A stretch of DNA of 42,277 nt, from assembly GCF_004168625.1 (NCBI RefSeq), contig NZ_SDWW01000041.1:1-42277 (forward strand). Direction: 5' to 3'. The notes below the pieces were generated by a model. It saw nothing but the letters and a program-made list of their open reading frames with translations. It ran no database searches and was not told the origin of the DNA. This document shows positions 1 to 42,277 of this stretch, piece after piece. The stretch's first letter is position 1. Every line of letters starts with the position of its first letter. A program made the translations under genes and the position numbers. The DNA is from Pengzhenrongella frigida (GTDB lineage: Bacteria; Actinomycetota; Actinomycetes; Actinomycetales; Cellulomonadaceae).

Positions 1-77
1 ACATCGAGATCCACTGGGAACCCGGCCACGGCTGGCAATTCACCGACCAAAACGGCCAACCACTCCGACCAGAATGA
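1..77 (+). CDS. C-terminal fragment of a probable HNH-endonuclease-type (DUF222-like) protein
   Basis: An open frame enters from the left edge (frame of base 3) and ends at TGA 75-77. The visible C-terminus reads HWEPGHGWQFTDQNG followed by a short polar tail. From memory, tails of this W-x-x-G-x-G-W-x-F-T type close many actinobacterial DUF222/HNH nuclease-like proteins, but the HNH motif itself lies outside the window. The fragment uses CAA, CCA and AAC/CAA runs and is less GC-rich than the genes that follow, which would fit a mobile or recently acquired gene. The family call is tentative; that a coding frame ends here is more secure. Confidence 0.45.
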   Translation, partial: IEIHWEPGHGWQFTDQNGQPLRPE

Positions 78-108
78 GGATCAACCTTTCCCGCCGAAGC
101 GGGCGCAG

Positions 109-150
109 GCAGTCCGGACGCCGCAGTCCGGACGCCGCAGTCCGGACGCC
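109..150. repeat. Three tandem copies of a 14-bp unit
   Basis: The unit GCAGTCCGGACGCC occurs three times without mismatch (109-122, 123-136, 137-150), followed by a partial GCAGCC. It lies between the end of the left-edge gene and the convergent small membrane-protein gene. Each unit contains the palindrome TCCGGA. No promoter or terminator role is evident. Confidence 0.85.
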
Positions 151-156
151 GCAGCC

Positions 157-489
157 TCAGAACAATGAGCCCTTGAACACCACGGACTCAATAATTCCGA
201 GCAACCCGAGAATCATGCCGAGCACGGCTTTCCGCTTGCCGATCGGCGCGTACCCGAACTGGCTCATCAGCGACGCCCGGTTGTAGCCGAACGCCGAGAA
301 CCCGATCGCGGCGATCCCCACCAGCAGGATCGGGTTCACCACCACGCTGACGAGCCCAAGGACCAGCCCGACCGTCGCCGCGGTGTTTCGCCCCGTCGTC
401 TCCTCACGTGCGCAGTCACCGCTCGCTGCCGGTCGGTCCGGTGCGGATCTGCCGGGTTCGGGGACCGCCGACTCGAGACCTGCTGCCAT
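157..489 (-). CDS. Small two-helix membrane protein (DUF4190-like)
   Basis: The frame encodes about 110 residues from ATG 489. A polar N-terminus of about 40 residues is followed by two hydrophobic segments, one around NTAATVGLVLGLVSVVVNPI continuing to GIAAIGFSAFG, and one around AVLGMILGLLGIIESVVF. The segment NTAATVGLVLGLVS and the linker GKRKAVLGMILGLLGI resemble DUF4190-type proteins, small actinobacterial membrane proteins without a known reaction. I prefer ATG 489 over the upstream GTG 525: GTG 525 has GGAGG directly abutting it, which is too close, whereas ATG 489 has a GGGGAAG/GGTGG purine stretch upstream. It is divergent from the helicase. Function unknown. Confidence 0.6.
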   Translation of the reverse strand: MAAGLESAVPEPGRSAPDRPAASGDCAREETTGRNTAATVGLVLGLVSVVVNPILLVGIAAIGFSAFGYNRASLMSQFGYAPIGKRKAVLGMILGLLGIIESVVFKGSLF

Positions 490-511
490 GCTTCGCCACC
501 GTTTCTTCCCC

Positions 512-539
512 GGGTGTCTCGACACCCTCCAGCGGAGGG
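512..539 (-). promoter_or_regulatory. Two overlapping inverted repeats upstream of the small membrane-protein gene
   Basis: On the minus strand CCCTCC-GCT-GGAGGG (539-525) is followed by GGGTGTC-GA-GACACCC (527-512). The two stems share three G residues, so they cannot form together. They lie 23-50 bases upstream of ATG 489. They could be a dyad operator or a small RNA switch; nothing else in the sequence decides this. Confidence 0.35.
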
Positions 540-723
540 CTCGACTCTGCGGCTACGACTCTAGAGCGGCCGGCTGTGCCCGCTGGGCGTGCCACCCGGA
601 CATGACTGCGACATGACGGCCACCCGAAGGAGACTCCTGCCCCAGACGGGACGGTCGCCCCAGATTCGCGGCTCCGCGCCCGACCCGAGCGAGCCCGACC
701 GCCACGCCTGAGACGATAGGGGG

Positions 724-3288
724 GTGTCCACCCTCACCGACCGCCCGCTCACGCTCTCCGCGCGGATGCCGGCGCAGCCGGACGCGGACTCCCTCTACGA
801 GGCATTCATCGCCTGGGCGACGGATCAGGGTCTCGAGCTCTACCCCGCACAGCAGGAGGCGCTGCTCGAGCTGGTGACCGGTTCGCACGTGATCCTGTCG
901 ACCCCAACCGGTTCCGGGAAGTCGCTCGTCGCCATCGCCGCCCACTTCGTGGCACTCGCCCAGGGACGCCGCACCTACTACACGGCGCCGCTCAAGGCGC
1001 TCGTCAGCGAGAAGTTCTTCTCGCTCGTCGCGGCGTTCGGGTCCGAGAACGTCGGGATGATGACCGGCGACTCGTCCGTGAACCCCGGCGCACCGATCAT
1101 CTGCTGCACGGCCGAGATCCTCGCGAACATCGCCCTGCGGGAGGGGGGCGCCGAGGGCGACCCGACCGTCGTCGGGCAGGTCGTCATGGACGAGTTCCAC
1201 TTCTATGCGGACCCGCAGCGCGGCTGGGCCTGGCAGATCCCCCTCCTCGAGCTTCCCCAGGCGCAGTTCCTGCTCATGTCGGCGACGCTCGGCGACGTCA
1301 CGTTCTTCAAGGAGGACCTCGAACGGCGCACCGAGCGCTTGGTCGCGGTCGTCGAGAACACCGAACGACCGGTACCGCTGACGTTCAGCTACGCCATCGA
1401 GCCGCTGCACGAGCTGCTCGAGGAGCTCGTCAACACCCACCGCGCGCCGGTCTACGTCGTGCACTTCACGCAGGCGGCCGCCGTCGAGCGAGCCCAGGCG
1501 CTGATGAGCATGAACGTCGCCACCCGCGAGCAGCGCGACCAGATCGCCGTCGAGCTGGGGGCGTTCCGGTTCGGCCCGGGCTTCGGCCGCACGCTGTCTC
1601 GCCTGCTGCGCCACGGCATCGGCGTGCACCACGCCGGGATGCTGCCCAAGTACCGGCGCGTCGTCGAGCGCCTCACGCAGAAGGGCCTGCTCAAGGTCGT
1701 GTGCGGAACCGACACCCTGGGTGTCGGGATCAACGTGCCGATCCGCACGGTCGTGCTGACCTCCCTGGTCAAGTACGACGGCGTCCGGATGAGGCACCTG
1801 TCCGCGCGGGAGTTCCACCAGATCGCGGGCCGCGCCGGGCGGGCGGGCTACGACACCGTCGGCGAGGTGATCGTGATGGCGCCCGATCACGTCATCGAGA
1901 ACCGCAAGCAGCTCGAGCGCGCCGGGGACGACCCGAAGAAGATCCGCAAGGTCGTGCGCAAGAAGGCCCCCGACGGCGCGGTCAACTGGACGGACAAGAC
2001 GTACGAACGACTGCGCGACGCCGCCCCCGAGCAGCTGACCTCGAGCTTCGCGGTCTCGCATGCGATGGTGCTCAACGTCCTGGCACGTCCGGGCGAGCCC
2101 ATCGCGGCGATGAAGCACCTGCTCACGGACAACCACGAGCCCGAGTCCGCCCAGGGCCGGCACGTGCGTCAGGCGGTCGCCGTCTACCGCTCCCTGAAGG
2201 CGGCCGGCGTCATCGAGCGCGTGCCACGACCGGACGGGCACGGCCTGACCGTCCGGCTCACCGTCGACATCCCGGCGAACTTCGCGCTGAACCAGGCCCT
2301 CTCGCCGTTCGCGTTCGCCGCCCTGGACCTGCTCGACCTCGAGTCCCCCACCCACGCGCTGGACGTCGTCTCGGTCATCGAGTCGACCCTCGACAACCCG
2401 CGCCAGGTGCTGTCCGCGCAGGCGAACAAGGCGCGCGGCGAGGCGGTCGCGGCCATGAAGGCCGACGGCCTCGAGTACGACGAGCGGATGGCGCTGCTCG
2501 AGGACGTCACCTACCCGATGCCGCTCGCGGAGCTCCTCACCGGTGCGTTCGTCACGTACCGTCAGACCAACCCGTGGGTCGCGGACCTCGAGCTCTCCCC
2601 CAAGTCGGTCGTGCGTGACATGCACGAGCGCACGATGACGTTCGTCGAGTACGTCTCGTACTACGCGCTGGAGCGGACCGAGGGCGTCCTGCTGCGCTAC
2701 CTGGCCGACGCGTACCGCGCACTGCGTCAGACGGTCCCCGAGGAGAGCCGCACCGAAGAGCTGGCCGAGCTGGTCGAGTGGCTCGGCGAGCTGGTCCGCC
2801 GCACCGACTCGAGCCTGCTCGACGAGTGGGAGCGGCTGCGCAATCCGGCCGACGACGGCTCGGACGCGGTGGTCGATGTGGACACCGAGGACGCCCCGAA
2901 GCCGATCACGACGAACAAGCGTGCCTTCCGCGCCCTGGTCCGCAACGCCCTCTTCCGGCGGGTCGACCTGGCCGCTCGCGAGAACTACGCCGCGCTGGGC
3001 GCGCTCGACGGCGCCGACGGCTGGGACTCCGAGGCCTGGGCCACCGCGCTCGACCCGTTCTACGTCGACCACGACGCGATCGGCATCGGCCCGAACGCGC
3101 GCGGCCCCAAGCTGTTGCAGATCACCGAGCGCACCGGTGAGGAGGGCGCGCGCTGGGAGGTCCGCCAGATGCTGGACGACGAGCCCGCCGGCGACCACGA
3201 CTGGTTCATCGGGGCGGTCGTGGACCTCGCTGCCAGCGACGTCGCAGGTGAGGCAGTGCTGCACGTGACCGCCGTCGGCCCGATGTAG
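724..3288 (+). CDS. SKI2-like DEAD/DEAH-box helicase with DUF3516 C-terminal region
   Basis: This 854-residue protein has a complete superfamily 2 helicase core. Walker A TPTGSGKS is near residues 60-67, the DExH box is DEFH at about 156-159, motif III is SAT at 186-188, and motif VI is QIAGRAGRAG at about 366-375. The motif HHAGMLPKYRR before motif V is typical of SKI2/MTR4-like helicases. The C-terminal half (about 450-854) matches the actinobacterial DUF3516 arrangement and lacks a nuclease motif. Expected activity is ATP-dependent RNA or nucleic-acid unwinding in the cytoplasm; the physiological substrate is unknown. The start is GTG 724, preceded directly by a G-run and by GACGAT six bases upstream, so translation may be leaderless. 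The ybaK-like gene follows after 12 bases. Confidence 0.93.
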   Translation: MSTLTDRPLTLSARMPAQPDADSLYEAFIAWATDQGLELYPAQQEALLELVTGSHVILSTPTGSGKSLVAIAAHFVALAQGRRTYYTAPLKALVSEKFFSLVAAFGSENVGMMTGDSSVNPGAPIICCTAEILANIALREGGAEGDPTVVGQVVMDEFHFYADPQRGWAWQIPLLELPQAQFLLMSATLGDVTFFKEDLERRTERLVAVVENTERPVPLTFSYAIEPLHELLEELVNTHRAPVYVVHFTQAAAVERAQALMSMNVATREQRDQIAVELGAFRFGPGFGRTLSRLLRHGIGVHHAGMLPKYRRVVERLTQKGLLKVVCGTDTLGVGINVPIRTVVLTSLVKYDGVRMRHLSAREFHQIAGRAGRAGYDTVGEVIVMAPDHVIENRKQLERAGDDPKKIRKVVRKKAPDGAVNWTDKTYERLRDAAPEQLTSSFAVSHAMVLNVLARPGEPIAAMKHLLTDNHEPESAQGRHVRQAVAVYRSLKAAGVIERVPRPDGHGLTVRLTVDIPANFALNQALSPFAFAALDLLDLESPTHALDVVSVIESTLDNPRQVLSAQANKARGEAVAAMKADGLEYDERMALLEDVTYPMPLAELLTGAFVTYRQTNPWVADLELSPKSVVRDMHERTMTFVEYVSYYALERTEGVLLRYLADAYRALRQTVPEESRTEELAELVEWLGELVRRTDSSLLDEWERLRNPADDGSDAVVDVDTEDAPKPITTNKRAFRALVRNALFRRVDLAARENYAALGALDGADGWDSEAWATALDPFYVDHDAIGIGPNARGPKLLQITERTGEEGARWEVRQMLDDEPAGDHDWFIGAVVDLAASDVAGEAVLHVTAVGPM

Positions 3289-3300
3289 GGGGCAGTACAC

Positions 3301-3804
3301 ATGGCCAAGAAGTCGACCAAGCACTCCGCCGGCGGCACCCCTGCCCTCGTCGCCCTCGATGGCGCCGGTGTCGCCCACTCGGTGCACCCGTACGAGCACG
3401 ATCCCGCGAGCGGGCTCGGGTACGGGCTCGAGGCTGCCGAGGTCCTCGGGGTCGAACCCGCACGGGTGTTCAAGACCCTGGTGACCTCCGTCGACGGCGC
3501 GCTCACGGTCGCCGTCGTGCCCGTCACCGGACAGCTCGACCTCAAGTCCCTCGCGCACGCCGTCGGCGGCAAGAAGGCCGCGATGGCCGAGCAGGCTGCG
3601 GCCGAGCGCGCGACCGGCTACGTGGCTGGCGGGATCTCCCCGCTCGGCCAGCGGCAGCGGCTACGCACGGTGGTCGACGTGACCGCGACCGGCCACGCGA
3701 CGGTGTTCGTCTCAGGTGGCCGCCGCGGGCTCGACGTCGAGCTCGCGCCGGCCGATCTCGTCCGGCTGACCGACGCCGTCGTCGCCCCGATCGCCCGGGC
3801 ATAG
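3301..3804 (+). CDS. ybaK: Cys-tRNA(Pro)/Cys-tRNA(Cys) deacylase, YbaK/EbsC type
   Basis: This 167-residue single-domain protein belongs to the YbaK/ProX editing family, which hydrolyses cysteine mischarged on tRNA(Pro). The conserved pieces are visible: an N-terminal PALVALDGAGV segment, HPYEHDP, the block RVFKTLV, the lysine pair of the GGKKAAMAE segment, and YVAGGISPLGQ near the middle. The length is normal for the family (about 155-170). Start ATG 3301 has GTAGGGGG ten bases upstream. It lies 12 bases after the helicase stop and is probably co-transcribed with it, and it converges on the yccF-like gene. Confidence 0.93.
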   Translation: MAKKSTKHSAGGTPALVALDGAGVAHSVHPYEHDPASGLGYGLEAAEVLGVEPARVFKTLVTSVDGALTVAVVPVTGQLDLKSLAHAVGGKKAAMAEQAAAERATGYVAGGISPLGQRQRLRTVVDVTATGHATVFVSGGRRGLDVELAPADLVRLTDAVVAPIARA

Positions 3805-3850
3805 CGGGCCCGCATCAGGCGCAGCCGGGCAGAGCCGGCGCCAGCTGCGG

Positions 3851-4243
3851 TCAGCGCGCCCCGAACGGCGCGTCGCTCGAGACGATGTCCTTCCCGAGCG
3901 GCATGAGAGAGACGGGGATGAGCTTGAAGCTGGCGATCCCCATCGGGATCCCGATGATCGTCACGCACAACGCGATGCCGGTCATCAGGTGGCCGATCGC
4001 GAGCCAGATCCCCGCCACGATCAGCCAGATCACGTTGCCGATTGCCGAGCCGACCCCCGCCGACGGCTTGTCGACCACCGTGCGACCGAACGGCCAGAGC
4101 ACGTAGTTCGCGATCCGGAACGACGCGATGCCGAACGGGATCGTGACGATCAGGACGAAGCAGATGATCCCGGCGACGGCATAGCCGACGGCCATCCAGA
4201 AGCCGGCCAGGACGAGCCAGATGAGGTTCAGGAGCGTGCGCAT
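3851..4243 (-). CDS. YccF-domain inner-membrane protein
   Basis: The 130-residue product contains two similar halves, LLNLIWLVLAGFWMAVGYAVAGI and IGNVIWLIVAGIWLAIGHLMTGI, each followed by a glycine/proline segment (TIPFGIASF and GIPMGIASF). This duplicated pattern is that of the YccF domain family, small multi-pass membrane proteins with no established activity. ATG 4243 was chosen over GTG 4261 because CTGGGGGC precedes it and because the hydrophobic domain begins immediately after it. The gene converges with ybaK and is divergent from yggS. Confidence 0.88.
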   Translation of the reverse strand: MRTLLNLIWLVLAGFWMAVGYAVAGIICFVLIVTIPFGIASFRIANYVLWPFGRTVVDKPSAGVGSAIGNVIWLIVAGIWLAIGHLMTGIALCVTIIGIPMGIASFKLIPVSLMPLGKDIVSSDAPFGAR

Positions 4244-4285
4244 GCCCCCAGCCTGCCGCACTCGGGCCGCGGACTCACACCCGGA

Positions 4286-4291
4286 TAGGGT
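4286..4291 (+). promoter_or_regulatory. -10-like element of a leaderless promoter for the yggS-type gene
   Basis: TAGGGT lies eight bases before ATG 4300, and no Shine-Dalgarno sequence sits between them. This places the expected transcription start at or next to the start codon. No convincing -35 hexamer is visible. Confidence 0.5.
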
Positions 4292-4299
4292 GCCGTTCC

Positions 4300-5019
4300 A
4301 TGACTGACGACGACGCCCACGTGGCGGGGATCGCGACCCGGCTGGGCGCGGTGCGCGCCCGGATCGCGGCCGCCGAGCACGATGCCGGCCGGCCCGCGGG
4401 TGCGGTGCGGCTCCTGGTCGCCACCAAGACCATGCCCGCGAGCCTGATCCGCGCCGCGATCGGCGCGGGGGTCGACCTGATCGGGGAGAACCGGGTCCAG
4501 GAGCTCGTCGCCAAGGGACCCGAGCTCGCGGGGCTCGGCGTCGAGATCCACCTCATCGGCCACCTGCAGGGCAACAAGGCCAATCCGGCCCTGCGCTGGG
4601 CGACCTGCGTCCAGAGCGTGGATTCCCCGGAGATCGCCGCGCGCCTCGGCGAGCGCAGCGCCGAGGCCGGGCGCGTGCTCGACGTCCTGATCCAGGTCAA
4701 CGTCTCGGGCGAGCCGACCAAGTACGGTGTGCTGCCCGACTCGGCGACGGACTTTGCGGGCGCCGTCGCGGGCATCCCCGGCCTACGTCTGCGCGGCTTC
4801 ATGACGATCGGGGCGAACTCCCCCGATGCCGGGCTCGTCCGCGCGGGCTACGCACACCTGCGCGAGCTGCGCGACGCCGTCGTCGGCTCGGGTCTGGCGG
4901 GCACGACGGACGTCACCGAGCTGTCCATGGGCATGAGCGGCGACCTCGAGCTCGCGATCGCCGAGGGGGCCACGATCGTGCGGGTCGGTACCGGCGTGTT
5001 CGGCGCCCGCCCCCGGTAG
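4300..5019 (+). CDS. YggS/PLPBP-family pyridoxal-phosphate-binding protein
   Basis: This 239-residue protein belongs to the YggS (PLP homeostasis protein) family, which binds PLP and influences vitamin B6 and amino-acid balance without a known enzymatic reaction. The PLP lysine is K43 in LLVATKTMPA. LIGENRVQE and HLIGHLQGNK follow at the usual spacing, and the C-terminal ELSMGMSGDLELAI matches the family's phosphate-binding segment. Length is normal. In many actinobacteria yggS sits in the division cluster; here it is isolated, beside a lipoate ligase family gene with which it converges. Several enzymes of this window (IlvE, the NifS-like desulfurase) use PLP, which makes the setting sensible but does not prove a link. 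Confidence 0.93.
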   Translation: MTDDDAHVAGIATRLGAVRARIAAAEHDAGRPAGAVRLLVATKTMPASLIRAAIGAGVDLIGENRVQELVAKGPELAGLGVEIHLIGHLQGNKANPALRWATCVQSVDSPEIAARLGERSAEAGRVLDVLIQVNVSGEPTKYGVLPDSATDFAGAVAGIPGLRLRGFMTIGANSPDAGLVRAGYAHLRELRDAVVGSGLAGTTDVTELSMGMSGDLELAIAEGATIVRVGTGVFGARPR

Positions 5020-5050
5020 CCGACGCAGCAGGTCGTCGCCGCTGATCGCC

Positions 5051-6163
5051 TCACGGGACGCGCGTGAGCCACTCCGGCGTACCGAACTTGGTGCTGACCA
5101 GGTGCTCGGCCCGCGCGACCTCGGCCTCGCGGAGCTCGCCGTCGACCGTGTCGTAGCGCCCGCGGAAGTGGGTCTTGAACGCCTCGATGACCTCGGTACG
5201 CGGGCGGCCGGTCTGCGAGCGGACGGGGTCCACGCGCTTCTTGGCGCTCGTGGTGCCCTTGTCGGAGAGCTTCTCGCGCCCGATCCGCAGCACCTCGAGC
5301 ATCTTGTCGGCGTCGATGTCGTACGCCATCGTCACATGGTGCAGCACGGCTCCCCCGGCCAGGCGCTTCTGCGCGGCGCCGGCGAGCTTGCCGGCCGGGG
5401 AGGCGATGTCGTTCAGGCCGGAGAACCCCGCGATGACGCCGACGTCGGCCAGCGCACCGATCACCCAGTCGTCCAGGAAGGCATAGGACTGCTCGAAGCT
5501 GAGCCCGTCGACGAGGGAGGCGGGCACCACGAGCGAGAACGTGATGCAGTTGCCCGCCTCCATGAACATCGCTCCGCCGCCCGAGATGCGCCGCACGACG
5601 GTGATGCCGTGCTTGTCGGCGCCGTCGGGGTCCACCTCGTTGCGCAGCGACTGGAACGAGCCGATGACGACGGCGGGCTCGACCCACTCCCAGAACCGCA
5701 GCGTCGGGCCGCGTCGGCCGGCCGCGAGCTCCTCGGCGAGCACCTGGTCGAGGGCCACGTGCAGCGCGGGCGCCTGCGGGCCGGTGTGGATCAGCTCGAA
5801 GGTGTGGTCGCGCCAGCTCGTCGCGTGGCCCAAGGCCCGCCGCACGGCGATCGCCACCGACTCGGCGGTGAACCCTACGAGCGTGACCGTGTCGTCGAGC
5901 GCGGCCTCGATCGCCCGGGTGAGCTCCGGAACCTTCGCCTCGACGAGCTGCCCGACCAGGGCGGCGTCGATCCGCTCGAGCGCGTCGTCGGGCTCGAGGA
6001 AGAAGTCACCGCTGATGGCAACCGACGCCAGCAGCCCGTCGGCGACCACGACGTCGGCCGCCACCAGCTTGCCGCCCGGAACCTTGTACTCCCCCCGCAG
6101 GGCGACGAGCTCGGCGGCGTCGCGGGGCTGGACGGAATCGGGCATCGACACGGGGATTGTCAC
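5051..6163 (-). CDS. Lipoate--protein ligase family protein with accessory domain at the N-terminus
   Basis: The protein (370 aa) has a biotin/lipoate ligase catalytic domain from about residue 130, with the signature RRISGGGAMF at 191-200 and the putative catalytic lysine K259 in PAGKLAGAAQKR. Such enzymes activate lipoate (or octanoate) and attach it to E2 or GcvH lysines. The N-terminal 20-115 residues (EYKVPGGKLVAADV, ISGDFFLEPDDALE) resemble the small accessory domain that forms the C-terminus of Escherichia coli LplA, so the domain order is reversed. Start GTG 6163 has TAGGAT six bases upstream, suggesting leaderless translation; AGGA within it could alternatively be a ribosome site. 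No lipA or lipB is nearby. Confidence 0.85.
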   Translation of the reverse strand: MTIPVSMPDSVQPRDAAELVALRGEYKVPGGKLVAADVVVADGLLASVAISGDFFLEPDDALERIDAALVGQLVEAKVPELTRAIEAALDDTVTLVGFTAESVAIAVRRALGHATSWRDHTFELIHTGPQAPALHVALDQVLAEELAAGRRGPTLRFWEWVEPAVVIGSFQSLRNEVDPDGADKHGITVVRRISGGGAMFMEAGNCITFSLVVPASLVDGLSFEQSYAFLDDWVIGALADVGVIAGFSGLNDIASPAGKLAGAAQKRLAGGAVLHHVTMAYDIDADKMLEVLRIGREKLSDKGTTSAKKRVDPVRSQTGRPRTEVIEAFKTHFRGRYDTVDGELREAEVARAEHLVSTKFGTPEWLTRVP

Positions 6164-6169
6164 GAAATC

Positions 6170-6175
6170 ATCCTA
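6170..6175 (-). promoter_or_regulatory. -10-like element of the lipoate ligase gene
   Basis: On the minus strand TAGGAT ends six bases before GTG 6163. It separates this gene from cimA, whose stop lies 58 bases upstream, so the ligase gene may have its own leaderless promoter. Confidence 0.45.
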
Positions 6176-6221
6176 CGACCGGCCGGATGGCAGGCTGCCC
6201 GCGAGCCCTGCCCGTCGACGG

Positions 6222-7844
6222 TCAGCGGCGGGCCACGCCCGCGCGCAGCAGGCCGTAGACGATCGAGTCGACGATCGCCTCGAACGAGGCCTCGATGACG
6301 TTGGGGCCGACGCCGACGGTGCGCCACGTCGTCTCCGCACCGGAGTCCATGGTCTCCACGAGCACGCGTGTGACCGCGTCGGTGCCGTGCATCGTGTCCA
6401 TGATCCGCACCTTGAAGTCGATCAGCTCGAGGCGCTCGATCTCGGGATACGTCGTGACCAGCGCCTGGCGCAGCGCGTGGTCGAGGGCGTTGACGGGCCC
6501 GTTGCCCTCACCCGTCGCGACGGTGCGCGTGCCACCCGCGGTGAGCTTCACGGTCGCCTCGGCGTTCGCATGGTCGAGGGTCCCGGGGAGCGTCTCGACG
6601 ATGACCCGCCAGCTCTCGACGTCGAAGAAGGCGAGCCGCTCGCCGTCGACCTCCTCGCGCAGCAACAGCTCGAACGAGGCGTCCGCGGCGTCGTAGGTGT
6701 AGCCCTGCGCCTCAGCGTCCTTGATGCGGTTCATCACCCTGCCGAGCAGTTCGCTCTGCCCCGCCAGGTCGATGCCGAGCTCGCGACCCTTGAGCTCGAT
6801 CGACGCGCGACCGGCCATGTCGGAGATGAGCATGCGCATGTCGTTGCCGACCCGGATCGGGTCGATGTGCTGGTAGAGGTCCGGATCCACGCGGATGGCG
6901 CTCGCATGCAGCCCCGCCTTGTGGGCGAACGCGCTCGCACCGATGTAGGGCTGGCGTGCGAACGGGCTGATGTTGGTGATCTCGCTGATGGCGTGCGCGA
7001 TGCGGGTGGCCTCTCGCAGGCCGCCGGAACCGACGAGCAGGTTGCGTCCCTGCTTGATCTCGAGGTTCGCGACCACGGCGATGAGGTCGGCGTTGCCCGT
7101 GCGCTCGCCGTACCCGTTGACCGTCCCCTGCACATGACCTGCGCCGGCGCCGACCGCCGCGAGGGTGTTCGCGACCGCGCAGCCGGAGTCGTTGTGCGCG
7201 TGCATTCCCAGCCGGGGACCATGCCCGACGGCGGCCTGCACCTCGCCGACGATCTGCGCCACGCCGTCGGGCAGCATGCCGCCGTTCGTGTCGCACAGCG
7301 TGACGACCTCAGCGCCCGACCCGAACGCCGCCAGGATCGCCTCGAGGGCGTAGCCGGGGTCGTACCGGTAGCCGTCGAAGAAGTGCTCGGCGTCGAGCAC
7401 GACGCGCCGCCCCTCGCCCACCAGGAGCGAGACGGTGTCGGTGATCATCGCGAGGTTCTCCGCGGCGGTCGTGCGCAGCGCGCGCTCGACGTGGCGGATG
7501 TCGGTCTTGGCGACGAGGGTGACCACCGGCGTCTGGGCATCGAGCAGCGCCCGCACCTGCGGGTCGTCCACTGCCTTCACCCCCGCCTTCCGGGTGGCCC
7601 CGAAGGCGGCGAGCACCGCGTTGGTCAGGTGCAGCTCCTTGGCCGCCCGAGCGAAGAACTCCGTGTCCTTCGGGATCGCACCCGGCCACCCGCCCTCGAT
7701 GAAGCCGACCCCCAGCTCGTCCAGAAGCGGGGCGATGGCGAGCTTGTCCGCGACGGAGAGGTTCATCCCCTCCTGCTGCGCGCCGTCGCGCAACGTCGTG
7801 TCGTAGACGTCGAATGCACTGTGCTGCGAGTGGTCGCTGGTCAC
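6222..7844 (-). CDS. cimA: Citramalate synthase
   Basis: The 540-residue product belongs to the LeuA/CimA family. Near the N-terminus YDTTLRDGAQQEG (about 14-26) carries the catalytic and metal-binding R-D pair, HAHND near residue 213 carries the metal histidines, and the C-terminal part (about 400-540) is the LeuA-type allosteric domain ending VDSIVYGLLRAG. TLRDGAQQEG is the CimA form rather than that of 2-isopropylmalate synthase. The enzyme condenses pyruvate and acetyl-CoA to (R)-citramalate, the threonine-independent entry to isoleucine. I place the start at GTG 7844 with AAGAGAG upstream; an extension to 7994 would read through the leader region. It lies downstream of ilvE and of a leader-peptide attenuator. 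Confidence 0.93.
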   Translation of the reverse strand: MTSDHSQHSAFDVYDTTLRDGAQQEGMNLSVADKLAIAPLLDELGVGFIEGGWPGAIPKDTEFFARAAKELHLTNAVLAAFGATRKAGVKAVDDPQVRALLDAQTPVVTLVAKTDIRHVERALRTTAAENLAMITDTVSLLVGEGRRVVLDAEHFFDGYRYDPGYALEAILAAFGSGAEVVTLCDTNGGMLPDGVAQIVGEVQAAVGHGPRLGMHAHNDSGCAVANTLAAVGAGAGHVQGTVNGYGERTGNADLIAVVANLEIKQGRNLLVGSGGLREATRIAHAISEITNISPFARQPYIGASAFAHKAGLHASAIRVDPDLYQHIDPIRVGNDMRMLISDMAGRASIELKGRELGIDLAGQSELLGRVMNRIKDAEAQGYTYDAADASFELLLREEVDGERLAFFDVESWRVIVETLPGTLDHANAEATVKLTAGGTRTVATGEGNGPVNALDHALRQALVTTYPEIERLELIDFKVRIMDTMHGTDAVTRVLVETMDSGAETTWRTVGVGPNVIEASFEAIVDSIVYGLLRAGVARR

Positions 7845-7992
7845 GATGAACTCTCTTGAGCATGGAGACGGTGACGTGCCGGGAGACAAGAGTCTTCGTC
7901 GATCGCGTATCCCTGTGCGGGGAGCTGCCGGCGGGGGGTGGTGCCGGACTGGCGATCGACGGGCTGTCGGGTAGGGGGGTGGGCCCGACAAC

Positions 7993-8022
7993 AAAAAGAC
8001 CCCCCGAGGGTACGGGAGGTCT
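7993..8022 (-). terminator. Intrinsic terminator/attenuator upstream of cimA
   Basis: On the minus strand AGACCTCCCG (8022-8013), a six-base loop and CGGGGGGTCT (8006-7997) form a 10-bp stem with one G-T wobble, and T7997-T7993 gives a five-T tract. It lies 149 bases upstream of the cimA start and downstream of the leader ORF, the position expected of an attenuator. Confidence 0.85.
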
Positions 8023-8049
8023 GCGCGTTCGGCGGTCTGCCGAACGCGC
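8023..8049 (-). promoter_or_regulatory. Perfect 11-bp hairpin abutting the cimA leader stop codon
   Basis: GCGCGTTCGGC (8049-8039) and GCCGAACGCGC (8033-8023) pair without mismatch around the loop AGACC. The 5' arm starts on the last base of the leader stop codon, so a ribosome stalled on the last codons would cover it. Loop plus 3' arm give AGACCGCC, one base different from AGACCTCC in the terminator's 5' arm. It may therefore pair with GGGGGTCT and act as antiterminator. The alternative pairing is inferred; the repeats are seen. Confidence 0.75.
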
Positions 8050-8078
8050 TACACGATAAGGAGCTGGAACAGTGGCAC
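8049..8078 (-). CDS. Branched-chain amino acid leader peptide MPLFQLLIV (cimA attenuator)
   Basis: Ten codons from GTG 8078 to TAG encode MPLFQLLIV. Three leucines, one isoleucine and one valine make up five of the eight residues after the start, and L-L-I-V are the last four before the stop. A perfect hairpin and then a T-tracted terminator follow. This is the layout of ribosome-mediated transcription attenuation. No Shine-Dalgarno is present, but CATGAT ends six bases before the GTG, so the leader is probably translated from a leaderless transcript. A longer overlapping frame starting at the ATG of that CATGAT has an unremarkable composition and was rejected. Attenuators of this kind are known for ilvB and leuA in actinobacteria; I do not recall one for cimA. 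Confidence 0.8.
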   Translation of the reverse strand: MPLFQLLIV

Positions 8079-8084
8079 GGGGTG

Positions 8085-8090
8085 ATCATG
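8085..8090 (-). promoter_or_regulatory. Candidate -10 element for the cimA leader transcript
   Basis: CATGAT on the minus strand matches five of six positions of TATGAT and ends six bases before leader GTG 8078. A -35 element is not recognisable. The alternative is that the leader is transcribed only by read-through from ilvE. Confidence 0.4.
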
Positions 8091-8111
8091 GCACAGACGT
8101 CCGGGGCGTGA

Positions 8112-8146
8112 GAACTCCCGTCCACCTGCTGGATGAACGGGAGTTC
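8112..8146 (-). terminator. Hairpin just after ilvE
   Basis: GAACTCCCGT (8146-8137) and ACGGGAGTTC (8121-8112) form a perfect 10-bp stem with a 15-base loop, 12 bases after the ilvE stop. No T-tract follows. It may stabilise the ilvE mRNA end or cause weak termination before the cimA leader. Confidence 0.55.
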
Positions 8147-8157
8147 GGAGCCAGCTG

Positions 8158-9288
8158 CTACACGAGCCGGCGGAGCCAGGCGTGACGGTCCGTCGCACGG
8201 CCGTACTGGATGTCGGTGAGCTCACCGCGGATCCGGGTGGTGACCGCGCCGGCGGCACCGTCGGCCACGGTGAGGTTGAAGTCCTCCCCCGCCAGCCGGC
8301 CGATCGGGGTGATGACGGCCGCCGTCCCGCAGGCGAAGACCTCGGCGATCGAACCGTCCGCGATGCCGTCCTGGAGCTCGGTGAGCAGGATCGTGCGCTC
8401 GTCGACCTCGTGCCCGGCGTCGGTCAGGAGCGCGATGATCGACGAGCGGGTGACGCCCTCGAGGATCGATCCGGTGAGCGCAGGCGTCGACACCCGGCCG
8501 TCGGCGTGCACGACGACGACGTTCATCCCCCCGAGCTCTTCGATCTGGGTGTTGGTCGCGGCGTCGAGGAAGCAGACCTGCTCGCACCCGCGCTCGTGCG
8601 CCTCCTGCTGGGGCAGCAGGCTGGCGGCGTAGTTGCCACCGCACTTGGCTGCGCCCGTGCCGCCGGCACCCACCCGGTGGTAGTGCTGCGAGACCCAGAT
8701 CGACACCGGCGCGACCACGGCGCCGAAGTACGACCCGACGGGCGACGCGATCACGAGGAACTCCGCCTCGAGCGTCGTGCGCACACCGAGGTACTTCTCC
8801 GAGGCGTACATGAACGGGCGCAGGTACAGGCTGGTCTCGCCGCCCGACGGCACCCAGGCCACATCCGTGCGGACGAGGGCGGTGATGGCACCGAGGAAGT
8901 CCTCCTCGCTCAGCTCGGGCAGCGCGAGCCGGCGGGCCGACGCCGCGAACCGGGCCGCGTTCGCCTGGGGCCGGAAGGTCCAGATCGAGCCGTCCGCGTG
9001 GCGGTACGCCTTGAGCCCCTCGAAGATCTCCTGGCCGTAGTGCAGCACGGCCGACGCCGGGTCGAGCAGCAGCGGCCCGTACTTCACCACGCGTCGGTCG
9101 TGCCATCCGGTGCTCGCCGACCAGCTGATCCGCGCCATGTGATCGGTGAAGACCGTGCCGAACTTGGGCGCGGCGATCTCCGCCTCGCGCTCCGCCGTGG
9201 GTACGGGCGTGTCGCTCAGGCGCAGCTCGAATGCCGTGGAGCTGTCGCCGCGCGCACCGAGGGCGTCGAGATCGGAGGTCGTGGTCAT
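8158..9288 (-). CDS. ilvE: Branched-chain amino acid aminotransferase
   Basis: This 376-residue fold-type IV aminotransferase catalyses the last step of leucine, isoleucine and valine synthesis from the 2-keto acids and glutamate. The PLP lysine is K215 in GAAKCGGNYAAS. HYGQEIFEGLKAYR (83-96), LYLRPFMYASE and QIEELGGMNVV (EELGGMN) are characteristic of class II IlvE. Length is normal for actinobacteria. Start ATG 9288 has AAAGG about nine bases upstream. It follows leuB after 91 bases on the same strand and precedes the cimA leader. Confidence 0.96.
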   Translation of the reverse strand: MTTTSDLDALGARGDSSTAFELRLSDTPVPTAEREAEIAAPKFGTVFTDHMARISWSASTGWHDRRVVKYGPLLLDPASAVLHYGQEIFEGLKAYRHADGSIWTFRPQANAARFAASARRLALPELSEEDFLGAITALVRTDVAWVPSGGETSLYLRPFMYASEKYLGVRTTLEAEFLVIASPVGSYFGAVVAPVSIWVSQHYHRVGAGGTGAAKCGGNYAASLLPQQEAHERGCEQVCFLDAATNTQIEELGGMNVVVVHADGRVSTPALTGSILEGVTRSSIIALLTDAGHEVDERTILLTELQDGIADGSIAEVFACGTAAVITPIGRLAGEDFNLTVADGAAGAVTTRIRGELTDIQYGRATDRHAWLRRLV

Positions 9289-9379
9289 GAGGAGGGCCTT
9301 TCAGCAGGTAGACGAGAACGACGGTACCCGCGGTCGCGGCCGGGTTCGTGGCGGCGGTGCGGGCGGGGCCGGTCGAAGG

Positions 9380-10450
9380 TCAGCCGCGGATCCGCGCAGC
9401 GAGATCGGTACCGACCTCGGTGGTCGACCGCACCCGCCCCACGTGCGCGAGGCGATCGGCGAGGTCGGCCGCCACGGCGCGCTCGACGCGTGCGGCGGCG
9501 TCGGGCAGCCCGACGTGGTCCAGCAGGAGCGCGACGGACAGGACCGTCGCCGTCGGGTCCGCCTTGCCCTGGCCCGCGATGTCCGGAGCCGAACCGTGCA
9601 CGGGCTCGAACATCGACGGAGCGACGGACTTGCCCGCGGCGTCGCGGTCGGGGTTGATGTTGGCCGACGCGGCCAGCCCGATGCCGCCCGTGATCGCCGC
9701 GGCGAGGTCGGTGAGGATGTCACCGAACAGGTTGTCGGTGACGATCACGTCGAACCGCGCCGGGTTCGTCACCAGCAGGATCGTCGCCGCGTCCACGTGC
9801 AGGTAGTCGACGGTCACCTCCGGGAACTCGGCGTTGACGGCCTCGACGGTGCGGCGCCACAGGTGCCCGGCGTGCACCAGCACGTTGTGCTTGTGCACGA
9901 GGGTCAGCTTCTTGCGCGGCCGGGCGGCCGCACGGGCGAACGCGTCGCGGACCACGCGCTCGACCCCGAACGCCGTGTTGACGCTCACCTCGTTGGCGAC
10001 CTCGTGCGGCGTGCCCACGCGGATCGCGCCGCCGTTGCCGACGTACGGCCCTTCGGTCCCCTCGCGCACGACGACGAAGTCCACCTCACCGGGCGCGGAC
10101 AGCGGGGAGGTCACCCCGGGGTACAGGCGGCTCGGCCGCAGGTTCACGTAGTGGTCCAGCGCGAACCGGAGCCGCAGCAGCAGCCCCCGCTCCAGGACGC
10201 CCGACGGGACCTGCGGGTCGCCGACCGCGCCGAGCAGGATCGCGTCGTGCGTGCGGATCGCTGCGAGGTCGGCATCGGTGAGCGTCTCACCGGTCGCGTG
10301 CCAGCGCTTGGCACCCAGGTCGAAAGCGGTGGGGTGCACGACGACGTCCTGCCCGCTCAGCGCCGCGTCGAGCGCGAGCAGCCCCTGCTCGACGACCTCC
10401 GTACCGATGCCGTCGCCAGCGATCACTGCCAGTTCGAGGGTGCGCGTCAT
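9380..10450 (-). CDS. leuB: 3-isopropylmalate dehydrogenase
   Basis: The 356-residue product is an NAD-dependent decarboxylating dehydrogenase of leucine synthesis. It begins [13 protein letters not shown]; further conserved pieces are LLGAVGDP, the substrate-binding arginine segment [15 protein letters not shown], and the C-terminal [21 protein letters not shown] that binds NAD. I start it at ATG 10450: TAGGAT ends seven bases upstream, which fits a leaderless transcript. The upstream in-frame ATG 10459 overlaps that hexamer and is less likely. Downstream is ilvE; upstream is an ASCH-domain gene. Confidence 0.95.
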
Positions 10451-10457
10451 GTGGGTC

Positions 10458-10463
10458 ATCCTA
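10458..10463 (-). promoter_or_regulatory. -10-like element of a leaderless leuB promoter
   Basis: TAGGAT on the minus strand ends seven bases before ATG 10450, in the 39-base gap after the ASCH gene. AGGA within it could alternatively act as a ribosome-binding site. Confidence 0.45.
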
Positions 10464-10489
10464 TCGCCGCGTCCCACCCATCGGGACGA

Positions 10490-11188
10490 CTATCTCGAGA
10501 TGTGGTCCGCGGTGGCGTCGTCGGAGGGGCTCCGACGGGGCGGGTACCGCAGCTCGAACTGCTCCAGCACCAGCTGGACCGACTCGTCGAAGCCAGAGCT
10601 CTCGACGGCGGGATCGACCGGCGCAACCCCGTGCGCTGCCTGGCTTCGGGAGAAGTAGGCCTGATGGCCTATCCGCCATGCCTCGAGCGACAGGTCGTCC
10701 TCACCCTCGAGCCGGGCGAACTCGGCGTCGACCTCGGCGAACGCGGCGATGCGCACGGAGGTGGTCCGCACGAGCGCCCGCGGATGCCCGCGACCATCGA
10801 GGATGATCGACAGGTCACCCTCCTGAGGGAGGGCCTCCGTTCCGGTCCCGCCCTGCGCGTCCGTGGCGGTCTCGTACTCCCAGACGCCGGAGGAGCACGC
10901 GGTCTTGGTGCCGTTCAGCACCGCCGCGAGCAGCCCGTCAGCGAGCTCCGGTGAGTCGCCGAACGCCCACGCCGGGGGCGGGATGCTCTCCGTCGGGCTG
11001 GGCCCGACGATCACGCCCAGCCGACCGAGCCCGACCTGTCGCCGCGCGAGCTCCCAAAACGCCGCGACCGCGTCGCCGTCGGGCAGGTCGACCTCATCGG
11101 ACAGGTTGACCCCGTCGGACAGGTTGACCCCGTCGATCGATTCGCCGTCGCTTCGCTCGGCACCGTGCAACCCCGCGCTGTCCGTCAC
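10490..11188 (-). CDS. ASCH-domain protein with repetitive N-terminus
   Basis: The 232-residue protein has an ASCH-type (PUA-like) domain: the segments LLAAVLNGTKTACSSGVWEYE, EGDLSIILDGRGHPRALVRTTSV, FAEVDAEFARLEGEDDLSLEAWR and HQAYFSR match the usual ASCH order. ASCH domains are thought to bind RNA or modified nucleosides; the exact role here is unknown. The first 35 residues are acidic and contain NLSDGVNLSDEV from an 18-bp duplication. GTG 11188 is preceded by GGGGGAGG at good spacing. It sits between the ilvBNC terminator and leuB. Confidence 0.82.
   Translation of the reverse strand: MTDSAGLHGAERSDGESIDGVNLSDGVNLSDEVDLPDGDAVAAFWELARRQVGLGRLGVIVGPSPTESIPPPAWAFGDSPELADGLLAAVLNGTKTACSSGVWEYETATDAQGGTGTEALPQEGDLSIILDGRGHPRALVRTTSVRIAAFAEVDAEFARLEGEDDLSLEAWRIGHQAYFSRSQAAHGVAPVDPAVESSGFDESVQLVLEQFELRYPPRRSPSDDATADHISR
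11099..11134. repeat. Two tandem 18-bp units in the ASCH gene
   Basis: GGACAGGTTGACCCCGTC occurs at 11099-11116 and 11117-11134. Being a multiple of three it keeps the frame and duplicates six residues (D-G-V-N-L-S) near the N-terminus. Confidence 0.85.
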
Positions 11189-11254
11189 GCCACCATCCTC
11201 CCCCGCCGGGCAGCACCGGTCGGCCCGCTGGCCGACCCGACTGGCCCAGAACGA

Positions 11255-11292
11255 CGATCCGCCCGTCGAAGGGTGCTTCGACGGGCGGATCG
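11255..11292 (-). terminator. Long hairpin ending the ilvBNC operon
   Basis: 11255-11271 and 11276-11292 form a perfect 17-bp stem with a 4-base loop, 24 bases after the ilvC stop. Downstream on the minus strand it is followed by TCGTTCT rather than a pure T-tract. It separates ilvC from the ASCH gene. Confidence 0.85.
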
Positions 11293-11316
11293 TGACTCAC
11301 TCGCGACAGCGCGCGG

Positions 11317-12919
<1,603 letters not shown>

Positions 12920-12932
12920 TGCCATTGTCCCC

Positions 12933-14825
12933 TCAGTCCTCTCGGTCCCACGCCGGGGAGATGCCCCGCGCGTACTGGACCTCGTCGTTGCTGACCCCGG
13001 CGGTGACCATCGGCCACACCATCGCATCGCGTGAGACGGTGAAGTCGATCACCACGGGCTGGTCGTTGATCTCCATCGCGCGCTTGATCGTCGCGTCGAC
13101 GTCGCCCTTGCTCTCGCACCGCAGGCCCACGGCGCCATAGGCGTCGGCCAGCTTGACGAAGTCGGGGACGCGCACCGTGCCGTGGCCCGTGTGCAGGTCG
13201 GTGTTGGAGTAGCGCTCCTCGTAGAACAGGGTCTGCCACTGGCGGACCATGCCGAGCGAGGAGTTGTTGATGACGGCGACCTTGATCGGGATGTCGTTGA
13301 TCGTGCAGGTGGCGAGCTCCTGGTTGGTCATCTGGAAGCAGCCGTCACCATCGATCGCCCACACGACGCGGTCCGGTGCGCCGACCTTGGCCCCCATCGC
13401 GGCCGGGATCGCGTAGCCCATCGTGCCCAGGCCGCCGGAGTTGAGCCAGGCGTTGGGACGCTCGTACTTGATGAACTGCGAGGCCCACATCTGGTGCTGG
13501 CCGACGCCGGCCACGAAGATCGACTCCGGCCCGGAGATCTCACCGATCCGCTGGATCACGTGCTGCGGCGCGAGGTGCCCGTCCTCCGGCTCGGAGTACC
13601 CGAGCGGGAACGTCTCGCGCCAGTCGTTGATCTGCCGCCACCAGCCCTCGAGGTCCGGCTTGCCGCGCTGGGCGTGCTCGCGCGCCAGCTCGGGCAGCAG
13701 GTCGGCGATGACCTCGCGCAGGTCCCCGACGATCGGCACGTCCGCGGTGCGGTTCTTGCCGATCTCCGCGGGATCGATGTCCGCGTGCACGATCGTCGCG
13801 TGCGGCGCGAAGCTCGACAGCTTGCCGGTCACGCGGTCGTCGAACCGTGCTCCGAGGGCGACGATGAGGTCAGCCTTCTGCAGCGCGGCGACCGCGGCGA
13901 CGGTCCCGTGCATGCCCGGCATGCCGAGGTGCTGCGGGTGCGAGTCGGGCAGGGCCCCGCGCGCCATCAACGTCGTCACCACGGGGGCGCCCGAGGCGTC
14001 GACGAGCTGTCGCAGCTCGGCGGACGCGCCGGACCGGATGGCACCGCCACCGACGTAGAGCACAGGCCGGCGCGCCGTCGCGAGCAGCCGCGCGGCCTCC
14101 CGGATCTGCTTGGAGTGCGGCTTGGTGACCGGGTGGTAGCCCGGCAGGTTGAGCTGCTGCGGCCAGGAGAAGGTCGTGCTCGCCTGCATCGCGGACTTGG
14201 AGATGTCCACGAGCACGGGGCCCGGGCGACCGGTGGAGGCGATGTGGAACGCCTCCGCGATCACGCGGGGGATGTCGTCGGCGTTGGTCACGAGGAAGTT
14301 GTGCTTGGTGATCGGGAGCGTGATGCCGACGATGTCGGCCTCCTGGAACGCATCGGTACCGATCATCGACGCACCCACCTGACCGGTGATCGCGACGAGG
14401 GGGATCGAGTCCATGTTCGCGTCGGCGAGCGGGGTGACCAGGTTGGTCGCCCCGGGGCCCGACGTCGCGATGCAGACGCCGACCCGGCCCGTCGCGTGCG
14501 CATAGCCCGAGGCCGCGTGGCCGCCACCCTGCTCGTGCCGCACGAGGATGTGGCGGACGCGCTCGGAGTCCATGAGCGGGTCGTACATGGGCAGGATCGC
14601 GCCGCCGGGGATACCGAAGACGACGTCGACACCGACCTCCTCGAGGGAGCGGACGATCGCCTTCGCGCCGGTGACGGCTTCCGGCCCGATGGCGGCCGGG
14701 CGGGCGACCGCGGCGAGGCGGCTCGGCGCGGATGTGTCAGGCGTCGCTGCGCGCGAGCTGTCCGACGCGGACGTGCCGCGCAGACCGCTGCCGCGCGGCG
14801 GCGCCGGGTGGTGTCCCTGGACCAT
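12933..14825 (-). CDS. ilvB: Acetolactate synthase large (catalytic) subunit
   Basis: This 630-residue ThDP enzyme condenses pyruvate with pyruvate or 2-ketobutyrate. [13 protein letters not shown] precedes the catalytic glutamate E98 in [29 protein letters not shown] near residue 493 is the ThDP/Mg motif. The first 45 residues are a low-complexity Ala/Pro/Ser extension common in actinobacterial IlvB. ATG 14825 has TAGGAGAG seven bases upstream. Expression is preceded by an attenuator with leader peptide MQSILVVNERVA. Confidence 0.97.
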
Positions 14826-14896
14826 CGATCTCTCCTAAGACGTCGGTGCGGGTGCTGCTCTGCACTGCAGACTGCGAGATGCACGTGCCGTGACAC

Positions 14897-14933
14897 AAAA
14901 AAGCCCCTCGGCCCAAGCGGGCTGGACGAGGGG
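14897..14933 (-). terminator. Intrinsic terminator/attenuator upstream of ilvB
   Basis: On the minus strand CCCCTCG (14933-14927) pairs with CGAGGGG (14910-14904), with an inner GCCC/GGGC stem and a bulged TCCA, followed by C and six T residues (14902-14897). It is 71 bases upstream of ATG 14825 and 30 bases after the leader stop. A competing pairing joins GCGCGTCGCC (14975-14966, last leader codons) with GGCAACGCGC (14945-14936), one mismatch. Confidence 0.88.
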
Positions 14934-14962
14934 AGGCGCGTTGCCGTTGATCCGTTGGATCT

Positions 14963-15001
14963 TTAGGCGACGCGCTCGTTAACTACGAGAATCGACTGCA
15001 C
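14963..15001 (-). CDS. ilvB leader peptide MQSILVVNERVA
   Basis: Thirteen codons from GTG 15001 to TAA encode MQSILVVNERVA, with the run I-L-V-V at positions 4-7. Leader peptides with an ILV run precede ilvB operons in corynebacteria and streptomycetes, where ribosome stalling prevents termination. Here the terminator follows 30 bases after the stop. There is no Shine-Dalgarno, and a -10 hexamer ends seven bases upstream, so the leader mRNA should be leaderless. Confidence 0.87.
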   Translation of the reverse strand: MQSILVVNERVA

Positions 15002-15008
15002 CGGACGT

Positions 15009-15038
15009 ACGTTACGCCCGCGCGGGGTCCGATGTCAC
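15009..15038 (-). promoter_or_regulatory. Promoter of the ilvB leader
   Basis: On the minus strand GTGACA (15038-15033), an 18-base spacer and TAACGT (15014-15009) form a good sigma-70-type promoter. The expected transcription start, about seven bases on, coincides with leader GTG 15001. This is the only leaderless candidate in the window with a recognisable -35. Confidence 0.65.
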
Positions 15039-15153
15039 TCCAACCCATCGCTGTCTCACATCGTGGTTCACGTGACCATCCAGTGGAACGCCCGGTGGGG
15101 GCGCCGTCGAGCTCGTCGAGGGCACCCGCACCGGTCGGGGTTCCGATTGCAGT

Positions 15154-15228
15154 CAGCAGCACCGCGCCAGCGTCAGCAGCACCGCGCCAGCGTCAGCAGC
15201 ACCGCGCCAGCGTCAGCAGCACCGCGCC
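15154..15228. repeat. 20-bp tandem repeats that copy the end of the ybdD-type gene
   Basis: The unit CAGCAGCACCGCGCCAGCGT is present at 15154-15173, 15174-15193 and 15194-15213, and its first 15 bases again at 15214-15228, which is the end of the ybdD-like coding region. Read on the minus strand each unit contains the sequence that encodes the terminal A-R-C-C and its TGA, so the gene's end has been copied downstream in tandem. Confidence 0.9.
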
Positions 15229-15398
15229 TGGACGGGAGAGTCGTGGCGCGAGCGCCAGTACTCGCGGATGCTCTCCGGTTCCTCGCCCGGGTGCACCCGG
15301 GCGAGGTGCGCGACGTAGCGCTCATAGTCGTGGTCACCCATCAGGGTCGTCCAGTACCACCGCACGCCGGCCGCCGCCCGCGCCACGGCGGCCCTCAA
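15213..15398 (-). CDS. YbdD/YjiX-family small protein (partner of CstA)
   Basis: The 61-residue protein has the family's hallmarks: MGDHDYERYVAHLARVHPGEEP, REYWRSRH and the C-terminal ARCC. YbdD/YjiX proteins are encoded beside CstA/BtsT pyruvate and peptide transporters and are thought to be accessory to transport. The TTG start at 15398 overlaps the cstA stop (TTGA), indicating translational coupling; GTG 15386 is an alternative start. The C-terminal codons are part of a 20-bp repeat array. Confidence 0.9.
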   Translation of the reverse strand: MRAAVARAAAGVRWYWTTLMGDHDYERYVAHLARVHPGEEPESIREYWRSRHDSPVQARCC

Positions 15399-17653
15399 TG
15401 GGTGCCGGTCGCGACGGGCCGGCGATCACCCTCGCGGCCACGGGCGTCCCACTCGGCCTGGATGGCCTTCTCGGTCGGCGTGGCGAGGAGCCCGCTCGGC
15501 GCGAACAGGTGCGACGGCAGCGCGGGGTCCTCGCTGGTCGGCATCCCCCCGAGCTTGATCGAGCGGACCATGACCGACACGGCCGCGCCCACGACGATCA
15601 GCACGAGCACCGCGAAGACGATCGACAGCGTCCCCTGGATGAAGGTGTTCCGGATGACGGCATCGATCGCCTGCGGCGTCGCCGCCGAACCGAACGTCTG
15701 CGCACCGGACGCCTTGGCCTCGAGGAAGGCCTGGTGGTTGGCCCAGTACCCGATCTTCGGGTTGCTCGAGAAGATCTTCTGGTACGACGCCGTCATCGTG
15801 ATGATGAGGTCCCAGATCAGCGGGGCACCGGCGACCCAGGCCCACTTGCCGCGGCCCTGCTTGACCAGGACGGCGGTCACGACGGTCAGCGCGATCGCGG
15901 CGAGGAGCTGGTTGGCGATCCCGAACAGCGGGAACAGCGTGTTGATCCCGCCGAGGGGGTCGGTCACGCCCATGAGCATGATCGCCCCCCAGCAGGCCAC
16001 CACGATCGCCGAGCAGAACCAGGCACCGAAGCGCCAGGACGGGTCCCGGAAGCGCTTGGCCCGCCCGCCCAGGTTGCCGATGGTGTCCGAGAGCATGAAC
16101 CGGGCGACGCGAGTCCCCGCATCGACGGTCGTGAGGATGAACAGCGCCTCGAACATGATCGCGAAGTGGTACCAGAACGCCGCGAGCGCGGACCCGCCGA
16201 ACACCCCCGAGAGCACCTGGGACATGCCGATCGCGAGCGTCGGGGCCCCGCCGGTGCGGGAGATGATCGACGCCTCGCCGACGTTCGCCGCCGCCTGGGA
16301 GATGTCGGCCGCCGTCATGGGCGCACCGCCGAGCCCGAGCGTGTTGACGTAGGCCGCCGCGGTCTCCGGGGTGCCGCCGGTGAGGGCGCCGGGGGCGTTC
16401 ATGACGAAGTAGAGGTTCTGGTCGATCACGAGCGCGGTGACCAGGGCCATGATCGCGACGAACGACTCGGTCAGCATGCCGCCGTAGCCGATGATCCGTG
16501 CCTGGCTCTCCTTCTCGAGCAGCTTCGGCGTCGTCCCCGAGGCGATGAGCGAGTGGAACCCGGACAGTGCCCCGCACGCGATCGTGACGAACAGGAACGG
16601 GAAGAGCGACCCGGCGAACACCGGACCGTTGCCCTCGAGCGCGAAGGTCGTCACGGCGGGGGCGTGGATCTCGGGTCGGACGAACAGGATGCCGATCGCG
16701 AGCAGGGCGATCGTGCCGACCTTCATGAAGGTCGACAGGTAGTCGCGCGGCGCCAGCAGGAGCCACACCGGCAGGATCGAGGCCGCGAAGCCGTAGGCGA
16801 TCAGGCACCACGCGATCGTGACGGGCTCGAGCGTGAACCAGGACTGGCCCCAGGCGGTCTCGGCGACCCAGCCGCCGGAGATGATCGCGAGGAGCAGGAG
16901 CACGAGGCCGATGACGGAGACCTCGGAGACCTTGCCCGGCCGCAGCGTGCGCAGGTACACGCCCATGAACAGCGCGATCGGGATGGTCATGGCGATGGAG
17001 AACACGCCCCACGGGCTGGCCGCGAGCGCGTTGACGACGACGAGCCCGAGGATCCCGATGACGATGATCATGATGACGTACACGCCGACCAGGGCCGCCG
17101 TCCCGCCGACCCGACCGAGCTCGTCCCGCGCCATCTGGCCGAGGCTGCGGCCGCCGCGGCGCACCGAGAGGGTCAGGACGAGGTAGTCCTGGACGCACCC
17201 GGCGAGCACCGCGCCGAAGATGATCCAGATGGTCCCTGGCAGGAACCCCATCTGGGCGGCCAGCACGGGCCCGACGAGCGGGCCGGCCCCCGCGATGGCG
17301 GCGAAGTGGTGCCCGAACAGCACGCGCCGGTCGGTCGGCATGAAGTCTTTGCCGTTGTCGTACGTCTCCGCGGGCGTCGCCCGGTCGTCACGCGGCTTCA
17401 CGACGTTGTACTCGATCAGGCGCGCGTAGAACCGGTAGGCGACCACATAGGTCGAGACCGCCGCGAGGACGAACCAGACGGCGTTGACGCTCTCCCCGCG
17501 GAAGAACGCGATCATCGCCCACGAGACCGCCCCGAGCAGCCCGATCGCCGCGAACAGGAGGCGCTTGCGCGGGGTCATCGGTGATCTGTCGATCACCCCG
17601 ACCGGGGGTGAGGTGGGATCGGTCCGAACCAGTTCGACGGCGATGTCGGCCAC
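15395..17653 (-). CDS. cstA: Carbon starvation protein CstA-type transporter
   Basis: The 752-residue polytopic membrane protein belongs to the CstA/BtsT family (pyruvate, possibly peptide, uptake coupled to protons). Family landmarks are the YARLIEYNVVKPRDDRATPAE segment, FGHHFAAIAGAGPLVGPVLAAQ, GAVLAGCVQDYLVL and FHSLIASGTTPKLL; about 16-18 hydrophobic segments can be counted by eye. GTG 17653 has CAGGAG six bases upstream. The ybdD-like gene follows with a 4-base overlap. The tail after the last helix (about 60 residues) is cytoplasmic-looking and variable. Confidence 0.95.
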   Translation of the reverse strand: MADIAVELVRTDPTSPPVGVIDRSPMTPRKRLLFAAIGLLGAVSWAMIAFFRGESVNAVWFVLAAVSTYVVAYRFYARLIEYNVVKPRDDRATPAETYDNGKDFMPTDRRVLFGHHFAAIAGAGPLVGPVLAAQMGFLPGTIWIIFGAVLAGCVQDYLVLTLSVRRGGRSLGQMARDELGRVGGTAALVGVYVIMIIVIGILGLVVVNALAASPWGVFSIAMTIPIALFMGVYLRTLRPGKVSEVSVIGLVLLLLAIISGGWVAETAWGQSWFTLEPVTIAWCLIAYGFAASILPVWLLLAPRDYLSTFMKVGTIALLAIGILFVRPEIHAPAVTTFALEGNGPVFAGSLFPFLFVTIACGALSGFHSLIASGTTPKLLEKESQARIIGYGGMLTESFVAIMALVTALVIDQNLYFVMNAPGALTGGTPETAAAYVNTLGLGGAPMTAADISQAAANVGEASIISRTGGAPTLAIGMSQVLSGVFGGSALAAFWYHFAIMFEALFILTTVDAGTRVARFMLSDTIGNLGGRAKRFRDPSWRFGAWFCSAIVVACWGAIMLMGVTDPLGGINTLFPLFGIANQLLAAIALTVVTAVLVKQGRGKWAWVAGAPLIWDLIITMTASYQKIFSSNPKIGYWANHQAFLEAKASGAQTFGSAATPQAIDAVIRNTFIQGTLSIVFAVLVLIVVGAAVSVMVRSIKLGGMPTSEDPALPSHLFAPSGLLATPTEKAIQAEWDARGREGDRRPVATGTH

Positions 17654-17716
17654 GAGGCTCCTGGGTGGGTGGGGTCACTCACCCGGGCCTGAACGGCGGC
17701 GATGTCGTGACAAAGA

Positions 17717-19435
17717 TCAGACTAACCGACGAAAGACCCGCGCTTCCCACGGCCGGGCGATATCAACGCTTCCGGCGTCCGGGTAGTTCCCGAGCACGAG
17801 CTCGGCGTCGGCCCAGATCTCGGCGGCGGGCAGCACCACCAGCTGTTCGCGGTCGGTGAAGTTGCCCACCACGAGCAGCTCGGTGCCCGCCAGCCGACGC
17901 ACGAAGGCGTACACCGCCTCGTCGTCGGCCATGAGCATCGTGAAGTCCCCGAGCGCGACGGCCGGTTCGGTGTGCCGGAGCTCGATCAGGCGCCGGTAGA
18001 AGTGGAAGACCGACCCCGGGTCGTCGTGCTGCGCGGCGGCGTTGATCTCGGAAGAGTTCGGGTTGACCGCGATCCACGGCTGGCCGGTCGTGAACCCCGC
18101 GTGCGGGCCGTCGTCCCACTGGACCGGGGTCCGCGCGTTGTCGCGACTCATCACCCGCAACGACTCGAGCAGGTCGTCCTGGGTCGCGTGGCCGTGCGCG
18201 ATCGCCTCGGCGAAGTAGTTGAGGGTCTCGATGTCGCGGTAGGAGTCGATGGACTCGAAGTGGGCGTTCGTCATCCCGAGCTCTTCGCCCTGGTAGATGT
18301 ACGGCGTGCCGCGGTGCAGGTGCAGCACCGTGGCGAGCATCGTGGCGGAGAGCTCGCGGTGCTCGCCGTCGTCGCCGAACCGCGAGACGATGCGCGGCTG
18401 GTCGTGGTTGTCCCAGTAGAGGCTGTTCCAGCCGCTCTCGGCGAGGCCGGCCTGCCAGCGACCGAACGACGCCTTCAGGTCCGTGAGCCGCAGCGGGTGC
18501 ACGTCGAACTTGTTCGCCCCGTGGTCGAGGCCGACGTGCTCGAACTGGAAGACCATGTCGACCTCGGCGCGGGCCGGGTCGGTGAACAGCACCGCCTCCT
18601 CGACGGTCACGCCGGGCATCTCCCCCACGGTGAGCGGCGCGGACTCGCGTCCGGCGAAGACCTCGCGGTTCATCTCCTGCAGGTACTCGTGGATCCGCGG
18701 GCCGCACCCGTAGTGCGGCTGCCCGTCCCCGTACAGCGCGCCGTCGTGCACGATGCCGTCCGGCAGCGAGCCGTCCGCGCGCACGTCCTTGGAGATGAAG
18801 TTGATGACGTCCATCCGGAATCCGTCGACCCCGCGGTCGAGCCACCACCGCATCATCGAGTAGATCGCGGCGCGCACCTGCGGGTTCTCCCAGTTGAGGT
18901 CCGGCTGCTTGCGGGAGAACAGGTGCAGGTAGTACTCACCGGTCAGCTCGTCGAGGTCCCAGGCCGGACCGGAGAAGAACGAGCCCCAGTTGGTCGGCTC
19001 GGCCCCGGGAGCGCCGGCCTCCATGTGCGGCCGGGCCGGCCGCCACCAGTACCAGTCCCGCTTGGGGCTGTCGACCGACGACCGCGACTCGATGAACCAC
19101 GGGTGCTCGTCGGAGGTGTGGTTGACGACGAGATCCATGACGAGCTTCATCCCGCGCGCGTGCACGTCGGCGAGCAGCGCGTCGAAGTCCTCGAGCGTGC
19201 CGAACGACGGGTCGATCGCCTGGTAGTCGCTGATGTCGTACCCGGCGTCGTCCTGCGGGGAGGCGTACACGGGCGACAACCAGATCACGTCGACCCCGAG
19301 CCGCTCGAGGTGGTCGAGCTTGCTGGCGATCCCCCGCAGGTCACCGATCCCGTCGCCGTTCGAGTCGGCGAAGCTGCGCGGGTAGACCTGGTAGACGACG
19401 GCGCTCGTCCACCAGGGTGCGGCGGTGGTGGTCAC
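17717..19435 (-). CDS. GH13 alpha-glucosidase (oligo-1,6-glucosidase type)
   Basis: This 572-residue glycoside hydrolase family 13 enzyme has VVYQVYPRSFADSNGDGIGD at the N-terminus. The (beta/alpha)8 barrel residues are D209 (GFRMDVINF, nucleophile), E272 (TVGEMPGV, acid/base) and D345 (DNHDQPRIVSRFG). DGIGDLRG and GEMPGV fit the exo-acting alpha-glucosidase subgroup. No signal peptide is seen, so it acts inside the cell on imported oligosaccharides. GTG 19435 has GAGGAG at 12 bases. It lies 50 bases after the alpha-galactosidase, forming a two-gene unit without a transporter or LacI regulator in the window. Confidence 0.94.
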   Translation of the reverse strand: MTTTAAPWWTSAVVYQVYPRSFADSNGDGIGDLRGIASKLDHLERLGVDVIWLSPVYASPQDDAGYDISDYQAIDPSFGTLEDFDALLADVHARGMKLVMDLVVNHTSDEHPWFIESRSSVDSPKRDWYWWRPARPHMEAGAPGAEPTNWGSFFSGPAWDLDELTGEYYLHLFSRKQPDLNWENPQVRAAIYSMMRWWLDRGVDGFRMDVINFISKDVRADGSLPDGIVHDGALYGDGQPHYGCGPRIHEYLQEMNREVFAGRESAPLTVGEMPGVTVEEAVLFTDPARAEVDMVFQFEHVGLDHGANKFDVHPLRLTDLKASFGRWQAGLAESGWNSLYWDNHDQPRIVSRFGDDGEHRELSATMLATVLHLHRGTPYIYQGEELGMTNAHFESIDSYRDIETLNYFAEAIAHGHATQDDLLESLRVMSRDNARTPVQWDDGPHAGFTTGQPWIAVNPNSSEINAAAQHDDPGSVFHFYRRLIELRHTEPAVALGDFTMLMADDEAVYAFVRRLAGTELLVVGNFTDREQLVVLPAAEIWADAELVLGNYPDAGSVDIARPWEARVFRRLV

Positions 19436-19485
19436 AGAAGAGCTCCTCGTGCTTCGACGAACGGCGGGATCTGGTCAGGTCCGGT

Positions 19486-21684
19486 CTAGCGCAGTTCCGC
19501 ACCGGGGTCGATCCGCCGCGCGTGCAGCAGGACGGACCGTTCCGGGAAGAGCACCGGGGCGCGCAGCCCGACCACCGCCAGCGCCCGTCCCGTCGACCGC
19601 ACGCCGGTCCCCCACCACGGCAGCGCCGACTGGCCGGTGCCGACGATCTGGTCCCCGGGCGCGAGCGGGCGCACCTCGTAGGTCGCGTCGGCGGCCAGGC
19701 CGGGCAGGGTCACCGATCCGGTCGGGTAGCAGACGCTGGTCTCGCGCTGGGTCAGGGCGTAGATGGCCTCGCCGCCGTCGGGAGCCACCACGCCGTGCAG
19801 CCGCAGCGCGGGGTCGGGCTGGTCGGCATGCACGACGACGCCCGAGTGCAGCAGTGCGCGATGCGCGCGGTGGGCAGCGACCCACTCGGCGAGGCGCGCG
19901 AGCTCGTCACCCGTCGCGGTCGTGAGGTCCCACTCGATCCCGAGGTGGCCGAAGAACGCCGCCGCCGCCCGGAAGTCGAGCGCGTGCGTGCGCCCGGTCG
20001 TGTGCGAGACGGGGCTCCCGATGTGGGCGCCGATCATCTCGGGCGGCACGAGCAGCTCGGTCCACCGCTGGATCTGGTCCCGTTCGAGCGGGTCGATGCA
20101 GTCGCTCGCCCAGACGCGCTGGGTGAACTGCAGGATCCCCAGGTCCACCCGGGCGCCCCCGGACGCGCAGGACTCGATCTCGACGTCGGGGTGGCGGCGC
20201 CGGAGCTCGGCGAGGAGCGCGTAGAGCGCAGCCGTCTGACCGTGGACCCCCGCGACCCCGCGCGGGCCGTGACCGGCGTCGATGAGGTCGCGGTTGTGGT
20301 CCCACTTGAGATAGGCGATGTCGTTCTCGGCCAGCAGGGCGTCGAGCCGCTCGAGGATGTGGTCGTACGCCTCGGGCCGGCCGAGGTCGAGAACCTGCTG
20401 GTTGCGCGCACTGGGCGGGGTGCGCCCACCGGTCTGCAGGATCCAGTCGGGGTGCGCCCGCGCGAGGTCCGAGTCCGGGTTGACCATCTCGGGCTCGACC
20501 CAGAGCCCGAACTCCATGCCAAGACCGCGCACCCGGGTGATCAGCGGCGCGAGCCCGTCGGGCCAGACGTCCGCATCGACGTACCAGTCCCCCAGGCCCG
20601 CCGAGTCGTCGCGGCGGTGGGAGAACCACCCGTCGTCGAGCACGAATCGCTCGACCCCCACGGTGGCCGCGGCCTCGGCGAGCGCCGTGAGGCGGGTCAG
20701 GTCGTGATCGAAGTAGACGGCCTCCCACACGTTCAAGGTCACCGGCCGGGGCCCGCGGGGGTGCTCGGGCCGCGCCCGGAGGTGCTCGTGGAACCGGGTG
20801 GCGAGCTCGTCGAGCCCGTCGCCGTGCGACCCGAACACCCACGGCGACTCGTAGCGCTCGTCGGGCGCGAGCAGGATCTCACCCGCGAGCAGGAGCTCGC
20901 CGGCGGCGAGGAACGAGACTCCCGAGATGGTGCGCTCGGCCAGCAGCCGCTGGTTCCCGCTCCAGGCAAGGTGCACGCCCCACACCCGGCCGGAGCGGGC
21001 CCCGAAACCCTCCTCGCCGGCCACGAGCAGCAGCGACGAGTCGGCGCCCGGCCGCCCGCGCCGCCCCTCGCGCAGGTGCGTCCCGACGTCCCACCGCTGC
21101 CGCTGGGGCGAGCGCTCGCGCAGGTGGCGCCCGGTCAGGTCGAGCAGCTCGGTCGCCGCGTCGGGCACGGGGAACGTCGCCAGGACACCGGTGAGCTCGA
21201 AGGTCTGCGCCCCGAGGTTGCGCACGGTCGCCCGTTGGCGCACCAGGCCGGCTGCGGTGACCTCGAGCTCGAGGGTCACCGCCAGCTCGGCCGCGGGATC
21301 GATCGCCTCGACCACGATGCCGGGCGCGTCCGGCGAACCTGTCGTCCGCACTGCGGTCGTCCGCACTGCAGTCGTCCGCACTGCAGTCGTCCGCAGCGCC
21401 GTCGAGAACGCGGCCCCGTGACGGTGACCGGTCAGACCCGGAGTGCCCAGCCACCCGCTGGACTGCTCCGGGAGCAGGCTTGCCGACGGCGTCTGATCCG
21501 TGCTGCCCGACACCCGTTGCGGCGCCTGGGCGTCGACCAGCGAGGCGAGCAGGTCGGGGGCGAGGTCGCCGAGGTCGGCCCCCCAGTGGACGATCCGCGG
21601 CAGGCTCTCGCCGCGCGCGTCCACGACCACGCTCGTACCGCCGGCCCGCAGGTGCAGGATCGATGCAGGGCACCCGTCGGGCAT
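19486..21684 (-). CDS. GH36 alpha-galactosidase
   Basis: The 732-residue protein is a family 36 alpha-galactosidase. The N-terminal beta-sandwich leads into VWEAVYFDHDL and the barrel; KWDHNRDL carries the nucleophile D462, ESCASGGARVDLG the substrate-binding block, and WASDCIDPLERDQIQ the acid/base D528. It would cleave alpha-1,6-galactosides such as melibiose or raffinose in the cytoplasm. ATG 21684 was chosen over an upstream start because AAGGAG lies eight bases before it and 732 residues is the family's normal length. Residues about 98-115 are a repeated R-T-T-A-V insertion produced by a 15-bp tandem repeat. The GH13 gene follows. Confidence 0.95.
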   Translation of the reverse strand: MPDGCPASILHLRAGGTSVVVDARGESLPRIVHWGADLGDLAPDLLASLVDAQAPQRVSGSTDQTPSASLLPEQSSGWLGTPGLTGHRHGAAFSTALRTTAVRTTAVRTTAVRTTGSPDAPGIVVEAIDPAAELAVTLELEVTAAGLVRQRATVRNLGAQTFELTGVLATFPVPDAATELLDLTGRHLRERSPQRQRWDVGTHLREGRRGRPGADSSLLLVAGEEGFGARSGRVWGVHLAWSGNQRLLAERTISGVSFLAAGELLLAGEILLAPDERYESPWVFGSHGDGLDELATRFHEHLRARPEHPRGPRPVTLNVWEAVYFDHDLTRLTALAEAAATVGVERFVLDDGWFSHRRDDSAGLGDWYVDADVWPDGLAPLITRVRGLGMEFGLWVEPEMVNPDSDLARAHPDWILQTGGRTPPSARNQQVLDLGRPEAYDHILERLDALLAENDIAYLKWDHNRDLIDAGHGPRGVAGVHGQTAALYALLAELRRRHPDVEIESCASGGARVDLGILQFTQRVWASDCIDPLERDQIQRWTELLVPPEMIGAHIGSPVSHTTGRTHALDFRAAAAFFGHLGIEWDLTTATGDELARLAEWVAAHRAHRALLHSGVVVHADQPDPALRLHGVVAPDGGEAIYALTQRETSVCYPTGSVTLPGLAADATYEVRPLAPGDQIVGTGQSALPWWGTGVRSTGRALAVVGLRAPVLFPERSVLLHARRIDPGAELR
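21341..21395. repeat. 15-bp tandem repeat within the alpha-galactosidase gene
   Basis: GTCGTCCGCACTGCR occurs at 21341-21355, 21356-21370 and 21371-21385, with a degenerate fourth copy from 21386. It encodes repeated A-V-R-T-T in the N-terminal beta-sandwich region. Copy number could change without shifting the frame. Confidence 0.9.
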
Positions 21685-21747
21685 GAGACTCCTTCGTCCA
21701 GGTGCCGCCGGTGCGGTGGCGACCAGGGGGACGAGGGTATCCGCGCC

Positions 21748-21811
21748 GACCGCGATCCCCCGCGACCGCGATGCCCGGCGACCGCGATCCCCCGCGACCG
21801 CGATCGACGCC
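21748..21811. repeat. Four tandem copies of a 16-bp unit between alpha-galactosidase and ilvD
   Basis: GACCGCGATCCCCCGC (21748-21763), GACCGCGATGCCCGGC (21764-21779), GACCGCGATCCCCCGC (21780-21795) and GACCGCGATCGACGCC (21796-21811) form the array. It lies 26 bases downstream of the ilvD stop and 64 bases upstream of the alpha-galactosidase start. It could be a repeated protein-binding site or only a slippage product. Confidence 0.85.
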
Positions 21812-21837
21812 GTGATCAAGTCGCGCGCCGCCGACGC

Positions 21838-23598
21838 TCAGACGAGGACCGCACCCACCGACGCCGACTGCACCAGCTTGACGTACTTCGCGAGCACGCC
21901 CCGGGTGTAGGCGGACCGCAGCGGCTCCCAGCCTTCGCGACGGGCGGCGAGCTCGGCCGGGTCCACGAGCAGGTCGAGCCGGGCGTGCGCGACGTCGAGC
22001 CGGATCCGATCGCCGTCGCGCACGAAGGCGATGGGACCGGCGTCGACCGCCTCGGGGGCGACGTGCCCCACGCACAGGCCGGTCGTACCGCCCGAGAACC
22101 GGCCGTCGGTGAGCAGCAGGACGTCTTTGCCGAGTCCGGCGCCCTTGATCGCTCCGGTGATCGCGAGCATCTCGCGCATCCCCGGGCCGCCCTTCGGTCC
22201 CTCGTACCGGATCACCACGACATCGCCGGCCACGATGGTGCCGTCCGCCAGGGCGTCGAGCGCCAACCGCTCGCGCTCGAAGACCCGCGCGGTGCCCTCG
22301 AACACGTCGGAGTCGAACCCGGCGGACTTCACGACCGCGCCCTCGGGCGCCAACGTCCCCTTGAGGATCGTGATGCCACCGGTGGCGTGGATGGGGTTGT
22401 TCAGCGCGCGCAGGATCTTGCCGTCCGGGTCCGGCGGGTTGATCTCCGCGAGGTTCTCCGCGACGGTCTTGCCGGTGACGGTGAGGCAGTCGCCGTGGAT
22501 CAGGCCGGCGTCGAGCAGCGCCTTCATCACCACCGGTACGCCACCGACCCGGTCGACGTCGCTCATCACGAACTGGCCGAACGGCTTGAGGTTCCCGAGG
22601 TGCGGCACCCGGGACGCGACACGGGTGAAGTCGTCGAGCGTGAGGTCGACCTCGGCCTCATAGGCGATCGCGAGCAGGTGCAGGACGGCATTCGTCGAGC
22701 CGCCGAACGCCATGACGACGGCGATCGCGTTCTCGAACGCCTCCTTGGTCATGATCTGCCGCGCGGTGATGCCGTGGCGCAGCAGGTTGACGACGGCCTC
22801 GCCAGACCGGATCGCGAAGTTGTCGCGGCGGCGGTCGGCTGCCGGCGGCGCGGCGGACCCGGGCAGCGACATCCCCATCGCTTCGGCGACCGACGCCATG
22901 GTGTTGGCGGTGTACATCCCGCCGCAGGCGCCCTCGCCGGGGCAGATCGCCCGCTCGATGCGGCCCAGGTCCTCGGTGCTCATGAGGCCCTTGCGGCACG
23001 CGCCGACGGCCTCGAACGCGTCGATGATCGTGACGTCCTTCTCGGTGCCGTCCTCGAGCTTGACCCAGCCCGGCGCGATCGTGCCCGCGTAGAGGAACAC
23101 CGACGCGAGGTCGAGGCGGGCGGCGGCCATCAGCATGCCGGGCAGCGACTTGTCGCAGCCGGCCAGGAGCACGGAGCCGTCGAGGCGCTCGGCCTGCATC
23201 ACGGTCTCGACGCTGTCGGCGATGATGTCGCGCGAGACGAGCGAGAAGTGCATGCCCTCGTGGCCCATGGAGATGCCGTCGGACACCGAGATCGTGCCGA
23301 ACTCGAGCGGGAAGCCGCCGGCCGCGTGCACGCCGTTCTTGACCGCCTTCGCGAGCCGGTCGAGCGACAGGTTGCAGGGCGTGATCTCGTTCCACGAGCT
23401 CGCGACGCCGATCTGCGGCTTGGCGAAGTCGTCGTCGCCGAGCCCGACGGCGCGCAACATGCCGCGTGCGGCCGTCGCCTCGATGCCGTCGGTCACCAGC
23501 CGGCTGCGCGGCTTGATGTCGACGCCGTCGATGGCCGTGGCGCGCGGGGCGCCGGTCGTCGTGGTCGGGGTGCTTGCCGTCTCGGTCTTCGCCGTCAT
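21838..23598 (-). CDS. ilvD: Dihydroxy-acid dehydratase
   Basis: The 586-residue Fe-S enzyme makes the 2-keto acids of valine and isoleucine from IlvC products. The cluster cysteines lie in [20 protein letters not shown] and [16 protein letters not shown]; the C-terminal [21 protein letters not shown] is the second family signature. ATG 23598 is preferred to upstream in-frame starts because the conserved sequence begins soon after it, and TAGACT ends seven bases upstream. It lies about 7 kb from ilvBNC and has no visible leader peptide, so it appears controlled separately. Confidence 0.96.
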
Positions 23599-23605
23599 GA
23601 CCGGG

Positions 23606-23611
23606 AGTCTA
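23606..23611 (-). promoter_or_regulatory. -10-like element of a leaderless ilvD promoter
   Basis: TAGACT on the minus strand ends seven bases before ATG 23598, and no Shine-Dalgarno is present. The identical hexamer occupies the same place before gatC and nearly the same before the nifS-like gene. Confidence 0.55.
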
Positions 23612-23674
23612 GGACCGCAGGTGGCAGCCTCGGCGGCTCGGATCGCTGGCCGGACACTTCCCGCGCCGACCGGC

Positions 23675-24370
23675 TCAGCCCTGGCGGTCCTGCTGGCGGT
23701 CCTGCTGGCGGTCCTTCCAGGTGGACACGCACGCCTCGTTGCCCTCGGGGTCGGCCAGCACCCAGAACGAGGGTGCGCGCCGGTCTGAGACGAGCCGGCC
23801 GCCCGCGGCGATCGCGGCCGCGACCCGATCGGGTGCGACGTCGTGCGGCACATCGACGTCGAGATGGATCCGACCTCGCTGCGGTCGGGGCGCGTCCATC
23901 TGCTGGAACCACACGACCGGCCCGACGCCGTCCGGGTCGACGAGCGCGGGCGAGCCGCCGAGGTCGGGCACGACCTCGTCGCGGTAGGCCAGCACGGCGC
24001 GCCAGAACGGCAGCACGCTCGGGATGTTCAGCGCGTCGATCGCGATCTCGAGGCTGTGCGGTCGGGCCGGTTCGCCGGCGATCCCGAGCTCGTCGGCGAC
24101 GGCCGAGATCCTCGCCGCAAGATCGACGTCCTTGGCGGTGAGTCCGCCGGCGTCGTGGGTGGTGAGCGTGATCCGCACGCGGGGGTAGCGCAGGTCGACG
24201 TCGGGATGGTGGCCGGCCGCCTCGGCGAGGTCGGCGACCCGGCGCACGAGCTCGACCCCGCGGACGAACGTCTCGGTCCGGAAGCTCGCCTGCAGCGCCC
24301 CGAGCACGACCCGCCAGTGGCGCGCATCGACGGCGGACTGGACGGCGGCGTAGGTCAGGGTGGCGGCCAT
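23675..24370 (-). CDS. Fusion of pterin-4a-carbinolamine dehydratase-like and VOC domains
   Basis: The 231-residue product has two parts. Residues about 20-95 ([26 protein letters not shown], followed by [21 protein letters not shown]) match 4a-hydroxytetrahydrobiopterin dehydratase, including the HHP motif. Residues about 100-220 form a vicinal-oxygen-chelate/glyoxalase-like domain ending [16 protein letters not shown]. The C-terminus is a D-R-Q-Q repeat from a 12-bp tandem repeat. Actinobacterial proteins of this build are known, without an assigned substrate. ATG 24370 has only a weak ribosome site. Confidence 0.82.
23681..23716. repeat. Three 12-bp units at the end of the PCD/VOC gene
   Basis: CTGGCGGTCCTG, CTGGCGGTCCTG and CTGGCGGTCCTT run from 23681 to 23716. 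They encode the terminal D-R-Q-Q repeats immediately before the stop codon. Confidence 0.9.
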
Positions 24371-24381
24371 GCACTCACTGT

Positions 24382-24423
24382 GCCACCGGAGATGCTGGGC
24401 CACCGGAGATGCTGGGCCACCGG
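24382..24423. repeat. 17-bp tandem duplication upstream of the PCD/VOC gene
   Basis: GCCACCGGAGATGCTGG occurs at 24382-24398 and 24399-24415, then GCCACCGG at 24416-24423. It fills the 5' region of the PCD/VOC gene and ends 24 bases before the MerR promoter. Confidence 0.85.
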
Positions 24424-24447
24424 TCGCGAACACCCGCGCGAGGGGAC

Positions 24448-24478
24448 TTGCAGTTGACGTAGCGTCAACTCCTATCGT
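24448..24478 (+). promoter_or_regulatory. MerR-type promoter with dyad operator in a 19-bp spacer
   Basis: TTGCAG (24448-24453) and TATCGT (24473-24478) are separated by exactly 19 bases. AGTTGACGTAGCGTCAACT (24452-24470) fills the spacer as a perfect 8-bp inverted repeat around TAG. Over-long spacing with the dyad inside is the hallmark of promoters that MerR-family activators untwist, and the next gene encodes such a regulator. Autoregulation is therefore very likely. Confidence 0.88.
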
Positions 24479-24526
24479 CGAACTCGTGGCCGGATCTCCC
24501 GGCCTCGTGATGAAGGAGGTCGCCCG

Positions 24527-25345
24527 ATGAGGGAGATCACCCGGGACACTGCGCGCACCTCAACCGAGGGCACATGGCTCATCGGGGACCTCGCCCGGCT
24601 GTCGGGCGTGACCTCGCGCACCCTGCGCCACTACGACGCGATCGGCCTGCTCGCTCCCCGCGGTGCGGGGCCCGGCGGCCGGCGCTTCTACGGGCGGTAC
24701 GAGCTGCTGCGGCTGCAGCAGATCCTCGTGCTGCGCGAGCTGGACGTGCCGCTCGCGACGGTGGCCGAGATGCTGTCGAGCGGGACCGATCCCGCCGGCA
24801 ACGACGCCGCTCTGCTCGCCCAGCTGCTCGAGCACCTGCGCGAGCACCAGGAGCGGCTGCTGGCCGAGCGGGACCGGTTCGACCGGCTCGCGCGGACGGT
24901 CGCCGCCACCATCACGGCACTGACGAAAGGTGAGGACATGGCAGCGGACAGGCTCTACGAGGGCTTCGACAACAGCGCCTACGACGCGGAGGCGCGCGAA
25001 CGCTGGGGCGACGAGCCCGTCGACCGCAGCAACGCCGCATGGGCGCGCCTGGGCCCGGCCGGTCAGGCCGAGCACCACCGGGAGACGGCAGCGATCGGCA
25101 CCGGCCTGGCTGCCGCGATGGCCGACGGCGCCACGCCCGACGACGACCGGGTCCAGGCGCTGGTGGCCCGGCACTTCGCGCAGATCGTCGTCTTCTGGAC
25201 CCCGACCGCGGCGGCGTACGCGGGCCTGGGCCAGATGTACGTCGACGACGAGCGGTTCACCTCCACCTACGACGCGTTCGCCCCGGGGCTGGCCGTCTAT
25301 CTCCGTGACGCGATGGCCGTCTACGCCCGGGTCAACCTGAGCTGA
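24527..25345 (+). CDS. TipA-like MerR-family transcriptional regulator with TipAS domain
   Basis: In the 272-residue protein, residues about 17-85 form the MerR helix-turn-helix (IGDLARLSGVTSRTLRHYDAIGLL), and a coiled-coil segment (about 92-130) follows. Residues about 138-270 form the TipAS antibiotic-recognition domain (YEGFDNSAYDAEARERWGD, then a helical C-terminus). In Streptomyces TipA this domain traps thiopeptides covalently, using a cysteine; no cysteine is present here, so the ligand is probably different. AAGGAGG lies about ten bases before ATG 24527. A MerR promoter with a 19-bp spacer precedes it. Convergent with the dehydrogenase gene. Confidence 0.92.
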   Translation: MREITRDTARTSTEGTWLIGDLARLSGVTSRTLRHYDAIGLLAPRGAGPGGRRFYGRYELLRLQQILVLRELDVPLATVAEMLSSGTDPAGNDAALLAQLLEHLREHQERLLAERDRFDRLARTVAATITALTKGEDMAADRLYEGFDNSAYDAEARERWGDEPVDRSNAAWARLGPAGQAEHHRETAAIGTGLAAAMADGATPDDDRVQALVARHFAQIVVFWTPTAAAYAGLGQMYVDDERFTSTYDAFAPGLAVYLRDAMAVYARVNLS

Positions 25346-25374
25346 CGGGCGGGGCGAGCTCCGGGGGGACGTCG

Positions 25375-25412
25375 AGGTCCGCGACGACGTTCAGGTCCGC
25401 GCGACGACGTTC
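25375..25412. repeat. Duplicated segment at the end of the dehydrogenase gene
   Basis: AGGTCCGCGACGACGTTC (25375-25392) is repeated with two extra bases at 25393-25412. The second copy encodes the C-terminus of the 2-hydroxyacid dehydrogenase, and the first lies across and beyond its stop, another copied gene end. Confidence 0.7.
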
Positions 25413-26332
25413 GCGAGGGGCTCGCCTGCCACCAGCCGGTCGAGCTGCGCCTGCACCAGGGCGACCATCCGCGGGTGCGTCGCCGTCGTGTTGCCGCCCT
25501 CGTGCGGCGTGATGATCACGCCCGGCGCCCGCCACAGCGGGTGGTCGGCGGGCAGCGGCTCGGGGTCGGTCACGTCCAGCGCCGCGCGCAGCCGCCCCGA
25601 TCCGAGCTCGGCCAGGAGCGCGGCGGTGTCGACCACGGTGCCGCGCGCCACGTTCACGAGGAGAGCGCCGTCGGGCATGAGGGCGAGGAAGCGCGCGTCG
25701 ACCATGCCGACCGTGTCGGGCGTCTGCGGCACGATCACGATCACGACGTCGACCGTCGGCAGCAGCGCACCGAGCTCGTCGACCCCGTGCACGTGCCCCG
25801 TCGGCTCGTCCCGCGCCGTGCGGGCGACCCGCACGACGTCGACGCGGAACGGCACCAGCCGTGCGGCGATCGCGGACCCGACCGACCCGTGCCCGAGCAC
25901 CAGCACCCGGCGGTCGGCGAGGGACGTCCGCTGGTGCGGGGCCCAGACCCGGTCCGCCTGCTGGCGCAGGCAGACGTCGAGGCCGCGCAGCGATGCGAGG
26001 ACGAGCCCGATCGCGAGCTCGGCGGTCTCGTCGTCGTGCACCCCGCGCGCGTTCGCCAGCGTGATCCCGCGCGGCAGGTGCGGCAGGACGTGCTCGTAGC
26101 CGGCGCTGGGCAGCTGGACGTAGGACAGGCGCGGCAGGCGGTGCAACCGCGCGAACCCGGTCGGGTCGACCAGCCCGTGCGGTGCGACGACGGCGTCCAC
26201 GACCGACGCGACGTCCGCCGGCAGGTCGGCCGCCAGGCCCCACTCCACCAGCCGGATCCCCGCCGGGGCACGCAGGTCGACCAGGGTGGCGGCGTCGGGC
26301 ACGGTGACGGTCAGGGAGTGCGGAGTGGGCAT
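25391..26332 (-). CDS. D-isomer-specific 2-hydroxyacid dehydrogenase
   Basis: The 313-residue protein has the fold of D-2-hydroxyacid dehydrogenases. The NAD-binding motif GHGSVG is at 147-152, and the catalytic R230 (VNVARGT), E258 (DPEPLP) and H277 (TPHEGG) are all present. The N-terminal catalytic-domain segment LSYVQLPSAGYEHVL is also typical. Substrate cannot be read from the sequence; a phosphoglycerate dehydrogenase role is unlikely because there is no ACT domain. ATG 26332 is preceded by a weak AATGAG. Transcribed away from the DoxX gene. Confidence 0.92.
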   Translation of the reverse strand: MPTPHSLTVTVPDAATLVDLRAPAGIRLVEWGLAADLPADVASVVDAVVAPHGLVDPTGFARLHRLPRLSYVQLPSAGYEHVLPHLPRGITLANARGVHDDETAELAIGLVLASLRGLDVCLRQQADRVWAPHQRTSLADRRVLVLGHGSVGSAIAARLVPFRVDVVRVARTARDEPTGHVHGVDELGALLPTVDVVIVIVPQTPDTVGMVDARFLALMPDGALLVNVARGTVVDTAALLAELGSGRLRAALDVTDPEPLPADHPLWRAPGVIITPHEGGNTTATHPRMVALVQAQLDRLVAGEPLANVVART

Positions 26333-26490
26333 GGCTCATTGTCTTCGGGAATCCAGGAGCCCGTGAACGCGGGCCCTGTGGCGAAAGTGGGGACCTTCGG
26401 CCCAGGACAGGCTTGCCTTCACTCGAAAACCTGGACATGTCGGTAGAAACCGGCAGGACCTCGGTACCAGGACTCGCCAGGAGGAAGCTC

Positions 26491-27066
26491 ATGACCACGA
26501 CCCATTCCTCGACCTCGCACACCGATCTGCCGCTGCAAGAAGACGTCGTCCGCTCCGGCACCGGCCGCCGGCTGCTCGCCGCGACCCGGATCGCGCTCGG
26601 CTTCATCTTCCTGTGGGCGTTCCTCGACAAGACGTTCGGCCTGCACTACTCGACCGGAGCCGCGGTGGCCGAGGGCGAGCCGACGCTCTCGTGGATCGCC
26701 GGCGGCACCCCGAGCCAGGGCTACCTCATGTTCGGGACGGCCGGACCGCTCAAGGACACGTTCGCGAACCTCGCGGGCACCGGGAGCGACTGGCTGTTCA
26801 TGATCGCCCTGCTGGGGATCGGCCTCGCGCTCATCCTCGGCATCGGCATGCGGATCGCCGCCGTCTCGGCCACCATCCTGCTGGTGCTCATGTGGCTGGC
26901 CGCCTGGACCTTCGCCGAAGGCTCGAACAACCCGCTGATCGACGACCACCTCATCTACGCCCTCGTCGTGTGCACGCTGGCCGTGCTGTACGCGGGCGAC
27001 ACCTGGGGGTTCGGACGGTCGTGGGCCAGGCTCCCCCTGGTCCAGCGGGCGACCTGGCTGCGCTGA
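26491..27066 (+). CDS. DoxX-type membrane protein
   Basis: The 191-residue protein has four hydrophobic segments: ATRIALGFIFLWAFLDKTFG, the LFMIALLGIGLALILGIG region, AAVSATILLVLMWLAAW and LIYALVVCTLAVLYAG. These, with FLDKTFGLHYSTG between, resemble DoxX/thiosulfate-quinone oxidoreductase subunit-like proteins in actinobacteria. Its electron donor, if any, is unknown. AGGAGG lies seven to ten bases before ATG 26491, so the ORF's upstream GTG/ATG starts are rejected. The gene ends in a strong terminator shared with the POT gene. Confidence 0.85.
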   Translation: MTTTHSSTSHTDLPLQEDVVRSGTGRRLLAATRIALGFIFLWAFLDKTFGLHYSTGAAVAEGEPTLSWIAGGTPSQGYLMFGTAGPLKDTFANLAGTGSDWLFMIALLGIGLALILGIGMRIAAVSATILLVLMWLAAWTFAEGSNNPLIDDHLIYALVVCTLAVLYAGDTWGFGRSWARLPLVQRATWLR

Positions 27067-27106
27067 GTCACCCGAACCGACCGAGGCCACCACGACCGAG
27101 GCCGAC

Positions 27107-27146
27107 CGACGAGGGCCGTGCACCCGAAGGTGCACGGCCCTCGTCG
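27107..27146. terminator. Bidirectional terminator between DoxX-type and POT genes
   Basis: 27107-27124 and 27129-27146 form a perfect 18-bp stem with loop CGAA. It lies between two convergent genes, 41 bases after the DoxX-type stop and 23 bases after the POT stop. There is no long T-tract on either side. Confidence 0.88.
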
Positions 27147-27168
27147 GCGCGCAGGGAGGTTCGACCGG

Positions 27169-28719
27169 TCAGGGAACGGCGAGCTCGGCCTCGTCGGCTG
27201 CCTCCGCGGCCTCGGCAGTCGTCTCCGCACCGGCCACGATGTGCCGCTCCACCCAGGGGGCGACCGCGAACAGCGCGAGACCGAAGAGCAGCGCGACGAC
27301 CCCGATCCCGCCGAAGTACACCGTGTCCGAGGTCCCCTCGGTCGCGGTCACGAGCTGAGCCGTGATCGCCTGGCCCGCGGCCGGGGCGAGGAACCACAGC
27401 GCCATCGCCTGGCTCCGGAACGCCCGGGGGGCGAGCAGCGTCGTGGCCGCCAGACCCACCGGCGACAGGCACAGCTCACCGAGGGTCTGCACGACGTAGA
27501 CGACGACGAGCACCCACGCGGGGGTCTTGCCGTCCACCCCGGCCACGGCCGAGGCCCCGGCGAGGAAGAGGAACGACAGCGCCGCGAGCGTGAGCCCGAT
27601 CGCGAACTTCACGGCCGTCGGCGGCGGGTTGTCGAGCTTGACCCACAGCCAGGCGAACACCGGGGCGAACAGGATGATCGACGCCGGGTTGACCGACTGG
27701 AACAGCTCCGGGGCGATGTTCATCCCGAAGGCGGACAGGTCCGTGCGGTTCGCCGCGAAGCTCGCCAGCGTCGTCGCGGCCTGTTCGAAGATCATCCAGA
27801 ACAGCGTCGCGGCGATGAACAACGGGATGTACGCCTGGAGCCGCGACCGCTCGGGCGACGTCACCTTGGGCGACCGGATCATGACGACGAAGTAGGCCAC
27901 CGGCGCAGCGAGCGCCAGGATCGACAACGTGTCGATCAGGGCGCTGACCCCGAACGACCCGGAGACCAGTCGCGCGACCACCAGGACGGCCACGATGGCC
28001 GAGCCGATCAGGCCACCGGTGCGCAGGAGCGCGGGCCGGTCGGCCGGCGTGACGGGGTTGGGCACGGCCGCCCCGGCATCGCCGAGCAACCGGCGGCCGG
28101 CGACGAAGAACACCAGCGCGAGCGCCATGCCGACGGCGGCGACGGCGAACCCGGCGTGGTACCCGCCGAACGCACGGGCCGCACCGACGAGGATCGGCGC
28201 GACCAGCGAACCGATGTTGATGCCCATGTAGAAGATCGAGAAGCCCGAGTCGCGGCGACCGTCCTCACGGGTGTAGAGCTCCCCGACCATGGCCGAGACG
28301 TTCGGCTTGAGCAGTCCCGTGCCGAGGGCCACCAGGACGATGCCCAGGTAGGAGAACCCCGCGCCCGGGATCGAGAGGAAGACGTGGCCGGCCGCGATGA
28401 CGACCCCGCCGTAGAGCGTCGACCGCCGCGCGCCCAGGACCCGGTCCGCGAGCCACCCGCCGACGACGGCGAGCAGGTAGACCGACGATCCGTAGATCGA
28501 CACGATGGCCAACCCGGTCGTCTCGCCGATGCCCAGGCCGCCGTCGGCAACCGCGTCGGTCAAGTAGTACAGCAGGATGGCGCGCATCCCGTAGTAGCTG
28601 AACCGTTCCCAGAGTTCCGTGGTGAAAAGTGTCATCAGGCCGAGCGGGTGGCCGAAGAAACCGCGGCTTCGCGGTACCTCGCCGGCGACCGGCTGGGGTT
28701 CTAGAGGATGCAGACTCAT
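27169..28719 (-). CDS. POT/PTR2-family proton-dependent oligopeptide transporter
   Basis: The 516-residue transporter has the POT signature ELWERFSYYGMRAILLYYL near residues 36-54, GGWLADRVLGARR and the PTR2 motif FSIFYMGINIGSLVAP. It should import di- and tripeptides with protons. Twelve to fourteen hydrophobic segments are apparent. The 53-base upstream gap is unusually AT-rich for the window and contains the interrupted dyad GCGCT-N8-AGCGC (28760-28777). ATG 28719 is chosen; GTG 28725, two codons upstream, is also possible. No convincing ribosome site. Confidence 0.94.
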   Translation of the reverse strand: MSLHPLEPQPVAGEVPRSRGFFGHPLGLMTLFTTELWERFSYYGMRAILLYYLTDAVADGGLGIGETTGLAIVSIYGSSVYLLAVVGGWLADRVLGARRSTLYGGVVIAAGHVFLSIPGAGFSYLGIVLVALGTGLLKPNVSAMVGELYTREDGRRDSGFSIFYMGINIGSLVAPILVGAARAFGGYHAGFAVAAVGMALALVFFVAGRRLLGDAGAAVPNPVTPADRPALLRTGGLIGSAIVAVLVVARLVSGSFGVSALIDTLSILALAAPVAYFVVMIRSPKVTSPERSRLQAYIPLFIAATLFWMIFEQAATTLASFAANRTDLSAFGMNIAPELFQSVNPASIILFAPVFAWLWVKLDNPPPTAVKFAIGLTLAALSFLFLAGASAVAGVDGKTPAWVLVVVYVVQTLGELCLSPVGLAATTLLAPRAFRSQAMALWFLAPAAGQAITAQLVTATEGTSDTVYFGGIGVVALLFGLALFAVAPWVERHIVAGAETTAEAAEAADEAELAVP

Positions 28720-28784
28720 TTGCACTATCGTGCCCCATGAGGCGGCAAAGTTTTACCACGCGCTAGTTATTGAGCGCCTATAGG

Positions 28785-29327
28785 TCAGGTAGAAAGGCTC
28801 CGAAACTCGTCCTCGAGGAGCCCCATCACGATGGCGTCGCAGTACCCGTCGCCGTCTCGATAGGCGTCCCGCAAGCGGCCTTCCACGGTGAATCCGACGC
28901 TCTTGTAGACCCCGAGCGCGCGGGAGTTGATCGACAGCACATCGCACCCGACCCGGTGCAGCCCGAGCCCCTCGAACGCGAGCCCCAGGACGAGGCCGAT
29001 CGCCTCGCCGCCGTACCCGCGGCCGCGGCTCCCGGGCCGCATCGACAGCCGGATCACCGCACTCCCGCGCGGCTCGTCGATCTCGGACAGCACGATCACG
29101 CCGAGGTACTCGTCGCTCCCCCCAGCGGTCACCGCGAGGTCGATCCGGCCGTCGCGGTCCGAGATCGTCTCGCACCAGCTGTCGATCTCGGCCCGACTCA
29201 AAAAAGCCGTCTGACCTGTGACGCGACGACTCTCGGGGTCGGTGACGATCTCCCACAGGCCGTCCGCGTCACGGGCCGCGACGGGTCGCAGCCGGACGAG
29301 CTCCCCCTCCAGGGTGGGCTTGCGCAT
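28785..29327 (-). CDS. GNAT-family N-acetyltransferase (RimJ/RimL-like)
   Basis: The 180-residue protein carries the acetyl-CoA-binding motif RPGSRGRGYGGEAIGLVL and the C-terminal GLHRVGCDVLSINSRALGVYKSVGFTVEGRLRDA pattern of RimJ/RimL-like transferases. The substrate may be an N-terminus of a protein or a small amine; the sequence does not say. ATG 29327 follows GGGAGG at four bases; GTG 29330 is an alternative. It is 24 bases downstream of gatB and may be the last gene of that operon. Confidence 0.88.
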   Translation of the reverse strand: MRKPTLEGELVRLRPVAARDADGLWEIVTDPESRRVTGQTAFLSRAEIDSWCETISDRDGRIDLAVTAGGSDEYLGVIVLSEIDEPRGSAVIRLSMRPGSRGRGYGGEAIGLVLGLAFEGLGLHRVGCDVLSINSRALGVYKSVGFTVEGRLRDAYRDGDGYCDAIVMGLLEDEFRSLST

Positions 29328-29351
29328 CACACCTCCCGCCGCATGGTCGAC

Positions 29352-30875
29352 TCAGCCCTCGACGCCGAGCTTCTCGAGGATCAGGGCCCGGACGCGGCCC
29401 GCGTCGGCCTGCCCGCGGGTCGCCTTCATCACTCCGCCGACGACGCTTCCGACGGCGGCGATCTTGCCGCCGCGAATCTTCTCTGCGACGTCCGGCTGGG
29501 CGGCCAGGGCCTCGTCGATCGCGGCCAGCAGCGCGCCGTCGTCGGACACGACCCCGAGGCCGCGTGCGGTCACGACCTCCTGCGGCGAACCCTCCCCGGC
29601 GAGCACCCCCTCGAGCACCTGCTTCGCGAGCTTGTCATTGAGGGCGCCGGAGTCGACCAGGCCCTGCAGATCGGCCACCTGGACGGGGGTGATCGGCAGG
29701 TCCTCGAGCTCGCCGTCGGTCGTCTTGACCACGCGCGCGAGCTCCCCCATCCACCACTTGCGAGCCGAGGCGGGGCTGGCACCGGCGGCCACGGTGGCCT
29801 CGATGAGGTCGAGCGCACCGGCGTTGACGACGTCGCGCATCTCGGCGTCGGCGAAGGCCCAGTCACCCTGCAGCCGGTTGCGGCGCGCGACCGGCATCTC
29901 GGGCAGGCCGGCGCGGATCTCCTCGACCCACTCGCGGCTCGGGGCGATCGGCAGCAGGTCGGGCTCGGGGAAGTACCGGTAGTCGTCGGCGTCGGACTTG
30001 ATCCGCCCGGCCGTGGTCGTGCCGGTGTCCTCGTGCCAGTGCCGGGTCTCCTGGACGACGACGCCGCCCGCCGCGAGCAGAGCAGCCTGCCGGGAGACCT
30101 CGAAACGGATCGCCCGCTCGACGGACCGGAACGAGTTGACGTTCTTCGTCTCGGAGCGTGTGCCCAACGGGGACTCGGGGGTGGCGCGCAGCGAGAGGTT
30201 GACGTCGGCGCGAACGTTGCCGCGCTCCATCCTGGCCTCGGAGACCTCGAGCGCACGGAAGATGTCACGCAGCGAGCGCACGTAGGCGCGCGCGATCTCC
30301 GGGGTCCGGGCGCCGCCGCCCTCGATCGGCCGCGTGACGATCTCCACGAGCGGGATGCCGGCACGGTTGTAGTCGACCAGGGAGTACTCGGCGCCCTGGA
30401 TGCGGCCGGTGGCGCCGCCGACGTGGGTGTTCTTGCCCGCGTCCTCCTCCATGTGCGCGCGCTCGATCTCGACGCGGAAGATGGTGCCGTCCTCGAGCTC
30501 GACGTCGAGGTACCCGTCGAACGCGATCGGCTCGTCGAACTGCGAGGTCTGGAAGTTCTTCGGCACGTCCGGGTAGAAGTAGTTCTTCCGGGCGAACCGG
30601 CAGGTCTCGGCAATGGTGCAGTTCAGCGCCAGGCCGATCCGGATCGCGTACTCCACGGCGGTGCCGTTGACCACCGGCAGCGCGCCCGGCAGCCCGAGCG
30701 ACGTCGGCGACACGGCCGTGTTGGGCTCGGCGCCGAACACCTGGGGTGCGGAGTCGAACATCTTGGTCTTCGTGCCGAGCTCGACGTGCACCTCGATCCC
30801 GAACACGGGGTCGAAGCGCGCGACGGCCTCGTCGTAGTCGATCAGGTCGATGGGACCGTGGGTCGAGATGCTCAT
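29352..30875 (-). CDS. gatB: Asp-tRNA(Asn)/Glu-tRNA(Gln) amidotransferase subunit B
   Basis: The 507-residue subunit begins with [20 protein letters not shown] and has [34 protein letters not shown] and the C-terminal GatB/YqeY helical domain ending [17 protein letters not shown]. It activates the misacylated tRNA side chain with ATP for amidation. ATG 30875 overlaps the gatA stop (ATGA), with GGAGG upstream. It is the third gene of gatCAB. Confidence 0.97.
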
Positions 30876-32431
30876 CGGGTCGCCTCCACAGGTGAGTTCG
30901 CAGCGGTGGCCAGCTCGGGTGCACGCTCAAGCAGCGGGCCGCCCCAACGGGTCTCGAGGAGGGCCTCGAGGGCCGCGCCGACCCGGTACAGCCGGTCGTC
31001 GGCCTTCGCGGGGGCGAGGATCTGGAAGCCGACGGGAAGACCGTCGTCGGACAGGCCGTTCGGCACGGACATGCCCGGCACGCCCGCGAGGTTGGCCGGG
31101 ATCGTGGCGACGTCGTTGAGGTACATCGCCAGCGGGTCGTCGAGCTTCTCGCCGAGCTTGAACGCCGTCGTCGGGGCGGTCGGCGAGACGAGCACGTCGG
31201 CCTTCTCGAACGCCGCGGCGAAGTCGCGCTGGATGAGGGTACGGACCTTCTGCGCGCTGCCGTAGTAGGCGTCGTAGTAGCCCGCGGAGAGGGCGTACGT
31301 GCCCAGGATGATGCGGCGCTTGACCTCGGGACCGAAGCCTGCGCCACGCGTGGCCGACATGACGCGCTCCGCGGTCGCGGCCAGCCCGTCACCGCCGTCG
31401 GGCGTGACGCGCAGGCCGAACCGCATGCCGTCGAACTTGGCGAGGTTGCTGGACGCCTCGGCCGGCAGGATCAGGTAGTACGCGCCGAGCGCGTAGGTGA
31501 AGTGCGGGCAGGAGACCTCGACGATCTCGGCACCCGCCTGCTGCAGCAGGGTCAGCGACTCGCTGAACCGGGCCCGCACGCCGTCGGAGTAGCCGTCGCC
31601 GTTGAGCTCGGTGACCACGCCGACCCGGACCCCCGTGAGGTCACCGAGCGCACCCTGACGGGCGGCGGCGACGAGCGGGGGCAACGGCTCGGGGATCGAG
31701 GTGGAGTCGTGCGGGTCGTGGCCGCCGATGAGCTCGTGGAGCAGCGCGGAGTCGAGCACGGTGCGCGTGACCGGACCGGCCTGGTCCAGGCTCGACGCGA
31801 GCGCGATGAGGCCGTAGCGCGAGACGCTGCCGTAGGTGGGCTTGACCCCGACGGTGCCGGTGACGGCTCCGGGCTGGCGGATCGAGCCACCGGTGTCGGT
31901 GCCGATCGCCAGCGGGGCCTGGTAGGAGGCGACCGCGGCGGCGGAGCCACCGCCGGACCCGCCGGGGATCCGGTCGAGGTCCCACGGGTTGTGCGTGGGG
32001 CCGAACGCCGAGTGCTCGGTGCTGGACCCCATGGCGAACTCGTCCATGTTGGTCTTGCCGAGGATCGGCAGCCGCGCGGCCTTGATCTTCGAGACCAAGG
32101 TCGCGTCGTACGGCGGGACCCAGCCTTCGAGGATCCTCGACCCGGCCGTCGTCGGGACACCCTTGGTCACGATGATGTCCTTGACCGCGATCGGCACGCC
32201 GGCGAGCGGGTGGAGCTCCTCGCCGGCCGCCCGGCGGGCGTCCACGTCGCGGGCGGTCGCGAGCGCACGTCGCCCGCAGATGTGCAGGAACGCGTGCACC
32301 GCCGGGTCGACCGCGGCGATCCGGTCCAGGTGGGCGCGGGTGACCTCGTCGCTCGACACCTCGCCGGCGGTGAGCTTGTCGGCCAGGGTGGCGGCCGAGA
32401 GACGCGTCAGATCTGTTGATTCAGCGCTCAT
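30872..32431 (-). CDS. gatA: Asp-tRNA(Asn)/Glu-tRNA(Gln) amidotransferase subunit A
   Basis: The 519-residue amidase has the Ser-cisSer-Lys triad: K84 in [10 protein letters not shown]163 in [11 protein letters not shown] and S183 in [10 protein letters not shown]. It generates ammonia from glutamine for the GatCAB complex. The amidase signature spans about 155-190. ATG 32431 overlaps the gatC stop by four bases, and gatB starts over its stop. Its presence predicts that the organism makes Gln-tRNA and/or Asn-tRNA indirectly. Confidence 0.97.
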
Positions 32432-32727
32432 CAGTCCTCCTCGAGAATCTGCGGGACCATGAAGCGGCCCTCTTCGGAGGCGGGCGCACCGGCCAGGACG
32501 TCGGCCACGGGGAGCGACGGCTCCGGGACGTCGGCGCGGAACACGTTGAACATGGGCAGCGGGTGGCTCGTGGCCGGAACGTCTGCTGTGGCGACCTCGC
32601 TGATCCGGGCGACCGACTGGACGATCACGTCGAGCTCGCCGGCAAGGCGGTCGAGCTCGTCGGAGGTCAGGTCGATCCGGGCCAGCCCGGCCACACGCGC
32701 GACCTCGTCGCGGGAGATGGTGGACAT
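32431..32727 (-). CDS. gatC: Asp-tRNA(Asn)/Glu-tRNA(Gln) amidotransferase subunit C
   Basis: The 98-residue protein shows the GatC pattern: [20 protein letters not shown] at the N-terminus, [10 protein letters not shown] in the middle and [10 protein letters not shown] at the end. It ties GatA and GatB together. ATG 32727 is seven bases after TAGACT, so the gatCAB-GNAT operon probably starts with a leaderless mRNA. Confidence 0.96.
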
Positions 32728-32734
32728 GCCGTGG

Positions 32735-32740
32735 AGTCTA
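32735..32740 (-). promoter_or_regulatory. -10-like element of a leaderless gatCAB promoter
   Basis: TAGACT on the minus strand, ending seven bases before gatC ATG 32727. The identical hexamer and spacing occur before ilvD. Confidence 0.55.
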
Positions 32741-32781
32741 GACGGTGGGCTCTGACGTCCCGCTAGGCGCCCGCGCCGACG

Positions 32782-33204
32782 TCAGTTCGGCGCCCCGCCG
32801 ACCGCCAGTCCCACCAGGGCGAGCAGCGCCTGGGCATAGGCGTCGGCGGCCGAGTCCGCGTGGAACGTCGTCTCGATGCCCGACGGCGACGACGTCGTCA
32901 CCAGGTAGGACCCGTCAGCCACCTCCAGCGAGCGGAAGGTCCAGCCGAGCATCGTGCGCAGCTGGTCCTCGCCGGGGAGCCAGAGCGCGTCGTCCTTCGC
33001 GACGGAGTCCATCGCCCACTCGGTGGTCCCGTTGAACCCGAGCACCGTCCCGGTGGGGAACTCGTGCGCCTCGACCATCATGTCGCTGATGGTGAAGACG
33101 TCACCCGTCAGCTCGGGCTGCAGGATCGTGAAGCGGTCGCCCGAGCGGGGATACCAACGCACCCCGGCGACCGCCAGCTGCCACGCGAGCTCGATCGAGA
33201 TCAT
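32782..33204 (-). CDS. Conserved actinobacterial protein of unknown function
   Basis: This 140-residue soluble protein has no recognisable catalytic motif. Readable blocks are WYPRSGDRFTILQPEL, FTISDMMVEAHEFPTGTVLGFNGTTEWAMDSV, LWLPGEDQLRTMLG and a C-terminal alanine-rich helix (AADAYAQALLALVGLAVG). From memory, similar proteins are common in actinobacteria and are sometimes labelled pilus assembly protein CpaE; nothing here resembles the CpaE ATPase, so I do not use that label. GATAAT lies six bases before ATG 33204. It is between gatC and the double-GNAT gene. Confidence 0.82.
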   Translation of the reverse strand: MISIELAWQLAVAGVRWYPRSGDRFTILQPELTGDVFTISDMMVEAHEFPTGTVLGFNGTTEWAMDSVAKDDALWLPGEDQLRTMLGWTFRSLEVADGSYLVTTSSPSGIETTFHADSAADAYAQALLALVGLAVGGAPN

Positions 33205-33210
33205 CGGATC

Positions 33211-33216
33211 ATTATC
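33211..33216 (-). promoter_or_regulatory. -10-like element of the conserved-unknown gene
   Basis: GATAAT on the minus strand ends six bases before ATG 33204, with no Shine-Dalgarno between. Leaderless transcription is likely. Confidence 0.5.
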
Positions 33217-33277
33217 TGGTGGACGGGTCGGGCGCGCGAGGGATGGATGCCCGAGCGACGGGCGGGGGCGAGAGGCG

Positions 33278-37940
<4,663 letters not shown>

Positions 37941-37944
<4 letters not shown>

Positions 37945-38606
37945 CCGGCGAGCCGCGCGTGCAGGAAGCCGACTGTTCGGGCGAGGGCGACCTCGGCCGC
38001 GCGCGGGTCGGCGAGCGCCACGTCCGCGTTCGCGAACGAGTGCTCGGTCCCGGCGTACGTGAACGTGTCCACGGGCGCGCCGGCGGCCCGCAGGGCCTCG
38101 ACGAACTCCGCGACGTCCTCGGCGGGCTCGAACTCGTCGTCGTCGGCCAGGTGCAGCTGCACCGGGCAGGTCAGGCCGGCGGCGTCGTCGAGGCCGCAGG
38201 TCGCGTAGTAGACGACGACGGCGTCGAACACCCGGCCCGCGGCCACCCGCAGCACCAGGGACCCGCCGAGCGAGAAGCCCACCGCCCCGACGTACCCGGC
38301 GCCCGCCTCCCGCAGCCGCTGCGCCGCCGCGGCGATCTGCTCGAGCGCGTCGGTTCCGTCCAGGGCCTCGGCGAGCACCTCCGCCCGCCCGGGATCGTCC
38401 GTCGTCACCCCGTCGTAGAGGTCCACCAGCTCGACGTCGAACCCGGCCATGGTCAGCTCGTCGGCCAGCTCGGCGACGTGCGGCAGCGGGCCGTACCAGT
38501 CGTGCACGACGACGACCCCCGGACCGGTCGTGCGACGGTCGGGCTGGGCGGCCTCGATCTCGACCTCGTCCGGCTCCCCCGACGGCTCCACTGCCTGTGC
38601 GTTCAT
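37941..38606 (-). CDS. Dienelactone hydrolase-family alpha/beta hydrolase
   Basis: The 221-residue hydrolase has the nucleophile elbow GFSLGGS (serine where classical dienelactone hydrolase has cysteine), an early [19 protein letters not shown], an acid in [11 protein letters not shown] and the histidine in [10 protein letters not shown]. Natural substrate unknown; aromatic degradation genes are absent. ATG 38606 overlaps the mnmA stop (ATGA) and its stop overlaps the MetE-like start, so three genes are coupled. GGAGG lies seven bases before the start. Confidence 0.93.
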
Positions 38607-39766
38607 TCCCGTACCTCCGTCGTCGCCGTCATCCGCTCGGTCGCGCCGACCGTCGCCTGCCCGAGCACCCGGGTGCCGTCGTAGAGCACGATCGACTGCC
38701 CCGGCGCCACCCCGCGCAGTCCGGGCGAACCAGGGTCGCCGGTCAGCTCGACGCGCACCCGCCCGCCGGGCAGGACCCGGGCCCGCGCGTCGACGGCGGT
38801 GCCGTGCGCACGGACCTGCGCCGAGCAGTCGAACCACGCGGCGTCCCGGGACGGCACCCCGCCGATGCCGACCGGCGGCTCGACGTCGCCGGCGAGCCAC
38901 CCCGCGTCGTCCGCCAGGATCGCACCCACGGCGAGGTCGGCGGCGGAACCCACGACCACCCGGTTGGTGATCGGCTGCACCTCGAGCACGTACCGGGGCT
39001 TGCCGTCGGGCGCGGGCCGGCCGATCGCGAGCCCCTTGCGCTGACCGACGGTGTACGCGTAGGCGCCGTCGTGCGCTCCGACGATCTGGCCCTCGGCGTC
39101 GACGATGTCGCCCGGACGCGCCCCCAGCTTGTCGCGCAGGAACCCGTGGGTGTCGCCGTCGGCCACGAAGCAGATGTCGTACGAGTCCGGCTTGGCCGAG
39201 ACCCCCAGCCCGCGGCGGGCCGCCTCCGCCCGCACCTCGTCCTTGGACGCCACGTCCCCGAGCGGGAACATCGACCGAGCGAGCCGGTCGGGGCCGATCA
39301 CCGCGAGCACGTACGACTGGTCCTTGGCGAGGTCGGCCGCGCGGTGCAGCTCGCGCGAACCGTCCGGGCGCAGCTCGATCCGCGCGTAGTGGCCGGTGCA
39401 GACCGCGTCGAACCCGAGCGCGAGGGCCTTGTCGAGCAGCGCCTCGAACTTGATGTGCTCGTTGCAGCGCACGCACGGGTTCGGCGTGCGGCCCGCCTCG
39501 TACTCGGCGAAGAAGTCGGCGACCACGGTCTGCTCGAACTTCTCCGACAGGTCCCAGACGTAGTACGGGATGCCCAGGACGTCGGCCGCGCGGCGCGCGT
39601 CGCCCGCATCCTCGATCGAGCAGCAACCGCGCGAGCCGGTGCGGAACTGGTCGCGGTTGCGCGACAGGGCCATGTGCACGCCGACGACGTCGTGCCCCGC
39701 GTCGACCGCCCGCGCGGCCGCCACCGCGGAGTCGACCCCGCCCGAGAGCGCCGCCAGCACCTTCAT
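38603..39766 (-). CDS. mnmA: tRNA-specific 2-thiouridylase
   Basis: The 387-residue enzyme thiolates U34 of tRNA(Lys), tRNA(Glu) and tRNA(Gln). The PP-loop is [12 protein letters not shown] (6-17), the first catalytic cysteine is C98 (PNPCVRCN) and the second C199 (YDICFVADG). An unusual CC pair occurs at 48-49 (RGCCSIEDA). The C-terminal beta-barrel ends [11 protein letters not shown] 39766 overlaps the desulfurase stop by four bases, fitting direct sulfur relay from the NifS-like enzyme. Confidence 0.97.
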
Positions 39767-40983
39767 CGGGCCGACCGTGCCGTCAGGGTCGACAGGCCGG
39801 CCGAGCGCGCCCGGTCGACCACCCCGGGCAGCACCGCGAGCAGCGCGTCGACGTCGGCCGCGGTCGAGGTGCGTCCCAGGCTGAAGCGCAGCGCCCCGCG
39901 CGCGTCGCCCTCGTCGACCCCCATCGCGAGCAGCACATGGCTCGGCTGGGGCACCCCGGCCTGGCAGGCCGACCCGGTCGAGCACTGCACGCCGGCCGAG
40001 TCGAGCAGGTACAGCAACGAGTCGCCCTCGCACCCCGGGAACGTGAAGTGCGCGTTCGCGGGGAGCCGGTTGGCCGCGGCGGCGGGTGCGCCCGCGGCCC
40101 GGGGCTCGGGTCCACGCAGCAGCGCGCCGGGCACCGCCGCGCGCACGCGCGCGACCAGGTCGTCGCGCAGAGCGGTGAGGCGCGCGGCGAGCTCCGGCTG
40201 CTCGCGCACCGCGGCGTCGACCGCGACCGCGAACGACCGTGCGCCCGGGGTGTCGAGCGTGCCTGAGCGCACCCCCCGCTCCTGGCCGCCGCCATGGAGC
40301 ACGGGCGTGAGCGCGAGCTCCCGACGCGCGAGCAGCGCGCCGGTGCCGTGCGGTCCCCCGACCTTGTGCCCGCTCACGGTCAGGGCGTCGAGTCCCGAGG
40401 CGGCGAAGTCGACGGGCAGCTGCCCGATGGCCTGGACGGCGTCGGCGTGGACGGGGACGTGGTGGCGCCGCGCGAGGGAGACGACGTCGGCGATGGGCGA
40501 GACCGTGCCGACCTCGTTGTTCGCCCACATGACGGAGATGAAGGCCACCTGGTCGCCCGAGGTCTCGAGCTCCGCGGCGAGCGCGTCGAGGTCGACCCTC
40601 CCGGCGGAGTCCACCGGGAGCAGGACGATCTCGGCACCCGCGTGCCCCGCCATCCAGAACGCGGGGTCGAGCACGGCGTGGTGCTCGATGGCGGTCACGA
40701 CGATCCGCCGCCGGGACGGGTCCTGCGCGCGACGTCCCCAGAACATCCCCTTGACCGCGAGGTTGTCGGCCTCGGTACCACCCCCCGTGAGCACGACCTC
40801 GCTCGGCCGGGCCCCGAGGGCGGCGGCGAGCTGCTCGCGCGCCTCCTCCACGGTGCGCCGAGCGGCACGCCCCGCGGCGTGCAGCGAGGACGCGTTCCCG
40901 GTCCGCGCCAGTTCCGCGGTGAGCGCCTCGATGGCGGCAGGCCGCATCGGGGTCGTCGCCGCGTGGTCGAGATAAGCCGTCAC
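39763..40983 (-). CDS. Cysteine desulfurase (NifS/IscS-like)
   Basis: The 406-residue PLP enzyme removes sulfur from cysteine as persulfide. It begins [17 protein letters not shown]207 in [10 protein letters not shown] binds PLP; the mobile loop [11 protein letters not shown] carries C334 and C340, of which C340 aligns with the catalytic cysteine of IscS. The nearest job is sulfur supply to MnmA, with which it is coupled (ATGA), and it may also serve Fe-S assembly. GTG 40983 is eight bases after TAGACT. Confidence 0.95.
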
Positions 40984-40991
40984 AAGGGTCG

Positions 40992-40997
40992 AGTCTA
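40992..40997 (-). promoter_or_regulatory. -10-like element of the desulfurase operon
   Basis: TAGACT on the minus strand ends eight bases before GTG 40983. The divergent phosphotransferase gene has CAGGAT at 41030-41035, six bases before its GTG, so a compact divergent promoter region of about 58 bases serves both. Confidence 0.5.
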
Positions 40998-41041
40998 CGA
41001 ACCTCGTCCGCCACCTCGACGACGTGCGGCAGGATGGGCCC

Positions 41042-42043
41042 GTGCAAGACGAGCGCGTGGACACCGAGGCCACCGACCTGCCCCCGGTCGCATTTTCGGG
41101 ATCCCGCCTCAACTGGCAGGACCTGCCGAGGCACGTGCGGTCCCGGATCGCTGCGCTGGCCGGCGCCCAGGTGAGCTCGGAGACGAGCGCGACCAGCGGG
41201 TTCACCCCGGGTTTCGCCGCCGTCCTCGAGCTGGGCGACGGACACGAGGTCTTCGTCAAAGCTGTCTCGGCCGAACAGAACCCGCAGGCCCCGGACCTCG
41301 CCCGGCGTGAGATCGTCGTCGCCGGCGCGCTGCCGCCCGAGGTCCCGGCGCCTCGGCTGCTCTGGTCCCACGACGACGGCACCTGGGTGATCCTCGGCTT
41401 CGATGCCGTGCACGGCCAGTCCCCCGAGCAGCCCTGGCGCCCCGCCGACCTCGATCGAGTGCTGGTCGCGCTCGCCGACCTCGCCGTCGCCCGACCCCTC
41501 ACCCCCAACGGGCTGCTCCCGGTCACCGACACCATGGCGGACGACTTCCGCGGCTGGCGCCGGATCGCTTGCGCACCGGACGGGCCGCGCACCCACAGCG
41601 CCGCCCGGTTCGGCGAGCGGGGAGTGTGGGTGATGGCGCACCTCGACCAGCTGGCGGACTGGGAGTCCGGGTGGGCCGTGGCCGCCGCCGGGACCGCGCT
41701 CGTGCACGGCGACCTGCGCGCGGACAACGTGATGCTCGACACCGACGCGACCTGGCTCGTCGACTGGCCCCTGGCCTCGCTCGGCGCGCCGTGGCTCGAC
41801 CTCGCGTTCATGCTCCCGAGCGTGGAGATGCAGGGCGGCGGCGACGCCGACGCGCTGTTCTGGGCACATCCCGTCGCGGCCGGCGTCGAGCCCCATGCAC
41901 TGCGGTCGGTGCTCGCGGCCCTCGCGGGACACTTCACCCTCGCGTCGGCCCAGCCCGCGCCCATCGGGGTCCCGAACCTGCGCCGGTTCCAGCAGGCACA
42001 GGCCGTGGTCGCGCTCGACTGGCTGCGGCGGCTCCCCGCCTGA
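41042..42043 (+). CDS. APH-family phosphotransferase
   Basis: The 333-residue kinase-like protein has [12 protein letters not shown] (about 222-233), the catalytic loop of the aminoglycoside/choline phosphotransferase superfamily, followed by [17 protein letters not shown] in which the metal aspartate lies in V-D-W. An N-terminal lobe contains a lysine in HEVFVKAVS. The substrate is unknown and resistance cannot be inferred. GTG 41042 is preferred to GTG 41024: CAGGAT ends six bases before it. It converges with etfA after 6 bases. Confidence 0.88.
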
Positions 42044-42049
42044 CGCCGA

Positions 42050-42277
42050 TCAGCCCTTGCGGGCCCGGATCTCCGCGATGGTCTGGGGCAGCACGGTGAA
42101 CAGGTCGCCCACGATGCCGAAGTCGGCGATCTCGAAGATCGGTGCCTCCGGGTCGGAGTTCACGGCCACGATCGTGCCGGCGGACTGCATCCCCCCGCGA
42201 TGGTGCACGGCCCCGGACACCCCGGCCCCGATGTACAGGCGCGGTGCGACGGTCACCCCCGTCTGGCCGATCTGAGC
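42050..42277 (-). CDS. etfA: Electron transfer flavoprotein alpha subunit, C-terminal part
   Basis: The frame enters from the right edge and encodes [20 protein letters not shown] followed by [20 protein letters not shown] and [19 protein letters not shown]. This is the FAD-binding C-terminal domain of EtfA (FixB), which passes electrons from acyl-CoA dehydrogenases. The canonical QTG and SGAxxHxxGM motifs are intact. The rest of the gene lies outside the window. Its position beyond the desulfurase agrees with the M. tuberculosis order. Confidence 0.94.

Follow-up and report, generated by a model that had tools for sequence, protein, structure and literature searches.

Citramalate synthase, the product of cimA, opens a threonine-independent route to isoleucine, and isoleucine is the product of that route. 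Whether cimA answers to the supply of this amino acid is the question raised by the window, a stretch of 42,277 nt from the 4.3 Mb genome of Pengzhenrongella frigida, in which cimA follows ilvE on the minus strand across a gap of 313 nt. The initial annotation had placed an attenuator in this gap, made of a leader ORF ending in Leu-Leu-Ile-Val directly before its stop, an 11-bp hairpin and a T-tracted terminator, and all of these parts are present on the minus strand. Our analysis makes it highly probable that they form an isoleucine-sensing leader-peptide attenuator of cimA.

The gene predicted to be regulated, cimA, lies at 6225..7844 of the minus strand (stop codon excluded) with a GTG start at 7844, and it was identified with NCBIfam TIGR00977 at 598.7 bits against a cut-off of 450. 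A possible Shine-Dalgarno sequence, AAGAGAG, stands before it at 7857-7851 (minus strand). Two equivalog NCBIfam models matched ilvE (8158-9288) above their cut-offs. On the same strand, ilvE is preceded by leuB, then by ilvC and ilvN (from ORF reading) and by ilvB, and it is followed by cimA. Several copies of tandem near-identical units of about 20 bp (CGCGGTGCTGCTGACGCTGG) were seen by eye upstream of ilvB, at about 15150-15240 of the window. Along the transcript, the gap holds the ilvE hairpin, a -10-like hexamer, the leader ORF, hairpin 1 and the terminator with its T-tract, from which 145 nt remain to cimA. The ilvE hairpin (8112..8146, minus strand) has 15 bp, a fold z-score of -5.5 and no T-tract behind it, and the ilvE transcript may end there.

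The putative leader peptide, (V/M)PLFQLLIV, is encoded at 8049..8078 (minus strand) by GTG CCA CTG TTC CAG CTC CTT ATC GTG TAG. The nine codons and the peptide sequence agree with the MPLFQLLIV of the initial annotation, although the start codon is GTG and not ATG. The candidate control codons CTC CTT ATC GTG (8052..8063, minus strand) specify Leu-Leu-Ile-Val, so that the window leader contains one isoleucine only. Four Ile, Leu or Val codons out of the last four occurred with a frequency of 0.0004 in 5000 shuffles of the 90 nt before the stop, a value that applies to the window alone. A -10-like hexamer, CATGAT (8085..8090, minus strand), ends 6 nt before the leader GTG, and the leader mRNA is therefore probably leaderless. 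A weak -35 candidate, TTCTCA, was picked out by eye at 8109..8114 (minus strand), 18 nt before the hexamer; a consensus scanner returned no sigma-70 site.

Hairpin 1 (GCGCGTTCGGC-AGACC-GCCGAACGCGC, 8023..8049, minus strand) has 11 bp and a 5-nt loop and begins on the G of the leader stop codon. It is followed with a gap of 0 nt by the 10-bp terminator hairpin (AGACCTCCCG-TACCCT-CGGGGGGTCT, 7997..8022, minus strand) and then by the T-tract TTTTTGTT (7990..7997, minus strand). Together, the two hairpins gave a fold z-score of -4.3, and 0 of 200 shuffles were equally stable. Between 7860 and 8160, two terminator-like sites were found against 0.1 in shuffles; they overlap, and both lie within the terminator hairpin.

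Conservation was examined upstream of cimA in related genomes. When 199 genomes, the source genome included, were searched with CimA, 194 gave a match at E <= 0.001; part of these matches are weak and probably represent the related leuA. Among the strong matches listed, 110 upstream regions were compiled, comprising the window and 109 relatives (29 from the search and 80 chosen). An automatic test required a short ORF with at least one Ile and at least two Ile, Leu or Val in its last four residues and a stop codon 40-58 nt before a T-tract with hairpin. The same design was found in 96 of the 110 regions; the thresholds were chosen after a stricter earlier scan, which included no terminator and gave 27 of 110. 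Inspection by eye of the 14 regions that failed the test revealed a divergent form in eight and no element in six. Divergent leaders included four that run into hairpin 1 (L095, L102, L104 and L105) and two with one isoleucine (L029 and L046). Where the element is absent (L061, L079, L103, L108, L109 and L111), cimA lies close behind a neighbouring gene. For the counts below, two of the 96 regions with a poorly folding terminator (L096 and L097) were left out of folding and positional analyses, giving 94, and two with an ORF called too short (L077 and L078) were also left out of shuffling and start analyses, giving 92.

The conserved leaders point to isoleucine as the amino acid that is sensed. 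The commonest leader end is Leu-Ile-Ile-Glu (28/96), with the consensus CTC ATT ATC GnG; at least two of the last four codons specify isoleucine in 77 of 96 leaders, and two adjacent isoleucines occur in 71 of 96. In the 92 leaders, at least two Ile in the last four codons were observed 73 times, compared with 0.1 expected from shuffles of the 90 nt upstream of the stop codon. The leaders of four congeners end in LIIV, LIIV, IVIA and LLIV, and the Leu-Leu-Ile-Val of the window looks, on this comparison, like a drifted copy of an Ile-Ile sensor. Control of cimA by charged Leu, Ile and Val tRNA, as predicted beforehand, thus holds in part: the element has the look of a leader-peptide attenuator, but its signal appears to be mainly isoleucine, since Ile-Ile is commonest in relatives. 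The start is conserved as well. Of the 92 leaders, 83 have a YANNMT hexamer whose end lies 6 or 7 nt upstream of the start codon, 8 show no such hexamer, and 2 contain an SD-like 4-mer; the cimA leader is, on this pattern, probably leaderless.

Leaders differ in length by whole numbers of codons, and 95 of 96 end in TAG. In 86 of 94 leaders, the final base of the stop codon, the G of TAG, also opens hairpin 1, and the preference for TAG fits this geometry. All 94 folded leaders have a gap of 0 or 1 nt between hairpin 1 and the terminator, a statistic restricted to this set, as in loci found with the pattern described below the gap is limited by the pattern.

The hairpins were aligned for 76 of 87 distinct segments, and a covariance model was built from 45 of those 76. 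In the 45 aligned sequences, changes on both sides of a pair occurred at 7 of the 11 pairs of hairpin 1, and covariation in the terminator was small (2 of 10 pairs). Over both hairpins, 96.2% of the cells can pair, compared with 37.5-56.1% when the arms are slid, and the observed values were matched by 0 of 500 shuffles. The four basal pairs of hairpin 1 are invariant in the 45 sequences, an invariance that is partly selection because this set was picked for uniform terminator ends, and rarely changed in the 76. A U-G pair is frequent in the terminator (39/45), where the 5′ arm (8022-8013 in the window, minus strand) stays CCUCCC, whereas CCCCCC would pair better. In three loci of one genus with genomes as large as those of Streptomyces (L279, L280 and L286, genus g90), hairpin 1 of the cimA element is enlarged by an insertion of some 50 nt that forms a further stem.

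The covariance model of both hairpins scores the window element at 90 bits, by construction, as the window copy belongs to the training set; no second convincing site was found with it in the source genome (next E = 1.04). Among 394 genomes of the class, the model matched 214 at E <= 0.01, and cimA was found at E <= 1e-100 in 310 of the same genomes. Of the 150 matches listed, 99 could be checked for position, and 97 of these lie 23-225 nt before a cimA match. At the other two (L272 and L273), leaders MFTPRIII* and MFALVIIM* precede a small gene that looks ACT-like (its Pfam ACT_4 match stays under the cut-off), and both genomes have cimA elsewhere; the ACT-like gene is a possible second isoleucine-controlled gene. 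Some genomes have a model match but no cimA at E <= 1e-100, and the two of these that were inspected (G207 and G247) carry the element before ilvB. For the best 30 model loci with sequence available, cimA lies downstream in 29, and the thirtieth sequence ends early. When 14 cimA loci without a listed match were inspected by eye, an Ile-Ile leader was seen in five (L279, L280, L282, L283 and L286) and none in nine; the three leaders of genus g90 read MLSFA(T/M)IIGSRRAGPQ with ATT ATT. The nine loci, together with the 6 of 110 regions above that lack the element, count against an attenuator of cimA, as does the single isoleucine of the window leader. Carriers of the element include Cellulomonas, Isoptericola, Knoellia, Micromonospora, Actinoplanes and Blastococcus.

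A pattern specifying only a stop codon and the hairpin arms, with no leader codons, found at least 120 loci. Of the 120 listed, 90 lie before cimA; all 90 have a T-tract and at least two Ile, Leu or Val among the last four codons, and 80 of them have Ile-Ile. Four listed loci lie before ilvB, have Val/Leu leaders and tested negative for a T-tract. Another ten lie at contig ends, and nine of these carry Ile, Leu or Val codons. The tenth contig-end locus and the other 16 listed loci are without such codons, and 2 of these 17 have a T-tract; they look like chance matches. The relatives' set, the covariance-model set and the pattern set overlap in species and ancestry. The initial annotation had made conservation of leader codons and stems in relatives its own check, and the prediction withstood it in the 96 of 110 regions, in the covariation of the hairpins, in the codon shuffling and in the pattern test.

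In a phylum-wide draw, the model matched 45 of 296 genomes, some of them from the class, and 26 loci were inspected, the leader being taken as the ORF with the most Ile, Leu and Val. This choice biases towards Ile/Leu/Val leaders but not towards Val over Ile. The automatic procedure made no call for 3 of the 26 loci (L300, L305 and L316), and some loci showed no clear T-tract in the stretch examined. Similar hairpins were present before ilvB with Val/Leu-rich leaders, and distant cimA genes at two loci (L302 and L314) had the leader IIII. LLL leaders with similar hairpins were observed before leuA (L296 and L307) and before a partial leuS (L306, just below the model cut-off). One locus (L299) has the leader end VIIIE*, with three isoleucines, before leuB and then the start of ilvE; this leuB may serve the citramalate route. 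When the sets were pooled and the last five codons compared, Ile-Ile occurred in 152 of 189 cimA leaders and in 0 of 24 ilvB leaders, whereas VV, VL or LV occurred in 24 of 24 ilvB leaders and in 6 of 189 cimA leaders; LLL was found in all three leuA/leuS leaders. The p-values of this exchange (4e-21 on distinct tails) serve as a guide only, as the rows are related and the sets overlap. One locus breaks the rule: at L300, a leader-like RVLLIT* and the hairpins precede an unassigned ORF; an ORF resembling prephenate dehydratase lies close by. These comparisons show that the control codons follow the downstream gene, with Ile for cimA, Val/Leu for ilvB and Leu for leuA and leuS, and this natural exchange indirectly supports a codon-dependent response to amino acid limitation.

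The isoleucine codons of the leaders are unusual in themselves. ATT accounts for 81 of 189 leader Ile codons, whereas 29 cimA genes use it for 1 of their 637. With the two leaders of poorly folding terminators (L096 and L097) left out, ATT makes up 76 of 184 leader Ile codons, while T is the third base of 40 of the 432 other leader codons that end in a pyrimidine. The leaders are somewhat T-richer overall, and most of the ATT excess is specific to isoleucine. We read ATT as tuning the stall; avoidance of structure is the alternative.

Based on these observations, the following mechanism is proposed. The leader would be translated by a ribosome while RNA polymerase makes the hairpins. With Ile-tRNA in short supply, the ribosome would stall on the Ile codons and transcription would read through into cimA; with isoleucine plentiful, the ribosome would reach the stop and the terminator would end transcription. 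The position of the codons fits this order of events. In 185 of 186 leaders, the final Ile occupies codon -2 or -3, and hairpin 1 begins downstream of the control codons rather than enclosing them. If the front edge of the ribosome is assumed to lie 15 nt from the P-site codon, a stall at Ile -3 covers on average 10% of the hairpin 1 5′ arm, a stall at Ile -2 38% and a ribosome at the stop 92%. Given this codon position and arm coverage, hairpin 1 should be largely present in starvation and absent with a ribosome at the stop, and feedback in the right direction then means that hairpin 1 should favour read-through. A stall on Ile would leave hairpin 1 formed, and within the RNA exit channel hairpin 1, which abuts the terminator, would then make it harder for the terminator to close. 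A ribosome that has reached the stop would instead sit on the hairpin 1 5′ arm, and termination could proceed. In folds, hairpin 1 and the terminator are mutually compatible, and the last step, in which hairpin 1 would sterically oppose closure of the terminator, is a tentative proposal that we hold to be somewhat more probably wrong than right.

Nearly as likely as hindrance by hairpin 1, though still doubtful taken singly, is that the stalled ribosome itself blocks termination, either simply because it sits close to RNA polymerase or because it obstructs the base of hairpin 1, whose stacking would otherwise aid the terminator. The hairpin gap of 0-1 nt in all 94 leaders agrees with such an arrangement, and a stall at Ile -2 covers the four near-invariant basal pairs of hairpin 1. 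However, only about 1 bp is covered when the ribosome stalls at Ile -3, which is also common, and the terminator stays stable in the masked folds with a mean probability of 0.97.

A classical attenuator, with pairings 1:2, 2:3 and 3:4, is the next explanation to be weighed. In such an attenuator, a ribosome stalled on control codons that overlap segment 1 hides that segment, and segment 2 pairs with the 5′ arm of the terminator. The layout of leader, two hairpins and T-tract, and control codons for the product of the pathway, are what this model expects. However, the codons precede segment 1 instead of overlapping it, and a 2:3 antiterminator was not found. The antiterminator was sought in folds in which the 3′ arm of the terminator is not yet made, by computing the probability that its 5′ arm binds upstream. 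The highest probability over Ile and Val stalls averaged 0.21 and exceeded 0.5 in 3 of 94 leaders; over all stalls, the mean maximum was 0.33, with more than 0.5 in 5 of 94. As a control, the same test gave 0.52-0.97 at the control codons of five E. coli leaders (thrL, hisL, leuL, ilvL and trpL), the exceptions being His codons 1 and 2 of hisL, with 0.04 and 0.29. On this test, pairing of the 3′ arm of hairpin 1, or of the leader, with the 5′ arm of the terminator was rejected as an antiterminator. In the three loci with the longer hairpin 1, no antiterminator was seen in the fold either.

Complements to the terminator 5′ arm are not enriched elsewhere. Over 93 regions, the mean longest match was 4.84 upstream, compared with 4.86 in shuffled sequence, and 4.41 downstream, compared with 4.44, and no enriched partner with A was found for CCUCCC. 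In the window, a 6-nt complement, CGGGAG, lies upstream in the ilvE hairpin. The loops of hairpin 1 are rich in C and A, and 38 of their 1037 bases are G. The idea that loop 1 imitates the 5′ arm of the terminator was rejected, there being no species-specific match, and pairing of loop 1 with segment 4 was unsupported, with 133 of 300 partner swaps as stable. Attenuation of the classical kind is consequently improbable here, with neither antiterminator pairing nor control codons inside hairpin 1.

That the terminator belongs only to an upstream transcript, with a leader-like ORF arising by chance, gains something from the mere nine codons of the window ORF but is very improbable against the excess of isoleucine leaders over shuffles (73 against 0.1 of 92), the covariation, the exchange of codons with the downstream gene and the hairpin that ilvE already has at 8146-8112. 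A small-molecule riboswitch, T-box or protein-bound leader would fit two conserved hairpins and is just as remote, as much of the conserved information lies in codons, length changes by whole codons, the amino acid tracks the gene, and no Rfam family matched the window at its gathering score (best weak match Phe_leader, 20.3 bits against 55).

Beyond cimA itself, the leaders before ilvB, leuA and leuS allow a broader but unlikely proposal: a family of switches across the phylum Actinomycetota that would share one architecture, exchangeable codons, no 2:3 antiterminator, tuning by ATT, and a hairpin 1 acting as a read-through element that the finishing ribosome destroys.

Herein, the element occurs in 214 of 394 genomes of its class, yet our search of the open-access literature found no described leader or attenuator of cimA, in agreement with the initial annotation, which knew of none. 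The element offers a clear sensor, Ile-Ile with the rare ATT, and a natural series of codon swaps between genes, and it poses the puzzle of attenuation without a recognisable antiterminator. It is also a possible small regulatory part for strains producing isoleucine or citramalate.

The closest known systems are the ilvB and ilvBNC leaders of actinobacteria, which likewise have Ile, Val or Leu codons shortly before a hairpin and an intrinsic terminator, with a branched-chain gene downstream. Leader-peptide attenuation and leaderless ilvB leaders are known in Actinobacteria, and the 2005 survey by Seliverstov et al. described the mode of action of the ilvB leaders as unclear (PMC1262725). The same source cites leader codon changes in Streptomyces coelicolor ilvB as reported to be without effect on regulation, which weighs against the attenuator reading. 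Leaders of S. lividans are described as transcribed leaderless, and Table 4 of that paper gives eight leaders, none of them for cimA (PMC8079986). The ilvBNC leader of Corynebacterium glutamicum (Morbach et al. 2000) has no ribosome binding site, according to the reference title given in PMC4046766. The leaderless start predicted for cimA fits these published S. lividans and C. glutamicum leaders.

The window also holds such a leader before its own ilvB (assigned with NCBIfam). The leader MQSILVVNERVA* (15001-14963, minus strand) is leaderless-looking, and its element (14894-15014) has hairpin 1 at 14975-14936, the terminator at 14933-14904 and a T-tract, in the same hairpin order as for cimA. 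The last Val codon of its LVV run stands 5 nt before hairpin 1, like the last Ile at -2. The two differ in where the leader ORF ends: for cimA mostly right at the base of the hairpin, for this ilvB only after running into it.

For M. tuberculosis ilvB1, the model proposed in a paper published in 2026 (PMC13236596) has a stalled ribosome permitting the antiterminator and a ribosome at the stop preventing it, the same order as proposed here for hairpin 1 of the cimA element. Changing the LVVI codons to Ala is reported there to abolish induction. A mutually exclusive antiterminator is part of the model described for ilvB1, whereas none was found for the cimA element. The LEU element of leuA in Actinobacteria is set apart by its description as a pseudoknot with a base stem involving the SD box (PMC1262725), the cimA element being two plain hairpins and a T-tract. 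The E. coli attenuators thrL, hisL, leuL, ilvL and trpL share with it a leader peptide with control codons, hairpins and an intrinsic terminator; they show an antiterminator in the computation in which the cimA element does not, and its control codons lie upstream of hairpin 1. With the ilvB type, the element has in common a start that looks leaderless from its sequence, branched-chain amino acid codons, a T-tract terminator and a branched-chain gene downstream; it differs in serving cimA and in having Ile-Ile as its commonest sensor. What appears to be new, judged by sequence comparison, is that an element of ilvB-type architecture, in which the antiterminator that defines classical attenuators was not found, stands at another gene and very probably senses another amino acid.
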